64,000 nucleotides of DNA from Gottschalkia acidurici 9a (GTDB taxonomy: Bacteria; Bacillota; Clostridia; Tissierellales; Gottschalkiaceae). Under the pieces are notes generated by a model, which was not told the DNA's origin, ran no database searches, and worked only from the letters and a program-made list of their open reading frames with translations. Shown in pieces: positions 1 through 64,000 of the stretch; positions within the stretch are counted from its first letter, which is position 1; each line of letters opens with the position of its first letter. The position numbers were made by a program, and so were the translations under genes. The stretch spans positions 1,658,380-1,722,379 of the forward strand of contig NC_018664.1 in assembly GCF_000299355.1 (NCBI RefSeq). Reading direction: 5' to 3'.

Positions 1-526
1 CATTTGATATCGCTATATCAACTTTAGAATCTATAACTTTCTCTTGTTGACTAGGTGCTATTTTAACTGGCTTACCTTCTGCATTGCTAACAATTTTTCT
101 TATATCATCATAGTTTACTTCATCTATCTCTCTTCCTGCTACTTTTTCTATCACCGTTTCATAGCTTACTCTGATAATCTCTCCAGGATGAACTGTTAAG
201 TATACCCCGTCACTCAAATAGGTTATATCGAATGATCCTATATCTTTGTCTATAAGATCTTCTTCATCTTCCCATATTTCTGATAAAGGCATTTCATTAT
301 CTTCTTTTTCTATTTTTACTTTAACTTCAAAACAATTATCCTTAGAGCAATCTTTAGCTTTCATTTTTATTTTATATTTTTTTATACTTATTCCGGCGAT
401 AGTTCTTCCTCTTTCTAGTATTTCTATATCTACCTGCTCAATTTTCTTATTAAGTTCCTCAAGACCTTCTTTTATCAACTTATCTTTATTTCTTCCCTCA
501 AGAACGATAAAATTTTCATTAATCAT
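1..526 (-). CDS. FapA-family (DUF342) polymerising protein, C-terminus cut by window edge
   Basis: Open from an ATG at 526, behind AGGAGGATAG, to the left window edge, giving about 175 residues of what is normally a protein of more than 500. Residues 5-55 look like a Jag-N type domain. After a short acidic linker comes the start of a DUF342/FapA region, seen in the stretch YLSDGVYLTVHPGE and the charged segment after it. Family members are cytoplasmic, often coiled-coil, and in clostridia commonly follow sigD at the end of the fla/che operon, as here, 21 bp behind sigD. The exact function is unknown. The family call is moderately firm because the repetitive DUF342 core lies outside the window. 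Confidence 0.7.
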   Translation of the reverse strand, partial: MINENFIVLEGRNKDKLIKEGLEELNKKIEQVDIEILERGRTIAGISIKKYKIKMKAKDCSKDNCFEVKVKIEKEDNEMPLSEIWEDEEDLIDKDIGSFDITYLSDGVYLTVHPGEIIRVSYETVIEKVAGREIDEVNYDDIRKIVSNAEGKPVKIAPSQQEKVIDSKVDIAISN

Positions 527-547
527 AAAGCTATCCTCCTAAAAAGC

Positions 548-1291
548 CTAATAATTTTCAATGCCTTGCCTTTTTAAATTATTCTTCATCGTTATAATAG
601 CCTTACTGTGTATTTGAGATATTCTTGACTCTGATAAGCTAAGAATATTCCCTATTTCCTTATAAGTTAATTCATCATAATAATATAAAGAGACAACTAA
701 TTTTTCTTTTTCTTTTAAATTCTCTATAGTATCTAAAAGAATACTCTTTATTTCTTTATTTTCGTAAACCTTTTCAGGACTTTGTGCTCCCGTATTGTTC
801 ATAGATACTTCACCTTTGAGCTGTAGTGTTTCCTCTAAAGATACCATATTTAAAGTCACAGTTTCAGCTAGAATATTGTCTACTTCTTCTAGTGTTATAT
901 CCATGCTTTGAGCTATTTCTTTTGTTGTAGCACTCCTACCCAATTTATTTTCCAGCTCACTAATTACCTTCTCTAGTTCTTTAGATTTCTTTCTAACACC
1001 TCTAGGTATCCAATCTAATTTTCTCAGGTTATCAATTATGGATCCTCTTATTCTAATTTGTGCATAAGTTTCAAACTTTAAGTCTCTGTCAAGGTCAAAT
1101 TTATCTATAGCGTCTATGAGACCAAATACACCAAATCCAACTAAGTCATCATACTCTATATTCCCTGCATAGAAGTTATACATTCTTCCAGCTATTATTT
1201 TTACCAAGGTTGAATATTGTGTGATAAGTTTCTGCTTATATTTAAGTTCTTCAGTTTTTTTATATGTTTTCCATAGTTCATCTATATCCAC
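548..1291 (-). CDS. sigD: Flagellar/motility sigma factor SigD (FliA, sigma-28)
   Basis: A 247-residue sigma-70 family protein of the FliA/SigD subgroup, which directs RNA polymerase to late flagellar and chemotaxis promoters. Region 2 (about residues 20-95) contains the typical YDDLVGFGVFGLIDAIDKFD and FETYAQIRIRGSIIDNLRKLDWIPR stretches. Region 3 follows, then a region 4 helix-turn-helix near the end (LTYKEIGNILSLSESRISQIHSKAI). The start is a GTG at 1291, preceded by GGAGGTGG at good spacing. It is the penultimate gene of the long fla/che operon, so its expression is coupled to assembly of the basal body genes. No FlgM anti-sigma gene lies in the window. Confidence 0.95.
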   Translation of the reverse strand: MDIDELWKTYKKTEELKYKQKLITQYSTLVKIIAGRMYNFYAGNIEYDDLVGFGVFGLIDAIDKFDLDRDLKFETYAQIRIRGSIIDNLRKLDWIPRGVRKKSKELEKVISELENKLGRSATTKEIAQSMDITLEEVDNILAETVTLNMVSLEETLQLKGEVSMNNTGAQSPEKVYENKEIKSILLDTIENLKEKEKLVVSLYYYDELTYKEIGNILSLSESRISQIHSKAIITMKNNLKRQGIENY

Positions 1292-1320
1292 TTTTCCACC
1301 TCCATAAAGGTGTACATATA

Positions 1321-1803
1321 TTATATAGTCTTAACTCCATGTCCAATTGTCTTTATAAGTAAGCTTCCATCTGTAGAATCTAGCTCTATGGTTCTACCAA
1401 AGTTTCCTCCTGTATCCTCTGCTACAATACGTATGCCTACTTCCTTTAACTTTTTTTTACATGCTTCTATATTTCTAGCTCCTACCCTTAGAATATCATT
1501 TTGCGTTGAGAAGTTGAACATTTGAGCTCCACCTGCTATCTTAGCTACTATATTTCTTCTTATAGCCCCTAAACATATCATTTCCCTTAACATTTCGTCT
1601 ACAGCTGTATCTACGAATTTTGCTTTATTAGAATTATTCTTTATTTCTAAACTTGAAGGTAACATTATATGTGCCAATCCAGCGACCTTGCTAACCTTGT
1701 CATATAAAGTTATTCCTACGCAGGATCCTAGTCCTAAAGTTATAAGTACATCAGGTGATTTTGATATTTTATAGTCTGCCATACCTATTTTTATTTGATT
1801 CAT
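1321..1803 (-). CDS. cheD: Chemoreceptor glutamine deamidase CheD
   Basis: A 160-residue CheD. It deamidates glutamines on chemoreceptors and partners with the phosphatase CheC in Bacillus-type adaptation. The papain-like active site is visible: the nucleophile Cys28 in TLGLGSCVG and the histidine at about 45 in AGLAHIMLP. The ATG at 1803 follows a GTG that overlaps the cheC stop codon, so translation is probably coupled to cheC and either start is possible. Its place directly downstream of cheC supports the assignment. Confidence 0.93.
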   Translation of the reverse strand: MNQIKIGMADYKISKSPDVLITLGLGSCVGITLYDKVSKVAGLAHIMLPSSLEIKNNSNKAKFVDTAVDEMLREMICLGAIRRNIVAKIAGGAQMFNFSTQNDILRVGARNIEACKKKLKEVGIRIVAEDTGGNFGRTIELDSTDGSLLIKTIGHGVKTI

Positions 1804-1805
1804 CA

Positions 1806-2411
1806 CTACGATACCCCTAAGCTTTTCAATATTTTCTCAAAGGAATCTACTTCTGGGATTAAAAACAAATCACCATTTATACTTCTCTCTCCTTCTTCAA
1901 ACTGTGTTTCTATAAATATAGCATGATCACCTGTATGGCCAAACTGTATGGCCGGAACACTTAGTATTGCTCCAGCCATATCTATACATATTGAAGGCAC
2001 TGATATAGTTAAGTTAAGACCAGTTAGCAAACTTAGTGAGTTTATATATGAAGCTGATAGTATATTTCCAACCTCTGATAAGGCTGACATATCCATCTCA
2101 TCTATTTCATTTCTTTCATCGGTTCTTCCAAATAGCATGTTTACAAGGTTTTTAGCGGAGTTTAAATCAAGTATAAACATTATATTTCCTTCTATATCTC
2201 CGTTCATCTCAAAATATATTCCTACTACCGGCTTCTCCACATCACCAAGCACCTCTGAAACATTTTTAAATTCTAGAATTTTTACTCTTGGAACATCCAT
2301 ATCAACTTTTTTATTTATCATAGTAGAAAGAGCCGTAGCAGCATTTCCGGAACCTATATTTCCCAATTCCTTTAAAACATCTAATAACATTGAATTAAAA
2401 TTATCCATCAT
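1806..2411 (-). CDS. cheC: CheY-P phosphatase CheC
   Basis: A 201-residue CheC. It dephosphorylates CheY-P and binds CheD. The two expected phosphatase signatures are present: ELGNIGSGNAATALS near residue 15 and EVGNILSASYINSLS near residue 113, each with the Glu/Asn pair. It is shorter than FliY/FliN because it lacks the C-terminal FliN domain. It sits between cheW and cheD and overlaps the cheD start. Confidence 0.93.
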   Translation of the reverse strand: MMDNFNSMLLDVLKELGNIGSGNAATALSTMINKKVDMDVPRVKILEFKNVSEVLGDVEKPVVGIYFEMNGDIEGNIMFILDLNSAKNLVNMLFGRTDERNEIDEMDMSALSEVGNILSASYINSLSLLTGLNLTISVPSICIDMAGAILSVPAIQFGHTGDHAIFIETQFEEGERSINGDLFLIPEVDSFEKILKSLGVS

Positions 2412-2428
2412 ATTTATAGCACCACTTT

Positions 2429-2887
2429 TTAGTTATTTTCTTCTGATTCTTGTATTCCTATTACTTTTTCTGTGCTTAATAAAATTATTAATCTTCCATC
2501 CTTTTTACCTATGCACTTAACAAAGTCCTCATATGCAGTATCTATACTAGATGGAGCACTATCTAGATCTTCGGTGTTAAATTCTATAACTTCTGAAGAC
2601 GAGTCCACAAGCATACCTACCTGTATTTCATTTAAGAATACTATGATTATTCTACTATTAGAGTCTATTTCTTTCTCTGATAAACCAAATCTTTTCCTTA
2701 GTTCTATAATTGGAACTACTTCACCTCTTAAATTTATAACACCTTTAATATGACTTTTAGCATTTGGCACTCTTGTAAAATCTTGTGCTTTTTCAATTGC
2801 TCTAACATTATTAATATCTATTCCATAAAATTCATCTTCTAATTTGAACACAACGTACTTTTTATCTGATACAATATTTTCATTCAT
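2429..2887 (-). CDS. cheW: Chemotaxis coupling protein CheW
   Basis: A single CheW domain of about 152 residues that links CheA kinase to chemoreceptors at the cell pole. Typical motifs are FYGIDINNVRAIEK near the N-terminus and HIKGVINLRGEVVPIIELRKRFG in the middle. I chose the ATG at 2887 because the GGAGGG ribosome binding site touches the earlier ATG at 2893 with no spacing. It lies 16 bp downstream of cheA. Confidence 0.93.
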   Translation of the reverse strand: MNENIVSDKKYVVFKLEDEFYGIDINNVRAIEKAQDFTRVPNAKSHIKGVINLRGEVVPIIELRKRFGLSEKEIDSNSRIIIVFLNEIQVGMLVDSSSEVIEFNTEDLDSAPSSIDTAYEDFVKCIGKKDGRLIILLSTEKVIGIQESEENN

Positions 2888-2902
2888 TTTCATCCCTCCT
2901 CT

Positions 2903-4921
2903 TTATATTAAAGAGTTAATATCTAATATTAAAGATATTTTACCATTTCCTAGTATCGTAGCACCTGATAAATATGGAACATCTAATAAAAACTTACCCA
3001 AAGATTTTATTACTATCTCTTGCTGACCTATTAGACTATCTATTATAAGCCCTGCTTCTTTATCTCCTTTTCTTACTATTACTATAGTTATCTCCGATTC
3101 TTTCTCTTTATCTGGAATGCCTAAAATTCTATTCAATCTAACAATAGGTAATGTTTTTCCTCTAAAAAGTACTACTTCTTGATTTTGTACTTTTCTTATT
3201 TCATCTTTATCAATTGTACTAATTTCGCTGATTGAGCTTAGTGGTATTGCATATATTTCATCTGCAATATTTATTAATAGCGCTTGTATTATAGCTAAAG
3301 TTAAAGGTAGCCTGATAATAAACTTGGTTCCTATGCCTCTCTCTGTTTTAATCTCTACACTACCACTTATGGACTCTATTTTCGTCTTAACAACATCTAG
3401 ACCAACACCCCTACCAGAAACATCTGACACAGTATCCGCGGTACTGAACCCTGCACTGAATAGTAAATCTACAGCCTGATCTTGTTGCATTTCTTTAGCT
3501 TCTTCTTCTGTTATTATACCTCTTTCTATAGCCTTGTTCTTTACTTTTTCTATATTTATTCCTGCACCGTCATCATCTATTTCTATGACAACACTATTCC
3601 CATCAGGATAAGCTTTTAAATCTACTCTTCCTATTTCATTTTTACCAAGCTTTCTCCTAGTCTCAGGATCCTCAACTCCATGATCTATGGAATTTCTCAA
3701 TAGATGTATTAAAGGTTCTCCTATTTCATCTATAATAGTTCTGTCAACCTCAGTTTCTTCTCCTGTCATTATAAGATCAATTTCTTTACCTAACTCTTTA
3801 GTCAAGTCTCTAACCATTCTTGGAAATCTGTTAAATACTCTCTCTATAGGTACCATTCTTACTTTCATAACTGCATCATGTAAGCTTGTAGTTATTCTTT
3901 CAAGATACTCTATAGCCTCGTTCATATTGCTTTTTTCATTGGCTCCTGTATCTTCCAGTCTAGTCTTTATAATTATAAGCTCACTTACCAAGTTCATTAG
4001 ATTGTCTAATCTATCTATATCTACTCTTACTGTTTTTCCAGCTCTATTGTTATTGTTACTCTTAGAAGGGGGCTTTTTACTTTGATCCATCTGCTTTAAT
4101 GGTTCTTTCTCCCTATTACTACTCTTTTCTAAATTCTTAACCTCATTATTTGCTTTATCCTTATTATCATTACTTGTTTGTATAGATATATCAGATACTT
4201 CTATACTTTCTATTTCTGATATTACCTCTAACTCTTCTTTTACTTCATCTTTTTCTCTATCAGTTATTAATACTATAGAAAATTCTAAATCAAACTTTTC
4301 GTTTTCTATATCTTCAGCTGGTGGATTTGAATAAACTATCTCTCCAATTTGCTCTGCAGTACTAAAAACTATAAATGCTCTTGCAGCTTTAAGAATGCAT
4401 TCTTTACTAATCTTTACATTAATTTTATATGAATTAAGCCCTTTCTCTTTTGAGTTATTTAAAACATCTATAAGATATTCATCTAACTCATTTTCATTAG
4501 TAGCTTGCACCTTAATCTCATTAGATATATTACTACTATCTTTATGTAAACTATTGTATATTTCCTTTACTAAATCAGTGCTATCTAGCTCTCCTTCTTC
4601 TCCTGTTTCTATAATATGATTAATATATTCATCTAATGAATCAAAACATCTAAAAAGTATATCTATAATTTCAGCGCTTGCTTTGACTTCATCATTTCTA
4701 AGTGCATCTAACAAATTTTCCATTTCATGAGTGAGGGATGCTATATTACTAAATCCCATAGTACCTGACATACCTTTTATTGTATGTGCTACTCTAAAAA
4801 TTTCATTAAGTAAGTTCTTTTCATTTGGATTTTTTTCTAGCTCAAGTAAATTATCATTCATATGTTGTAAATGTTCTCTAGACTCTTCTATAAATATGTC
4901 TAAATACTGATTCATATCCAT
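2903..4921 (-). CDS. cheA: Chemotaxis histidine kinase CheA
   Basis: A 672-residue CheA with the full domain order. The P1 phosphotransfer domain has its phosphorylatable His46 in RVAHTIKGMSGTMGF. A CheY-binding P2-like domain lies at about 155-235, followed by a charged Ser/Lys-rich linker. P3 dimerisation starts at VDIDRLDNLMNLVSELI. The P4 ATPase has an N-box, HLLRNSIDHGVEDPETR, and a glycine-rich DVSGRGVGLDVVKT motif. A C-terminal P5 CheW-like domain completes it. The start at 4921 is preceded by GGGGGTG. It phosphorylates CheY and, in systems that have it, CheB; only one cheY is seen in this window. Confidence 0.96.
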   Translation of the reverse strand: MDMNQYLDIFIEESREHLQHMNDNLLELEKNPNEKNLLNEIFRVAHTIKGMSGTMGFSNIASLTHEMENLLDALRNDEVKASAEIIDILFRCFDSLDEYINHIIETGEEGELDSTDLVKEIYNSLHKDSSNISNEIKVQATNENELDEYLIDVLNNSKEKGLNSYKINVKISKECILKAARAFIVFSTAEQIGEIVYSNPPAEDIENEKFDLEFSIVLITDREKDEVKEELEVISEIESIEVSDISIQTSNDNKDKANNEVKNLEKSSNREKEPLKQMDQSKKPPSKSNNNNRAGKTVRVDIDRLDNLMNLVSELIIIKTRLEDTGANEKSNMNEAIEYLERITTSLHDAVMKVRMVPIERVFNRFPRMVRDLTKELGKEIDLIMTGEETEVDRTIIDEIGEPLIHLLRNSIDHGVEDPETRRKLGKNEIGRVDLKAYPDGNSVVIEIDDDGAGINIEKVKNKAIERGIITEEEAKEMQQDQAVDLLFSAGFSTADTVSDVSGRGVGLDVVKTKIESISGSVEIKTERGIGTKFIIRLPLTLAIIQALLINIADEIYAIPLSSISEISTIDKDEIRKVQNQEVVLFRGKTLPIVRLNRILGIPDKEKESEITIVIVRKGDKEAGLIIDSLIGQQEIVIKSLGKFLLDVPYLSGATILGNGKISLILDINSLI

Positions 4922-4944
4922 AAACTACACCCCCAGTATATTTA

Positions 4945-5733
4945 TTAGTTTACTTTTATTCTTGATATTATTTCATTAAATTCGTTAGATATCTTAGATC
5001 TTTCATATAGTCTAGTAACTGGTGTTTGTTCTCTTATTGATTCCGATACCGATATGTCATCACTTATGTATCCTATATTTGATATTTTAATTGATAGAAA
5101 CTTTTCAGAAGTTGTTCTTAATCTTTCATATACATCATTAGCTATCATATAATCTTTTACCTTATTTACTATCAATCCAATATCATTAATATCTGTATAT
5201 GATGCTACTTGTTTAAGTATAGTATAAGTGCTTTTAACGCCATCTATATCGTCTGTAGTTAGAACAAATAAAACACTACTACTATCCTTTAATAGTCCAC
5301 TAAAAGATCTAATCTCAATTTTTTCTGTATCTACTAAGATAAAGTCAAATTCATTTTGCAACTCTTTGAAATAATCTTCTATTTTTATTAAAATATCTTT
5401 AGAGCTTTGAATTTCTTCGAGCAAAGGTCTACCATATATAACTTTTAAGTTTTCATTTATAGATACCATTATGTCCTCTATAGGTTCATTATTATTTATT
5501 ACTGTCTTTATACCATACTTAGGAACTGTATTTAATAAAACATCTGTCCTAAAAAATCCAGCTCCACAATCTAGTATTAAAGTTCTATATCCCATTTCAC
5601 TAAGTAATGTACCTATATTAGTTATAGTCATCGTTTTTCCTACTCTTTCTTTACCACTTATGAAAAGTATAGTTTTGCAATTCTTCTCTTTACTGACTAA
5701 TTCTCTCAAGTTCTTAGCCTGATCGTTACTCAT
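4945..5733 (-). CDS. flhG: Flagellar number regulator FlhG (YlxH, MinD-like), with degenerate ATPase motifs
   Basis: A 262-residue MinD/ParA-type protein that overlaps the end of flhF, the usual place for FlhG. The N-terminal DQAKNLRELV keeps the DQAxxLR motif that in known FlhG proteins activates the GTPase of FlhF. The ATPase motifs are unusual. The deviant Walker A reads SGKERVGKT instead of SGKGGVGKT. The switch region reads LDCGAGFFRTD, lacking the second Asp of LDADLG. The Walker B end reads LVDTEKIE. The fold and position support FlhG, but ATP-driven dimerisation and membrane cycling may be weak or lost. A sequencing error is unlikely because the frame is intact throughout. Confidence 0.88.
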   Translation of the reverse strand: MSNDQAKNLRELVSKEKNCKTILFISGKERVGKTMTITNIGTLLSEMGYRTLILDCGAGFFRTDVLLNTVPKYGIKTVINNNEPIEDIMVSINENLKVIYGRPLLEEIQSSKDILIKIEDYFKELQNEFDFILVDTEKIEIRSFSGLLKDSSSVLFVLTTDDIDGVKSTYTILKQVASYTDINDIGLIVNKVKDYMIANDVYERLRTTSEKFLSIKISNIGYISDDISVSESIREQTPVTRLYERSKISNEFNEIISRIKVN

Positions 5734-6808
5734 AACTAATTTCTCCTATCAATACTTTACTTATTTTTTCTGTATCTATAAGCTCTATATCATCAGGAAC
5801 ATTTTGTCCATAGGTGATATAAGAAAGTTGCTTGTTTGTATAAAACTTAGTATTAAGTATATTTCCTATCTTTTCCGACTCATCTACTTTAGTAAATATT
5901 ATCTTGTAATCATCTACAAATCCATATTGACTTATTATAGAATTAATATTTTCAATATCTGTTCCTATATTTAAAACTAAAAATACTTCCTTATTTTTAA
6001 CTGTCTGAATTAGATTTTTTAACTCTTCCATTTGCTCTATATTTTTATGACTTCTCCCTGCTGTGTCTATTAAAATAATATCTTTATCTTTAAAGTTCGA
6101 TAAAGATTCATATATACCCTTTATCTCATAAATTACTTTAACAGGTAACTTCAGTATTTCTGCATATGTTTTTAACTGTTCCACCGCTGCAATTCTATAA
6201 GTATCAGCAGTTATCAATCCTATATCACACTTTTTATTTAGAGTAAAGTGAGCTGCTATCTTTGCAAGTGTTGTAGTTTTACCAACACCTGTAGGCCCTA
6301 TGAAAAATACTATTTTTTGTTCTGATGTTAATTCTATTGGCTTTGGCTCTCCTAGATAAGCTTTTATATTATACTTTATTATATCCTTTATAGTTTCACG
6401 ATCCTTATCTTCTAAATTTACCTGTTTATCTATATTATAAATAATACTTCTAGCTATATCTTCTTTTACCCCATTATTTTTTAAAATATCAACAAATTCA
6501 ACTAACTCTGGCATTATGCTTTCAGCATCTTGAGCTTTACTAGGTTCATTTAAATTGTCTATTATATATTCAACAGAGCTTCTTAATTTTTTAATCTCTA
6601 GATTTAATTCATTATTTAACTTATTATTAGTTGTCTTTTCATCTAGAGCAGCTATAACCTCTACTTCCTCCTTCTTGATAAGTCCGAAAAACTTAGGTTT
6701 TTTTATAGTTCTAGTATGAAGTATTATAGCTTCAGAACCTAATTCTAGCTTAACCTTATTCATAACCTCTTGATTGCTGTCTCCCGTAAATCTTTTAACT
6801 TTCATCAT
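5726..6808 (-). CDS. flhF: Flagellar placement GTPase FlhF
   Basis: A 360-residue SRP-type GTPase of the FlhF family, which positions the nascent flagellum at the membrane. The basic N-terminal B domain begins MMKVKRFTGDSNQEVMNKVK. The NG domain shows G1 [20 protein letters not shown], the ADTYRIAAVEQLKTYA motif and LIDTAGRSHKN. Its ATG overlaps the end of flhA and its end overlaps the flhG start, so the three are translationally coupled. Confidence 0.95.
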   Translation of the reverse strand: MMKVKRFTGDSNQEVMNKVKLELGSEAIILHTRTIKKPKFFGLIKKEEVEVIAALDEKTTNNKLNNELNLEIKKLRSSVEYIIDNLNEPSKAQDAESIMPELVEFVDILKNNGVKEDIARSIIYNIDKQVNLEDKDRETIKDIIKYNIKAYLGEPKPIELTSEQKIVFFIGPTGVGKTTTLAKIAAHFTLNKKCDIGLITADTYRIAAVEQLKTYAEILKLPVKVIYEIKGIYESLSNFKDKDIILIDTAGRSHKNIEQMEELKNLIQTVKNKEVFLVLNIGTDIENINSIISQYGFVDDYKIIFTKVDESEKIGNILNTKFYTNKQLSYITYGQNVPDDIELIDTEKISKVLIGEISYE

Positions 6809-8838
6809 AATGTCACCATCCCTATTGATTGAACTTCAACGCTAGGTTCAATTTCATTATATGATAGTACTATTAGTTCTTTTAAAGACTGTTCTGTTAG
6901 TTGTTTGAAGTAAATTCTTAATATTGGTGCTGTTAGTACTATTGGTTGTAATCCTATAGAAGTAAGTCTTTCTACAGTAGATAAAGTATTGTGAAGTATT
7001 TGCTGTATCTTATTTGGCTCTAAATTTATATAAGATCCACTTTCAGTTTGATTTAGTGAACTCATAATAAGTTGCTCTAGTTCACTATCTAGTGTAATAA
7101 CTTTAAGTAAATTGTTTTCTACATATTTTTTTGTTATATATCTATTTAAACTTTGTCTAACATATTCTGTCAGCATATCTGTATCTCTAGTAATATGAAC
7201 ATAATCTGCAAGCGTCTCTAATATAGTTACCATATCTCTTATTGATATTTGCTCCTTTAACAAGTTTGATAAAACTTTCTGTATTTCTCCTAGTGAAAGC
7301 TCTTTTGGCGTAATTTCATCTACTAGAGCTGGATGTTCTTCTCTTACGTTATCTAATAATAGCTTAACATCCTGTCTACTTAAGAGGTTAGTTGCATTGC
7401 TTTTTATAATTTCAGTTAAGTGAGTAGCTATTATAGATGGAGGATCTACTACTGTATAGCCCAGTATTTCAGCCTTTTCTCTTTCATTCTCAGTTATCCA
7501 TTTAGCTGGTAGTCCGAAAGCTGGTTCAACTGTATCTATACCTCCTAAATCTCCATTTGCTATCCCAGGGTTCATAGCAAGAAAATGATCAAAAAGAAGC
7601 TCTGTTCTAGATACCTCTACTCCTTTTATTTTTATAACGTATTCATTTGGATTAAGCTGAATGTTATCTCTGAGTCTAACCATCGGTACGACCATGCCGA
7701 GTTCTAATGCTATTTGCCTTCTAATCATTACTATTCGGTCTAATAAATCTCCTCCTTGATTAACATCTGCTAAAGGAATTATTCCATATCCAAATTCAAG
7801 TTCTATATCTTCTACTTTTAAAAGCGACATTACATTCTCTGGTTTCTTTATTTCCTCTACTTCTGTAACTTCTGCTAACTCTAGTTCATCTTCTTCATTT
7901 TTAATTTTATTATTATTCATTAAGAATCCTGTAAATAAAAATATCATAGATAGCATAACATAAGGTACTGATGGAAGTGGACTAGCTATTCCAAGAATCA
8001 TAAGAACCCCACCTACTATAAACATCAGATTAGGATTATTTCCAAACAATTGCTTTAGTAGATCTTCTCCTAAGTTAGCTTCTGATGCTGCTCTTGTTAC
8101 TACAAGTCCTGTTCCTGTAGAAATTAACAATGCAGGAATTTGACTTACAAGACCATCTCCAACAGTTAGTAAAGAGTATTCATTTACAGCTTGTCCTATA
8201 TCAAACCCTCTACTTATGACTCCTATACCTATACCTGCGGTAAGATTTATTGCTGTAATTATTATTCCTGCTATAGCATCTCCTTTTACAAACTTACTTG
8301 CTCCATCCATAGCTCCATAAAAATCTGCTTGCATTTGCACTTCTTTTCTTCTTTTTTTAGCTTCTTCTTCAGTTACGAGTCCAGAGTTTAGGTCAGCATC
8401 TATTGCCATTTGCTTTCCTGGCATAGCATCTAATGTAAATCTAGCTGCTACCTCTGCAACCCTTTCAGCACCTTTAGTGATTACCATAAAGTTAATAACT
8501 ACTATTATAAGGAATATAACAAGACCTACGAATATGTTTCCTTGTATTACAAATTCCCCGAAGGTTCTAATTACGTCTCCCGCATCTCCAGTACCTAGAA
8601 TTAACCTAGTGCTCGAAATATTAAGTGCTAACCTAAGTAATGTAGTTAATAGCAATAATGATGGGAATATAGAAAATTGAAGTGCATTTTGAGTGTACAT
8701 AGATATTAGTAGTATCAATATTGATAAAGCTATATTCATACTTAATAGCATATCTAACATAAATGATGGTATTGGTATTATGATTATAATAATCACTGCA
8801 ATAACAGCTAGTGCAACACTGACATCTCCAAATTTCAT
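6805..8838 (-). CDS. flhA: Flagellar export gate protein FlhA
   Basis: A 677-residue FlhA, the large export-gate subunit. The first ~310 residues hold about eight membrane segments with a cytoplasmic loop that contains the FHIPEP-type signature (DAMPGKQMAIDADLNSG, EEAKKRRKEVQ, FYGAMDGASKFVKGDAIAG). The rest is the cytoplasmic ring domain that receives substrates and chaperones. It lies 19 bp after flhB and overlaps flhF by four bases. Length and motifs are normal. Confidence 0.97.
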   Translation of the reverse strand: MKFGDVSVALAVIAVIIIIIIPIPSFMLDMLLSMNIALSILILLISMYTQNALQFSIFPSLLLLTTLLRLALNISSTRLILGTGDAGDVIRTFGEFVIQGNIFVGLVIFLIIVVINFMVITKGAERVAEVAARFTLDAMPGKQMAIDADLNSGLVTEEEAKKRRKEVQMQADFYGAMDGASKFVKGDAIAGIIITAINLTAGIGIGVISRGFDIGQAVNEYSLLTVGDGLVSQIPALLISTGTGLVVTRAASEANLGEDLLKQLFGNNPNLMFIVGGVLMILGIASPLPSVPYVMLSMIFLFTGFLMNNNKIKNEEDELELAEVTEVEEIKKPENVMSLLKVEDIELEFGYGIIPLADVNQGGDLLDRIVMIRRQIALELGMVVPMVRLRDNIQLNPNEYVIKIKGVEVSRTELLFDHFLAMNPGIANGDLGGIDTVEPAFGLPAKWITENEREKAEILGYTVVDPPSIIATHLTEIIKSNATNLLSRQDVKLLLDNVREEHPALVDEITPKELSLGEIQKVLSNLLKEQISIRDMVTILETLADYVHITRDTDMLTEYVRQSLNRYITKKYVENNLLKVITLDSELEQLIMSSLNQTESGSYINLEPNKIQQILHNTLSTVERLTSIGLQPIVLTAPILRIYFKQLTEQSLKELIVLSYNEIEPSVEVQSIGMVTL

Positions 8839-8857
8839 AAAGTAATAACCCCCCTTC

Positions 8858-9952
8858 TTAGTTTTTTAAATTGTATACGTATGCGAGTATTTCTGCTACA
8901 GATTGATATAATTCTTCAGGAATAATATGTCCAATCTCAACATCACTATAAAGAGCTCTTGCTAGTATTTTATTCTCAACAATAGGAACATCATTTTCAC
9001 CGGCTAATTTTTTTATATTTTGAGCTATTAAATCTTGTCCTTTAGCCAAAACATATGGTGCTTGATACAAATCTTTTTCATATTTTATCGCTACTGCATA
9101 ATGAGTCGGGTTTGTAATTATAACGTCTGCATTTGGAACTTCAGACATCATTCTACTCATCGCCATCTGTCTTTGTTTCTCTTTTATTTTTGATTTTATT
9201 TTAGGATCCCCTTCAGCTTGTTTATGCTCTTCTTTTACTTCTTGCTTACTCATCTTTAAATTTTTCTCATAATCCCACCATTGATACAGATAGTCAAATG
9301 CTGCCATTACAACCAGCACCGTACCTGCTTTAAAAGCTAAATTTACGACAGTATCTCCTAAGTATGCAACTATACTCCCTATGTCAGAATCCGGTAAATT
9401 AATTATATTTACAATCTCTTTTAAAGCATAATTATAAACTACATATCCAACTATAAATATTTTTATAAGAGATTTTATAAGTTCTACTATTGATCTTTTG
9501 GAAAAGAGTCTTTTAAATCCTTCTATGGGATTTAGTTTACTTAATTTAATCTCAAGAGTTTTAGTTGTAAATAAAAAGCCTACTTGCATATATGTTATTA
9601 CTAACCCTGTAACTAAAGCTATGATAGTTATTGGTATTACAACTATTACTGTAGTTATTATAATTTTATAAAACAGTATCTTAATGCCCTCTGCTGTAAA
9701 TATACCTTCATCAAATAAGTAATTCTTATAGGTACTCTTTGTAAATCCCATTAAATAATTTAGCATATGGTGTCCAAATTTCCTTAGTCCCCAAAACACC
9801 AGTATAAGCACTATCGCTGTACTTATCTCCTTACTTTGTAGGATCTGACCCTTTTCTCTAGCATCACTTCTTTTCTTTGGTGTTGGTGCCTCAGTTTTTT
9901 CTCCCGAAAATAATTGAAGGTTTATTCTATAATTAAAGTTCACTATAATCAC
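8858..9952 (-). CDS. flhB: Flagellar export switch protein FlhB
   Basis: A 364-residue FlhB, which switches export from rod/hook to filament substrates after self-cleavage. The basic cytoplasmic N-terminus (EKTEAPTPKKRSDAREKGQ) is followed by four membrane segments up to about residue 220. The linker then leads to the autocleavage site NPTHYAVAIKY at 281-291. The annotated start is a GTG that overlaps the fliR stop, so coupling is likely. A second FlhB-C-like fragment lies at 36356-36657. Confidence 0.96.
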   Translation of the reverse strand: MIIVNFNYRINLQLFSGEKTEAPTPKKRSDAREKGQILQSKEISTAIVLILVFWGLRKFGHHMLNYLMGFTKSTYKNYLFDEGIFTAEGIKILFYKIIITTVIVVIPITIIALVTGLVITYMQVGFLFTTKTLEIKLSKLNPIEGFKRLFSKRSIVELIKSLIKIFIVGYVVYNYALKEIVNIINLPDSDIGSIVAYLGDTVVNLAFKAGTVLVVMAAFDYLYQWWDYEKNLKMSKQEVKEEHKQAEGDPKIKSKIKEKQRQMAMSRMMSEVPNADVIITNPTHYAVAIKYEKDLYQAPYVLAKGQDLIAQNIKKLAGENDVPIVENKILARALYSDVEIGHIIPEELYQSVAEILAYVYNLKN

Positions 9953-10743
9953 CCTTTTTGTATTGCCTTTAAAAAGTTAAAAATCTCCTCATGCATATTG
10001 TTAAATATATGCTGAAGAGCTATAAAAAAACCAGGCAATGTTACTATTATTAAGAATATTCCTACCATTATTTTTAAAGGCATCCCTACTATAAACACAT
10101 TCATCTGTGGCATAGTTTTAGCTAATATTCCTAACAATACATCTGCTAGTATTATGACTACTAGTATTGGACTACTAATTTTAAATCCCAGTATAAATAA
10201 CTTTCCTAATATAAATACAATTTGTCTTACCATATCACTTGAAAATACGAATTTTCCCATAGGTATATAGTCATATGAACTTACTAATGCCTCAATTAAT
10301 AAATGATGGCCATTAACAACTAAAAATATTAATGTAGCTATTATCTGATAAAAGTTCCCTGTTATAGGAATTTGCACATTACTTTGAGGATCTAGTACAC
10401 TAACCATTCCAAAGCCTATTTGAATATCTATAATCTGACCTATTATAAAAAATACACTAAAAAATAAGTATGCTATAAATCCTATTATAAATCCTGTTAT
10501 AAGCTCTTTTATACATGCTATTATTAATAGTAGATCTGTAAGAGGTGTACTAGGTCCTTCTACTGTATTTAATAAAATAAAAGATAACAATACGCTAAAT
10601 CCTATTTTATAGGTTTCAGGTATATTAATCCTACTAAAAATCGGTGATATTATAAAAAGTCCAGTAACTCTTACTATCAAAAGTATAAGAGTCTGATATT
10701 GATTAAGCAAAATATCTAATAAATTTTCCATAACTTTATCCAT
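9949..10743 (-). CDS. fliR: Flagellar export gate protein FliR
   Basis: A 264-residue integral membrane protein with about six hydrophobic segments. It shows FliR features such as the central SVLDPQSNVQIPITGNFYQI motif. It forms the export gate with FliP and FliQ. It lies between fliQ and flhB; its stop overlaps the flhB start. Confidence 0.95.
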   Translation of the reverse strand: MDKVMENLLDILLNQYQTLILLIVRVTGLFIISPIFSRINIPETYKIGFSVLLSFILLNTVEGPSTPLTDLLLIIACIKELITGFIIGFIAYLFFSVFFIIGQIIDIQIGFGMVSVLDPQSNVQIPITGNFYQIIATLIFLVVNGHHLLIEALVSSYDYIPMGKFVFSSDMVRQIVFILGKLFILGFKISSPILVVIILADVLLGILAKTMPQMNVFIVGMPLKIMVGIFLIIVTLPGFFIALQHIFNNMHEEIFNFLKAIQKG

Positions 10744-10752
10744 CTTTCTTTT

Positions 10753-11019
10753 TTAAAGATAATTATTTATACTAGTAAAAAGATTTATTGAAAAATCCAT
10801 TACAACTCTTAACATCCATGGTCCTAGGATTAAAAAAGTTATCAAAACTGCAACTATTTTAGGAACGAATGCAAGAGTTGCCTCTTGTATTTGTGTTGTA
10901 GCCTGAAATATACTTACTGCTAAACCTACCATTAATCCTATGCCAAGTAAAGGAGCTGAAACCATTAGTATAGTAGTCATAGCTTGTTGTGCTATATTCA
11001 AAACATCTCCTTCAGTCAT
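10753..11019 (-). CDS. fliQ: Flagellar export gate protein FliQ
   Basis: An 88-residue protein with two membrane helices and the typical FliQ sequence around LLGIGLMVGLAVSIFQATTQ and FVPKIVAVLITFLILGPWML. It is a core subunit of the type III export gate. Spacing is 14 bp from fliP and 9 bp to fliR, inside the operon. Confidence 0.95.
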   Translation of the reverse strand: MTEGDVLNIAQQAMTTILMVSAPLLGIGLMVGLAVSIFQATTQIQEATLAFVPKIVAVLITFLILGPWMLRVVMDFSINLFTSINNYL

Positions 11020-11033
11020 AGAAATCTCTCCTT

Positions 11034-11813
11034 TTAATTGAAACTATTGACAAGTTGTCCAATTATTAAATTCCATCCATCTACCATTATAAATAATAGT
11101 AACTTAAAAGGTAGTGATATCATAGCAGGTGGTAGCATCATCATCCCCATGGACATAAGAGTACTTGCTACGACCATATCTATAACTAAAAATGGAACAA
11201 ATATTACAAATCCTATTTGAAAGGCTGTTTTTATTTCACTTATTATAAATGAAGGTATAAGAACCTTTGTAGGGATTTCTTCTATCTTGTCTACTTTATC
11301 TATCTTTGCTATTTTTAAAAATAGACCCATATCTTTCTCTTTAGTCTGTTTAAACATAAATGTTCTTATAGGTTCCATAGTCTTTTCTATCATTTGTTCT
11401 TGATTTATTTCTTCTTTTACATAAGGCTGTATAGCTTGTTCATTTATTTGAGTTGCTACAGGAGCCATTATGAAAAAAGTTAAGAATAAAGCTAGCCCAA
11501 TTAAAATTTGATTTTGTGGTATTTGTTGAGTACCTAATGCGTTTCTTACAAAAGAAAGTACTATTAATATTCTAGTAAAACTAGTCATCATAATAAGAAT
11601 TGATGGTGCTAGAGTCAGTATAGTAAATAGTATCAAAAGCTTTATACTAGAAACGTATTCTTCTGGATTACTAGTATCTGTTATACTTATATTTTTACCT
11701 AGTATTGGTATATTGGTCTCTGCATGTCCTATGCTTTGAATTAAAATTAATAAAAGCAGAGTTATAGTAATGGATATATTAATCTTTCTTTTCATAGAAT
11801 CATTCCTTATCAT
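11034..11813 (-). CDS. fliP: Flagellar export gate protein FliP
   Basis: A 259-residue FliP. An N-terminal signal peptide (basic start, then ISITITLLLLILIQSIGHA) precedes four membrane segments. The FliP signature regions are clear: FTRILIVLSFVRNALGTQQIPQNQILIGLALFLT and the C-terminal MGMMMLPPAMISLPFKLLLFIMVDGW. It overlaps the end of fliO. Confidence 0.96.
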   Translation of the reverse strand: MIRNDSMKRKINISITITLLLLILIQSIGHAETNIPILGKNISITDTSNPEEYVSSIKLLILFTILTLAPSILIMMTSFTRILIVLSFVRNALGTQQIPQNQILIGLALFLTFFIMAPVATQINEQAIQPYVKEEINQEQMIEKTMEPIRTFMFKQTKEKDMGLFLKIAKIDKVDKIEEIPTKVLIPSFIISEIKTAFQIGFVIFVPFLVIDMVVASTLMSMGMMMLPPAMISLPFKLLLFIMVDGWNLIIGQLVNSFN

Positions 11814-12294
11814 TTGGGCTACCTTTTATTTTTTCTGATATTATTTTTTTAAATTTATCCATGTGTTGTTTAAAATCTTGATTATTATTATTTTGATATA
11901 AGCTCTTATTCAGTATTGATTGAAAATCTTCTCCTAAATCATCTTCTTTTAGTTTATCTATAAAGGTTGTATAGTTATTACCCATCGATAAAATATATAC
12001 ATTATCGTATATTTTAATAATTACTATTTTTGTATTTGCACCTATGTTGATGAAATCCAGCACTTGCATATTATTGCTTCTACTTAAATTATTTGTCTTT
12101 TTAGCTATAAACTTAGTTGAATAAAGTGCGAGTAATATTATGCCTATAAAAATCGCTAAAAATAATATCATACTCAGAAAGTAAGAAAAGTAGCTTGTTT
12201 TCCCTCCTTCGTTATACGCATACGTATAACCACTAAGTAATACTGAAACTAAATTTATAGCTAATAAAGTAATTTTTTTGTTTAATTTAAACAT
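11800..12294 (-). CDS. fliO: Flagellar biosynthesis protein FliO/FliZ
   Basis: A 164-residue protein with a signal-like first hydrophobic segment (ITLLAINLVSVLLSGYTYA), an extracytoplasmic stretch, and one membrane helix at about 36-58. A cytoplasmic domain with the FliO pattern follows (MQVLDFINIGANTKIVIIKIYDNVYILSMG). FliO assists FliP assembly. Sequence conservation in this family is low, so position between cheY and fliP carries much of the call. Confidence 0.88.
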   Translation of the reverse strand: MFKLNKKITLLAINLVSVLLSGYTYAYNEGGKTSYFSYFLSMILFLAIFIGIILLALYSTKFIAKKTNNLSRSNNMQVLDFINIGANTKIVIIKIYDNVYILSMGNNYTTFIDKLKEDDLGEDFQSILNKSLYQNNNNQDFKQHMDKFKKIISEKIKGSPNDKE

Positions 12295-12301
12295 TCGTTC
12301 T

Positions 12302-12664
12302 CTAACCTAAAACTTTTTTAACCGCTTCTATTACTCTGTCAGCTTGAAAAGGCTTTACAATAAAATCTTTTGCACCTGCTTGGATGGCCTCTATTACCAT
12401 GGCCTGCTGACCCATAGCTGAGCACATTATTATTTTTGCATCAGGATCTATTTCTTTTATTGACTTTACAGCTTGTATTCCATCTACCTCAGGCATAGTT
12501 ATGTCCATTATAACTAGTGAAGGTGTTAACTCCTTATATTTTTCTATAGCTTTTGCTCCATTTTCAGCTTCTCCAACTACCTCAAATCCATTTTTCGTTA
12601 ATATATCCTTAATCATCATTCTCATAAAAGCAGCATCATCAACTAATAAAATTTTATTTGACAT
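12302..12664 (-). CDS. cheY: Chemotaxis response regulator CheY
   Basis: A 120-residue single receiver domain. The acidic pocket Asp9/Asp10, phosphoacceptor Asp54 (VIMDITMPEV) and Lys104 (FIVKPF) are all present. As the receiver next to fliN/fliM, it is the expected output of CheA that binds the flagellar switch. It is placed between fliN/Y and fliO, as in many Bacilli and Clostridia. Confidence 0.94.
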   Translation of the reverse strand: MSNKILLVDDAAFMRMMIKDILTKNGFEVVGEAENGAKAIEKYKELTPSLVIMDITMPEVDGIQAVKSIKEIDPDAKIIMCSAMGQQAMVIEAIQAGAKDFIVKPFQADRVIEAVKKVLG

Positions 12665-12682
12665 ATATATTCCTCCCTATCT

Positions 12683-13828
12683 CTATCTCTGATTAATTCT
12701 TTTAGCTGGACTAACTATTTCTGTTATCCTAATTCCGAAATTGTCTTCAATTACAACAACTTCTCCCTTAGCTATATACTTGCCATTTGCATATACTTCT
12801 AGTGGTTCTCCTAAAAGCTTATCTAATTCTATGATTGTCCCTGGACCATATTCTAGTATCTCGCCAATTTTTCTCATAGTTTTTCCAAGCTGTACAGTTA
12901 TCTCCACAGGTATTTCTTGAATAATATCTATGCTTTCATCATAAGATTTAGAGCTGATATTATCAAACTGTTGAAATTCTAATTTTTTAACAGTTACTGG
13001 TTCTTGCCTTACACTTTGTTGCTGAACAGGTTGTGTGTAGGTTGGTTGCTGTATTGGTTGTTGATGTTGAATAGGCTGTGTATAGGTCGGTTGTTCTACC
13101 GGTTGTTGTGCCACTGCTACCTCTTCTTCTACAACTTCAGGCTCTGGACTTGATTCTGCTTCTCCTCCAATTAATTTCTTTACCATTTCCTTTGCAAAGC
13201 TTAAAGGGATAAGTTGCATGATCTCACTATCTATTAAATCACCTACTACCATTTTAAAGGAGATTTTAACAATTTTATCGTCTGAATCAAATACATCTAG
13301 TTTATCCTCTTGAAAATCAATTTTGTAAGACTGAGGTGGATCTATATCTATAGTTTTTCCTATCATTTCAGATAAAGAAGTGCTTGACGATCCTACCATT
13401 TGGTTCATAGCCTCACCTATGGCACTTAAATCTATTTCAGTTAAATCACCTTCTACATTTTTACCGTCTCCACCCATCATTAAATCCGCTATTATCTTAA
13501 CATCAGAAACTTTTAATATTAAAAGATTTAAGCCTTCAAGTCCCTTTGTATATTTAACATTTATAGCTACAAACGGTATAGGATAATACTCTGATAGTTC
13601 CTGTATATTCGTTATTGATACTTTTGGTGTAGTAATCGTAACTTTATGACCTAATAATGTAAATAAAGTAGTAGCCGAAGTGCCCATACTTATATTTCCA
13701 ATTTCTCCAAGGGTATCTTTTTCAACTTCACTTAATAATTTCTGTTCACTGTTCTCTGCTTCTGAATTATTAGGAGCATTCCCTAATAATGCATCTATTT
13801 CGTCTTGATTAAGTAAGCTATCAGCCAT
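12683..13828 (-). CDS. fliY: Flagellar switch protein FliN/FliY
   Basis: A 381-residue switch protein of the long FliY type. The N-terminal LLNQDEIDALLGN is a CheY-binding helix like that of FliM. A CheC-like phosphatase domain follows (EVEKDTLGEIGNISMGTSATTL and the second motif EIDLSAIGEAMNQMVGSS). A Pro/Gln-rich linker lies at about 235-285. The last ~80 residues are the FliN surface domain (EIPVEITVQLGKTMRKIGEIL). It forms the C-ring with FliG and FliM and probably dephosphorylates CheY-P. It overlaps the fliM end by eight bases. Confidence 0.95.
   Translation of the reverse strand: MADSLLNQDEIDALLGNAPNNSEAENSEQKLLSEVEKDTLGEIGNISMGTSATTLFTLLGHKVTITTPKVSITNIQELSEYYPIPFVAINVKYTKGLEGLNLLILKVSDVKIIADLMMGGDGKNVEGDLTEIDLSAIGEAMNQMVGSSSTSLSEMIGKTIDIDPPQSYKIDFQEDKLDVFDSDDKIVKISFKMVVGDLIDSEIMQLIPLSFAKEMVKKLIGGEAESSPEPEVVEEEVAVAQQPVEQPTYTQPIQHQQPIQQPTYTQPVQQQSVRQEPVTVKKLEFQQFDNISSKSYDESIDIIQEIPVEITVQLGKTMRKIGEILEYGPGTIIELDKLLGEPLEVYANGKYIAKGEVVVIEDNFGIRITEIVSPAKRINQR
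13010..13110 (-). repeat. Short in-frame repeat in the FliY linker
   Basis: The linker of FliY carries two copies of a QPTYTQPxQ motif separated by a Gln/Pro-rich spacer. On the plus strand this is a GT-rich repeated segment containing two related copies of GTGTRTAGGTYGGTTG. Such linkers vary in length between strains. Confidence 0.7.
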
Positions 13829-14804
13829 CTAACTCATCACCATCCTTATATGCTCTAGTAATTTTCACTGCTACTTTTCTATTCTGAGCACCTAATGCTC
13901 CACAAAACTTTTTATATGATCCTACATTTATACTTATTTCATCACTTACATTCTCTTTCAGTTTAATAACATCTCCTAGTTGTAAGTCTAGTAAATCTCT
14001 CACAGTTAATGTAGTTGAACCTAGTTCAGCGACCATTGGTACATATGTGTTTCTTATTCTTTTTTGCAAGTGTTCTTTATCTTTTTCAGTTATTCCTTTT
14101 TTAGTTGTAGAGAACCATAGTTTTGTATTAAGTTTATTTAATATAGGTTCTATTACCAAGTGAGGTATACAAACATTTAAAAGTCCCTCTATCTCACCTA
14201 CACTAATATTCATAGTTATTAAGCTAATGGTTTCACTTGGTGGTACTATTTGTGCAAATTGAGCATTAGTTTCTATTTTTTCAAGCGATGGTGTTAATAT
14301 TATAACATTATCCCATGCTTCAGATACTATATCAACCACTTTTACCATCATTCTTTTTAAAAGTATTAATTCTATTTCAGTAAAGTTTCTTATTTCACTA
14401 ACCGAGTCTCCTTCACCACCAAGAAGTCTATCTATTACAGTAAAAGCAACATTTGGTGAAATGTCCAAAAGTATCTGGCCACTTAAAGGTTCAAACTTTA
14501 CTATAGATAAAAAGGCTGGGTTTGATATCGCGTTGCTAAATTCGCTATATGCATATTGATCTACTGTTATTACTTCTACTTTTACGGAAGCCCTTAAATA
14601 TCCTGATAAAAAAGTCTGAAGAAGTCTCGCGAAATTTTCATGTATTATCTCTAAAGTTCTTAATTGATCTTTAGCTATTTTTTGAGGATTTCTAAAATCA
14701 TATTTCTTTACTCTTTTCTCTACGGTATCCTCTTTAATTTCTTGAACATCTACTTCCCCAGTACTAAGTGCATTGAGTAGGGCATCTATTTCATTTTGAG
14801 ACAA
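13821..14804 (-). CDS. fliM: Flagellar switch protein FliM
   Basis: A 327-residue FliM. The N-terminal SQNEIDALLNAL is the CheY-P binding peptide. The middle CheC-like domain lacks phosphatase residues, as expected. The C-terminal FliN-like domain contains STTLTVRDLLDLQLGDVIKL. It is the rotor component that sets rotation direction. It lies between fliL and fliN/Y. Confidence 0.96.
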   Translation of the reverse strand: MSQNEIDALLNALSTGEVDVQEIKEDTVEKRVKKYDFRNPQKIAKDQLRTLEIIHENFARLLQTFLSGYLRASVKVEVITVDQYAYSEFSNAISNPAFLSIVKFEPLSGQILLDISPNVAFTVIDRLLGGEGDSVSEIRNFTEIELILLKRMMVKVVDIVSEAWDNVIILTPSLEKIETNAQFAQIVPPSETISLITMNISVGEIEGLLNVCIPHLVIEPILNKLNTKLWFSTTKKGITEKDKEHLQKRIRNTYVPMVAELGSTTLTVRDLLDLQLGDVIKLKENVSDEISINVGSYKKFCGALGAQNRKVAVKITRAYKDGDELDG

Positions 14805-14830
14805 AAACTTCGCTCACTATTTTTACCCCC

Positions 14831-15265
14831 CTACTGTACTATGAAATCATTAAAATACACATCTGAAATCAATTTAGTGTTAAACACCTCATTAAGTCTT
14901 CCTAATATTTCTTTTTGAATAGCTTTCTGTCCTTCGCTTCCTGAAAGCTCATCTTCTTTTTTACTTCTAATAATTTCATTTATTTCATGACGTATTATGT
15001 AATTTTTATTTTCTAAAATTTCAAGAAACTTCTCATTAGCAGTTTCTACAGTAATATTTATCTTTACTAATTTTCTGCTTTCTGATAAATTGCAGTACAT
15101 CTCTCCTACATCATATTTAAATATATCTTTATTTATCATTGCACTTTCCATACCACTCGTTGCACTATTTTTCGACATCTGAAGCCCGAATATAGCTCCA
15201 AATATAATAGCTACTATTGCTAATAGTACAAAGACACCTATTATTATTATTTTTTTTGTGCTCAT
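14831..15265 (-). CDS. fliL: Stator-associated protein FliL
   Basis: A 144-residue protein with one N-terminal membrane helix (IIIIGVFVLLAIVAIIFGAIFGL). The extracytoplasmic FliL domain follows, ending in the typical LGRLNEVFNTKLISDVYFNDFIVQ. It modulates stator engagement. The motB-fliL-fliM order supports the call. Confidence 0.92.
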   Translation of the reverse strand: MSTKKIIIIGVFVLLAIVAIIFGAIFGLQMSKNSATSGMESAMINKDIFKYDVGEMYCNLSESRKLVKINITVETANEKFLEILENKNYIIRHEINEIIRSKKEDELSGSEGQKAIQKEILGRLNEVFNTKLISDVYFNDFIVQ

Positions 15266-15285
15266 ATCCCATACTCCTTTTACTA

Positions 15286-16023
15286 TTAGTTAGGTTCTGT
15301 TTCACTATAAGATGATTTTAATATTATTATATCTACTCTTCTGTTTTTTGCTTTATTCTCAAAAGTATCATTAGATACAACTGGTCTTTTATCACCATAT
15401 CCAGATGTAGATATCCTGCTTCCTTCTATTCCTTGTACTTCAACTAGATATCTTAATACATTAGTTGCTCTAATAGCTGAAAGTTCCCAGTTAGTTGGAT
15501 ATTTATTATTAATATTTTTTATTGGATCTGAGTCTGTATGCCCTTCTATTTTTACTTGTCTTTCCTTAAACTCTTCATTATTTAGTAGCTCAGAGATAAA
15601 ATTTAGCATTCCTTTAGCTTCGTCTTTTACATCAGCTGCTCCTGAGTCAAAGAATACATTGTCTAAAGATCTTATTAATAGACCCCTTTCTTCTATTTTT
15701 GTTTCTATTTCAGACTCCATACCTTCGCCTTTACTATATTCATCTATTAATTTTTTCATCATAGACAAATCTTTGATTTCTTCAATTTCTTCCTCTGGAA
15801 GCTCTCCTTGAATAGGAGGATCAATCATTACATTTCCTCCAGGTAAAATTCCTGCACCACCCTGGAATGAACTAATAAATGCTTGAAACTTTTGTGCATC
15901 TAGATTTGAAAATGCAAATAATAGTACAAAGAAACATAAAAGAAGCGTTACTAAATCCGCATAGGTAGCAAGCCAAGCATCTCCTTTAATACCACCATCT
16001 TCTTCTCTCTTTTTTCTTGACAT
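15286..16023 (-). CDS. motB: Flagellar stator protein MotB
   Basis: A 245-residue MotB. The single membrane helix carries the ion-binding Asp23 in YADLVTLLLCFFVLLFAFS. A plug/linker precedes an OmpA-type peptidoglycan-binding domain (VKIEGHTDSDPI and NWELSAIRATNVLRYLVE). It anchors the stator to the cell wall. The motA stop and motB start overlap. Whether it uses H+ or Na+ cannot be decided safely from sequence alone. Confidence 0.95.
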   Translation of the reverse strand: MSRKKREEDGGIKGDAWLATYADLVTLLLCFFVLLFAFSNLDAQKFQAFISSFQGGAGILPGGNVMIDPPIQGELPEEEIEEIKDLSMMKKLIDEYSKGEGMESEIETKIEERGLLIRSLDNVFFDSGAADVKDEAKGMLNFISELLNNEEFKERQVKIEGHTDSDPIKNINNKYPTNWELSAIRATNVLRYLVEVQGIEGSRISTSGYGDKRPVVSNDTFENKAKNRRVDIIILKSSYSETEPN

Positions 16024-16811
16024 TAAGCTTCCGCTCCTTCGCTAGAATTTTGGAATTTCTCTCTAAGTTCAGGCGGTAAAAATGTTTTTAGCTTTTCTTC
16101 TATTATTCTAGGGTTTTCCCCCGCTTGAATAGATAGAAGGCCTTCTACTACTATCTCTTTTATCAATACTTCTTCCCTGCTTTTAAACTTAAGCTTTGCT
16201 GCTAAAGGGCTAGCAAATACATTTGCTATAGCTGAACCGTAAAGAGTAGTTATAAGTGCAACAGCCATACTAGGACCAAGAGTACTTGGATCGTCTAGCT
16301 GTCCAAGCATATTAATAAGTCCGATAAGAGTACCTATCATACCAAATGCAGGACCATATGCAGCTATCATTTCAAATAGTCCCCTACCATCAGAGTGTCT
16401 TTCTTCCACAAAGTTTAATTCTGTTTCCAGTATATTTCTAACTAACTCAGGATCTGTACCATCTACTATTAGCATTATACCTTTTTTCAAAAACGTATCT
16501 TCTGCTTTTTGTCCTGCTTCTTCTAATGCTAAAAGTCCTTCTCTTCTGGCTACATTTGCTAGTGATGTAAGTTGCTCTATAATTTTTATAGGAGATAGGT
16601 CTTTATTTAAAAAAGCATTTTTAGTTATAGCTAATATATTTTTCATCTTACTTAGAGGGTATGACATAATTGTTGAAGCTAATGTCCCTCCTAAAACTAT
16701 AATCATAGATGGAGTATGTATGTATTCCCCTAGAGTACTCCCTGATGAAATTATCCCATATATCATAAACCCAATTCCTGCTAAAAATCCAATGAGTGTT
16801 CCTATATCCAT
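16023..16811 (-). CDS. motA: Flagellar stator protein MotA
   Basis: A 262-residue MotA with four membrane helices. The first two are at about 1-55, the last two around 150-205 with GPAFGMIGTLIGLINMLGQL and SMAVALITTLYGSAIANVFASP. A charged cytoplasmic loop between them contacts FliG. It forms the stator ring around MotB. It lies only five bases after flbD. Confidence 0.96.
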   Translation of the reverse strand: MDIGTLIGFLAGIGFMIYGIISSGSTLGEYIHTPSMIIVLGGTLASTIMSYPLSKMKNILAITKNAFLNKDLSPIKIIEQLTSLANVARREGLLALEEAGQKAEDTFLKKGIMLIVDGTDPELVRNILETELNFVEERHSDGRGLFEMIAAYGPAFGMIGTLIGLINMLGQLDDPSTLGPSMAVALITTLYGSAIANVFASPLAAKLKFKSREEVLIKEIVVEGLLSIQAGENPRIIEEKLKTFLPPELREKFQNSSEGAEA

Positions 16812-16816
16812 AAATT

Positions 16817-17017
16817 CTACACCTCCTTTTTACTGTACACAAACACTTTGTTTTTAAATATAGCAGCTTTTTCTATAACTTCTTCTATACTTTCTTGTAC
16901 CACAATCTTTTTCCCTGTAATGAGAGTAATTACAGTATCAGGAGTTTCCTCTATAGTTTCTATTAAATCATTATTAACTACAAATTCTTCTCCATTTAGT
17001 CTATTTAATTTTATCAT
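16817..17017 (-). CDS. flbD: Small flagellar protein FlbD (SwrD family)
   Basis: A 66-residue protein matching the FlbD/SwrD family, with MIKLNRLNGEEFVVNNDLIE and TPDTVITLITGKKIVVQES. In Bacillus the family member SwrD raises stator power. It sits between flgE and motA, its normal place. A strong hairpin lies just upstream, between flgE and flbD. Confidence 0.9.
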   Translation of the reverse strand: MIKLNRLNGEEFVVNNDLIETIEETPDTVITLITGKKIVVQESIEEVIEKAAIFKNKVFVYSKKEV

Positions 17018-17041
17018 GAGATCACCCTTATTTTTAAATCT

Positions 17042-17067
17042 TGGATAGCTAATTCCTTAGCTATCCA
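17042..17067 (-). promoter_or_regulatory. Intercistronic hairpin between flgE and flbD-motAB
   Basis: TGGATAGCTAA, a 4-base loop and TTAGCTATCCA form a perfect 11-bp stem. In the direction of operon transcription the stem is followed by AAGATTTAAAA, not a clean U run. On the plus strand it is followed by GATTTTTTATT. It may be a weak terminator, an mRNA end-protecting element or a processing site that sets stator gene levels apart from the upstream hook genes. Confidence 0.6.
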
Positions 17068-17148
17068 GATTTTTTATTATATTTTATGACTTAATATTAG
17101 CAATTGTACTTTACAAGCATACTATCTTTTGCTTAAAATCTTAGCTTA

Positions 17149-18396
17149 CTATCTCTTCAAGTTAACTAACTCTTGTAATATCTCATCACTAGTAGTTATA
17201 ACTCTTGAGTTAGCTTGGAATCCTCTTTGTGTAGTAATCATTTCTGTAAATTCATACGATAAGTCAACATTCGACATTTCCAGTGCTCCCCCTATAATCT
17301 CACCATATCCTGAGCCACCTGCTTTACCAACTTGAGGCTCCCCTGAGTTTCTAGTATATGAAAAAAGATTAGAGCCCTGTTTTAGAAGTCCTTCTGGATT
17401 ATCGAATTTTGCAACAGCAATTTGTGCTAAAATTGCTTGCTCTCCATTCGTGAATGTACCTACGACTTCTCCTGTGGGGCTAATAGAGAAACTGTCTAGA
17501 CTCCCACTTGTATTACCATCTTTTTTCTCTGCTTTAGCAGTAGTATCATTTCCATATTGTGTGAGACCAGAAAAATCAATGCTTATACTTCCACCAGCAT
17601 CTCCAAATTCTACCCCATCTTTAGTTATAATTAAAGCTTGTGGTGTAGTTGGGCTTTTTAGATTTCCTTCTTTGTCAAATTCTATATCATATTCAGCGTT
17701 ACTAGGAACTGTTGCACCATCTATCTCTACAATACTAGCTTTCCAAGTGCTACCATCTTGTCCTTCTGCAGTTTTAGTAATTTTGTATTTAACGTTATAT
17801 GGATTACCTAGACTATCATATATAACTGTATCTGTAATATGTTCTCCACCAACTTCTGTTCTTGAATCTAGATTACCACCTAATGCCATATTTTTAGTAG
17901 TCGAAGGCGGTACTGTTGTTGATTTATCTATTTTTATATCTCCAATTTGATCAGTTATTCTTCCATCTTCATCCACTTGATATCCTAATACTTTAAGTCC
18001 TCCTAAATGTAGAGTCCCATATTCATCTCTCTCGAAGTTTCCTGCTCTAGTATAATATCTATTATTAAAATTAGGATCTCCTGATACCATGAAAAATCCA
18101 TCTCCACTCATATAGAAATCTAGTGGATTATCAGTTCTTTGTGGAGTACTTCCTTCATGAACTACTCTTACTGATCCTACATTTACACCTAAGCCTACCT
18201 GCTGAGGGTTTGTTCCTGCTCTTCCTCCTTGTGGAGCTGATGCACCTCTTAGTGTTTGACTGAATACTTCCTGAAACGCTACTTGAGATTTTTTAAAACC
18301 TACTGTATTTACATTGGCTATATTATTACCTATAACATCCATTTTGAACTGGTGAGCTCTAAGACCTGATACTGCTGTATACATTGACCTTAACAT
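17149..18396 (-). CDS. flgE: Flagellar hook protein FlgE
   Basis: A 415-residue hook protein. The N-terminal rod-family D0 segment is MLRSMYTAVSGLRAHQFKMD with the GNNIANVNTVGFKKS motif. The C-terminal segment is YEFTEMITTQRGFQANSRVI. The middle is the variable exposed domain. It is exported by the type III apparatus and capped by FlgD during growth. It follows flgD and the small TIGR02530 gene. Confidence 0.95.
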   Translation of the reverse strand: MLRSMYTAVSGLRAHQFKMDVIGNNIANVNTVGFKKSQVAFQEVFSQTLRGASAPQGGRAGTNPQQVGLGVNVGSVRVVHEGSTPQRTDNPLDFYMSGDGFFMVSGDPNFNNRYYTRAGNFERDEYGTLHLGGLKVLGYQVDEDGRITDQIGDIKIDKSTTVPPSTTKNMALGGNLDSRTEVGGEHITDTVIYDSLGNPYNVKYKITKTAEGQDGSTWKASIVEIDGATVPSNAEYDIEFDKEGNLKSPTTPQALIITKDGVEFGDAGGSISIDFSGLTQYGNDTTAKAEKKDGNTSGSLDSFSISPTGEVVGTFTNGEQAILAQIAVAKFDNPEGLLKQGSNLFSYTRNSGEPQVGKAGGSGYGEIIGGALEMSNVDLSYEFTEMITTQRGFQANSRVITTSDEILQELVNLKR

Positions 18397-18431
18397 TACT
18401 TATTTTCCCCCTTTTTTTATTAGAGCATGTA

Positions 18432-18456
18432 CATCTTCTATCAGTCAGATGTACTT
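18432..18456 (-). promoter_or_regulatory. Hairpin in the flgE leader
   Basis: GTACATCT and AGATGTAC flank a 9-base loop in the 84-bp gap between the TIGR02530 gene and flgE. It is followed by an A-rich, G-rich ribosome binding region rather than by a U run, so it is not a terminator. It may stabilise flgE mRNA or influence its translation. Confidence 0.4.
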
Positions 18457-18480
18457 TAGCCTCCTTAACTTAAGGTCCAG

Positions 18481-18885
18481 CTATATTATTACTGCTCCAT
18501 CTATATTCGTAAATAAATTATCTTTTAACTGCTCCTGTGTAACTGTAGTTATTATCGTCTTATTTTTGATATTTGCTATAAAAGCTTTGTTTTCCATAAG
18601 TATGAGTGCTTCTTTTACTCCTTTTTCCTCAGCTTTTCCTATAGCTCCTTCTATCTTTTCTATGTCTTCATCATTTAAAATTATATTTCTGCTATCCATT
18701 CTTTCTTTAGCATGTTTGGAGAATTTTATACTTTTATTTTCACTTTGAATATTACTTAGCATTTCTTCAAAGTTATTTTTATTAGTATTGCTATTTTTGT
18801 TTTGAATGGAGTTGTTTTTTATATAGTTTTGAGTTAATGAACCACTATTTATCCTATATAAGTTTATGTTTTTCATGTTCTTCAC
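18481..18885 (-). CDS. Flagellar operon protein of TIGR02530 type
   Basis: A 134-residue protein. The first ~50 residues are Asn-rich and low complexity. The second half (IKFSKHAKERMDSRNI and later AFIANIKNKTIITTV) matches the small flagellar operon family TIGR02530, found between flgD and flgE in Firmicutes. Its role is not well defined; export of a scaffold or hook-cap helper is one idea. The call rests on recognition of the SKHAKERMxxR motif and on position. Confidence 0.82.
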   Translation of the reverse strand: MKNMKNINLYRINSGSLTQNYIKNNSIQNKNSNTNKNNFEEMLSNIQSENKSIKFSKHAKERMDSRNIILNDEDIEKIEGAIGKAEEKGVKEALILMENKAFIANIKNKTIITTVTQEQLKDNLFTNIDGAVII

Positions 18886-18917
18886 TCCATATCTTATTTA
18901 TCACATTTTTATATTTA

Positions 18918-19400
18918 TTATGCAGTTTCTGTTTTATCATCAGATTTATCTGGTACGGTAATATCCTCTTCGCTTTTATCTGGTATGGTAGTATCCTCTT
19001 CACCTTTATCTTGACTAGGACTTCCACCGTAAGCTTCTATTGCTTTTTTGATTGCACTTAATCCTTCTATAACTTCTTTTTGGCTGCTTGCAAGTTGCTC
19101 TGACAATTCATACATTGTATACTCTATTCCTAATCCTAGCATTTGCATATTTGTATTTAAATTTTGCATTTGCTCTAATGCACTAAATTGTGCCATTTGT
19201 GCTATAGAGTCTTTATTATCCATTGGCTCTAATGGATTTTGATATCTAAGTTGTGCTATCATTAACTGTAAAAAAGCATCTTTTCCCAGGTAATCATTTG
19301 GCACTCTTGAAGCATTATCTTTTTCTTGTGCTTTTTTCTCTTGATCCGCTATATTATAATCTAGTGGTTTATAATCGTTACTAACATTATTTACAGGCAT
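18918..19400 (-). CDS. flgD: Hook capping protein FlgD (short form)
   Basis: A 160-residue FlgD. The conserved N-terminal part has LGKDAFLQLMIAQLRYQNPLEPMDNKDSIAQMAQFSALEQMQ. It lacks the Ig-like and tudor domains of the long enterobacterial form, which is usual in Firmicutes. The C-terminus is an acidic decapeptide repeat (pattern DKxEEDxTxP, about 2.5 copies), which is not part of the usual FlgD core. It caps the growing hook. Confidence 0.93.
   Translation of the reverse strand: MPVNNVSNDYKPLDYNIADQEKKAQEKDNASRVPNDYLGKDAFLQLMIAQLRYQNPLEPMDNKDSIAQMAQFSALEQMQNLNTNMQMLGLGIEYTMYELSEQLASSQKEVIEGLSAIKKAIEAYGGSPSQDKGEEDTTIPDKSEEDITVPDKSDDKTETA
18946..19005 (-). repeat. Two tandem 30-bp copies at the 3' end of flgD
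   Basis: Two adjacent 30-bp units starting TTATCTGGTA differ at only a few bases, and a third partial copy begins at 19006. They encode the in-frame acidic decapeptide DKxEEDxTxP. The unit is a multiple of three, so copy-number change would alter protein length without breaking the frame. Confidence 0.85.
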
Positions 19401-19412
19401 ATTTCTACCCCC

Positions 19413-20867
19413 TTATATTGTAATATCTACACTTCCTTCTCCGACTGAAGCATTCTGATTTTGCAGGTTTTCTTCTATATCTTCATATAGATTCATAGAA
19501 TTTGAATTATCTATGTTAATTTTAGGTACTTTGATCTTTTTACTTTCTGCAAAAGCTTGTGAGTTTCCTTGATCATATTCTGAGTCTTGTCCTACTGAAA
19601 CATCTATACTTTCGAAATTTATACCTTGTTCTTTTAGACTATCTTTTAACTCACTTACATTTGACTCTAGCATCTGCTTCACATTTAAGTTCTCAACTAA
19701 AGCTCTGGCTGTTACTATTCCTCTTTCTAGAGTAACTTTTATAGTCAAATTTCCAAGATGCTCAGGGCTTAATTTTATTTTGATTTCATTAATTTCATTA
19801 TCATAATCTGCCTTTACTTTACTTGTTACTTGCTTTATCAAGTCAGCTTTATCTATATCTAAATACTGCTGCAGATTTAAGGTGTTTTTATCTATACTTA
19901 CATCTTGTTGATTATTTAGCTGTAAGTTATTTTGCATATTAGTTAGTTCATTTGAAACTACTTTTTCAATATTAACTTTATCTTGATTTATGCTTATATC
20001 CAAAGAATCTTCTAGAACAATGTTTTCAGACCCAACTCTAAAATCATTTTCTAATTCATTTCCTTTGTCATTTGATACTGTTATTTTTACATCAGTTTTT
20101 CTTGACTCAGCACTAGAATCATCTTTCTGAACTATTGTATTATCTTTAGTTTGATCAATAGGTTTAGACTCTTCATCAATATTTATTAGTTTTTTCAAAT
20201 TTTCAAGCATCTCTTCACTTTTTAATGAGTATTGTCCACCACTGCCTTCAGTTTCTACTAAACCTATAATTTTCTTTAAATCTAGTAAGAATTTTTCAGC
20301 ATCAATTTCTATGTTTCCTTTTTCTTGTGCGGAAATTATCATATTATTTATATCTTTTGCTATCTCTTGCATTGGTACATTATTTTCTTTTAATTCAAGA
20401 CTATTAATTATGCTTTCTAGTGCTATTTTTAGTTTCTCTAAATCTTCAACAGACATTTCTAAGTTCAAGTTCTCCATATTCTCAAGGTTCAAATCACTTA
20501 TGTCTTGAAATATAGCTAGTATATTACTTATACTTTGAACTAGTTCATCTATTACTTGTTCTTTTTTACTTTTAGCATCATCACTTTCTTTCAATGACTC
20601 CTTAGTATTTTTTCCATCTTCTTTTACATTGATTTTTCGTGTGTTAGATTGAACCTCATAATTTCTTGTTACATGATTACTATCTTTTTGAATTTTATTT
20701 TCAGCATTGTTTTTTGACTGCATGTATGCTTCTTTATTTTTCATATCTAAAACTTTATTAAAGTCATTACTAGATCCTTTAGATTCAGTCCTTACACTTT
20801 TTGATGCCTTATTTCCTATATTATTCATTCCTTGAAACATAAAGTTTTGTATCATCATCTTATTCAC
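19413..20867 (-). CDS. fliK: Hook-length control protein FliK
   Basis: A 484-residue protein. The long N-terminal part is charged and low complexity, as expected for a molecular ruler. The C-terminal domain at about 350-440 has the FliK/Flg_hook pattern (KIKLSPEHLGNLTIKVTLERGIVTARALVENLNVKQML and LKDSLKEQGINFESIDVSVG). It is secreted and triggers the FlhB switch. It lies between the motE-like gene and flgD. A second, broken FliK-like gene is at 36654-38372. Confidence 0.92.
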   Translation of the reverse strand: MNKMMIQNFMFQGMNNIGNKASKSVRTESKGSSNDFNKVLDMKNKEAYMQSKNNAENKIQKDSNHVTRNYEVQSNTRKINVKEDGKNTKESLKESDDAKSKKEQVIDELVQSISNILAIFQDISDLNLENMENLNLEMSVEDLEKLKIALESIINSLELKENNVPMQEIAKDINNMIISAQEKGNIEIDAEKFLLDLKKIIGLVETEGSGGQYSLKSEEMLENLKKLINIDEESKPIDQTKDNTIVQKDDSSAESRKTDVKITVSNDKGNELENDFRVGSENIVLEDSLDISINQDKVNIEKVVSNELTNMQNNLQLNNQQDVSIDKNTLNLQQYLDIDKADLIKQVTSKVKADYDNEINEIKIKLSPEHLGNLTIKVTLERGIVTARALVENLNVKQMLESNVSELKDSLKEQGINFESIDVSVGQDSEYDQGNSQAFAESKKIKVPKINIDNSNSMNLYEDIEENLQNQNASVGEGSVDITI

Positions 20868-20877
20868 CCCCTTTCAA

Positions 20878-22137
20878 TTATTCTATAGCTAATATTTTCG
20901 TAATTTGTGCTGTTTTTTCTGGAGTTAAATTACTAAATATTTTTGCTAATTTAGGCTTTTTAAGCCTCTTCATAATTTCAACAGCTACTTTATAATCTGA
21001 TAGCTTATATCCTGGATGCTCTTTTATAGTAAATACAGTTATCTCCTGTTTATTTTCTAGGAGTTTTTCTATAGCCCTTGCAGCTTCTGAAGGAGCCATT
21101 TTATCATAAACTACCACTAGATCATCTACTTTTTTGTTATATTCTTTAAGAAAAGTCATTATGCTACTAATCTCCACTACAGACGATTCTTGTACTCCAA
21201 CCAATTCTTCCTCCTCTTTTATAGTAGAGAAAAGCTCCTCTATAAACTCTGGATCTTTAGAATTTACCAATACTTCAGCTGATTTTTGTGGACTTAAGTT
21301 CATATATATTCTTGATAATGCCTTTATAGAATATTTGTCTGTATTTCCTATTTCTTTTATAGAATCCTTAGGATCTTTTACAGAATATACTTGTGCTAAT
21401 TTTTGTCCCATAAAATTCAGTTCTTCTTCTTCAGCTCTTTTTTCATTTAGTAGGTTCTGTAGCTGATTTTTTCTACTCATATTTTCACTCGATAACTTGA
21501 ATAGAATATTGCTTCTCGAGCCTCCATCAAGGTAGTAAAGTATATTCACCGCCGCAGAATCATTCATATAAGATAATGCTTCAATAAATTCTTCTTCTGT
21601 TACTATATCTCCACGATTTATTTCTTCTACAGCTACTCTAGTTTTCATACCCTCTAACTTAGATGTTAACTCTCTAATTTGCAAAGTTTTATCACTTTCT
21701 ACTTCTTCATATAGATTAGATAACAGATCTTTTCTAAGCTCTAAATTTCTTACTTCTTTTAATATTTCTTCCGTTTTTTTAGATGATAGTTTATTCATAC
21801 GCTTAACTAATGTATTATATAATTTTTCATCTTCTTTTTTTACAATATATAGTTTATCTGCAGCACTTTTTTTATCTAATTCTTCTATGTAGTATTTTGC
21901 GATAGAGAGTTCTCTATCTACTAGCTCCGCTTTAGTTGGATAACTTCCTATTACACTTTTAACTACTGGTATCTTCCGTAGTATCTTATTAGCACTTTCT
22001 TTAAAGCTATCACTAACTAAGTATAAAAGCGTCATTATGGATAGTGGAATCACCACGAAAATAATTAATAGCGTCTTCTTTGCAGACCCTTTTTTCCTTA
22101 CCTCTTCTTTTTCATTTATTTCATCGTTAATAGGCAT
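20878..22137 (-). CDS. MotE/YlxF-like membrane protein with MgtE-N type domain
   Basis: A 419-residue protein in the ylxF/motE position between fliJ and fliK. A basic cytoplasmic N-terminus precedes one membrane helix at about 22-44. Helical coiled-coil-rich sequence follows. The C-terminal region repeats short helical motifs (ARIYMNLSPQKSAEVLVN-like and YDKMAPSEAARAIEKLL, FSNLTPEKTAQITKIL) similar to the MgtE N-terminal/FliG-like superhelix. It is larger than typical YlxF (~200 residues). It is probably a periplasmic chaperone or scaffold for the motor; that is inference from context. Confidence 0.75.
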   Translation of the reverse strand: MPINDEINEKEEVRKKGSAKKTLLIIFVVIPLSIMTLLYLVSDSFKESANKILRKIPVVKSVIGSYPTKAELVDRELSIAKYYIEELDKKSAADKLYIVKKEDEKLYNTLVKRMNKLSSKKTEEILKEVRNLELRKDLLSNLYEEVESDKTLQIRELTSKLEGMKTRVAVEEINRGDIVTEEEFIEALSYMNDSAAVNILYYLDGGSRSNILFKLSSENMSRKNQLQNLLNEKRAEEEELNFMGQKLAQVYSVKDPKDSIKEIGNTDKYSIKALSRIYMNLSPQKSAEVLVNSKDPEFIEELFSTIKEEEELVGVQESSVVEISSIMTFLKEYNKKVDDLVVVYDKMAPSEAARAIEKLLENKQEITVFTIKEHPGYKLSDYKVAVEIMKRLKKPKLAKIFSNLTPEKTAQITKILAIE

Positions 22138-22138
22138 T

Positions 22139-22258
22139 TTAATCCCCCGTTATATTAGTAGAACTACTGTAACTTACAAATTGATCATTAATTTTTTCTT
22201 CCTCTTTTTTTTGTTCATAAATATACTCATGATAATCTCTTACTTTTAATTTCTCCAT
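22139..22258 (-). pseudogene. fliJ: Detached C-terminal part of FliJ (39 codons, shifted frame)
   Basis: A short open frame starts at an ATG that overlaps the stop codon of the upstream fliJ frame and ends two bases before the motE-like ATG. Its product starts MEKLKVRDYHEYIYEQKKEE and continues with EEKINDQ. It resembles the C-terminal helix of FliJ, and adding its 39 residues to the upstream 110 gives the usual FliJ length of about 147-150. One additional A in the A8 run at 22261-22268 would fuse the two. It could be translated separately by coupling, but more likely it is the lost end of FliJ. Confidence 0.75.
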
Positions 22259-22590
22259 TATTTTTTTTCTTTAGTTGATTCTATTAACTCATATCTTGTT
22301 TTCTCTACTACATGCTCTGCTTCTTCTATTTTTTTATTTTGTACTTTTATTTTTTCTGCAATATCTGTTAGGCAAGAATTATATATTTTTAAACTTTCTA
22401 TAGTAGTTGTTTTCTCTACTATATTTTCTTTTTCTTTATTTAAAAAGTTTTTCATCTCTTCTATATTCTCTAATTTCTCTAGCTCTTGTTCTAACATCCT
22501 TTTAGCAGTGCCGTATTTACCCTTGTTTACATTTTCTACAGTTTCTCTATGATCTAATATCTTTTGTAATCTAAAATTAAATTTTGACAT
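22258..22590 (-). CDS. fliJ: Flagellar export chaperone FliJ, N-terminal 110 residues (frame interrupted)
   Basis: Coiled-coil protein immediately after fliI, starting MSKFNFRLQKILDHRETVE, the standard FliJ opening. FliJ is the stalk-like partner of the FliI ATPase. The frame ends after STKEKK because an A8 run leads straight into TAA. This removes about 40 C-terminal residues that are still encoded in the next frame. As written the protein would lack its C-terminal helix; see the adjoining entry. Confidence 0.88.
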   Translation of the reverse strand: MSKFNFRLQKILDHRETVENVNKGKYGTAKRMLEQELEKLENIEEMKNFLNKEKENIVEKTTTIESLKIYNSCLTDIAEKIKVQNKKIEEAEHVVEKTRYELIESTKEKK

Positions 22591-22594
22591 AACA

Positions 22595-23926
22595 CTACTC
22601 CTGTTCTACAAGAGATTTTAACATACTAGTTGTTTCATCAAAGTTATATTTTTCTAGAACATTTTGCTTTAAAAAATTATTTATACTATCTATAGAGTCT
22701 ATAGATTGATCTATTTTTTTACTAGTTCCTTTTTTATATGCACCTATATTTATAAGATCCTCTGACTCTTTATATGTTGCCATTAGATCCTTCACTTTAT
22801 TGGCTGTGGATATCTGTTCTTCATCACATATATTGCTCATAACCCTACTTATACTTTGAAGTACATCTATTGCAGGATAGTGATTTTGACTTGCTAGTTT
22901 TCTACTTAAAACTATATGCCCATCTAGTATACCTCTTACAGTATCTGTTATAGGCTCATTCATATCATCTCCATCTACAAGTACCGTATAAAGACCTGTT
23001 ATCGTTCCCTTTGATGAAGCGCCTGATCTTTCTAAAAGCTTCGGGAATACTGCAAACACAGAAGGCGTATATCCTCTAGTTACAGGTGGTTCTCCTATAG
23101 CCAATCCTATTTCTCTTTGAGCCATTGCAAACCTGGTTAATGAATCCATTAGCATAATTACATTTTTTCCTTTATCTCTAAAGTATTCTGCTATAGCAGT
23201 AGTTAACATAGCAGCTTTCATTCTAACTAATGCTGGCTGATCTGATGTAGCTATAACTAGTACAGACTTTTTCAATCCTTCTTCTTTCAAGTCATTTTCT
23301 ATAAACTCTCTAACTTCTCTTCCCCTCTCACCTATAAGTCCTATAACATTTATATCCGCTTCTGCATTTCTTGCTATCATTCCCATAAGTGTACTTTTTC
23401 CGACACCACTACCTGCAAATATACCTATCCTTTGTCCTTTTCCACAAGTTAGAAGGCCATCTATTGCTTTTACCCCTAAAGGAAGTACTTCTCTTATTGT
23501 CTTACGCTCTAACGGATTTGGTGGAGAATTAGATACAGAGTAATGTTTTTCTGTTTTTATTGATCCTTTTCCATCCATAGGATTTCCTAATCCGTCTATA
23601 ACTCTACCTATTAGCTGATCCCCAACATTTACTCTCAAAGAATGTCCGCTAGCTACTACGGTACTCCCAGGTCTTATTCCTTCCATTTCTCCAAATGGCA
23701 TTAAAAGTATTTTATCTTCTTTAAACCCAACCACCTCTGCTAATATAGGTTCTTGTTCATTAAATGGATATATATAACAAAGTTCACCTATGCTTGAAAG
23801 TGGACCCTCAGATTCAATAGTTAATCCAGTGACTTTAGTAATTTTTCCACTGTATTTAATGAATTCACTATCTTTAACTAGTTCTATATACTTTTTCATA
23901 TTTATATTTACCATATTATCACTCAC
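22595..23926 (-). CDS. fliI: Flagellar export ATPase FliI
   Basis: A 443-residue F1-beta-like ATPase. The Walker A is FAGSGVGKSTLMG at about 168-180. Walker B is VIMLMDSLTRFAMAQREIGL. Conserved ATPase segments follow, such as GSITGLYTV-type (here GTITGLYTVLVDGDDMNEPI). It energises export of flagellar subunits. A GTG at 23926 overlaps the fliH stop; an ATG at 23914 is the alternative start. Confidence 0.95.
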   Translation of the reverse strand: MSDNMVNINMKKYIELVKDSEFIKYSGKITKVTGLTIESEGPLSSIGELCYIYPFNEQEPILAEVVGFKEDKILLMPFGEMEGIRPGSTVVASGHSLRVNVGDQLIGRVIDGLGNPMDGKGSIKTEKHYSVSNSPPNPLERKTIREVLPLGVKAIDGLLTCGKGQRIGIFAGSGVGKSTLMGMIARNAEADINVIGLIGERGREVREFIENDLKEEGLKKSVLVIATSDQPALVRMKAAMLTTAIAEYFRDKGKNVIMLMDSLTRFAMAQREIGLAIGEPPVTRGYTPSVFAVFPKLLERSGASSKGTITGLYTVLVDGDDMNEPITDTVRGILDGHIVLSRKLASQNHYPAIDVLQSISRVMSNICDEEQISTANKVKDLMATYKESEDLINIGAYKKGTSKKIDQSIDSIDSINNFLKQNVLEKYNFDETTSMLKSLVEQE

Positions 23927-24716
23927 TATCTAGCAGTTCTTCTATCATTTCCTTCATTTTATCTATTTGAGTACTTATACTTACCTCTACACTTCCTTTG
24001 GAAGATTCCACCACACATTCTCCCTTTTGTAAATTAGAATCCACTTTTACATCTAGGCTTTCTATTAAACTTGCTTTTGAAAGTATATTCTCTTTAGACC
24101 CTTGCACCTTTTCAAAGTCTTCTTTAGAGACTCTTACTGTAACACTATCCTTATTGTCCAAGCTTGCTATACCTTTCAAAACTAAATTTACTATAGTTTC
24201 TTCATTTTCGATTAAATTTTGATTTAATATTTTCTCACAAGTATGAAGAACTAAATTTATTACATCTTTCTCAATAGACTCTAATGTTCTCTCACGTTCC
24301 TGTAGATATTCCCTTTTTATCTTATTAGCCTCTTCTATTAACTTTTCAGATTCACTTCTTCCCTGACTAAATCCCTCTTCATATCCTTTAGAGCTTCCTT
24401 CATGGAAACCTGCGTCATACCCTCCCTTATATCCTTCATCATGCCCTTCTTTCTTTTTTTCTTCTTTGATATTCTCTGCTTCTTTCTTTGCTAACTCTAT
24501 TATTGAAACTTTACTCTCACTAGCTTCATGTATCGCTTTACTTAATATATCATCCGCTTGTTGCTTTGCTGTATTTATTATTTTCTCATACTCGTGCTTA
24601 GTCTTATTTAAAAATTCTTTTTTTTGCTCTATTGACTGCTTTTGTTTGCACAACTTATCTTCTACTATATTATTTACTGTTAATTTAACTTGAGAGGATT
24701 TTATGACACTAGACAA
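23919..24716 (-). CDS. fliH: Flagellar export regulator FliH
   Basis: A 265-residue coiled-coil protein. The middle has the glycine-repeat pattern of FliH (EGHDEGYKGGYDAGFHEG and GSSKGYEEGFSQGR, GxxxG spacing). The C-terminal half is a V-ATPase E-subunit-like globular domain. It binds FliI and recruits it to FliN. Its start overlaps the end of fliG and its end overlaps fliI, so these genes are coupled. Confidence 0.93.
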   Translation of the reverse strand: MSSVIKSSQVKLTVNNIVEDKLCKQKQSIEQKKEFLNKTKHEYEKIINTAKQQADDILSKAIHEASESKVSIIELAKKEAENIKEEKKKEGHDEGYKGGYDAGFHEGSSKGYEEGFSQGRSESEKLIEEANKIKREYLQERERTLESIEKDVINLVLHTCEKILNQNLIENEETIVNLVLKGIASLDNKDSVTVRVSKEDFEKVQGSKENILSKASLIESLDVKVDSNLQKGECVVESSKGSVEVSISTQIDKMKEMIEELLDSE

Positions 24717-25725
24717 TCATCTCATCTCCTCCCCTTGGAGTTATAATTTCTCCTGACTCTTCTAATTTTCTAATTGTATTAACTATATTTTGCTGAGCTT
24801 CTTCTATGTCTTTAAGTCTAACTGGCCCCATAAACTCCATATCTTCCTTTATCATCTCTACTAAACGCTTAGACATATTTCCAAAGATAACTCCCTTAAC
24901 GTCTTCACTGGCACTTTTAAGAGCAATGGCCCATTGACTATTATCAATTTCCCTAATAAATCTTTGTATAGATCTAGGATCCAGATTGACAATATCTTCA
25001 AATACAAACATTCTCTTTCTAATTTCTTCACTAAGCTCTGTATCCTGTATTTCAAGTTCTTCCATTATATGCTTCTCAGTTCCTCTATCAACAGCATTTA
25101 ATATGTCCACTATTGCATCTACTCCACCAACTTTAGTATAGTCCTGAGACACCATTGTTGAGAATTTAGCTTCTATAACTCTTTCCACCTCTTTTATTAC
25201 ATCTGGTGATGTTCTATCCATAGTTGCTATTCTTCTTGTAACTTCCGCCTGCTTGTCCATAGGAAGCTTTGCCAATACTTGTCCCGATTGGGCCGGACTT
25301 AAGTATGAAAGTATAAGAGCTATAGTTTGTGGATGCTCATTTTGCATATAATTTAAGAGTTGATTAGGATCAACTTTTCTAGCAAACTCAAATGGTCTTA
25401 CCTGTAATGATGCTGTAAGCTTGCTTATTATATCCACCGCTTTATCTGAACCTAATGCTTTCTCAAGTATATCTTTTGCGTAGTTTATTCCACCTTCAGA
25501 TATGTACTCCTGTGCTAAGCAAATTTCATAAAACTCTTCCAAGATACTTTCCTTTTCTTCCGGAGAAACCATTCTCATATTTGCTATTTCAAGTGTTAAT
25601 TCCTCTATTTCTTCATCACTTAAATGTTTAAATATTTCGGCAGACTTTTGAGATCCTAGCGTAATTAATAGTATTGCTACCTTCTCTTTTCCCGTTAATT
25701 TTGATTCTTTATCCCGTTTAGACAT
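24709..25725 (-). CDS. fliG: Flagellar switch protein FliG
   Basis: A 338-residue FliG with N, middle and C domains. The N domain starts LTGKEKVAILLITLGSQKSAEIFKHL. The middle domain carries the EHPQTIALILSYL motif. The charged torque helix of the C domain (VNLDPRSIQRFIREIDNSQWAIALKSAS) is intact. It links the MS-ring to the C-ring and contacts MotA. Confidence 0.97.
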   Translation of the reverse strand: MSKRDKESKLTGKEKVAILLITLGSQKSAEIFKHLSDEEIEELTLEIANMRMVSPEEKESILEEFYEICLAQEYISEGGINYAKDILEKALGSDKAVDIISKLTASLQVRPFEFARKVDPNQLLNYMQNEHPQTIALILSYLSPAQSGQVLAKLPMDKQAEVTRRIATMDRTSPDVIKEVERVIEAKFSTMVSQDYTKVGGVDAIVDILNAVDRGTEKHIMEELEIQDTELSEEIRKRMFVFEDIVNLDPRSIQRFIREIDNSQWAIALKSASEDVKGVIFGNMSKRLVEMIKEDMEFMGPVRLKDIEEAQQNIVNTIRKLEESGEIITPRGGDEMIV

Positions 25726-25736
25726 GGTTTCACCTC

Positions 25737-27290
25737 CTATTCTTCATTCATCCAAGTTCTTAGTAACTGAACCACAATTTCTGGTTTTTTCTCAACAAAC
25801 TTTGATATTTGATCTTTCATAACGGACTTCTCTTGTTCAAAGTCTAAGTCTTCTAGATCACTAGCTGCATTTTCTATCATTTCATCTAGTTGTGATAGTG
25901 TTGACTCATCATCTAATGCTTCTTCAGATGCTAATTTATTTCTTCTATATACTACTGTTCCACCAACAACTCCTGCTGCTAATGCCGCACCGATTAACAT
26001 CCAAGTCCACATTGGTGTTGTACTCTCTTCAACTGCTTCATCAGCTTCGACTTCTCCTTTGTTAAATGCCATTGTACTTATCTCTACTTTAACCGTATCA
26101 GTTCCTGTTGCAGAAGATATTAAGCTCGTTATTTCTTTTTTTCTTTCTTCTGTTAGACTTCCTCCAATAGCATTCTCATCGATTATTACTGCTACTGTAA
26201 TTGCATCAGTCTGCCCTATTCCCTTTTTTATTTGCTTATTTGTTTCATTTATTTCATAGTTCACTGTTCTACCATTTTTTTCACTATTATTGCTACTTTG
26301 TTGATCCACCTGTGCGTAATCAACTATTTCATCTTCAGTATTAGGTTCAGTTCCAGGTACTTGTCCACTCGATGAGTTTTCATTCTTTTCTGACATTTCT
26401 TCCAAACTTCTTACTATTCCTTCTTCCGACCCTTCTACTGGAGGTGCATATTCTTTTACATTTGTGATTTCTGAGTCAAAGTTTAACTTTATACTTGTTC
26501 TTACTTCAACATTCCCCTTTCCAAGAGGAGTCTCTAAAAATTCTTTTATACTTTTATTAAGTGCGTCTTCCTTCATCTTTTGTAGTCCCAGTTGATCATT
26601 TGCTTCATAAAGATTTTGATCTTCACTCTTAGTAAGTAGTTTTCCGTTATTGTCTACTACAGACACATCTTCTGGTGTCATTTCTCCACCTATAGCATGG
26701 GCGACTAAATACTGTATACCTTCAACTTTATTTTTATTTATAGATCCATTTTTTAAAGTTAAAAGTACTGAAGCTGTAGGGCTTTTCTTTTCTTGTAAAA
26801 CATATCCTGTATCTTCTGGAATATTAAGATATACTTTAGCACTTTCTACTCCGTCTATTTTCGCTAAGTCTGTTGATAACGTTTCTTCCAACGCAAATTT
26901 CATTTTTTGTTTCTTGTCATATTCTGTGGTTGTCCAGTCTATGTCTGCAAATGCATCTGTAAAAGTATATCCTTCTTTTGGCATTCCTTCCATAGCTAAC
27001 TCCATTTTAGCTTTTGACTTCATTTCTTCTGGTACTAATATGGTTCCTTCATTCTTTCCTTCTTTCCATGGAATTCCCTTTTCATCTAATTTTTTAGTAA
27101 CTTCACCAGCATCTTTTGGAGCTAAGTCATCAAATATAGGCTCATACTTTGTTCTAGTCGTATAAAGAATAATTCCAGCTACTATTATAATTACTAGTAC
27201 GCCTATTCCAAGTTTTATTTTCTTATTTTTATCAAGACCTTGCCAAAAGTCGTTCAGCTGATTCCTAACTCGTCCAATTATCTCCCCCAC
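25737..27290 (-). CDS. fliF: Flagellar MS-ring protein FliF
   Basis: A 517-residue FliF. The first membrane helix is at about 26-44 and the second at about 432-452. Between them lie the ring-building domains (GIPWKEGKNEGTILVPEEMKSKAKMELAMEGMPKEG is typical). The acidic C-terminal tail that binds FliG is present. Start and 11-bp gap to fliG are normal. Confidence 0.96.
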   Translation of the reverse strand: MGEIIGRVRNQLNDFWQGLDKNKKIKLGIGVLVIIIVAGIILYTTRTKYEPIFDDLAPKDAGEVTKKLDEKGIPWKEGKNEGTILVPEEMKSKAKMELAMEGMPKEGYTFTDAFADIDWTTTEYDKKQKMKFALEETLSTDLAKIDGVESAKVYLNIPEDTGYVLQEKKSPTASVLLTLKNGSINKNKVEGIQYLVAHAIGGEMTPEDVSVVDNNGKLLTKSEDQNLYEANDQLGLQKMKEDALNKSIKEFLETPLGKGNVEVRTSIKLNFDSEITNVKEYAPPVEGSEEGIVRSLEEMSEKNENSSSGQVPGTEPNTEDEIVDYAQVDQQSSNNSEKNGRTVNYEINETNKQIKKGIGQTDAITVAVIIDENAIGGSLTEERKKEITSLISSATGTDTVKVEISTMAFNKGEVEADEAVEESTTPMWTWMLIGAALAAGVVGGTVVYRRNKLASEEALDDESTLSQLDEMIENAASDLEDLDFEQEKSVMKDQISKFVEKKPEIVVQLLRTWMNEE

Positions 27291-27322
27291 TGAATCACCT
27301 CATCTTCTATCACGTCTATATT

Positions 27323-27628
27323 TTATACTTGCATTCTCATTATTTCTTTATATGCTTCTACGACTTTATTTCTAACCGCCATTGTAAGATCTAAAGATAT
27401 TTTTGCTTTAGCTGATGCTATAGTTACATCATGTATGTTTTCTACCTGACCTGTTGCTAATAAATTGCTCTGTCTTTCAGCTTCTAACTGTAAGTTATTT
27501 GTTTTTTGCAGTGAATCTCTTAAGTAGTTTTCAAATAAGTATGTATTTTCCTTTTTTTCTTCTGTCGATTTTTGACTTTCAAGATTATTAAGTATATTAT
27601 CTATGCTTCCTATGTTATTTATATTCAT
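27323..27628 (-). CDS. fliE: Hook-basal body protein FliE
   Basis: A 101-residue protein ending in the FliE pattern NIHDVTIASAKAKISLDLTMAVRNKVVEAYKEIMRMQV. It joins the MS-ring to the rod. Placed between flgC and fliF, as usual. Confidence 0.94.
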   Translation of the reverse strand: MNINNIGSIDNILNNLESQKSTEEKKENTYLFENYLRDSLQKTNNLQLEAERQSNLLATGQVENIHDVTIASAKAKISLDLTMAVRNKVVEAYKEIMRMQV

Positions 27629-27639
27629 ATTTCACCCCC

Positions 27640-28080
27640 CTAACGTCCTATTTCTAGCGCTTTCATTGCCATAGATTTCGCTGAATTTATTGCAGTCATA
27701 TTAGCCTCATATGCTCTAGAAGCTGATATCATATCTACCATTTCTGTTACTATGTCTACATTTGGCATAAGAACATATCCATCTTTGTCTGAATCAGGAT
27801 GGCCAGGATTATATACTTTCTTAAATGGACTTCTATCCTCAACTATTGCTGTTATCTTTACCCCCTTCTTATCATTCAATTTTTCATTTTCTTTATTTAG
27901 GAGTGCAGAGAAGGATTGTCCTTCAATTTCTCTAAATAGTGGCATCTGTCTCCTATAAGGCTTTCCACTACTTGTTCTTGTAGTATTTGCATTTGCAATA
28001 TTTTTAGTTATTACATCCATTCTAGTTCTTTCTGCAGTTAAAGCTGTTCCACTTATATTTAGTGAACTGAACATACCCAT
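27640..28080 (-). CDS. flgC: Flagellar rod protein FlgC
   Basis: A 146-residue rod protein with the N-terminal rod motif NISGTALTAERTRMDVITKNIANANTT and C-terminal NVDIVTEMVDMISASRAYEANMTAINS. I start it at the ATG at 28080, because a GGGAGG ribosome binding site lies eight bases before it; an upstream in-frame GTG at 28098 would place that site inside the gene. Confidence 0.94.
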   Translation of the reverse strand: MGMFSSLNISGTALTAERTRMDVITKNIANANTTRTSSGKPYRRQMPLFREIEGQSFSALLNKENEKLNDKKGVKITAIVEDRSPFKKVYNPGHPDSDKDGYVLMPNVDIVTEMVDMISASRAYEANMTAINSAKSMAMKALEIGR

Positions 28081-28081
28081 A

Positions 28082-28498
28082 TTATTTTCCTCCCTCACTT
28101 ATAACATTTTGAATACCGTTAAACTTTCTGCTAATTTGATCTGTTAATGCATTATATTTTATTATTGTTTTAGCCATATCTATCATTTCTATGTCTGGAT
28201 TGACATTGTTCTTGTCTTTTCTTGTCGATATGTTTTTAAGTTTAGTCACAGTTGGTTCAAAATTTTCTATACTGAGTTTTCCTTTTCCCATATGTTTATT
28301 ATGTGTTTTAGCTAAAGTTAGCTTTGTATTTTCACCTGAAATAACTTTTTGTAACTCATTTTCAAATTCTACCGTTGTTCTTTTATAGTTCGGTGTATTG
28401 ACATTAGCAAGGTTATTGCTTATAGCTTCATATCTTAAAGAGGATCCATCTAAGGCAGTCTTTAAAACATCCATATTCCCATATAATTTACTCAACAT
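28082..28498 (-). CDS. flgB: Flagellar rod protein FlgB
   Basis: A 138-residue rod protein, first gene of the flagellar operon. The motif ALDGSSLRYEAISNNLANVNTPNYKR is the rod-family D0 segment. It is preceded by GGGAGTG and by a sigma-A-like promoter about 50 bp upstream. Confidence 0.94.
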   Translation of the reverse strand: MLSKLYGNMDVLKTALDGSSLRYEAISNNLANVNTPNYKRTTVEFENELQKVISGENTKLTLAKTHNKHMGKGKLSIENFEPTVTKLKNISTRKDKNNVNPDIEMIDMAKTIIKYNALTDQISRKFNGIQNVISEGGK

Positions 28499-28541
28499 TT
28501 TTTTACACTCCCATTTTACATTTTTAATTCATAATATTAAC

Positions 28542-28570
28542 TGTATATACCCCCTTATTATTTGTGTAAA
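28542..28570 (-). promoter_or_regulatory. Candidate sigma-A promoter of the flagellar operon
   Basis: Reading on the minus strand: TTTACA as -35, a 17-base spacer containing a GGGGG run, and TATACA as -10, ending 43 bases before the flgB ATG. This is a reasonable vegetative promoter. No SigD-type TAAA/GCCGATAA pair was seen. Confidence 0.5.
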
Positions 28571-28716
28571 CGTTTTTCTACTTAATTTTTCGAAATTTTT
28601 TTCATTTTTTCATTATATTTTGCTTTTTTTGCTTTAATTTGCTTCAATTTGATTCTGAATATTATATTTTCTACATTTTTTCTCATATTCCTTTATTTTT
28701 TTTATTTTTTTTATTT

Positions 28717-28759
28717 TTTATAATCACACACTATATATAATATAGTGCATGATTATAAA
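28717..28759 (-). promoter_or_regulatory. 43-bp palindrome upstream of the flagellar operon
   Basis: The core CACTATAT-ATA-ATATAGTG is a perfect 8-3-8 inverted repeat at 28729-28747. It is extended by outer arms TTTATAATCA and TGATTATAAA, with a 2-base mismatch on each side between core and arms. Both flanks are A/T runs. It could be an operator for an unknown regulator or a second hairpin after the hslU terminator. Confidence 0.55.
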
Positions 28760-28766
28760 AAGCAAT

Positions 28767-28807
28767 AAAAATACTGGTTTTTTTTTCACCCCGAACCAGT
28801 ATTTTTT
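28767..28807 (-). terminator. Terminator after hslU
   Basis: AAAATACTGGTT and AACCAGTATTTT form a 12-bp stem around a 17-base loop. In the direction of hslU transcription it ends in ACCAGTATTTTTAT, so a Rho-independent terminator separating hslVU from the flagellar operon. Confidence 0.8.
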
Positions 28808-28834
28808 CATTTGAATTAATTTTATGATACATTC

Positions 28835-30226
28835 CTATATTATGTATTTTGATACATCCGTTATATTTGAACTTTTTTGAATTTTTTCTTTTACATACCC
28901 ATCATCTATTTCTATGTTTTTCTCATCTATATCTGGAGCGTGGAAAGATATATCCTCTAGTAGCTTCTCCAAAAGAGTATGAAGTCTTCTTGCTCCTATA
29001 TTTTCAGTTTCTTCATTTAAAATAAATGCAATTCTAGCTATTTCTTCAATAGCCTTTTCACTAAATTCAATATTTATTCCCTCAGTTTTTAATAATAGTT
29101 GATATTGCTTTATAATTGCGTTTTGTGGTTTTATCAATATCTCTTTGAAGTTCTCCTCTGTTAAGTTTTCTAAGTTTACTCTTATAGGAAATCTTCCTTG
29201 AATCTCAGGTATAAGATCCGTAACTTTTGCAACATGAAAAGCTCCTGCTCCAATAAACAATATATGATCCGTTCTAACTGGACCATATTTAGTCATAACA
29301 GTGCTACCTTCTATTATAGGTAATATGTCCCTTTGTACTCCTTCTCTAGATACATCTGGACCCGATCCATGTCCTTTTATTGCTACTTTATCTATCTCAT
29401 CTATGAATATTATTCCATGCTCCTCGGCTCTTTTTATACCTAAATTTACTACATCATCAATATCTATGAGCTTTTGTGCTTCTTGCTCAGATATTATTCG
29501 TCTAGCTTCTTTTATAGTTACCTTTCTTTTTTTTACTTTTCCAGGTATAAGTCCCCCAAATAAATCGTTAAAATTAATATTCAACTCATCCAATCCTGTT
29601 CCACTTAACATTTCTATAGTAGAATTGTTATTCTCTTCAACTTCAATTTCTATAAGTTGATCTTCTAACTCTTTATTTCTAAGCTTTGCAGCAATTCTTT
29701 TTCTTTCTTCAACTATGCTCTCTATATCTGCATCATCTACTTTAGACTCACCATTAAAGCTACCACCAAATAGTGTTTCTAAAGGATTTACACTCTGATC
29801 TTTGGATGATGAATTAGGAGCTAGTATTTTTATAATTTTCTCATCAGCTAATTCTTTCGCTCTACTATATACTTTTTCTACCTTTTCAGACTTAACCATT
29901 CTTATAGAAGTTTCCAGCAAATCTCTTATCATAGAATCAACATCTCTACCAACATAGCCTACTTCTGTAAACTTAGTAGCTTCTACTTTTATAAACGGTG
30001 CTTTTACTAGTTTTGCAAGTCTTCTTGCTATTTCCGTTTTACCAACTCCTGTTGGTCCTACCATAAGTATATTTTTAGGCTTTACTTCTTCCTTAAATTC
30101 ATCATCTAAAAGACTTCTTCTATATCTATTTCTTAGCGCTACTGCTACTGACTTTTTAGCTCCATTTTGCCCTATTATGTATTTATCTAGCTGAGTCACT
30201 ATTTCTTTAGGTGTCAATTCTTTCAT
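28835..30226 (-). CDS. hslU: ATP-dependent protease ATPase subunit HslU (ClpY)
   Basis: A 463-residue AAA+ unfoldase. Walker A is [17 protein letters not shown] at about 56-72. The pore loop [16 protein letters not shown] is present, then the inserted I-domain, and Walker [12 protein letters not shown]. It feeds substrates to HslV. It lies 14 bp after hslV. Confidence 0.97.
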
Positions 30227-30240
30227 TTTAATACACTCCT

Positions 30241-30771
30241 TTATAGTTCTTCTATAGATATATTGCTATTAGTATATACACATATTGAAGATGCTATCAG
30301 TAAAGATTCTTTAGCTACGTCTTTTATATCTAAGTTAGAGTGATTTAATAAAGCCTTACCTGCAGCTAGTGCGTAACTTCCACCTGAACCTATTGCTACT
30401 ATTCCGTCATCTGGTTCTATTACCTCTCCTGTTCCAGATACAACTAGAAGCTCTTCTTTATTTGCAGCAATAAGCATAGCCTCTAATTTTGACATCACTC
30501 TATCTCTTCTCCAATCTCTTGCAAGTTCTACAGCTGCACGTCTTAAGTTTCCACCAAACTGTTCTAATTTTTCTTCAAGTTTATCTGCCAAAGTCAATGC
30601 ATCAGACACAGTACCTGCAAAGCCTATTATAACTTTTCCATCATATAGTTTCCTAACTTTTTTTGCTGTATGCTTCATTACTGTCTTATCACCCATTGTA
30701 ACCTGTCCATCACCTGCTATAGCTATCTTTTCACCTTTCTTTACTGCTATGATAGTTGTTCCTTTTAGCAT
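30241..30771 (-). CDS. hslV: ATP-dependent protease peptidase subunit HslV (ClpQ)
   Basis: A 176-residue proteasome-like peptidase starting [33 protein letters not shown]. The Thr directly after Gly4 is the catalytic N-terminal Thr after processing. [25 protein letters not shown] and [16 protein letters not shown] are typical. It forms a two-gene unit with hslU. Confidence 0.97.
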
Positions 30772-30816
30772 TTATTTCACTCCTTTGTTTCTAATAGTTA
30801 TGTAATATAAATTATA

Positions 30817-30854
30817 AAAGATGAGTGATTTTATCTATTACATCACTCATCTTT
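30817..30854 (-). terminator. Terminator after topA
   Basis: AAAGATGAGTGAT and ATCACTCATCTTT form a perfect 13-bp stem with a 12-base loop, followed on the minus strand by TATAATTTAT. It separates topA from hslVU. Confidence 0.75.
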
Positions 30855-30916
30855 AATTTTATTCCATACTAATATATATTACTCTTGTATCAAGATAATT
30901 CTTTTTAATTCTATTA

Positions 30917-32992
30917 TTATATATTCTCTTCTCTCTTAAAGTCACAATCTTTATTTATACATTTTACTAATGTACCTTTTTTAGTTCCTTTTTCAGTGAG
31001 AATACCTTTACATTTTGGACAACTTTCTTTCATTGGCTTATCCCATGAAACAAAATCGCACTCTGGATAATTGCTACATCCATAAAATTTTCTACCTTTT
31101 TTAGATTTTCTTTCGATCACTTGTCCATCACATTTAGGACAATCTATACCTAAATCTTTTACTATAGGCTTTGCATTTTTACAATCAGGATATCCTGGAC
31201 AAGCTAAGAATTTACCATATCTTCCAAACTTAACTACCATAAATCGTCCACATTTTTCACATTCTATATCTGTGACTTCTTCTTTAATTTCTATTTTACT
31301 CATTTCATTTTCTGCAACATCTAGTTCCTTTTTAAAGTCATCATAAAATTTTTCAATTACGCTTTTCCATTGCAACTCGCCTTCTTCAATTCTATCTAGT
31401 TTTTCTTCCATATCTGCTGTAAATTCTTCATTAACTATATCTTTGAAAAACTCTTTAAGAATATCAGTAACTATTTCACCCAATTCAGTAGGTCTAAAGC
31501 TTTTATTTTCTAAGTTAACATACCCTCTAGCCAATATAGTTGATATAGTAGGAGCATAAGTACTTGGTCTTCCTATACCCATTTCCTCTAATGTTTTTAC
31601 TAGGGATGCCTCTGTGTATCTTGGTGGTGGTTGTGTAAAATGCTGTTCTGGTACTAACTCTGATAACTTACATTCTTCGCCTTCTTTTAAATCTGGCAAA
31701 AGTGTGTCTTTGCTTTCATCAGTTATATTATATACTTTTAAAAATCCATCAAATATTATTTTTGATCCTGATGCCCTAAAAATATATTCACCACACTTTA
31801 TCTTTATTGTCAGAGTTTCATATTGAGCTGGACTCATTTGACTAGCTACAAACCTCTCCCATATAAGTTTATATAGTTTGTACTGTTCTGGTTTTAATGA
31901 GTCTTTTATAGACTCTGGAGTTCTTAAAACCGAAGTAGGTCTTATAGCCTCATGTGCATCTTGCGCTTCTTTTTTATTTTTAGTCTTTAAGTTTCCTTTA
32001 CCTAAGTAATTTTCACCGTATTCATCTTTTATAAATTCTTTTGTATTTAATCTAGCTTCCTCTGAAACCCTAGTTGAATCTGTTCTAATATAAGATATAA
32101 GTCCTACACTTCCCTCTCCCTTTATACTTATACCTTCATACAATTGCTGAGCTACTATCATAGTTTTCTTTGTAGAAAAGCCAATTCTTCTAGATGCATC
32201 TTGTTGTAAATTACTAGTTGTATATGGATGATATGGATTTCTTGTTCTTTTACCTTTTTTTACTTCTTCAATTATAAACTTCTCATCTTTAATATCATCT
32301 AATATTTCTTTAACTTCTTCCTCGTTATTAAGTTCCATTTTCTCTTCTTTGCCATTATCTTTTTTCCATAAAAAGATGCTTTGTATTTTTCTTTGTTTAG
32401 TAAACACTGTATCTATACTCCAGTATTCTTTTGGTATAAACTCCTCTATTTCTTTTTCTCTATCACATATTAGTTTAGTCGCTACTGATTGAACTCTTCC
32501 TGCACTAAGACCTTTTCTTACTTTTTTCCAAAGTAAAGGACTTATTTTATATCCTACCAGTCTATCTAAAACTCTTCTTGCTTGTTGTGCATCTATTAAG
32601 TCTTTATCTAGCTTCCTAGGTTTTTTTATTGCATTTTTTATAGCTGTTTTAGTTATCTCATTAAATTCTATTCTTATTTCTTTATCCTGATCCATATTTA
32701 ATATATTAGCTAAATGCCAAGATATAGCTTCTCCTTCTCTATCAGGGTCAGTTGCTAAAAATATTTTATCTGCCTTCTTAGCCTCATTTTTAAGTTCTTT
32801 TATAACTGGGCCTTTTCCTCTTATAGTAATATACTGAGGTTCAAACTTTTCATCTATATCAATACCTAATTTACTTTTAGGTAAATCTCTAATATGTCCT
32901 ACAGAGGCTTTTACTTTGTAGTTTTTTCCTAAGAATTTTTCTATAGTCTTTGCCTTTGCTGGAGATTCAACTATAACTAAAGCTTTTGTCAC
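30917..32992 (-). CDS. topA: DNA topoisomerase I
   Basis: A 691-residue type IA topoisomerase that relaxes negative supercoils. The TOPRIM domain starts ALVIVESPAKAKTIEKFLG. The active-site Tyr is in GLISYIRTDSTRVS near residue 300. Three C-terminal C4 zinc-finger segments follow (CEKCGRF...CPGYPDC, CPKCDGQ...CSNYPEC, CPKCKGI...CINKDC). The order dprA-topA-hslV is conserved in clostridia, though xerC and trmFO, frequent neighbours in Firmicutes, are absent here. Confidence 0.97.
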   Translation of the reverse strand: MTKALVIVESPAKAKTIEKFLGKNYKVKASVGHIRDLPKSKLGIDIDEKFEPQYITIRGKGPVIKELKNEAKKADKIFLATDPDREGEAISWHLANILNMDQDKEIRIEFNEITKTAIKNAIKKPRKLDKDLIDAQQARRVLDRLVGYKISPLLWKKVRKGLSAGRVQSVATKLICDREKEIEEFIPKEYWSIDTVFTKQRKIQSIFLWKKDNGKEEKMELNNEEEVKEILDDIKDEKFIIEEVKKGKRTRNPYHPYTTSNLQQDASRRIGFSTKKTMIVAQQLYEGISIKGEGSVGLISYIRTDSTRVSEEARLNTKEFIKDEYGENYLGKGNLKTKNKKEAQDAHEAIRPTSVLRTPESIKDSLKPEQYKLYKLIWERFVASQMSPAQYETLTIKIKCGEYIFRASGSKIIFDGFLKVYNITDESKDTLLPDLKEGEECKLSELVPEQHFTQPPPRYTEASLVKTLEEMGIGRPSTYAPTISTILARGYVNLENKSFRPTELGEIVTDILKEFFKDIVNEEFTADMEEKLDRIEEGELQWKSVIEKFYDDFKKELDVAENEMSKIEIKEEVTDIECEKCGRFMVVKFGRYGKFLACPGYPDCKNAKPIVKDLGIDCPKCDGQVIERKSKKGRKFYGCSNYPECDFVSWDKPMKESCPKCKGILTEKGTKKGTLVKCINKDCDFKREENI

Positions 32993-33025
32993 ATTATCTA
33001 CCTCCGAAAATATCTATTTTAACTT

Positions 33026-34117
33026 TTATATTATTGCAAAAAGTTGATTAGGTAATCTTTTTACAATCCCTTTCATCTCTAATATAGTAAGTATACTACT
33101 CACACTAGATACATCCATATTAACTTTGTGGCATATCAGTTCTATGTGCATTGGATCTTCTTCGATATATGATATAATCTTTCTTTCATCATTGCTTAAA
33201 AAATTATATTTAAACTTGTCTTTACTGCTCAAGATTTTTATATTTTTAAGCTCTCTTATCTCTTCTATTATGTCCTCTACATCTAGCACCATTTTTGCAC
33301 CATCTTTTATTAGTTTATTAGTACCTTTACTATATATACTATTAATGTTTCCAGGAACTGCAAACACCTCTTTTCCTTGTTCTATAGCATGATGAGCCGT
33401 AATCAATGATCCGCTCTTTTCACTCGCTTCTATAACCACTACACCTAAAGATAGCCCACTTATTATTCTATTTCTTTGAGGAAAATTATATCTTAATGGT
33501 TCTGTTCCAAGTGGAAATTCAGAAATAACACATCCGTTTTCTATGATTTTTTCATATATATTTCTATTAGCCTTAGGATATACCACATCTACGCCACATC
33601 CTAATATTGCAATGTTTCTTTTATCTTTTCGAATTGCTGATATATGGGCTTCTGTATCTACCCCACTAGCCATTCCGCTTACCAAAGTTATACCTAAGTC
33701 TAATAATTCACTAGATAATTTTTCTGTTACCCATTTACCATAAAGTGTTGCCTTTCTTGCGCCAACTATTGCTATTGTTTTTTCTTCTTCCTTCAATAAA
33801 TCTCCTTTAGTATACAGGACTTTTGGGCAATCGTAAATATATTTTAATTTTTCTGGAAATTTTTCGTCTAATATTGTTACTACTTCTACGTTCTTCTTCT
33901 CTATATTTTCCATTATACTTTCAAAATATGACTTATCTTTATAATTTATTATTTGTTGCTTTACTTTATCGGATATTCCTGTTATACTCAATATTTCCTC
34001 ATCAGAGGATAGCCATACATCACCTATATTATCATAGTATTTTTCCAACTTACTTATAGATTTATTGGTAACACCTCTTAAGTTATTAAGCCATATTAAA
34101 GTATCTTTATTATTCAT
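33026..34117 (-). CDS. dprA: DNA processing protein DprA (Smf)
   Basis: A 363-residue protein. The Rossmann-like core has IAIVGARKATLYGKW, LVSGMASGVDTEAH, AILGCGVDVVYPKANRNIYE and the SGLSLGVVVIEASEKSGSLITAHHA segment. A C-terminal winged-helix domain follows (IISYIEEDPMHIELIC). DprA loads RecA on incoming single-stranded DNA in transformation. It lies 33 bp upstream of topA. Confidence 0.95.
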   Translation of the reverse strand: MNNKDTLIWLNNLRGVTNKSISKLEKYYDNIGDVWLSSDEEILSITGISDKVKQQIINYKDKSYFESIMENIEKKNVEVVTILDEKFPEKLKYIYDCPKVLYTKGDLLKEEEKTIAIVGARKATLYGKWVTEKLSSELLDLGITLVSGMASGVDTEAHISAIRKDKRNIAILGCGVDVVYPKANRNIYEKIIENGCVISEFPLGTEPLRYNFPQRNRIISGLSLGVVVIEASEKSGSLITAHHAIEQGKEVFAVPGNINSIYSKGTNKLIKDGAKMVLDVEDIIEEIRELKNIKILSSKDKFKYNFLSNDERKIISYIEEDPMHIELICHKVNMDVSSVSSILTILEMKGIVKRLPNQLFAII

Positions 34118-35330
34118 TTCAATACCTGCCTTTTAATATAATTAATTTACCAATGTCCTCTACTATAACTTCTATACTGTATATCACTAAATTCATTACA
34201 TCATCATTTCTATATAACTCTGATTTAGTAATTTAAACTTTATTTTTCATATTTTTATTTTTTTGAAGGACTAAGTTTTATCAAGTTTATATATTATTTA
34301 TATATACACCTCTTAATTTAAATCTTATTTCTAAAAAATCATCTAAAAACCACATTTATAATCAGTCTCGATTATAATAATATAAAGTAATAATGATATT
34401 TAATATAAGCTGCTATTAATATATCTTTGATAGGTTATGTTAAAACTTCTATTAATTTTTAGCTACTTAGGGAAATTTGTCTAGAAGTAATATTCTTGTA
34501 TGCAAGAGAAGTCTTTCATTATCTTAATATGATTTCAGCACTTACTAGTTCGTCATACTGATTATATAGTATGATAGAATATCTAAAAAACTTTTCGTTT
34601 ATAAAACCATTTAATTTTCAATACTTCATATATATTATATATTTAAATATTCTCTTAGTACTTATAGTTTTTTATAAAACAAATATCTTATTATTAAAAC
34701 GTTATTATACCATTAATCAGACATATTCATAGTTCTTTTACACATTTTTTGCTTTTAATATATAAAATTCTTCACTAGCTTCCTTTTTTATACCAAACAT
34801 ATTTTCTATATTAGTCTCATAGACATCAATCTTTACTTCACTATTTAGGAAAGATGCGACTTATTTAAGACTTTTTACCGTTATTATATATGTTTGTTTT
34901 ATAGCTTTCTATCTGTTTTAAATTTTAATAGTATAAATCTGATGATTATTTCAGATATAAAAAATTTGAGCCAGCAATTTTTTTATATATTTTTAAGCTT
35001 TTTCATAGAAGCATTCTAAGATTCTACTATTAATCACTAAAACATTCACTTTGTATATGTTCTTTTATTTGTATAGCCTTTATAAAATCTAATCTTAATT
35101 TCAGCTACTAATTTTATGTTTTTATTATAATTTGCATTTATTCTATGATAAAGACTTTATATTGTCAATTTTATATATTTTAGTTAACTTTATTATTCTA
35201 TATTTCACTCTATATACCTTTAAATATTTTCTTTTTCTGTAAAATAATTTCACACCCTAAAATGAATAAAATAATTTTACATGATTTAAATCTAATTTTA
35301 TGGGAATAATACAAAAAAGGAGTGGTTCTA
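34118..35330. other. Gene-poor 1.2-kb stretch, decayed
   Basis: No complete gene is visible. The minus strand contains short stretches with coding-like composition broken by stops and frameshifts, the clearest at 34738-34860. In relatives this gap often contains comM/yifB or yraN, but I cannot match the remnants to either. The part next to DUF3787 is simple A/T-rich sequence. Confidence 0.5.
34738..34860 (-). pseudogene. Unidentified C-terminal gene remnant
   Basis: A 40-codon frame reads VASFLNSEVKIDVYETNIEN and continues MFGIKKEASEEFYILKAKNV before a TAA. The composition looks like true protein, unlike the surrounding sequence. It has no start codon and is preceded by an in-frame stop. Further coding-like pieces in shifting frames occur up to about 35220 (for example LDFIKAIQIKEHIQSECFSD). 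I do not recognise the family. Confidence 0.45.
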
Positions 35331-35522
35331 ATGACTAAAGATAATGTTAAAAATAATACATGTAATTATGTAAATAGAAAAAAGAATAATTCTCAAATTG
35401 AAAGTCACGAAACTGCAGCGTGGGCTGAAATTGAAAAACAAGAAACTGAAGCTAAGGTTCCTGTTCCTAGTTTAGAAAATGTGGAAGAAGCTAAGGAATG
35501 GGTCGAAGAAAACAAAAAATAA
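35331..35522 (+). CDS. Small DUF3787-type protein
   Basis: A 63-residue protein, the only plus-strand gene supported in the window. It is hydrophilic, Lys/Glu-rich, with HETAAWAEIEK in the middle; a conserved TAAWA motif is what I associate with the clostridial family DUF3787. The start is the ATG at 35331, eight bases after AAGGAG; the in-frame GTG at 35322 lies inside that site. A symmetrical terminator follows. The function is unknown. Confidence 0.75.
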   Translation: MTKDNVKNNTCNYVNRKKNNSQIESHETAAWAEIEKQETEAKVPVPSLENVEEAKEWVEENKK

Positions 35523-35550
35523 AAATAGAGGAGTCACTTCCTCTATTTTT
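35521..35550. terminator. Bidirectional terminator between the DUF3787 gene and the cyclophilin gene
   Basis: AAAAATAGAGGA, a 6-base loop and TCCTCTATTTTT form a perfect 12-bp stem flanked by A and T runs. It serves the converging genes on both strands. Confidence 0.85.
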
Positions 35551-35564
35551 ATGATTACTTTTAA

Positions 35565-36086
35565 TTATGCTCTTTCTGGTTCTTCATACTCTTGACCAAA
35601 TGTATCTACTGTTACTTTTTTCATTACTTGATTTTCGAATGGTTTATCACTATAGTCTCTTTCAACACTTACTATTCTATCTACTTCTTCTATTCCCTCT
35701 ATAACTTTTCCGAATGCAGCATATTGTCTATCTAAATGAGGTGAAGTTTCGGTCATTATAAAAAACTGTGAACCTGCAGAATCGGGTATCATAGTTCTTG
35801 CCATTGATAATACTCCCTTTTCATGTTTAAGATCATTCTTAAAGCCATTATCACTAAATTCACCTTTTATTGAATATCCTGGTCCTCCAGTTCCATTACC
35901 TTCTGAACATCCTCCTTGAATCATGAATCCTGGAATTACTCTATGAAATATTAGACCATCGTAAAATCCTTTATTTATTAGTGATATAAAATTCTTAACT
36001 GTATTTGGAGCTATTTCTGGATAAAGCTCAGCTTTTATTTTATTTCCATTTTCCATTTCAATTGTAACTATAGGGTTTTTACTCAT
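35565..36086 (-). CDS. Cyclophilin-type peptidyl-prolyl isomerase
   Basis: A 173-residue cytoplasmic cyclophilin without signal peptide. Typical motifs are FHRVIPGFMIQGG, GTGGPGYSIKGEF and DSAGSQFFIMTETSPHLDRQYAAFGKV. It catalyses proline isomerisation during folding. It is a single-gene unit, bounded by a terminator and an AT-rich gap. Confidence 0.94.
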   Translation of the reverse strand: MSKNPIVTIEMENGNKIKAELYPEIAPNTVKNFISLINKGFYDGLIFHRVIPGFMIQGGCSEGNGTGGPGYSIKGEFSDNGFKNDLKHEKGVLSMARTMIPDSAGSQFFIMTETSPHLDRQYAAFGKVIEGIEEVDRIVSVERDYSDKPFENQVMKKVTVDTFGQEYEEPERA

Positions 36087-36355
36087 TAGTTTTCATCCTC
36101 TCATTCTTTATAATGTAATGATCAATACAATATAACATTATATAATTAATTAAAGTTAAAATCATCATATATATGATTAATTTTATTATTTTTATATAAA
36201 AATATTTCTATTAAATTTAATCTGTATTTTATTTACTTTATTTTTTACATTACACAATTTTGAATTACCTTTATTCCCTTTTCAATTTTTATAACTATGC
36301 TCTTTAAATTTTTATATTTTTTATGTTAATCTATACTTTAAGTTTTTATCCAAAA
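36087..36355. other. AT-rich gap upstream of the cyclophilin gene
   Basis: About 270 bp of simple A/T-rich sequence. I see no gene or convincing hairpin; it presumably holds the cyclophilin promoter. Confidence 0.5.
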
Positions 36356-36657
36356 CTAAATAAGATAACTATCTTTATATTTCTTTTCTTGGTCTAACCT
36401 ATATACATGACTTAATATTTCTGCAACTGCAGTATATAGTTCCTCTGGAATTTCATCATTTATTTCTAAGTTAACTAATTCATTAGCCAATGATTCATTC
36501 TCTAGTGATTTAATACCTTCTTCTTTTCCTTTTTCTATTATGTTTTCTGCAACCTCACCAAAGCCCTTAGCAATAACTTTTGGAGCTTCATCTAAATCTT
36601 TATCATATTTTAGTGCAACTGCAACTTTTCTTTTATTTTTTCTTTCACATCAATCAC
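36356..36657 (-). pseudogene. FlhB C-terminal domain-like protein, start frame broken
   Basis: An open frame of about 90 codons reads RKVAVALKYDKDLDEAPKVI, then AKGFGEVAENIIEKGKEEG, ending near EELYTAVAEILSHVYRL. This is the cytoplasmic switch domain of FlhB without the NPTH site and membrane part, a small family (FlhB-like/YlqH) often found near rnhB. The frame has no start codon; a stop precedes it. A GTG at 36657 overlapping the upstream stop is in another frame, and one additional A in the A6 run at 36636-36641 would connect them. Confidence 0.8.
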
Positions 36658-36917
36658 ACCTTAACATTAAGCATATAGTTAATACTATTCTCATAAGATA
36701 TCAAGTTTAGAATATTTTCTTCCTCATGCTTATTAATATATATAAATACATTCTCATATCCTTTAGATTGTAAACTTTCTTTTAAATCATTTATATTTTC
36801 TTCAAAGAGATTTAAATATTCTTTTTTCACCTTAAAGTTTACACTAAGCCTATCGTACATGAAATCACACAGTATTTTAACATTTTCAAGATTTGTAGTA
36901 TTTAAGGATATATACAC
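36654..36917 (-). pseudogene. FliK-like protein, third fragment (C-terminal domain)
   Basis: An 87-codon frame starting MYISLNTTNLENVKILCDFM. The alternation of strands and helices (VKIL, LSVNFKVKKEYLN, DLKESLQSKGYENVFIYINK) resembles a degenerate FliK C-terminal domain. Deleting one A from the A6 run at 36934-36939 would join it in frame to the preceding fragment as KVAKKSDNIKVYISLNTTNL. It overlaps the start of the FlhB-like gene. Confidence 0.6.
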
Positions 36918-36927
36918 TTTTATGTTA

Positions 36928-37746
36928 TCAGACTTTTTTAGCTACTTTTCTTTTACTGAGTATGTATAGATTGTTCTGTATTTCCCTATTATTTAAGTTA
37001 AATGGAATAAGCATCATAGTTGATTTATCATTTATTTTATTAATAAAATCTATATTATCATTTAAACTTCTAGCTTTTAAATTTAATTCCTCACTTACTT
37101 TTTCTTTGGATGAAATATTAGCTAAAAGTTTTTCCATGGTATCACTTAATTCTCTATAATAGTCTTTTATTCTTATAGCATCATTATTATCAAACTTTAT
37201 GTTTAAATTTTTAGTTTTGCTTAAAATATCTTCCTTAGTTTTTTCATCTATTATTCCATCTTTTGCAGCTATTTTAACTACTTCCTCTAGTTGATTATTA
37301 AGAGTTTCTCCTTTTTCTATCAACCTTGTAAGCTTATCTAAGTTATTTATACTTATATCTATTCCTGATTTAGTCAAGAAAACTATTTTTTGTATTATAC
37401 TTTCAGTTGTATTGTTTTTAGATATATTATTTTCAGAAAACACATTTTTAAGTATATCTTTAACACTTTCAGTTATATCCTTAAATCTAACTTCACTCTT
37501 TTCTTCTGTAATATGTTTTACTACTTCTTCAAATTTTATAAATTCATTATTTTTTTCATGTAGCTCTGTATTATTATCTATTAATACTTTAGATATATTA
37601 ACTGCAACTTCTGGCTTAACATTTTTCATGATATTTATTTCTTCACTTTGATTTGCTGACTGTATTTTTTCGCTTCCAGCTTGAGTATTTACTAGAGTTT
37701 TGGCATCCTTAGATCCAGTTTCAATTGGAACCTTCATATCTGACAA
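36928..37746 (-). pseudogene. FliK-like protein, middle fragment
   Basis: A 272-codon helical, Asn/Lys/Glu-rich frame. Its start MSDMKVPIETGSKDAKTLVN lies inside the end of the upstream frame. Adding one A to the A7 run at 37750-37756 would continue the upstream protein straight into it (QLEKKDLSDMKVPIE). The content fits the low-complexity middle of FliK-like/DUF6240-type proteins of clostridia. There is no ribosome binding site of note, so separate translation is doubtful. Confidence 0.6.
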
Positions 37747-38372
37747 ATCTTTTTTTCTAACTGGGTATTGTTATTTATATTTTCTTTAAAAACAACTTCA
37801 CCATTATTACTTCCTCTTAACGATTCTGTTTCACCTTTTATCTTTACAAGCTTGCTTATATCTTCACTAAGGGGTTCTTTTATTGTAGACAATATTTGAA
37901 TTGTTTCATCTTCTTGTAAGTTTAAGATTGAAAGTAGCTTATCAATATGTTTAGCTATAGATTCTATGTTCTCACCACTTAATGGCATTCTAAATGCTAT
38001 CATCTCTTTTAAAATATTTAAATTTTTTTCATTTTTAACTAAGTTATTTAAATTTAAAATCCTATCTAATATTAAATCTTTATTTTTTAATACAAATTCT
38101 TTATTAAAATCAATATCTTCATATACTGGATTTAATATTAGAAGATTTTCTTTTATATCTTTTATAACAAACTTTAAACTTTTATCCTTAAGTAAGCTTA
38201 GTGGAATTTCTAATTTACCGTAAGCAATTTCTCCATTTCCAAGATCAATTTTAGCTATATTTCCATTTACCTCTATTATAGTTCCTTTTATTACATCACC
38301 TTGCTTTAATTTATCTAACTTTTTCAAATCACTTTTAGTTAAATTTCCAGAAGGTTGAATATCTATTCTCAT
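37734..38372 (-). pseudogene. FliK-like protein, N-terminal fragment
   Basis: A 212-codon frame that starts MRIDIQPSGNLTKSDLKKLD. It has an OB-like segment (GDVIKGTIIEVNGNIAKIDLGNGEIAYGKLE) and then helices (MPLSGENIESIAKHIDKLLSIL), which is the layout of FliK-like proteins in clostridia next to FlhB-like genes. The frame ends at an A7 run. As a single reading frame with the two downstream pieces it would be about 570 residues. Directly downstream of rnhB. Confidence 0.65.
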
Positions 38373-38391
38373 ATTATCACCTACATTCTTA

Positions 38392-39006
38392 TTATTTCTG
38401 TGATAGTATTTTAGTTAAAAAAGTTTTTCTATGAATAGGAGTTATACCACAGGTTAGTATCATTTCTCTATGCTGTTTAGTTCCATATCCTTTATGCTTT
38501 TCTATTCCATACTCTGGATAGTCTTTATCCCATTCACCACATAATCTGTCCCTATATACTTTAGCTATTATAGAAGCTGAAGCTATTCCATAACACTTTT
38601 CGTCTCCTTTTATAATATTTTCTTGAGGGATGTCTACATCTAGCTTTTCTGCATCTATTAATAAATAGTCTGGTTCTATTTTATTTCCGTCTTTATCTTT
38701 TATATTACCTATTGCTTTTTTCATTGCTAATAGTGTAGCTTTCTTTATATTTATTTCGTCTATAGTTTTTGCATCTACTCTTCCAATACCTACTCCTAAT
38801 GATCTATCTATTATACTATCGTACAGTTTTTCTCTTTTCTTTTGTGATATTTTTTTAGAATCTTTTATTCCTTCTATAAGTTCATCTATAGGCATTATAA
38901 TAGCACATGCTACTACATCTCCTAATAAACATCCTCTTCCCACTTCATCTATACAAGCTATATATTTGTATCCTTCATTCCAGAGTTTTTTTTCAATTTG
39001 TATCAT
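38392..39006 (-). CDS. rnhB: Ribonuclease HII
   Basis: A 204-residue RNase HII, which removes ribonucleotides from DNA. The catalytic Asp20/Glu21 are in CIDEVGRGCLLGDV, and further acidic residues are in DYLLIDAEKL and in the SASIIAKVYRDRL segment. The GRGCL variant differs from the common GRGPLAG but is, as far as I recall, usual in clostridial relatives. Confidence 0.95.
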   Translation of the reverse strand: MIQIEKKLWNEGYKYIACIDEVGRGCLLGDVVACAIIMPIDELIEGIKDSKKISQKKREKLYDSIIDRSLGVGIGRVDAKTIDEINIKKATLLAMKKAIGNIKDKDGNKIEPDYLLIDAEKLDVDIPQENIIKGDEKCYGIASASIIAKVYRDRLCGEWDKDYPEYGIEKHKGYGTKQHREMILTCGITPIHRKTFLTKILSQK

Positions 39007-39106
39007 ATTTACACTTCCTTTTATCTAAGTAAAAAATCATTCTCTTCTATTATTAAATAGTCAATCATTTGCATGTGGTTTTTCTGTGTATATTATAACA
39101 TAAATA

Positions 39107-39129
39107 AACCTTCCCGTTTAAGGAAGGTT
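39107..39129 (-). terminator. Terminator after the rbgA gene
   Basis: AACCTTCC, a 7-base loop and GGAAGGTT form an 8-bp stem. On the minus strand it is followed by TATTTATG, a moderately T-rich tail. Confidence 0.65.
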
Positions 39130-39134
39130 CTTTC

Positions 39135-39980
39135 TTACTCTGGAAAGTCTAATGTTACTTTTCCCATTATGCCTCTTCTAAATTCATCTAGTAATATTCC
39201 ACTAACTCTTGTATAGTCTATCTCTCCACCTTTTATTATGCATCCTCTTTTTTCTGCAATCTCTTCCATAACTTCTAAAGGAGTACTATCATTCACTTGT
39301 ACATCATATCTTCCTTCAATTAAACTTGTATCTATTGCACATAGTTTCTCAACAAGTTTTAAAGCAAGTGTTTCTGTATCCAATATTTCATCTTTTATAG
39401 CTCCTGTAAATGCAAGATTTAATGCAACCCTTTTATCTTCAAATTTAGGCCAAAGTATTCCTGGTGTATCTAGAAGTTCTATATCACCTTTTAATTTTAT
39501 CCATTGCTTAGATGTAGTTATACCTGGTCTATTACCCGTCTTAGCACCTTTTCTTCCTGCCAATGAATTTATTAGTGTAGACTTTCCTACGTTAGGTATT
39601 CCTACTATCATGGCTCTTACACTAGTACTTTTTATTCCTTTTTCTTTTCTTTTCTGCATTTTGTCCTTAAGTACTTTTTGAACTTCATTTGTAACTTTAT
39701 CTATTCCATTATTATTTGTTGCGGTTATAAATACTACAGGAATGTTTTTTGACTCAAAATATTCTTTCCAAAGTTTGTTTCCTTTTTCACTACTTAGATC
39801 ACTTTTATTCATTATAACTAACCTAGGCTTATTACTTATTATTTCATCTATCATAGGGTTTTTACTACTTATAGGTATTCTAGCATCTAAAAGCTCTATA
39901 ACTATATCTACTAGCTTTAGATTTGCTTGTAGCAGTTCTTTTGTTTTCTTCATATGCCCTGGATACCAATTTATATTCAT
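39135..39980 (-). CDS. rbgA: Ribosome biogenesis GTPase RbgA (YlqF)
   Basis: A circularly permuted GTPase of 281 residues needed for late assembly of the 50S subunit. The G4 motif NKSDLS comes first, then G1 GIPNVGKSTLIN and G3 DTPGILWPKF. The start MNINWYPGHMKKT at 39980 matches the family N-terminus; an in-frame ATG three codons earlier is possible. The C-terminal ANTAR-like helical part is present. Confidence 0.95.
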   Translation of the reverse strand: MNINWYPGHMKKTKELLQANLKLVDIVIELLDARIPISSKNPMIDEIISNKPRLVIMNKSDLSSEKGNKLWKEYFESKNIPVVFITATNNNGIDKVTNEVQKVLKDKMQKRKEKGIKSTSVRAMIVGIPNVGKSTLINSLAGRKGAKTGNRPGITTSKQWIKLKGDIELLDTPGILWPKFEDKRVALNLAFTGAIKDEILDTETLALKLVEKLCAIDTSLIEGRYDVQVNDSTPLEVMEEIAEKRGCIIKGGEIDYTRVSGILLDEFRRGIMGKVTLDFPE

Positions 39981-40024
39981 TTTAATCATTTCCTCATTTC
40001 TTTATATTATAAACTATATAAACA

Positions 40025-40056
40025 AATAATGGGACTGATAATACAGTCCCATTATT
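40025..40056 (-). terminator. Terminator after rplS
   Basis: AATAATGGGACTG and CAGTCCCATTATT form a 13-bp stem with a 6-base loop just past the rplS stop. In the minus direction the stem ends CCCATTATTTGTTTATATAG, with a weak T-run. Confidence 0.75.
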
Positions 40057-40058
40057 AA

Positions 40059-40400
40059 TTAATATAATTTTTCTTTAACTTTAGCAGATTTTCCTACTCT
40101 ATCTCTTAAGTAGTTAAGTTTAGCTCTTCTTACTTTACCTTTTCTTGTAACTACAAGTTTTTCAATTTTAGGTGAGTGTATTGGGAATGTTCTTTCAACT
40201 CCAACTCCATATGAAAGTCTTCTTACAGTGAATGTAGATCCAATTCCTCCACCTTGCTTTTTAAGAACAGTACCTTCAAATACTTGAATTCTTTCTCTAG
40301 TTCCCTCTTTGATTCTGTAGTGTACTTGAACTGTATCTCCAGTATTAAATGCTGGAATTTCTTTAATTTGTTCCTCTTGAATTAATTTAATTATATCCAT
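40059..40400 (-). CDS. rplS: Ribosomal protein L19
   Basis: A 113-residue L19 with typical segments [26 protein letters not shown] and [20 protein letters not shown]. It lies at the 30S-50S interface. It has its own promoter and an RNA leader, so its expression is set apart from trmD and rimM. Confidence 0.98.
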
Positions 40401-40404
40401 TTAT

Positions 40405-40462
40405 ACTCCTCCTTATTCATAGACGTTCTTGTAACTTGACAGAGGACCGCCCGTTTTACCAG
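40405..40462 (-). promoter_or_regulatory. L19 leader (ribosomal protein autoregulatory element)
   Basis: The rplS 5' leader reads GGTAAAACGGGCGGTCCTCT then GTCAAGTTACAAGAACGTCT before the GGAGGAG. The spaced GGGCGGTCC and GAACGTCTATG blocks resemble the Firmicute L19 leader (Rfam L19_leader), thought to bind L19 and repress its own synthesis. Identified by eye only. Confidence 0.6.
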
Positions 40463-40467
40463 ATTAA

Positions 40468-40496
40468 ATTGTATCATATATATTCCTATAAGACAA
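40468..40496 (-). promoter_or_regulatory. rplS promoter
   Basis: TTGTCT as -35, a 17-base spacer and TACAAT as -10 on the minus strand, directly ahead of the L19 leader. This fits a sigma-A promoter. Confidence 0.7.
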
Positions 40497-40504
40497 CTGA
40501 TTTT

Positions 40505-41239
40505 TTATTTTATTGTACCTAATTCCTTTATTATATCTTCTAACATAAGCTTTTCCTGTTTAGTTAATTCTATATTCTTTAATAAATCAGGTCTTTTTAG
40601 ATAAGTATCTTTTAGTGAGTGATATTTTCTCCATTCATCAATTTTCTTATGGTTTCCTGATAAAAGTACCTCTGGCACTTCTAGATCGTTAAAATTTTGG
40701 GGTCTAGTGTATTGTGGGTACTCCAATAATCCGTTGTAATGAGATTCCTCAGTAAAGGAATCTTCTCCAGCCAACACTCCAGGTATTAGTCTAGCTACGG
40801 AATCTATTATTACCATCGATGCTAATTCCCCACCTGTTAGTACGTAGTCCCCTATAGATATTTCCTCGGTAATACAGTTTTCTATTATTCTTTGATCGAT
40901 TCCCTCATAATGTCCACAAAGTAAAACCAAATGTTCTTCTTTAGATAATTCATTAGCAAGATTTTGGTCATACACCTTGCCTTTTGGACTCAAATATATT
41001 ATTCTACTATTTTCTTTTTTCACATTCATTATAGCTCTATATATTGGTTCAGGCTTCATTACCATACCTGGTCCACCACCATAAGAATAATCATCTACTC
41101 TTCTATGCTTATCCTCAGAAAAGTCTCTTATATTTGTGTAATTAACAGATATAAGATTATCTTCTATAGCTCTTCCTATTATGCTAGTATTCATGACTTC
41201 AAACATTTCTGGAAAAAGTGTTAAAACATCTATTTTCAT
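40505..41239 (-). CDS. trmD: tRNA (guanine-N1-)-methyltransferase TrmD
   Basis: A 244-residue SPOUT enzyme that methylates G37 of tRNA. Motifs: IDVLTLFPEMFEVMNTSIIGRA, YGGGPGMVMKPEP, LLCGHYEGIDQRI, SIGDYVLTGGELA and EDSFTEESHYNGLLEYPQYTRP. It overlaps the rimM stop by one base. Confidence 0.97.
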   Translation of the reverse strand: MKIDVLTLFPEMFEVMNTSIIGRAIEDNLISVNYTNIRDFSEDKHRRVDDYSYGGGPGMVMKPEPIYRAIMNVKKENSRIIYLSPKGKVYDQNLANELSKEEHLVLLCGHYEGIDQRIIENCITEEISIGDYVLTGGELASMVIIDSVARLIPGVLAGEDSFTEESHYNGLLEYPQYTRPQNFNDLEVPEVLLSGNHKKIDEWRKYHSLKDTYLKRPDLLKNIELTKQEKLMLEDIIKELGTIK

Positions 41240-41736
41240 TACTCTAACAATCCTTTTATAGGTTCAATTATTATTTTTTTATCCTGCATATTTACTTCTT
41301 TTATAACATCCTTTATAGCAGGTATCAAGTATTGTTTGTCTTCATTTTCTACTACATATACGTCATTAGCTCCAGGTTGAAGAACTTCCTTTATCTTACC
41401 TAAATACGAATCATCATTTAAATATACTTCTAAACCTATAATGTCATGTATAAAATAAGAATCTTTAGGCAGTTTTATTTTGTCTTTTTCATCAATCCAA
41501 ATATCACTATTTTTAAACTTTTCAACATCATTTATATTGTCATATCCCTTAAAATGTAGCATAGGATTTTGCTTATTATACCAAACTTTAGATATTTCTA
41601 ACTCTATTTTATCTTTTCCAACAAATATTTTTTTTAAACTATCAAATCTTTTTATATCATCTGTTAATGGTAATACCTTTACATCACCTTTTATTCCGTG
41701 TGTATTTATAATCTTACCTATTTGTATATATTCCAT
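41239..41736 (-). CDS. rimM: 16S rRNA processing protein RimM
   Basis: A 165-residue RimM with the N-terminal IGKIINTHGIKGDVKVLPLTDD domain and the C-terminal PRC-barrel (DIIGLEVYLNDDSYLGKIKEVLQPGANDVYVV). It assists maturation of the 30S head with S19. I chose the ATG at 41736; the earlier in-frame GTG lies within the GGTG ribosome binding region. Confidence 0.94.
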   Translation of the reverse strand: MEYIQIGKIINTHGIKGDVKVLPLTDDIKRFDSLKKIFVGKDKIELEISKVWYNKQNPMLHFKGYDNINDVEKFKNSDIWIDEKDKIKLPKDSYFIHDIIGLEVYLNDDSYLGKIKEVLQPGANDVYVVENEDKQYLIPAIKDVIKEVNMQDKKIIIEPIKGLLE

Positions 41737-41771
41737 AAAATACACCTACCAATTTTTATTTTAATATAGCC

Positions 41772-41802
41772 AAAAAGGGATTAGATATACTAATCCCTTT
41801 TT
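41772..41802 (-). terminator. Terminator or attenuator between khpA and rimM
   Basis: AAAAAGGGATTAG and CTAATCCCTTTTT make a 13-bp stem with a 5-base loop that touches the khpA stop codon. It has T runs on both strands, so termination is possible. Because rimM and trmD continue the same order, it probably gives partial read-through. Confidence 0.75.
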
Positions 41803-42031
41803 ATTGAATAATCTCAACGACTACTCTCTTATTCTCTTTTATAGCTGCAGCTTTAACTAGTGTTCTTATAGCTTTAGCTATTCTTCCTTGCTTTCCAATT
41901 ACTTTTCCCATATCCTCTGAGGCTACCTTTAATTCTATAATGATCGATTGTGTTCCTTCTATCTCATTTACTCGAACTTGGTCTGGGTTATCAACAAGCG
42001 CTTTAGCAAGCGTTTTAACTAACTCACCCAA
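41801..42031 (-). CDS. khpA: KH-domain RNA-binding protein KhpA (YlqC)
   Basis: A 76-residue single KH domain with [22 protein letters not shown] as the nucleic-acid binding loop. It pairs with KhpB/Jag in other Firmicutes and affects translation and cell division. It overlaps the rpsP end by eight bases. Confidence 0.93.
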
Positions 42032-42323
42032 TTATTTCACCCCCTAAGATAAACTTAAGCTTTTTAGATTCTTCAAATTTATCTAAAATCCCATTTTCTT
42101 TGAATAATTTTGCAACTGTATCAGTTGGCTTTGCACCATTAGATAACCATTTAACTGCTTTTTCATCACATATGCTGATTTCTTTTGGTTCTGATATAGG
42201 ATTATAGTGACCTATCTCTTCTATTATTCTACCATCTCTTGGTGAACGAGAGTCTGCTACAACTACTCTGTAGAAAGGTTTTTTCTTTGATCCTCTTCTT
42301 GTTAATCTGATCTTTACTGCCAT
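42024..42323 (-). CDS. rpsP: Ribosomal protein S16
   Basis: A 99-residue S16 beginning [42 protein letters not shown]. It is a normal 30S body protein. It is 32 bp downstream of ffh, within the ylxM-ffh-rpsP-khpA operon. Confidence 0.98.
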
Positions 42324-42355
42324 GTTTTCACCTCCTTAAATTATTAAGTATTAAT

Positions 42356-43699
42356 TTATTTAAAGAATGGAAGACTAAACCTTCCTTTCTTTTTCATAGT
42401 TTTCTCCATTTCAGAAAATTTCTTTATCATTTTTCTTGTTTCTTTAAATTGTTTCAACAACTTATTTACATCTTGAATATTAGTTCCACTACCTTGAGCA
42501 ATTCTTTTTCTTCTACTTCCATCTATAACAGTTGGATTTATTCTTTCCTCTTTAGTCATAGACTGTATAATTGCTTCTAAACGCTTAAAGTCCTTTTCAT
42601 CTACATTTAGTCCCTTAAGTTGTTTAGAGTTAACTCCAGGTAACATTCCTAACAATTCATTCATAGGCCCTAAGTTCTTAACTTGTTGTAATTGATCTAA
42701 AAAATCTTCAAATGTAAATTCTTGATTTCTTAGTTTCTTTTCAAGTTCTAAGGCCTTCTCAGTATCGAAGTTCGCCTGAGCTTTCTCAATTAAACTCAAA
42801 ACATCTCCCATACCTAATATTCTTGATGCCATCCTATCGGGATGGAACGTTTCTAAATCATCAAGTTTCTCACCCATACCTATAAATTTTATAGGCTTTT
42901 CTGTAACAGCTCTTATAGATAACGCAGCCCCACCTCTAGCATCTCCGTCTAATTTAGTAAGAACTACACCAGTTATATCCAGTGTCTCATTAAACGTTTC
43001 TGCTACCGTAACAGCATCTTGTCCTGTCATAGAATCTACTACTAAAAGTATTTCGTTAGGATTTACCTCCGCTTTAATATTTTGCAGTTCATCCATAAGC
43101 TCTTCATCTATGTGAAGTCTACCTGCAGTATCAACTATTATTAAATCATTTCCATTTTTCTTTCCATGCTCTATTGCTGCTTTTGCTATATTTACAGGGT
43201 TCTCTTTATCACCCATGCTAAATACCGGAATATCTAATTTACTTCCTACAACCTCTAGCTGTTTGATAGCCGCTGGCCTATATATGTCACATGCTACTAA
43301 AAGTGGTCTTTTACCTTTTCCTTTAAGAAGTCCACCTAACTTACCAGAAGTAGTAGTTTTTCCCGCTCCTTGCAATCCACACATCATTATAACCGTTGGA
43401 GGACTTGAAGCGAAATTTATTTTACTTTCAGTTTCACCCATAAGACTTTTTAATTCTTCATTAACTATCTTAATTACTTGTTGACCAGGCGTAAGACTTT
43501 CCATAACTTCATGTCCTACAGATCGCTCTTTAACAGAGCTTATAAATTTTTTAACTACCCTAAAATTTACATCTGCCTCTAGTAGTGCTAGTCTAACCTC
43601 TCTCATAGCCATATCTACATCTTTGTCAGAAAGCTTGCCTTTACTCTTAAGTTTTCCCAAAGCATTCTGTAGCTTTTCAGCTAAACTCTCAAAAACCAT
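42356..43699 (-). CDS. ffh: Signal recognition particle protein Ffh
   Basis: A 447-residue SRP54 homologue. NG domain motifs: GLQGAGKTTTSGKLG, DIYRPAAIKQLEV, DTAGRLHIDEELM and TKLDGDARGGAAL. The methionine-rich M domain is in the last third (ELLGMLPGVNSKQ, IQSMTKEERINPTVIDGSRRKRIAQGSG). It binds 4.5S/6S RNA and signal peptides. Coupled with ylxM. Confidence 0.97.
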   Translation of the reverse strand: MVFESLAEKLQNALGKLKSKGKLSDKDVDMAMREVRLALLEADVNFRVVKKFISSVKERSVGHEVMESLTPGQQVIKIVNEELKSLMGETESKINFASSPPTVIMMCGLQGAGKTTTSGKLGGLLKGKGKRPLLVACDIYRPAAIKQLEVVGSKLDIPVFSMGDKENPVNIAKAAIEHGKKNGNDLIIVDTAGRLHIDEELMDELQNIKAEVNPNEILLVVDSMTGQDAVTVAETFNETLDITGVVLTKLDGDARGGAALSIRAVTEKPIKFIGMGEKLDDLETFHPDRMASRILGMGDVLSLIEKAQANFDTEKALELEKKLRNQEFTFEDFLDQLQQVKNLGPMNELLGMLPGVNSKQLKGLNVDEKDFKRLEAIIQSMTKEERINPTVIDGSRRKRIAQGSGTNIQDVNKLLKQFKETRKMIKKFSEMEKTMKKKGRFSLPFFK

Positions 43700-43710
43700 A
43701 GCTAACCCTC

Positions 43711-44079
43711 CTAGCTAGTTTCTAGTATACCTAGTACAGTTCTTCTTATATTTTCAATATTTTCATCTATTGTACAGTCATTTAACTCTATTGCTTTTTT
43801 ACTTATTTCATCTATATATTTAAGTATATCTCTTGTTTTTGTTTTATTATTTTCGAATTTTTTTACTAATCCTAATTTTTCTTCAAAAGAGTATAAATTA
43901 TTCTCTGCCCTTTTAAGAGCATCATGTACTCCTTGTCTACTTATTTTCAAGTCCTCTGCTATTTCACTTAAAGATAAATCATGTATATAGTAAAGTTCCA
44001 CTACTGTATACTGTGTATCACTCAGTAGTTTTCCATAGAAATCAAATAGCATTCCCATTTCAAAAACTTTCTCAAACAT
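43711..44079 (-). CDS. ylxM: SRP-associated helix-turn-helix protein YlxM
   Basis: A 122-residue protein of the UPF0122/YlxM family with a sigma-4-like helix-turn-helix (SLSEIAEDLKISRQGVHDALKRAENNL). It is always next to ffh or ftsY and may modulate SRP function. It has its own consensus promoter upstream. Confidence 0.93.
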   Translation of the reverse strand: MFEKVFEMGMLFDFYGKLLSDTQYTVVELYYIHDLSLSEIAEDLKISRQGVHDALKRAENNLYSFEEKLGLVKKFENNKTKTRDILKYIDEISKKAIELNDCTIDENIENIRRTVLGILETS

Positions 44080-44125
44080 ATAATCACCATCTTTTTTTTG
44101 TAAAGCTTTCTGCTTGACAGTAGTT

Positions 44126-44154
44126 ATTTTATATTAAATCTCTTTAGTTGTCAA
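44126..44154 (-). promoter_or_regulatory. Promoter of the ylxM-ffh operon
   Basis: TTGACA as -35, a 17-base spacer and TAAAAT as -10 on the minus strand, in the 107-bp gap after ftsY. It is the best sigma-A promoter in the window. Confidence 0.8.
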
Positions 44155-44186
44155 TCATTTTTATAAATATTTTTAATTAATATTTT

Positions 44187-45473
44187 TTATTCTTCAAATA
44201 TTGCATTTATAAAGTCATTTGCATCAAAATCTTGTAGGTCATCTATTTTTTCTCCTACCCCAACTAGCTTTACAGGCACTTGAATCTCAGATTGAACGCC
44301 AATAACCACTCCACCTTTTGCTGTTCCATCTAGTTTTGTTAATACTATTCCTGTTATATCACATGCTTCTTTGAATGTCTTAGCTTGTAATATAGCATTT
44401 TGACCTGTAGTTGCATCTACTACAAGTAGTACTTCTTTTTTAGCATCTGGATATTCTCTCTCTACTACTCTGAATATTTTATTTAACTCATTCATAAGGT
44501 TCTTCTTATTGTGAAGTCTACCAGCTGTATCACAAATTAAAACATCAGATTTACGAGCTTTTGCAGCTTGTATTCCATCATAGATTACTGCTGCAGGATC
44601 AGCACCTTCCTGGTGTGATATTATTTCCACCCCCGATCTTTTTGACCATTCTTCTAATTGTTCTATAGCAGCTGCTCTAAAAGTATCTCCTGCGGCTATT
44701 AGTACTTTCTTTCCCTCATTCTTTAATCTTGATGAAAGCTTTCCTATAGTAGTGGTTTTCCCAGCACCATTTACTCCTACTACTAGTATAATAGATGGTG
44801 AAGGCTCTATATTTAATTTAGTATCTCCACCTTGTAATAATACTTCCTTCATCTCTTCTTTTAATACTTCTTTTATATCACTTACCTCAGTAATCTTTCT
44901 TTCTTTTACTTTTTGCTTTACTTTCTCTATTATATCCAATGTAGTATTTATACCTACATCTGCAGTAATTAGTACTTCTTCTAAATCTTCAAAAAGCTCT
45001 TCATCTATTTTTCTATAAGAACTTAAAACGGTATCTATTTTCTCTGTAATTCCTTTTCTTGTTTTAGAAAGTCCTGATTTCAAACGACTAAAGAAACCTT
45101 CTTTCTTTACAGGCTCTTCTTCAATAGCTTCAACGTTTTCTTCAATATCTTCCACTATAATTTCATCTTTTATTTCTTCTACTTTCTCTACTTCTTTTAT
45201 TTCACTTTGTTCTTGCTTAACTTCATCATATTCTATATCTTGTTCTATTTTCTCATCTACTTCTGCTTCTGTTTCTATTTCCACTTTCTCTTCTTCTACA
45301 ACTTCTTCTATTATAAGTTCAGGTTCTTCTTCTTTGTCTTCTTTCTTTACTTCTTCTAATACAGGTTCAGATCTTTTCTTTTCATCTAGTTCTTCATTTA
45401 AGTCCACTTGTGATTCTTCTACTTCTTGTTTCTTATCCTTACCTTTAACCCAATTTACAAATTTTTTAAACAT
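44187..45473 (-). CDS. ftsY: SRP receptor FtsY
   Basis: A 428-residue FtsY. The first ~120 residues are a very acidic, Glu-rich A domain. The NG domain shows GVNGAGKTTTIGKLSSRL, AGDTFRAAAIEQLEEW, DTAGRLHNKKNLM and TKLDGTAKGG. It docks SRP at the membrane. It follows smc by 17 bp. Confidence 0.97.
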   Translation of the reverse strand: MFKKFVNWVKGKDKKQEVEESQVDLNEELDEKKRSEPVLEEVKKEDKEEEPELIIEEVVEEEKVEIETEAEVDEKIEQDIEYDEVKQEQSEIKEVEKVEEIKDEIIVEDIEENVEAIEEEPVKKEGFFSRLKSGLSKTRKGITEKIDTVLSSYRKIDEELFEDLEEVLITADVGINTTLDIIEKVKQKVKERKITEVSDIKEVLKEEMKEVLLQGGDTKLNIEPSPSIILVVGVNGAGKTTTIGKLSSRLKNEGKKVLIAAGDTFRAAAIEQLEEWSKRSGVEIISHQEGADPAAVIYDGIQAAKARKSDVLICDTAGRLHNKKNLMNELNKIFRVVEREYPDAKKEVLLVVDATTGQNAILQAKTFKEACDITGIVLTKLDGTAKGGVVIGVQSEIQVPVKLVGVGEKIDDLQDFDANDFINAIFEE

Positions 45474-45490
45474 TAACTAATCCTCCAATA

Positions 45491-48400
45491 CTAACTTACT
45501 TGTCCTATTTCTTTGTCTGATAATTTTACTGATACTAATTTACTTATACCTTCTTCCTCCATAGTTACACCGTATAGCGAATCTGCTCCCTCCATAGTTC
45601 CTTTTCTATGGGTTATAACTATAAACTGAGTTGAATCCGAAAACTCTCTTAAGTATTCTGCATATCTATATACATTTGCATCATCAAGGGCAGCCTCTAT
45701 TTCATCTAGTACACAGAAAGGTGTAGGCTTAGTCTTAAGTATAGCAAATAAAAGTGCAATTGCAGTTAATGCTCTCTCTCCACCTGAAAGTAATGAAAGA
45801 TTTTGAAGTTTTTTACCTGGTGGCTGAGCTACTATCTCTATTCCACATGATAGTATATTTTCTTCATCTTGCAAGTACACATCTGCCTTTCCTCCACCAA
45901 ATAGTTTTGCAAAGACTTCTATAAAATTGCTTCTTATAATATAAAAGTTTTCTTTAAACTGTTCCTTCATTTTAGCATCCATATCTTTTATAACTAAATT
46001 TAAAGATTCCTTAGCCTCTATTAAATCATCTCTTTGACTAGTCAGAAATTCATGTCTTTCTTTTATATTCTTATACTCTTCTATAGCATTTAAGTTTATA
46101 TTTCCTAATGATTTTATAATATTTTTTAATTCCTTAATCTCATTTTGAATTTCATTGAAATTTTCTACTTCAATTTTATAATCTAAAGCCATTTGAAAAG
46201 ATAACTCATACTCATCCCACATCTTATTATTATAGTTTTCATATTGAATATTATATCTTTCGAATTTAAGTTCTAGTGTATTCTTTCCCTTTTCAAGCTC
46301 ACTTACTCTTTCATTAATTTCATTTAACTTTTGTTCCTCGTTTAAATGAGACTGAACAAAATTATTCTTATCGGCTCTTATATCATTAAGTTTAAGCTCA
46401 TAATCTCTAAATAAATCTGAAAATGAATTTTTTTCATCAATACTTTCTTTCTGTTTTAGTTGTAGGTCTTCTATATCCTTTAAAGTTTTATCTTTCTCTA
46501 TTGACTTACTGTCTATATTGCTTAAGGACTCTTTTTTATTCTCTTCTAGTCTATTTAAAGTTTGAATTATGTTCTTAAATTCTTGTTCTAAGGATGCCTT
46601 ATCCACTCTTAATTCTGTGATTTCTTTCCAAAGGTTGTCCTTCTTGATTTTTTCACTTTCAAAAGATTTCATATGTTCTTCTATATTTTTTTGTGTTATA
46701 TTATTCTGATTTTTTAAATCTTCCAACTCTTTATCTATAAAGTCTGTATCTTTTACTATACTTATACTTTCTTCTATCAAACTTTTTTGTTCTAATAGAT
46801 ATTTATCTATCATGTTTTTATTTTTTTCTTTTTCATCATGATTCTGGGCATATTTATTTTCTATTTTAGCTAGTAAAAGTTTTATATCTGCTATATTATT
46901 GTCTTCTTCCACTAATTTATTTTCTAGAGTTTTTATATTGCTTTCTAAATCTTTCTGTAGTTCTGTTAGAGTTTCTTGTTCTTTGTTAAGTTCAATTATT
47001 TCTGATTCTAACTCTTTTATCTGTCTTTCTCTACCTAGAAGATTTGTATTTCCTGTATTTAAACTTCCACCAGTCATAGATCCACCTGGGTTTAAAACGT
47101 CACCATCTAAAGATACTATTTTTAGTGAGTAGTTGCACATCTTTGATACTTTTATACCATCTTCAATATCATTTACTACTATAACTCTTCCTAATAAATA
47201 CTCTATTATTCCAGTATATTCTTCATTATATTTTAAAAGTTCAGATGCAACTCCCACTACACCTTCTTGGTTTAATAATTTTTGTTCATTTGTATTTAAG
47301 TACCTTTTAGACATAGATGACATAGGAAGAAACGTTACTCTACCTAGCTTATTCTTCTTTAAATAATCTATTATATCTTTTGCTTTTTCTTGGGTCTCAG
47401 TTACTATATTTTGTATTGCAGATCCTAGTGCAACTTCTATTGCTTTTTCATATTTTTTAGGAGTAGATATAAGCTCGGCTAGTACTCCTCGTACGCCTTT
47501 TCCAAGGTTTTTATCTTTTTCACATGCTATTAAAGCATTTTTTACACTTCTGTAGTATCCTTCATATTCTTTTTTCATATCTTGAAGAAGCTTATAGTTA
47601 GATGTCTTACCCTGTAAATTTACTCTTATATTGTTTATATTTTTTGCCGTGTCTTCCATTCTTGAAAGTTCTTTATTCTTTTTATCATAAATTTCATTTC
47701 TATTCAGTAAAATAGCATTTAGTTTGTCTTTGTTACTAGCTATTTTCTCGCCATTATCAGATATATCTTTGTCAATTTTTTCTCCGTATTCATTTAATTG
47801 TTCTAATTCATCACTTATTTGGCTTAGTCTTCTTTCTATATTCTCTTTAAAAGAATTAAGACTATTTATTTTGCTTTTTTTATCTGCTATTAGGTTGAAT
47901 ACTTCTATTACATGACTTTTTCTATCCTCTATATATTTTTCTTTTGTTTCTATTTCTTTAGTTAGTTCTTTAAATTCATTGTCTTTTGCATTGAGCTTTT
48001 CGTTAAATCCAAGTATTTTATTATCTAATTCTAATTTTTTTTCTTCATTTTCTTTTATTTGATTTTCTATTTCCTCTACATTATTTTTGAGGCTTTTCAT
48101 TTCCTCTTCATATCTATTAACTTCTTTATTAAGATATAATATTTTTTCATTAATTAACTTTATTTCACTATCCTTTTTTTCAATGTTATTCTTAGCGTCA
48201 TATTTGTTACTTTGTATCTTTTCTATATTAAAGTCCATTTTTTCAATTTCTTTTTTTATTAAATTATATTTGCTCTCAATTTCAGTCTTGCTTTTTTTGC
48301 TACTCTGAAGTTGATCTATTACTAGATCTTTCTGAGTGTCTATTTGATTTAGCTCTTCTTTTATTCTTTCTATCTCTCTTATATATGTGTTTATTTGTAG

Positions 48401-49072
48401 CTTTTTTAATTTCTCAGATACTTCTTTGTACTTTATAGCTTTTTCAGATTGACTCTTTAATGGATCTATTTGTTTCTCTATTTCATTTACTATATCATCT
48501 ATTCTTAAAAGATTTTCCTGAGTTCTTTCTAACTTTTTCTCTGCTTCTTCTTTTCTAGTTTTATATTTAACTATACCAGCAGCTTCTTCAAATATATTTC
48601 TTCTGTCTTCAGACTTTGTACTTAATATCTCATCGATTCTACCTTGTCCTACTATAGAGTAGCCATCTTTTCCAACACCAGTGTCCATAAAAAGTTCTTT
48701 TATATCTTTAAGTCTACATGAGGTTTTGTTTATATAGTATTCACTTTCTCCTGACCTAAAAACTCTTCTTGTTACACTAACCTCTGAATATTCCACTGGC
48801 AATCTACCACTACTATTGTCAAGAACAAGTGTCACTTCTGCAAATCCTAAAGGCTTTCTTTTATCAGTTCCAGCAAATACAACATCCTCCATTTTACTTC
48901 CGCGAAGAGATTTTATACTTTGTTCTCCTAGCACCCATCTTATGGAGTCTGAAATATTGCTCTTTCCACTTCCATTAGGTCCTACTACGCCTGTAATTCC
49001 ACCTTGAAACTCTATCTCAGTTTTTTGTGCGAATGACTTAAATCCCTGAATTTCTATTTTCTTAAGAAACAA
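45491..49072 (-). CDS. smc: Chromosome segregation protein SMC
   Basis: An 1193-residue SMC, which with ScpA/ScpB organises the chromosome. The N-terminal ATPase half has GPNGSGKSNISDSIRWVLGEQ. Long coiled coils flank a hinge at about 515-680 (GVRGVLAELISTPKKYEKAIEVALG, GGSMTGGSLNTGNTNLLGR). The C-terminal signature is LSGGERALTAIALLFAIL with Walker B FCVLDEIEAALDD. The start is a TTG at 49072 with AAGGGG seven bases upstream. Confidence 0.97.
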   Translation of the reverse strand: MFLKKIEIQGFKSFAQKTEIEFQGGITGVVGPNGSGKSNISDSIRWVLGEQSIKSLRGSKMEDVVFAGTDKRKPLGFAEVTLVLDNSSGRLPVEYSEVSVTRRVFRSGESEYYINKTSCRLKDIKELFMDTGVGKDGYSIVGQGRIDEILSTKSEDRRNIFEEAAGIVKYKTRKEEAEKKLERTQENLLRIDDIVNEIEKQIDPLKSQSEKAIKYKEVSEKLKKLQINTYIREIERIKEELNQIDTQKDLVIDQLQSSKKSKTEIESKYNLIKKEIEKMDFNIEKIQSNKYDAKNNIEKKDSEIKLINEKILYLNKEVNRYEEEMKSLKNNVEEIENQIKENEEKKLELDNKILGFNEKLNAKDNEFKELTKEIETKEKYIEDRKSHVIEVFNLIADKKSKINSLNSFKENIERRLSQISDELEQLNEYGEKIDKDISDNGEKIASNKDKLNAILLNRNEIYDKKNKELSRMEDTAKNINNIRVNLQGKTSNYKLLQDMKKEYEGYYRSVKNALIACEKDKNLGKGVRGVLAELISTPKKYEKAIEVALGSAIQNIVTETQEKAKDIIDYLKKNKLGRVTFLPMSSMSKRYLNTNEQKLLNQEGVVGVASELLKYNEEYTGIIEYLLGRVIVVNDIEDGIKVSKMCNYSLKIVSLDGDVLNPGGSMTGGSLNTGNTNLLGRERQIKELESEIIELNKEQETLTELQKDLESNIKTLENKLVEEDNNIADIKLLLAKIENKYAQNHDEKEKNKNMIDKYLLEQKSLIEESISIVKDTDFIDKELEDLKNQNNITQKNIEEHMKSFESEKIKKDNLWKEITELRVDKASLEQEFKNIIQTLNRLEENKKESLSNIDSKSIEKDKTLKDIEDLQLKQKESIDEKNSFSDLFRDYELKLNDIRADKNNFVQSHLNEEQKLNEINERVSELEKGKNTLELKFERYNIQYENYNNKMWDEYELSFQMALDYKIEVENFNEIQNEIKELKNIIKSLGNINLNAIEEYKNIKERHEFLTSQRDDLIEAKESLNLVIKDMDAKMKEQFKENFYIIRSNFIEVFAKLFGGGKADVYLQDEENILSCGIEIVAQPPGKKLQNLSLLSGGERALTAIALLFAILKTKPTPFCVLDEIEAALDDANVYRYAEYLREFSDSTQFIVITHRKGTMEGADSLYGVTMEEEGISKLVSVKLSDKEIGQVS

Positions 49073-49088
49073 ACTCCCACCCCTTTAT

Positions 49089-50177
49089 CTAGCAGTATTT
49101 CTTAGATTCTAAATACTCTCTTATATGTTGTTTCCTATTTATATTGTATTTTTTCTCACCGTCGATTATATCAAAACTATCTTTAGAAGCTTCTAGCCCT
49201 ATTGTGCTAACTTTCTTCAATCTATATCTATCTTTAATCATCTTTATATTGATAGATTTTTGTCCAACAATATTTGATACTTCTTTCTTACTTATATTTA
49301 TTCTTATACTGCTAGTTGTAATGTTTATTTTGTCTAGCGATTGTAATAATATAAGTCTATATATATTTGATTCTACTAGTTGTCTAAACGATGGATGAAA
49401 AGGTCCTCCTATAACAGATTCACTTTCTGAACTTATTATGTCTGTAGGTTGTAGTCCTATTCTTATCACATTAACGTCATTAAGTTCAAACAACATGAGA
49501 AGGTCACTGCATATATTTATGGACTCCTCTAATGATATAGGCAAGTATTCTCCTATTTCGTACAACTTTTCTAGATAAGTATCTTTTACTATTAGTGTTG
49601 GATATATCCTCACTAAGTCTGGTTTTAGCTTTATTAGTTCTTTAGCTGTATTTATTGACTTCTCACCATTATCTCCTGGAAGACCAACCATCATTTGAAG
49701 ACCTAGTTTGAATCCAAAGTCTTTTATAAGCTTAGAAGACTTATATACATCATCTTGAGAATGCCCTCTGTTACTTTTATATAATACTTCTGTATCCATG
49801 GATTGTACTCCCAGCTCTATTATATCTACACCGTAATTTTTAAGAAGATTCAGTTCTTCTATGTCTATATAGTCTGGCCTAGTTGACAATCTTATTCTAT
49901 CTATTAATCCTTGTTTTTTATATTTATAAGCCGCATTTAGTAGTTCCCGTTGGATATTTCTGTCTATTCCAGTAAAGCTACCACCATAAAAAGCTACTTC
50001 TAACCTCTCATTGCTCTCTGGTATAGTTTCTAAATAACTTTTTATAGTGTTGTCAACATCTTTACTAGTTATATCAGTACTTACGCCTGTAATTTTTTTC
50101 TGATTACAAAACACACAATCATGAGGACATCCTACATGAGGCACAAATATAGGTATAATATGATGTTTATTACTCAT
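49089..50177 (-). CDS. Elp3-like radical SAM protein
   Basis: A 362-residue radical SAM enzyme with the iron-sulfur triad in GCPHDCVFCNQKKITG (Cys-x3-Cys-x2-Cys at about 17-24). The barrel has EVAFYGGSFTGIDR and ELGVQSMD. It resembles the radical SAM half of Elp3 but lacks a clear acetyltransferase domain. In clostridia it is regularly found between rnc and smc; its substrate is unknown. Its start overlaps the rnc end by eight bases. Confidence 0.85.
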   Translation of the reverse strand: MSNKHHIIPIFVPHVGCPHDCVFCNQKKITGVSTDITSKDVDNTIKSYLETIPESNERLEVAFYGGSFTGIDRNIQRELLNAAYKYKKQGLIDRIRLSTRPDYIDIEELNLLKNYGVDIIELGVQSMDTEVLYKSNRGHSQDDVYKSSKLIKDFGFKLGLQMMVGLPGDNGEKSINTAKELIKLKPDLVRIYPTLIVKDTYLEKLYEIGEYLPISLEESINICSDLLMLFELNDVNVIRIGLQPTDIISSESESVIGGPFHPSFRQLVESNIYRLILLQSLDKINITTSSIRINISKKEVSNIVGQKSINIKMIKDRYRLKKVSTIGLEASKDSFDIIDGEKKYNINRKQHIREYLESKKYC

Positions 50178-50895
50178 TATTATCTTCCATTCTATTTATA
50201 GCAGATCTAGCAGCATCTTGCTCCGCTTCTTTTTTGCTTTTACCAATTCCTTTTCCAAGAACTTCATCCTTTACTAGCACTTCTGTATGAAATATCTTGT
50301 TATGATCTGGACCTTCTTCTAATACTACCCTGTACTCAATTTTACACTTAATCTTTTTTTGTAGTAATTCTTGTAAATGTGTTTTATGATCTATAAATAA
50401 CTCTACTCCATTTACTGCATTTTCAATTACAGGAGTCAGATATTTTAATACAAAAGTTTTAGCACTCTCTATTTTTCCATCAAGATAAATAGCTCCTATA
50501 AGTGCTTCAAAAGCATCTGCTAATATAGACACCCTTTCTCTACCGCCTGTAGCCTCTTCCCCTTTTCCTAAAAGTAAATACTTGCCTAAGTCTATTTGTC
50601 TAGCTATATAAGATAATGAGGGTTCGCAGACAACTGTTGCTCTTAATTTTGTTAAATCTCCTTCCGGATAATTAGGATATTTTATAAATATATATTCACT
50701 CACTACAAGTCCAAGTATGGAGTCTCCTAAAAATTCTAATCTTTCATTGTAAACTATTTTTTGTTTTTTATGCTCATTGGCATAAGAGCTATGTGTTAAA
50801 GCCCAATTTAATAAGTGAATATCAGAAAATTTGTATTCTGTTTTTTCCTGTATCTCCTTTAAAAGAATTTCTCTTGTATCAATTTTTCTTAACAT
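50170..50895 (-). CDS. rnc: Ribonuclease III
   Basis: A 241-residue RNase III that cuts double-stranded RNA and rRNA precursors. The catalytic signature is NERLEFLGDSILGLVVSEYIF; the second acidic motif is LADAFEALIGAIYLDG. A C-terminal dsRNA-binding domain starts near DHKTHLQELLQKK. I use the ATG at 50895 since the GGAGGAG site lies between it and a TTG at 50907. Confidence 0.95.
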   Translation of the reverse strand: MLRKIDTREILLKEIQEKTEYKFSDIHLLNWALTHSSYANEHKKQKIVYNERLEFLGDSILGLVVSEYIFIKYPNYPEGDLTKLRATVVCEPSLSYIARQIDLGKYLLLGKGEEATGGRERVSILADAFEALIGAIYLDGKIESAKTFVLKYLTPVIENAVNGVELFIDHKTHLQELLQKKIKCKIEYRVVLEEGPDHNKIFHTEVLVKDEVLGKGIGKSKKEAEQDAARSAINRMEDNNE

Positions 50896-50948
50896 ATACT
50901 CCTCCAATTGTATTTATATATTACTTACTATCTATTTTACCACAAAAC

Positions 50949-50988
50949 CAAGGCTAGATACGTTTTTTTAAACACATCTAGCCTTATT
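50949..50988 (-). terminator. Terminator after fabF
   Basis: AAGGCTAGAT and ATCTAGCCTT form a 10-bp stem with a long A/T loop. In the minus direction it is followed by GGTTTTGTGG, a weak T run. It likely ends the fatty-acid operon before rnc. Confidence 0.65.
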
Positions 50989-50990
50989 TT

Positions 50991-52232
50991 TTATTCATAT
51001 CTTTTAAATAAAACAGTTGCATTGTGACCGCCAAATCCCAATGAGTTTGACATTGCATACTTAACTTCTTGATGAATTCCAACATTAGGTACATATTTTA
51101 AATCACAAGATTCATCTTCATTCTTATAGTTTATTGTTGGAGGTATATAGCCTCTTTCTATGGCTAATGCACATATACAACCTTCTACACCACCAGCAGC
51201 ACCTAATAAGTGTCCTGTCATCGACTTAGTTGAACTAACTTTTAACTTGTCATATGCGTGGTCTTTGAAAACCGTTTTTATTGCAGCCGTTTCAAATTTG
51301 TCATTATATTCTGTTGAAGTTCCATGAGCATTTATATAATCTACTTCTTCTGGACTTACTCCACCATCTTCTAATGCCATCTTCATAGATTTTACAGCAC
51401 CTACTCCACCTTCTGCAGGAGTAGTTATATGATGTGCGTCACATGTAACCCCATATCCTACAACTTCTGCATATATTTTAGCACCTCTTTTTAGTGCATG
51501 TTCAAGTTCTTCTAGTATTAAAATTCCAGCACCTTCACCCATTACAAAGCCATCTCTTTCTTTATCAAAAGGTCTACTAGCTTCTTGTGGGTTATCATTA
51601 TTTGTAGATAATGCCTTCATAGCAGAGAATCCACCGAGTGACATTGGAGTTATTGGTGCTTCTGTACCACCACTTATTATTACATCAGCTTCTCCTCTTT
51701 GAATAGCTCTAAATGAGTCTCCTATAGAGTTAGTAGATGATGCACATGCCGTAACTATAGTTTCATTTATCCCTTGTGCTCCAAACGCTATAGCAACTTG
51801 TCCTGCAGCCATGTTCCCTATCATCATAGGAATAAAAAATGGACTAATTCTTCTTGGACCTTTCTCCTTATATTTTTCAGACTGTTCCTCGAAAGTTTCT
51901 ATTCCACCTATTCCTGTACCAAGTATTACTCCAAATCTTTCAGCGTTAATACTGCTTATATCTAGTTTAGCATCTTCTATAGCTATTTTACTTCCAACCA
52001 CAGCATATTGCGTAAATCTATCCATTTTTTTAGCTTCTTTTTTATCTATATAATCTTCAGGGTTAAAATTTTTCACTTCTCCAGCTATAGTAGTAGTAAA
52101 TCCTTCCGTGTTAAATCTAGTTATTTTATCTATTCCACTCTTTCCCTCTAGTAAAGAATTGAAAAGTTCTTCTTTACCTATTCCTATAGGACTTAAAACA
52201 CCTATTCCTGTAATTACTACTCTCTTCTTCAT
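50991..52232 (-). CDS. fabF: 3-oxoacyl-ACP synthase II FabF
   Basis: A 413-residue KAS II that elongates acyl-ACP with malonyl-ACP. The active-site Cys163 is in [10 protein letters not shown], and the two histidines are in [12 protein letters not shown] and [15 protein letters not shown]. The N-terminus [16 protein letters not shown] is canonical. It is last in the FapR-headed operon, separated from acpP by a hairpin. Confidence 0.97.
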
Positions 52233-52270
52233 TATTTCCCCCCTATAAAAGTATATCGTCTATTTTTAAA

Positions 52271-52290
52271 GTCCCGATAAATATCGGGAC
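52271..52290 (-). promoter_or_regulatory. Hairpin between acpP and fabF
   Basis: GTCCCGATA and TATCGGGAC make a 9-bp GC-rich stem with a tiny AA loop, the strongest stem in this AT-rich operon. On the minus strand it is followed by TTTAAAAATAG. It may protect the acpP message or cause partial termination so that acyl carrier protein exceeds FabF. Confidence 0.65.
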
Positions 52291-52309
52291 CTCTTCTCTA
52301 AATTTACTA

Positions 52310-52537
52310 TTAAGCGTTGTTTTGAATATAGTCTACTGCATCCTTCACAGTTGCTATCTTTTCAGCCTCTTCATCTGGAATTTCTATATCAAATTCATCT
52401 TCAATAGCCATTATAAGTTCAACAACATCTAAAGAATCAGCCTCTAAATCGTCTTGGAATGAAGATTCTAATGCAATTTCTTCTTCTTCAACGTCTAATT
52501 GTTCTGATATTAACTTTTTCACTTTTTCTAATATCAC
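52310..52537 (-). CDS. acpP: Acyl carrier protein
   Basis: A 75-residue acidic protein. Ser35 in the [16 protein letters not shown] motif carries the phosphopantetheine arm. It carries growing acyl chains for the surrounding Fab enzymes and PlsX. Confidence 0.98.
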
Positions 52538-52585
52538 TCAAAACACCTCCCTTCATAAATTCTTTTTTATTATAATATATTTAAT

Positions 52586-53323
52586 TTATATAAACAATCC
52601 ACCATCTACTACTAAAACTTGACCCGTAATATATTTTGACATATCGCTTGCTAAAAATGCAACTGTATCAGCTATGTCTTCAATATCTCCTAGTCTTCCT
52701 AATGGAATGTTTGCTAAGTAACCTTCTATAATCTTATCATCTAACTTATCTGTCATATCTGACTTTATAAATCCTGGTGCCACAGCATTTACTCTTATAT
52801 TTTTCTTAGCAACTTCTTTGGCTAAAGATTTTGTAAATCCTATAAGTCCAGCTTTAGATGCAGAATAGTTACACTGACCTGCATTTCCAGCTACTCCCAC
52901 TACAGAAGCCATATTTATTATACTACAAATTTTTTGTTTTAGCATAGGTCTTATTAATGATTTTGTCATATTGAAGCTTCCTTTTAAGTTTATATTCATA
53001 ACACTATCCCAGTCTTCTTCCGACATCTTCATTAATAAATTGTCTCTAGTTATGCCTGCATTATTAACCAGTATATCTACTTTTCCAAACTCTTTCAATA
53101 CTTCCGACACAACTTCATTTGTTTCTTCCATTTTAGACACATCAGCTTTTAATGAGATTGCTTTTCTACCCAACTTTTCTATTTCCTCTACTACTTGTTC
53201 ACTAGTATTTATATCTACTATAGCTATATCAGCACCCAAGCTTGCTAACTTTAAAGCTACAGCTTTACCTATACCTCTAGATCCACCTGTAACTAATGCT
53301 ACTTTATCTTTTAAACTTATCAT
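52586..53323 (-). CDS. fabG: 3-oxoacyl-ACP reductase FabG
   Basis: A 245-residue short-chain dehydrogenase that reduces 3-oxoacyl-ACP with NADPH. Nucleotide motif TGGSRGIGKA, NNAG motif, and catalytic YxxxK in CNYSASKAGLIGFTKSLA. C-terminal GQVLVVDGG is typical. Confidence 0.97.
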   Translation of the reverse strand: MISLKDKVALVTGGSRGIGKAVALKLASLGADIAIVDINTSEQVVEEIEKLGRKAISLKADVSKMEETNEVVSEVLKEFGKVDILVNNAGITRDNLLMKMSEEDWDSVMNINLKGSFNMTKSLIRPMLKQKICSIINMASVVGVAGNAGQCNYSASKAGLIGFTKSLAKEVAKKNIRVNAVAPGFIKSDMTDKLDDKIIEGYLANIPLGRLGDIEDIADTVAFLASDMSKYITGQVLVVDGGLFI

Positions 53324-53335
53324 TCTTCTCCCCCT

Positions 53336-54280
53336 TTATTTGAAAGAGTCTAATGTATTTTTCAAAGACTCTATGTCTTCAACATTAAAGCAGTTTGCAT
53401 TTGCTTTATTTTTCTTAGCTATTTTCTTTACAAAAGCTGTTAATGTTTTACCTGGTCCTATTTCTATAAAATTATCTACTCCATCTTTCAGCATTAGTTC
53501 TATAGTGTCTTCCCAAAGAACAGAGCTTGAAACTTGGTTAATCAGTAATTCTTTAACTTCACTTTCATTATTTATATAATTACCAGTCACATTAGATATT
53601 GTTTTTATATTTAGCGGAGTTATATTTATTTGATCAAGTTCTTTTTTTAGTTTTTCACCTGCAGGTTTTAATAAGCTACAATGAAAAGGTGCACTTACTG
53701 GCAAAATTACTGCTCTTTTAGCTCCCTTTTCTTTAGCAATTTTAACTGCATCTTCTATAGCTTTTATCTCTCCTGACAGTACTATTTGACCAGGACAATT
53801 ATAATTGGCTCCTTCTACTATACCTGATTTACTAGCTTCAGATATAACTTCTTCCACAACATCTCTATCTAACCCTAGTATTGCGGCCATAGTACCTTTT
53901 CCTTCAGGAACAGCTTCCTGCATATACTTTCCTCTTTTTTGAACTAACTTAACTGCTTCTTTGAAGTCTAAAGCTCCACTATAGACTAATGAAGCATATT
54001 CACCCAGGCTTAGTCCTGCTGTTACATCTGCTTTTATTCCTTCTGACTCTAGTATTTTTAGCATTGCTATAGAAGTAGTCAATATTGCGGGTTGTGTATT
54101 TTCTGTTTTCACTAGTTCTTCGTCAGGTCCATTGAAGCAAATATCTTTTATATTAAGTCCAAGAGCATCATTGGCAATATCAAATATCTCATTTGCTTTT
54201 TCATAATTATCTGATATTTCTTTTCCCATTCCTACATATTGTGCTCCTTGGCCAGGAAATAAAAATGCTATTTTACTCAT
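53336..54280 (-). CDS. fabD: Malonyl-CoA:ACP transacylase FabD
   Basis: A 314-residue acyltransferase that loads malonyl groups on ACP. The nucleophile serine is in AGLSLGEYASLVYSGAL. The N-terminal FLFPGQGAQYVGMGKE and the PVSAPFHCSLLKPA histidine motif are present. It lies between fabK and fabG. Confidence 0.97.
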   Translation of the reverse strand: MSKIAFLFPGQGAQYVGMGKEISDNYEKANEIFDIANDALGLNIKDICFNGPDEELVKTENTQPAILTTSIAMLKILESEGIKADVTAGLSLGEYASLVYSGALDFKEAVKLVQKRGKYMQEAVPEGKGTMAAILGLDRDVVEEVISEASKSGIVEGANYNCPGQIVLSGEIKAIEDAVKIAKEKGAKRAVILPVSAPFHCSLLKPAGEKLKKELDQINITPLNIKTISNVTGNYINNESEVKELLINQVSSSVLWEDTIELMLKDGVDNFIEIGPGKTLTAFVKKIAKKNKANANCFNVEDIESLKNTLDSFK

Positions 54281-54290
54281 TTTCTCACTC

Positions 54291-55229
54291 CTATATGTTT
54301 ATTAGTGTATTTCTAATTTCAATGGCTTCAGATATTATATCTGATACGACTTCTTCACAACTTTTAATATCTTTTATAAGTCCACTTATTTGTCCAGCCA
54401 TAATAGTACCGTTATCTATATCTCCTTCTATAACAGCTTTTCTTAAAGCACCCGCTCCAAATTCAGTCAGTTCCTCTAGATCTAGATTGCCTTTTTCTAA
54501 ATCTAAAAATCTTTTAGTAAATTTATTTTTTATAGCTCTAACAGGATGACCCGTGCTTCTTCCAGTGACTATAGCATCTCTATCCCCTGCCTTTAATATA
54601 ACTTGTTTAAAATTATCATGAGCTACACATTCATTAGTACATACAAATCTAGTTCCTATTTGTACTCCTTTGGCACCTAATGCTAAAGCTGCAATAAGTC
54701 CTCTTCCATCAGCTATTCCACCTGCAGCTATAACAGGTATTTTAACCGCATCTACAATTTGAGGAAGTAAAGTCATAGTTGTTAGTTCTCCTATATGACC
54801 TCCAGCCTCCGTTCCTTCTACTATAATAGCATCTGCTCCCACTTTTTCCATTCTTTTAGCTAAAGCTACAGTAGGCACTACAGGGATTACTTTAGTTCCT
54901 ATTTCTTTAAATTTATCTATGTATTTCCCTGGATTTCCAGCTCCTGTTGTAATAACTGGAACTTTTTCTTCTAAAAGCAATTCTATAACTTCTTCCACAT
55001 GTGGTGAAAGAAGCATAACATTTACTCCATAAGGCTTATCTGTTATTTGTCTTACTTTTTTTATTTCTTCTTTTATAACGCTAGCTGGAGCGTGTCCACA
55101 ACCTATAATTCCAAGACCTCCGGCATTAGAAACAGCTCCTGCTAGTTCAGCTGTAGCAGCCCAAGCCATACCGCCTTGAATTATAGGATATTTGATATTT
55201 AAAATATCACATATTTCTGTTCTAAACAT
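54291..55229 (-). CDS. fabK: Enoyl-ACP reductase II FabK (FMN-dependent)
   Basis: A 312-residue protein of the nitronate monooxygenase-like FabK family (NIKYPIIQGGMAWAATAELAGAVSNAGGLGIIG, IVEGTEAGGHIGELTTMTLLPQ, AAGGIADGRGL). It performs the last step of each elongation cycle and replaces FabI. The true start is probably the ATG at 55229 behind AGGAGGGGG rather than an in-frame ATG upstream. Confidence 0.95.
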   Translation of the reverse strand: MFRTEICDILNIKYPIIQGGMAWAATAELAGAVSNAGGLGIIGCGHAPASVIKEEIKKVRQITDKPYGVNVMLLSPHVEEVIELLLEEKVPVITTGAGNPGKYIDKFKEIGTKVIPVVPTVALAKRMEKVGADAIIVEGTEAGGHIGELTTMTLLPQIVDAVKIPVIAAGGIADGRGLIAALALGAKGVQIGTRFVCTNECVAHDNFKQVILKAGDRDAIVTGRSTGHPVRAIKNKFTKRFLDLEKGNLDLEELTEFGAGALRKAVIEGDIDNGTIMAGQISGLIKDIKSCEEVVSDIISEAIEIRNTLINI

Positions 55230-55239
55230 AATCCCCCTC

Positions 55240-56232
55240 CTATTTTCCATGCCATTTTAATGTAGAAGCACCCCAAGTTAAGCCTCCACCAAAGCCTACT
55301 AGTAAAATATTATCTCCATCATTTATTTTTCCTTCTCTCACAGCTTCATCTAAGGCTACTGGTATGGATGCTGCAGACATGTTTCCGTACCTGCTTAAGT
55401 TTACGTATACTTTTTCACTTGAAATTTTAAGTTTCTTAATTGCAGAATCTATAATTCTGGTATTTGCTTGATGAGGAATTAAGTAGTTTATATCTTCTGA
55501 TCTTAACTCACTTTTTTCTAGTACACTTTTAGAAACTTCTTCTATTTTTCTTACTGCAAATTTAAAGACTTCGCTTCCTTCCATCTTTAAATACTGTAGC
55601 CTTTCATCTAGTACTTCTTTAGTTATTGGACATTTAGAGCCTCCAGCTGGTACAAGTAAATGCTCTGCTCCACTTCCATCAGAACCTAGTTCTGTCTGTA
55701 AAATTCCTTTTCCCTCTGGAACTTCTCCTATAACTACAGCGCCTGCTCCATCTCCAAATAATATACAAGTACTTCTATCTTCCCAGTCCAATATTCTAGA
55801 CATAGACTCAGTTCCTATCAGTAGTATCCTCTTGTAAACCCCTGATTTTACAAAACTATAAGCAACTGAAAGTCCATAGATAAATCCCGAGCATGCTGCA
55901 GAAAGATCAAAGGCTGCCGCATTTCTACACCCTAACTTTTCTTGGACTATACAAGCTGTAGAAGGTGTAGTCATGTCTGGAGTCATTGTAGCAACTATAA
56001 TCAAATCTATATCTAAAGGAGTTAAATTTGATTGCTCTAGAGCCTTTTTAGAGGCCTCAACAGCCATGTCAGAAGAAGCTTTATCTTTCTCTAAGATTCT
56101 TCTTTCTTTTATTCCTGTTCTAGTAGTTATCCACTCATCTGAAGTATCTACTATCTTTTCTAAATCGAAATTGCTTAATATCTTTTCTGGAAGAAAACTT
56201 CCTGTTCCTACTATACCTATTCCCTTACTCAT
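55240..56232 (-). CDS. fabH: 3-oxoacyl-ACP synthase III FabH
   Basis: A 330-residue KAS III that starts chains from acetyl- or branched acyl-CoA. Active-site Cys114 in LSAACSGFIYG; His and Asn in IPHQANTRIID and VNLSRYGNMSAASIP. The ATG at 56232 follows GGGAGGG and overlaps the plsX stop; the GTG five codons earlier would lie ahead of that site. Confidence 0.97.
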   Translation of the reverse strand: MSKGIGIVGTGSFLPEKILSNFDLEKIVDTSDEWITTRTGIKERRILEKDKASSDMAVEASKKALEQSNLTPLDIDLIIVATMTPDMTTPSTACIVQEKLGCRNAAAFDLSAACSGFIYGLSVAYSFVKSGVYKRILLIGTESMSRILDWEDRSTCILFGDGAGAVVIGEVPEGKGILQTELGSDGSGAEHLLVPAGGSKCPITKEVLDERLQYLKMEGSEVFKFAVRKIEEVSKSVLEKSELRSEDINYLIPHQANTRIIDSAIKKLKISSEKVYVNLSRYGNMSAASIPVALDEAVREGKINDGDNILLVGFGGGLTWGASTLKWHGK

Positions 56233-57232
56233 TTTGTTCCCTCCCAAAAGCGATATTTTCTTCTATCTTTTCTATTACCCCGTTCTCTACAAATAGTTTA
56301 GCTTGTTTAATAGCGTTTTTAATGGCAATATCATTAGAACTTCCATGGGCTTTTATAACTGCACCTTTAACACCAAGCAGTGGCGCCCCACCATATTCTG
56401 AATAATCTAGTTGCTTTTTAAATTTTTTAAGTCCTGGTTTTAATATTAACGCTCCTATTTTACTCATTGTAGATTCCATGAAAGTATCTTTAAGCATAGA
56501 AAATATAGAAAGTCCAAGTCCTTCTGTAAGTTTTAAAATAATATTCCCAACAAATCCGTCACATACTAATACATCTATATCACCATTCGGTATATCTCTA
56601 CCTTCAGTGTTTCCGCAGAAGTTTATACCTTCAGTGTTCTCTAATATCTCATAAGTTTCTTTTACAAGATCATTTCCTTTTCCTTTTTCAGCACCTATAT
56701 TTACTAAACCTACTTTAGGTTTTTTTCTATTTAATATTTTTTCACTATATATTGAACCCATTATTGCGAACTGTTGTAAATATTTAGGTTTTGAGTCCGC
56801 ATTAGCCCCTACATCTAATAAAAGTGATACTCCCTTTTTAGTAGGATAAACAGTAGCAAGTGCTGGTCTTTCTATTCCTTTTATTCTTTTTACCAAAAGA
56901 AGTCCACCACTTAAAAGTGCTCCTGTATTTCCTGATGAGATAAAAGCATCTACTTTTTTTTCTTTAAGTAGGTTAAGTCCTACTACCATTGAAGAGTCTT
57001 TTTTCTTTCTTATTGCCATAGCAGGTTCATCTTCATTTGTAATAATTTCATCAGCATTTACTATTTCAATGTTTTTAACATCATATTTATATTTATTTAA
57101 CTGTTCTTTAATTAAGCTTTCTTTTCCTACAAGAACTATTTTTACTCCTAGTTCATTTATAGCATCTATGCTTCCTTTTACTGTAACTTTTAATCCTTCG
57201 TCGCCACCCATAGCATCGACTGCTATTATCAT
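56225..57232 (-). CDS. plsX: Phosphate acyltransferase PlsX
   Basis: A 335-residue PlsX that makes acyl-phosphate from acyl-ACP for phospholipid synthesis. Start MIIAVDAMGGDEGLKVTVKG, middle FISSGNTGALLSGGLLLVKRIKGIERPAL and C-terminal SEYGGAPLLGVKGAVIKAHGSS are diagnostic. It follows fapR by 27 bp. Confidence 0.97.
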   Translation of the reverse strand: MIIAVDAMGGDEGLKVTVKGSIDAINELGVKIVLVGKESLIKEQLNKYKYDVKNIEIVNADEIITNEDEPAMAIRKKKDSSMVVGLNLLKEKKVDAFISSGNTGALLSGGLLLVKRIKGIERPALATVYPTKKGVSLLLDVGANADSKPKYLQQFAIMGSIYSEKILNRKKPKVGLVNIGAEKGKGNDLVKETYEILENTEGINFCGNTEGRDIPNGDIDVLVCDGFVGNIILKLTEGLGLSIFSMLKDTFMESTMSKIGALILKPGLKKFKKQLDYSEYGGAPLLGVKGAVIKAHGSSNDIAIKNAIKQAKLFVENGVIEKIEENIAFGREQNE

Positions 57233-57259
57233 TCTTAACTCTCTCCTTTAAGCCCAAAA

Positions 57260-57820
57260 CTAGTCTGTAGAAACTAATATGAATTTACCTCTAAACACTT
57301 GTTTTTCACCTACATAGGTAAATACATGAACAAAGTATTTATTTCCCCTTTCTCTAACTACCTCAGCTTTTGCTATAAGCTTTTCCCCTGGCATAACTGG
57401 ACTTTTATATTTTATATTTGCAACTCCTGTTAATACCACGTCTGCATCTATAACCGCTAAAGCTAAGGATTCTGCTTGAGCAAATATATTCTGACCTCTT
57501 ATAAAGTTAGTCTTCTTAAAGGTCATACTTTCATTAGTTTCTAATATAGATATGCCGCTTTTCCCTAGAATTATGTCTACTAGTTCCCCTACGATCTCAG
57601 TCTCACCTATTGTTCTTACTTTAGAGTAATTTCCTTCAGCTACATTCTTTATGCGCTCTCTCAGCTCTGGTATTCTAAGCTCTAATCTATCTAATCTTAT
57701 CGTTTGTATGCTAACATTAAACATATTCATTAACTCTTCATCAGTTAAAAATGGGTCGTTCTTAAGCTTATCTATTAATTTTTTCTGTCGCTCTTTTTTA
57801 TTGAGTCTTTTGTTTGCCAT
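57260..57820 (-). CDS. fapR: Fatty acid biosynthesis repressor FapR
   Basis: A 186-residue regulator. The N-terminal DeoR-like helix-turn-helix ([24 protein letters not shown]) is joined to a hot-dog fold domain that binds malonyl-CoA ([30 protein letters not shown]). It represses lipid genes until malonyl-CoA accumulates. A perfect FapR-type palindrome lies in its own promoter, indicating autoregulation of the whole plsX-fab operon. Confidence 0.95.
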
Positions 57821-57847
57821 TTTTTCACCTCAAGCTAATTCTTGTGT

Positions 57848-57864
57848 TTAGTACCTGATACTAA
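57848..57864. promoter_or_regulatory. FapR operator
   Basis: TTAGTACCTGATACTAA, a 17-bp palindrome matching the known FapR box as I recall it. It begins five bases downstream of the fapR -10 box, where bound repressor would block transcription initiation. Confidence 0.88.
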
Positions 57865-57869
57865 TATTA

Positions 57870-57898
57870 AGTATATAGTACAGATATCAAAAAATCAA
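57870..57898 (-). promoter_or_regulatory. fapR-plsX-fab operon promoter
   Basis: TTGATT as -35, a 17-base spacer and TATACT as -10 on the minus strand. The transcript would start inside the FapR operator. Confidence 0.75.
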
Positions 57899-57924
57899 GA
57901 AAAAATGATTCTTTAAAAAGTAAA

Positions 57925-57950
57925 AAAGATAGTGAAAATTCACTATCTTT
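57925..57950 (-). terminator. Terminator after rpmF
   Basis: AAAGATAGTGAA, AA and TTCACTATCTTT form a 12-bp stem just past the rpmF stop, followed on the minus strand by TTTACTTTTT. It ends the yceD-rpmF unit before the fapR promoter. Confidence 0.85.
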
Positions 57951-58130
57951 TTATTCTACTGATACTACTTCTCTGTTTTTATAGTAACCACAAGAACCAC
58001 ATACTCTGTGCGGTAATTTTGTCTCATGACATTGTGGACACTCAACTATAGTTGCCTTAGTTAAAACTTGAGCAGAAGCTCTTCTTTTATCTCTCTTTGA
58101 TTTAGATATTTTACGCTTTGGTACTGCCAT
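57951..58130 (-). CDS. rpmF: Ribosomal protein L32
   Basis: A 59-residue L32, starting [20 protein letters not shown]. The zinc-binding ribbon is complete: CPQC, then [13 protein letters not shown]. It lies 18 bp after yceD, a pairing conserved across bacteria. Confidence 0.97.
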
Positions 58131-58148
58131 TTATAAACACCTCCTTAA

Positions 58149-58667
58149 TTAATCAAACAAGTCTTTCAGTTTCGCTAGACGAGGATCAATATCTTCCTTA
58201 GTACAGTCACATTGTCCTGCATTTAAATCTTTTCCGCATTTATCGCATAGACCTTTACAATCTTGTTTGCAAAGAGACTTCATAGGTAAAGATAACAGTA
58301 TAGAAGATATTATATTATCCTCTATCTCTAATTCTTCACCATCATAGTAAATTATGATCTCATCATCATCTTCTTCAATTGGTTGATTTGATTTTTTCAT
58401 AATCTTTCCCGATATAACTGTTTCTATCTTTTCTGAAAACTCAGTTAGACATCTAGCACAGTCTTCAATATATTCATATGCTAATTTAGCATCTAAATAT
58501 ATACCATCTTCTGTATAATACATATTTCCGGTTATGCTAACTGGCTCTTTCAACTTTATATTACGTTGATTAGTAATATTTTCATTAAATACATTGATGT
58601 CTAATTTTTCTTCAAGTTCAAGTTTATAAACAGTTCCCTCGAAAAGTTGTGACAAATCAAGCTTCAT
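58149..58667 (-). CDS. yceD: YceD/DUF177 family protein
   Basis: A 172-residue DUF177 protein. A CARCLTEF motif occurs mid-protein and a Cys-rich end (CKQDCKGLCDKCGKDLNAGQ followed by CDC) probably binds zinc. The family is linked to 23S rRNA/50S biogenesis and is co-transcribed with rpmF. Confidence 0.92.
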   Translation of the reverse strand: MKLDLSQLFEGTVYKLELEEKLDINVFNENITNQRNIKLKEPVSITGNMYYTEDGIYLDAKLAYEYIEDCARCLTEFSEKIETVISGKIMKKSNQPIEEDDDEIIIYYDGEELEIEDNIISSILLSLPMKSLCKQDCKGLCDKCGKDLNAGQCDCTKEDIDPRLAKLKDLFD

Positions 58668-58762
58668 GTTGACTCACCTCTTAATCTTTGCCAATTTTCA
58701 TTATATAAAGGTGCAGCCACTTTGTCAAGAATTAATCTTTACATGAAGCTACACTATTTATA

Positions 58763-59947
58763 TTAATTTTTTGTATCTCTAGCTATCATTAATTCCTCAT
58801 TTGTAGGAACTATAACTACCTTAACTTTAGAATTTGGAGTACTTATTATAGTTTCTTTCCCTCTAACATTATTTGCTTCTTGGTCGATTTCTACTCCTAA
58901 GAATTCTAATCCTTTACATATTTCTGATCTAGTTAATCCAGCATTTTCTCCTAGCCCAGCTGTAAATACTATTACATCTACTCCACCCATTAGTGCCGCA
59001 TATGAACCTATATATTTTTTAGCTCTGTTGTGGAATACATCTAATGCTAATTGTGCTTTTTCATTTCCAGCTTCAGCTGCATCTTCTATATCTCTAAAGT
59101 CACTGCTTATTCCCGAAATTCCTAAAACTCCTGACTTTTTGTTTATTAAATCATTAGCTTCAGCTGTACTTAATCCTTCTTTCTCCATTACATAAAGAAT
59201 GGCAGCTGGATCTATATCTCCAGTTCTAGTTCCCATTGCTAATCCTTCTAATGGAGTGAATCCCATACTAGTGTCTAAGCATTTTCCGTCTTTAATAGCT
59301 GATATACTTGAACCATTTCCTAAGTGACAAGTAATTAATTTTATATCTTTTAAATCTACGTCTAACATTTCTGCAACTCTGTTAGATACATAGTAGTGTG
59401 AAGTTCCGTGGAATCCATATCTTCTTATACCGTATTTTTCATATAATTCATATGGTAAAGCATATATATATGATGATTCTGGCATTGTTTGATGGAACGC
59501 TGTATCAAATACTGCAACCATAGGTACATTTGGCATTATATCTTGGCACGCTTCTATTCCCATTATATTTGGTGGGTTATGTAGCGGCGCTAAGTCTGCA
59601 CACTCTTTTAACCCTTTCATAACTTCATCATTAATTAAAACTGATTTAGAGAATTTCTCTCCACCATGAACAACTCTATGACCTACCGCATCAATTTCAT
59701 CCATTGAAGAAATTGATCCATGTTCTTTATCTATTAATGCATTTATTATTATCTCTAAAGCTACTTTATGATCACTCATTGGTTGTTCAAAGATAACCTT
59801 TTCCTTTCCAGCCGGCTCATGTTTTATTCTTGAACCCTCTATCCCTATTCTTTCAGCTAATCCTATAGCTAAAACTGATTCATTACTCATGTCTAATAAT
59901 TGATACTTTAAAGATGAACTTCCACAGTTGATGACTAATATGTTCAT
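58763..59947 (-). CDS. ackA: Acetate kinase
   Basis: A 394-residue acetate kinase that converts acetyl phosphate and ADP to acetate and ATP. Motifs: [15 protein letters not shown] at the start, [35 protein letters not shown] and [28 protein letters not shown]. No pta gene is adjacent. It is the main ATP-forming step of acidogenic metabolism, consistent with an anaerobe. Confidence 0.98.
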
Positions 59948-60760
59948 TTAATATTCCCTCCATGTGTATACTTTATACTTTATTCTATATACTCATATTA
60001 TTACAATCAGACAAAAAAATCAACAATTATAAAGAACTTTAATAATATTATTAGTTTTTGTAGATTTTTGTAAAAAAGCACCTTGCTTTTTATGTAAGAA
60101 TATCCTCTTTAGTATAGTGTATGTGTTTTTTAACTTGTTTTTAATTACCTATTATATTAATAAATATATGTTGTTCCTAAGTAAAGTCTATTGTTTTAAA
60201 TGTGAGTTTAGAAATGATTATAACACTTCTATTCTATCATATTAAAAACATTGTTGATATAAAGTTGAAAATTTTTTCTATAAAGTCTTTTTATTATACA
60301 AATTAATCTACTTAATCCAAGGTGAACTCATAAAATTCATTAAATACTTTTTTATTAAAGATTTGTAACGTCTAAAATAAATCTATTAAATTAAATTAAC
60401 TATACCCATCTCTTTATATCTATTATCTATCACTTTATAAGTCTAAACTTTTTTTAGTCATATAATACACTCCGCTACACATTAATTTACCCTATTGGTT
60501 GATACTTTATCTAATTATTTTTATATGCAGTAGAGTTTCTATAAATTTTGTTAATTTAACTAGATTGTATAGCTTATTCAAACATGTTGTATATTGTTTC
60601 TTTAACATAAATGTAGCTTTATATTTTTCTATATTGGTATCATTAAATTTATTCTTAATGCCTACTAACATAATTAATATAGCTTTATTAAGCCTCATTG
60701 CATATATTTGTTATTCTATTACTACCATATTATTATTTATATATTTATGGTATTTTTATT
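59948..60760. other. AT-rich gap upstream of ackA
   Basis: About 800 bp. Apart from the ackA promoter at its left end I see no supported gene. Two overlapping short open frames near 60500-60790 are hydrophobic or low complexity, have no ribosome binding site and arise from A/T bias. Confidence 0.6.
59986..60014 (-). promoter_or_regulatory. ackA promoter
   Basis: TTGTCT as -35, a 17-base spacer and TATATA as -10, about 40 bases before the ackA ATG, with GGAGGG as ribosome binding site. Confidence 0.65.
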
Positions 60761-61413
60761 TTACCTTGTCCTATTTAACTTATGTCTAAGTATATGTGTT
60801 TCTAGATCTGCGAGTCTTACTGGTATAGGTAGTTTACTTTCTCTATTTATTAGGCTCATTGCTATTTTATAACTAGTATCTAAATCTATGTAGTTATCAC
60901 TGGATACAAATATAGGCTTAACATCCTTCAGTGTTCTCACAGCTCTTCCATAAACTTCTCCTCCTATTATTATATCGTTAAATGCTCCTTTTTCATTTAC
61001 AGGCATATCAAATTCTTTTCCCTTAATTTTTAAATAACTCTTAGCTATACCTATTGTTGGTTTATTTAGAAAGAATGATGCATGAGTTGCTATACCCATA
61101 TGGTTATAGTGCAAGTATCCGTTTCCATCAAACAGAAATACGTCTGGACATATAGTTAATTTTTTAGCTGATTCTATAATTAAAGGCATTTCTCTAAAAC
61201 TTCGTTTGTTTTATAGTCTATAACTACGATACTACATACCCCATATGACTTTTCATCCTCATCCCAATATGCTAAATCTACTCCAGCACATATGTTTATA
61301 TCTTCTAATCTAACATTTTTATTTAAGTTAATCTTTTCTTTTAAGCTAGTCTGCACTTTTAAAAGTTCTTCTTCTGTTTTTAGGTTGAAATCATGAATAT
61401 AATTTACTTTCAA
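60761..61413 (-). pseudogene. nfi: Endonuclease V, broken by an internal deletion
   Basis: The likely start is the TTG at 61413, seven bases after GGAGGGAG. The N-terminal half (INICAGVDLAYWDEDEKSY) has the first catalytic Asp. The C-terminal half in another frame starts at REMPLIIESAKKL and contains FLFDGNGYLHYNHMGIATHA and PTIGIAKSYLKIKG. The roughly 20-residue segment normally between them (the PYIPG loop before FRE) is missing, and the frame shifts at TTTAGAGAA. The gene once cut DNA at deoxyinosine. It is not expected to work now. Confidence 0.88.
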
Positions 61414-61459
61414 GTAATATCTCCCTCCTATATCATATCTTCTATAATTATTTTTCTGC

Positions 61460-61695
61460 CTAATCCTCTTCTTTCTCATCCTCTATCATTTGAACAAAAT
61501 AGTGCATACAGGTATCCCATACATCAGGCTCTGATAAAAAAGATTTGCTATCTATATTTAAACTAAATTTTTCTGCTTATTAAAAATCTTATGTTAAAAA
61601 TGCTTTTATTGATCGTACTACATCTTGTCCCACAAATTATATTCAAATGAAACATATCCATAATTAATGTTATTTACATTATCAATAAGATAGCT
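61460..61695 (-). pseudogene. Remnants of one or two small hypothetical genes
   Basis: Two minus-strand pieces without starts. The first reads SYLIDNVNNINYGYVSFEYN then LWDKM and a stop; one missing base would continue it as DVVRSIKAFLT. The second reads AEKFSLNIDSKSFLSEPDVW then DTCMHYFVQMIEDEKEED. The sequence character is like small immunity-type proteins. The second piece overlaps the nfi upstream region. Confidence 0.45.
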
Positions 61696-61871
61696 AACTA
61701 AAAATACTTACCTTATTAATACTCACCATTACTAAGTTTTCTTAAAGCTTCTTTAATGTATTTTTATCTTGATAACATAATGAATATAAATATAATTAAT
61801 CGTATTATTAAAATCATAATATCATTTCTACCTACTGTTTTTTCTTAAGTACCTAGTAATCATATTTATAC
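61696..61871. other. AT-rich gap with no gene
   Basis: Simple A/T-rich sequence with stops in all frames; no hairpin or promoter that I can support. Confidence 0.5.
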
Positions 61872-62153
61872 TTAATCCCACCAAATTTTCTGAATCATAG
61901 AATCCTCCGTATTCTCGATAGCTTCTTGTAGTGATAAAAAACCACCTCTTATTATAGGAAATCGATCCTTTTCAGTGACCGATTCATATAGTACATAATA
62001 ACACCCTACTTTTCTGTCATTGCGGATTTCCGTTAAATCTTCATAATCTCCACTTCCATACAAAGTGTGCCATTTAATAATTCTGATTTTACATTCAATA
62101 GAGTTGGTATATTTCCATGTTCCTTGCTTTATAACTTCTGCATTTTTAAACAT
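61872..62153 (-). CDS. Hypothetical small protein, possibly immunity-like
   Basis: A 93-residue soluble protein, FKNAEVIKQGTWKYTNSIEC at the start, then KIRIIKWHTLYGSGDYEDLTEI in the middle, ending GGFLSLQEAIENTEDSMIQKIWWD. I do not know a named family. The mix of Trp and acidic residues and the neighbourhood of other orphan small genes suggest a polymorphic-toxin immunity protein. The ATG at 62153 is nine bases from AGGTGGG. Confidence 0.6.
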   Translation of the reverse strand: MFKNAEVIKQGTWKYTNSIECKIRIIKWHTLYGSGDYEDLTEIRNDRKVGCYYVLYESVTEKDRFPIIRGGFLSLQEAIENTEDSMIQKIWWD

Positions 62154-62354
62154 AATCATGTACCCACCTTCTATAAATCATCACAATCTATTTCATTTAC
62201 ATCAAATACACCTATATCAACAAATTTTCACTTAAGTCGAATATTTAATTTGCAAGTAGTTTTCTTATATTTTTTGGCTTTATAATTGAATGTATAAAGA
62301 ATTTTATTGTATAAAATCTATGATACTGTAACTTCTTTTCATTTTTTTATAAAG

Positions 62355-62759
62355 TCAATTATATATTTTAGTTCCTTGATTTAATGGATCTTCTAGATAT
62401 ATACCCTTAGTTTTTAGCTTAAGCTTTACTTCTTGATGGTCTCCATAATTATTGTATGATCCCATATATAGATCTATTTCATATCCACTTTCATCCATCT
62501 TCGTTATCCTCCAGTCATATAACTCGTCATTAGGAATAATTTCTGGTGGATCAAAACTAAACGTTTCTATATCAGTAAATACTATTAGTCCATTCTCTAT
62601 ATTTTCATTATTATAAAAATCCCAAGCTCCACTACTACTTCGTATTCGTGATATTAAATTAAACTGTATTTTTACTTCTTTTTGTTGAGAATCTATAATA
62701 ATTGACTTTATAAATCTATCCCCTACATAAATAGTTTCTAAAAATTCTTCTAGATTCAA
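62355..62759 (-). CDS. Hypothetical protein resembling DUF6258
   Basis: A 134-residue protein. The start MNLEEFLETIYVGDRFIKSI, followed by IIDSQQKEVKIQFNLISRIR, is what I associate with DUF6258, a small-protein family often found near toxin systems. It begins at a TTG with GGAG about ten bases upstream. No membrane segment or signal peptide. The function is unknown; an immunity role is inferred only from context. Confidence 0.6.
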   Translation of the reverse strand: MNLEEFLETIYVGDRFIKSIIIDSQQKEVKIQFNLISRIRSSSGAWDFYNNENIENGLIVFTDIETFSFDPPEIIPNDELYDWRITKMDESGYEIDLYMGSYNNYGDHQEVKLKLKTKGIYLEDPLNQGTKIYN

Positions 62760-62782
62760 GGTTAATAAACTCCATTCTATTT

Positions 62783-63058
62783 TTAGTTGACCAAAAATAA
62801 TTTAGATATATAGGAACTTTCATTAAATATTAGCTCAAAACCAGTACAAATAGTGAGTCTAGTAAAAGTTATACTTCTTAACATGTCACAAATTGACATA
62901 TCAGACTCATATGGTAATTTTATGTGTTCAGCACTTCCTGTATAATTATCAATTATATCTAGAAATCCATAACTCTTTGCAGTTGCTGAGAACTCTTTTA
63001 TTATTTTATTTTTATCATTCCTAATTGCATCTACAAAATCATTCTTTAATGCACTGCA
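62783..63058 (-). pseudogene. Startless fragment of a hypothetical gene
   Basis: A 91-codon open frame preceded by an in-frame stop and without a start codon. It reads ALKNDFVDAIRNDKNKIIKE, later IIDNYTGSAEHIKLPYESDM and RLTICTGFELIFNESSYISK. This is clearly protein-like, so it is probably the C-terminal part of a gene that lost its beginning. The family is not recognised. Confidence 0.5.
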
Positions 63059-63110
63059 CTACTAACCCTTTATTTTATATGGGATCTTAATAGTTTTATG
63101 CATCCCCTTA

Positions 63111-63389
63111 CTACCATCCTGATGCTTTAAGCTTAAATAAAATAGCAATTATACTTATAATCAATAGCTTAGTTTTTAAATTTCCGTTCATAAACTCTAT
63201 TATTAAGGGAAAAAATCCATGAGTAATTGAATAAAGAGCAACAATCATAACTGGTGTTATCATAAGAGTAGATTTTGCAACTAGGTTCATATTGCTGTAC
63301 CATATTACATTTGTATAATATGCTATTAAAATAGATAAAGCAGTTGACAATAATAGGCTCGCTAAAACATATTTTGCGAAAGATCTCAT
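63111..63389 (-). CDS. Small membrane protein
   Basis: A 92-residue protein with three hydrophobic segments (about 6-26, 38-60 and 72-87). The start has a good GGGGG ribosome binding site. It is not recognised. Such proteins occur as immunity proteins or as small transport accessories; neither is shown here. Confidence 0.55.
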   Translation of the reverse strand: MRSFAKYVLASLLLSTALSILIAYYTNVIWYSNMNLVAKSTLMITPVMIVALYSITHGFFPLIIEFMNGNLKTKLLIISIIAILFKLKASGW

Positions 63390-63422
63390 TTGACTTCCCC
63401 CTAGTTTGATTAGTTATAATTA

Positions 63423-63545
63423 TTAATTTCTTTTTTTACTAATATTTTCTTTAGATTCTTGTGCCTTATTTTTAACCTTACTAGGTCTTTCTATCATCAT
63501 TGTTTTTATACAAAACGAAAGGCTATTAGTGGTATATATTTTCAT
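63423..63545 (-). CDS. Possible 40-residue basic peptide
   Basis: Open frame MKIYTTNSLSFCIKTMMIER continuing PSKVKNKAQESKENISKKRN, 33 bases upstream of the small membrane protein. The C-terminal half is Lys-rich and hydrophilic. The ribosome binding site is weak (GAGATTG). It may be a real small gene or the tail of a decayed one. Confidence 0.25.
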   Translation of the reverse strand: MKIYTTNSLSFCIKTMMIERPSKVKNKAQESKENISKKRN

Positions 63546-63841
63546 TGTCAATCTCTGTTTTGTTGATTTTTTATGTTACATTTAGAACATAATTTGGATT
63601 TAGTTTGATCAACTAAAGTTATTTATATTACTTAACTTATTTTAAAGGTAATATAATGGTTGTATATAAGCTCCATATTCTTTGATGTACTTAGTATTGA
63701 AGTTGGTACTAGTTATACCTTTATTTTACTATCAAAAGGATCTTCTTGTAAAACTTTTCCCTTTTATTCTCACAAAAATGACTGTCTCAGTTCTAAATTT
63801 TTACTCCATTTTGAGACAGTCACTTTTGAAATACATAGTAG
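63546..63841. other. Intergenic stretch with terminator only
   Basis: Apart from the terminator near 63800 and a very short coding-like piece (KVLQEDPFDSKIKV), I see no gene here. Confidence 0.5.
63775..63827 (-). terminator. Terminator after the right-edge gene
   Basis: TGACTGTCTCA and TGAGACAGTCA form an 11-bp stem, extended by flanking A/T pairs, around a 22-base loop. On the minus strand it ends in CAGTCATTTTTGTG. Confidence 0.8.
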
Positions 63842-64000
63842 TTAATTAAATTTCTTTTCCCATAAAACAAATTTATCCCATATATCCTCATTAAAAACCG
63901 ATTCATTATTTAAGTCATAGTAAACAACAAGCTCTTCCCATTTGTCATATTTAAAATTCTCTGGATATTTTCCAGTATTAATAAGTTCTATTAATAAACC
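63842..64000 (-). CDS. C-terminal part of a hypothetical protein, cut by window edge
   Basis: The last 52 codons of a gene entering from the right: GLLIELINTGKYPENFKYDK, then WEELVVYYDLNNESVFNEDI and WDKFVLWEKKFN. The style (Trp, acidic, small) fits the neighbouring immunity-like proteins. It ends just before a strong terminator. Family unknown. Confidence 0.65.
   Translation of the reverse strand, partial: GLLIELINTGKYPENFKYDKWEELVVYYDLNNESVFNEDIWDKFVLWEKKFN

Follow-up and report, generated by a model that had tools for sequence, protein, structure and literature searches.

A one-base frame break in fliJ of Gottschalkia acidurici 9a that probably reflects a homopolymer deletion in the assembly

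Introduction

In the genome assembly of Gottschalkia acidurici 9a the flagellar gene fliJ is distributed over two overlapping reading frames, which raises the question of whether the cell makes a shortened FliJ, restores the full protein from a broken gene, or carries an intact gene that is only misrepresented in the assembled sequence. A first-pass annotation of this DNA attributed the split to an apparent one-base shift in a run of eight As and offered weakened motility, repair by slippage, or a sequencing error as its consequences. We approached this question within the window, i.e. the whole analysed stretch of 64,000 nucleotides (NC_018664.1, positions 1,658,380 to 1,722,379), in further stretches of the same genome, and in 40 related genomes, three of which belong to the same family (two of them with FliJ) and none to the same genus. 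The features discussed are listed in Table 1.

Table 1. Positions of the fliJ locus and of further interrupted genes (positions refer to the window unless another stretch is named).
Feature	Position	Strand	Description and basis
fliJ, first piece	22258..22590	minus	110 codons, ATG to TAA; open reading frame and Pfam FliJ match
A8 run (T8 on the plus strand)	22261..22268	minus	directly 5' of the premature TAA
fliJ, second piece	22139..22258	minus	39 codons; translation, Pfam FliJ match, alignment of relatives
motE, downstream open reading frame	20878..22137	minus	419 aa, undisturbed
fliI, export ATPase, upstream neighbour	22595..23926	minus	undisturbed; NCBIfam TIGR03497, residues 27-439, above cut-off
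Small FlhB-like gene	36359..36660	minus	second apparent one-base loss in the window; frame scan, Pfam, interval
Endonuclease V	60764..61482	minus	two frames
aroK (shikimate kinase)	L065:13125..13615	plus	split by an apparent one-base loss

Results

The fliJ gene is divided at an A run

The first fliJ frame is preceded by a ribosome-binding-site-like AGGAG and stops after codon 110 at GAAAAAAAATAA, where the minus strand reads GAA AAA AAA TAA. The second frame opens at an ATG that overlaps this stop (TAATG), and no ribosome-binding-site-like sequence was seen in the sequence read 5' of this ATG. Its own stop is separated from the ATG of motE (22137) by a single base, and not by two as had been stated in the first-pass annotation, and the ribosome-binding-site-like GGGGG of motE is located inside the end of the second piece. 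The name motE was likewise adopted from that annotation, because the protein gave only a weak Pfam MgtE_N match below the cut-off and no NCBIfam match. When both pieces were compared with the Pfam FliJ profile (PF02050), the 110-residue piece covered positions 4-90 (E 4.7e-8, above cut-off) and the 39-residue piece positions 92-121 (E 0.0066, below the cut-off on its own), so that the two matches abut and together extend over the length of the family. As assembled, the gene thus consists of 110 + 39 codons in place of a single coiled-coil chain of about 145-160 residues. Since a TAA lying shortly 5' closes off the second frame, the shift must have its place within TAAAGAAAAAAAATAA, the permissible interval of 16 bases that was computed for the frame change and that is filled by the A run. 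The gene sits between fliI and downstream flagellar genes and is present as a single copy, as a search across the genome for a second intact fliJ found none. A solved structure on which the truncation could be mapped was also sought with the sequence of one relative, and this search returned no FliJ match at E values up to 10.

FliJ was present in 29 of the 40 related genomes, one of these proteins (L033) scoring below the family cut-off, and in all 29 it is encoded by a single frame, 144-163 aa long and free of internal stops; none of them has a 110-residue FliJ accompanied by a separate 39-residue protein. The two pieces from the window were joined by one unknown residue (X) for alignment, and every one of the 29 relatives has a residue at this position and no gap at the join. 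Identity to the window was in each case higher for the C-terminal than for the N-terminal piece, reaching 62% and 45%, respectively, in the best relative, a member of the same family. Together with the profile matches and the narrow interval, this alignment confirms that the two frames belong to one fliJ gene and did not arise by chance, and it bears out the earlier proposals that fliJ is divided by what looks like a one-base shift and that the 39-residue frame corresponds to the missing C-terminus of FliJ. At this place in the alignment, the maximal A run was three to seven bases long in 28 relatives and nine in a single one (L031), where it is in frame, and an out-of-frame run was found in none of the 29. 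Therefore, neither a slippery site nor a contingency run is conserved here; the site is a lysine-rich motif (KEKK-I) in which the codons that happen to be used in this AT-rich genome (GC 0.30) make up a long A run.

The flagellar neighbours are intact

All ten flagellar open reading frames tested were whole by length and none was interrupted, and nine of them had NCBIfam matches. FliE (residues 32-101), FliF, FliG, FliI, FlhB, FlhA and FliM were matched above the equivalog cut-off over nearly their full length, and FliH and FlgE over long stretches below their equivalog cut-offs, FlgE also scoring above a subfamily cut-off. There is thus no sign of decay in the operon. The sole other flagellar-type lesion noticed in the window affects the small FlhB-like gene, whose GTG start, within 36610-36652, is out of frame with the body of the gene, the two being separated by an A6 run. 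The body matches positions 261-335 of Pfam Bac_export_2 and has no in-frame start codon before the conserved AVAL motif; in seven relatives (L100-L106) this motif is preceded by an in-frame ATG or TTG. In the same part of the window, a frame of 66 codons ending VEEAKEWVEENKK was observed on the opposite strand (35322-35522, plus) in an otherwise gene-poor stretch of 1.4 kb, and it could represent a small gene.

One-base losses occur in other conserved genes

To place the fliJ break in the context of the genome, a codon-usage frame-break scan was run on 864 kb, or 28% of the genome, made up of the window and 40 further stretches of 20 kb each. It returned 53 calls, 37 losses and 16 gains. On visual inspection most of these were attributed to boundaries between genes, to antisense frames or to mobile DNA (genes of transposases, integrases and prophages) and were not counted; the call in L068, for instance, marks the boundary between two ThrE-type genes. 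In non-mobile genes, nine one-base losses were counted by eye in the 864 kb versus one gain. The losses affect fliJ, the FlhB-like gene, aroK, an L7Ae-type (ylxQ-like) gene, the ATPase gene of an ABC transporter, a DUF364 gene, a GH18 gene, a response regulator gene and a Cas3-like gene, those in the ABC-transporter ATPase, response regulator and Cas3-like genes having been assigned partly on eye reading. The scan did not pick up fliJ, because the ATG overlapping its stop makes a legal overlap. The single gain is a second shift in the Cas3-like helicase gene (L061:2521-4776, plus), compensating 95 bases later for the loss in the same gene. When the pieces were joined by X, Pfam matches ran across the join in the shikimate kinase (SKI, positions 1-158), L7Ae (2-92) and GH18 (21-317) genes, and the two pieces of the DUF364 gene matched positions 1-106 and 109-146.

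The strongest single case is aroK. It is the only clear shikimate kinase gene in the genome, the other match covering 34 of 159 positions, and the seven neighbours tested in the aro operon, encoding DAHP synthase, prephenate dehydrogenase, AroB, AroA, AroC, chorismate mutase/prephenate dehydratase and dehydroquinase, are uninterrupted. To lose the shikimate kinase step alone would be odd for a living cell.

Eight losses were examined base by base, namely seven, one of them in a phage terminase-like gene, and fliJ, and each had an A or T run of five to eight within its possible interval. With length-matched coding intervals drawn at random, the product probability of finding such a run in all eight is 1.7e-5, a value that is tempered by the selection of the losses by eye, since run-rich cases may therefore be over-represented. 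The interval that the scan itself gave for the response regulator contains a G5 run and not an A run. In this gene (L072:3373-4091, minus) the frame change was observed together with a separate in-frame TAG before the DNA-binding end. Another observation made by eye concerns L043:4865-5617 (plus), where a zinc-ribbon-like stretch (CSSCGKK) is followed by an in-frame TGA and then directly by a kinase-like frame.

Other lesions were of a different kind. Mobile genes were broken in both directions, with losses in the terminase-like gene, L045, L052 and L055 and gains in L045, L049, L052 and L055, and the gain in L052, which separates matches to HTH_36 and DnaB_2, may represent the genuine gain of one base by a phage gene. 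Scan breaks in L051 (18392), L059 (12562) and L071 were put in neither class. The endonuclease V gene is found in two frames that match profile positions 2-52 and 73-197 of 198, leaving about 20 profile positions missing, and its break looks like a real internal deletion; a PhzF-like fragment is also among the lesions that resemble real decay.

We also considered, and rejected, the idea that A/T runs are shortened throughout the assembly, as the run-length spectra of this genome do not stand out from those of ten sampled relatives and A/T runs of at least eight are not rarer here. Compression of runs would thus be at most occasional. Inside open frames we counted 63 A8 and three A9 runs. In a control, 400 kb of ten relatives were subjected to the same frame-break scan. 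Mixed breaks were found in the kdp operon of one relative (G002), one-base losses at A runs in hslU and fliM of another with a single-contig assembly (G009), and no clear breaks, judged by eye, in the remaining eight. The hslU and fliM losses (L093, around 16387 and 477, minus) were noted as observations on G009, whose base calls may merit checking against reads.

Discussion

In summary, the fliJ break probably stems from a one-base deletion in a homopolymer that was left uncorrected in the assembly. One A would have been dropped from the run in the assembled sequence and not in the cell, which would accordingly make a normal FliJ some 150 residues long. Since several ordinary genes show a similar one-base loss, an error in the sequence is likelier than new biology, and for the same reason, that other conserved genes are affected in this way, a sequencing or assembly error is favoured among the three consequences offered in the first-pass annotation, over weakened motility and over slippage. 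The losses at homopolymers outside fliJ are found in genes that would be expected to be intact, with the reservation that they were selected by eye, and we infer that they are call errors and not mutations. The assembly, a single contig of 3,105,335 bases (3.1 Mb), presumably rests on long reads. According to the Kastor report, indel errors in long reads are mostly false deletions in homopolymers of two to eight, mostly of A or T (PMC12007338). Against an assembly error stand the unremarkable run spectra and the presence of numerous A8 and some A9 runs in open frames, as well as the endonuclease V gene, the PhzF-like fragment and the mobile genes broken both ways, all of which resemble real decay. 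If the assembly is nevertheless at fault at fliJ, the interruptions of aroK, the FlhB-like gene, the response regulator and other apparent pseudogenes should not be taken as biology until the reads have been checked. In our ranking this reading is followed by a real mutation or a reversible run, then by a real site that is rescued, and last by two separate proteins.

It is possible, if unlikely, that the A run has indeed contracted recently in the organism, either as a loss in the laboratory or as a reversible, phase-variable event, so that a FliJ of 110 residues would be made and flagellar export would be poor until reversal. Long A runs of this kind are mutable. The full conservation of the C-terminal piece is what a young or reversible lesion predicts, and coding A9 runs are rare in this genome relative to A8 runs. 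In Salmonella, mutants of fliJ are reported to be leaky-motile (PMC4230889), and a real loss of fliJ would thus be survivable and not lethal. However, aroK and further conserved genes show similar losses, and these call for one common cause; phase variation does not fit a shikimate kinase gene. The relatives, with their shorter runs and the single in-frame run of nine, also provide no conserved contingency run. Among the titles listed in a literature search, none concerned a frame-broken or phase-variable fliJ.

We regard it as quite unlikely that the A8 run is real and that part of the message is restored, either by RNA polymerase adding an A or by ribosomes slipping back one base on A_AAA_AAA. 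Both events would yield the same full-length FliJ beside the 110-residue form. The heptamer A_AAA_AAA, a slippery heptamer of the dnaX type, is present in the right phase and is followed at once by TAA. We take the SctO proteins, represented by Spa13, and FliJ to correspond, and the first fliJ piece additionally gave a weak YscO-like Pfam match below the cut-off. Spa13 is reported to be the stalk in the pore of the export ATPase of Shigella type III secretion (PMC7762205), and the spa13 gene offers a precedent for a C-terminal extension that depends on slippage: slippage after 58 codons is reported to add a 112-residue extension to 25-30% of the product, and this extension is needed for secretion (PMC5009743). 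On the other hand, E. coli RNA polymerase is reported to show no detectable slippage on runs of fewer than seven T or eight A and to slip on T7 and T8 at only 5% and 10%, respectively (PMC6260861), which puts the fliJ run at the lower limit given there for A runs. Moreover, the 90 bases after the shift showed no stimulatory stem-loop better than in shuffled sequences (fold z +1.15; of 200 shuffles, 179 fold equally well or better, pseudoknots lying outside the model), and no Shine-Dalgarno-like, G-rich stimulator was present in the sequence read upstream of the run. The combination of a slippery run with an out-of-frame arrangement is also not conserved among the 29 relatives, all of which are in frame. 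As a more specific form of this idea, it is very unlikely that polymerase slippage on a real A8 run or a -1 slip at A_AAA_AAA_TAA would produce a flagellar export stalk in two lengths, as is reported for Spa13. If this were true, the independent origin of such a frame change in two branches of the export machinery would suggest that a short form of the stalk is useful, and a real A8 run would make fliJ a flagellar counterpart of spa13 and a simple test bed for export stalks of two lengths.

Finally, a 110-residue FliJ and a separate 39-residue protein that work together, the second being made by stop-start re-initiation, are extremely improbable, because the TAATG overlap permits coupled re-initiation but the second ATG lacks a ribosome-binding-site-like sequence upstream and both parts form one chain in all 29 relatives.

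Comparison with known systems

The flagellar export stalk family (PF02050) accommodates both pieces from the window, which match it at abutting positions and align to the 29 relatives, although fliJ of the window differs from all of these intact genes in that its frame is broken after residue 110. It resembles spa13 in that both genes encode an export stalk and have a homopolymer at which the reading continues, for the C-terminal part, in a different frame. In spa13, however, the shift occurs after 58 codons, precedes an extension of 112 residues and has a measured yield, whereas in fliJ it would occur after 110 codons and precede 39 residues at an A8 run that is not conserved. Rescue of frames at poly(A) tracts is also reported from the insect endosymbionts Buchnera and Blochmannia (PMC5009743), which share with the present organism an AT-rich genome and frames broken at A runs, but the genome studied here is 3.1 Mb in size. 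The homopolymer deletion errors of long-read assemblies described in the Kastor report are a parallel to the preferred reading: the present assembly likewise has one-base losses at A/T runs in otherwise conserved genes, although at a rate far below that of the nanopore-only example given there, with 2900 errors in one genome (PMC12007338).
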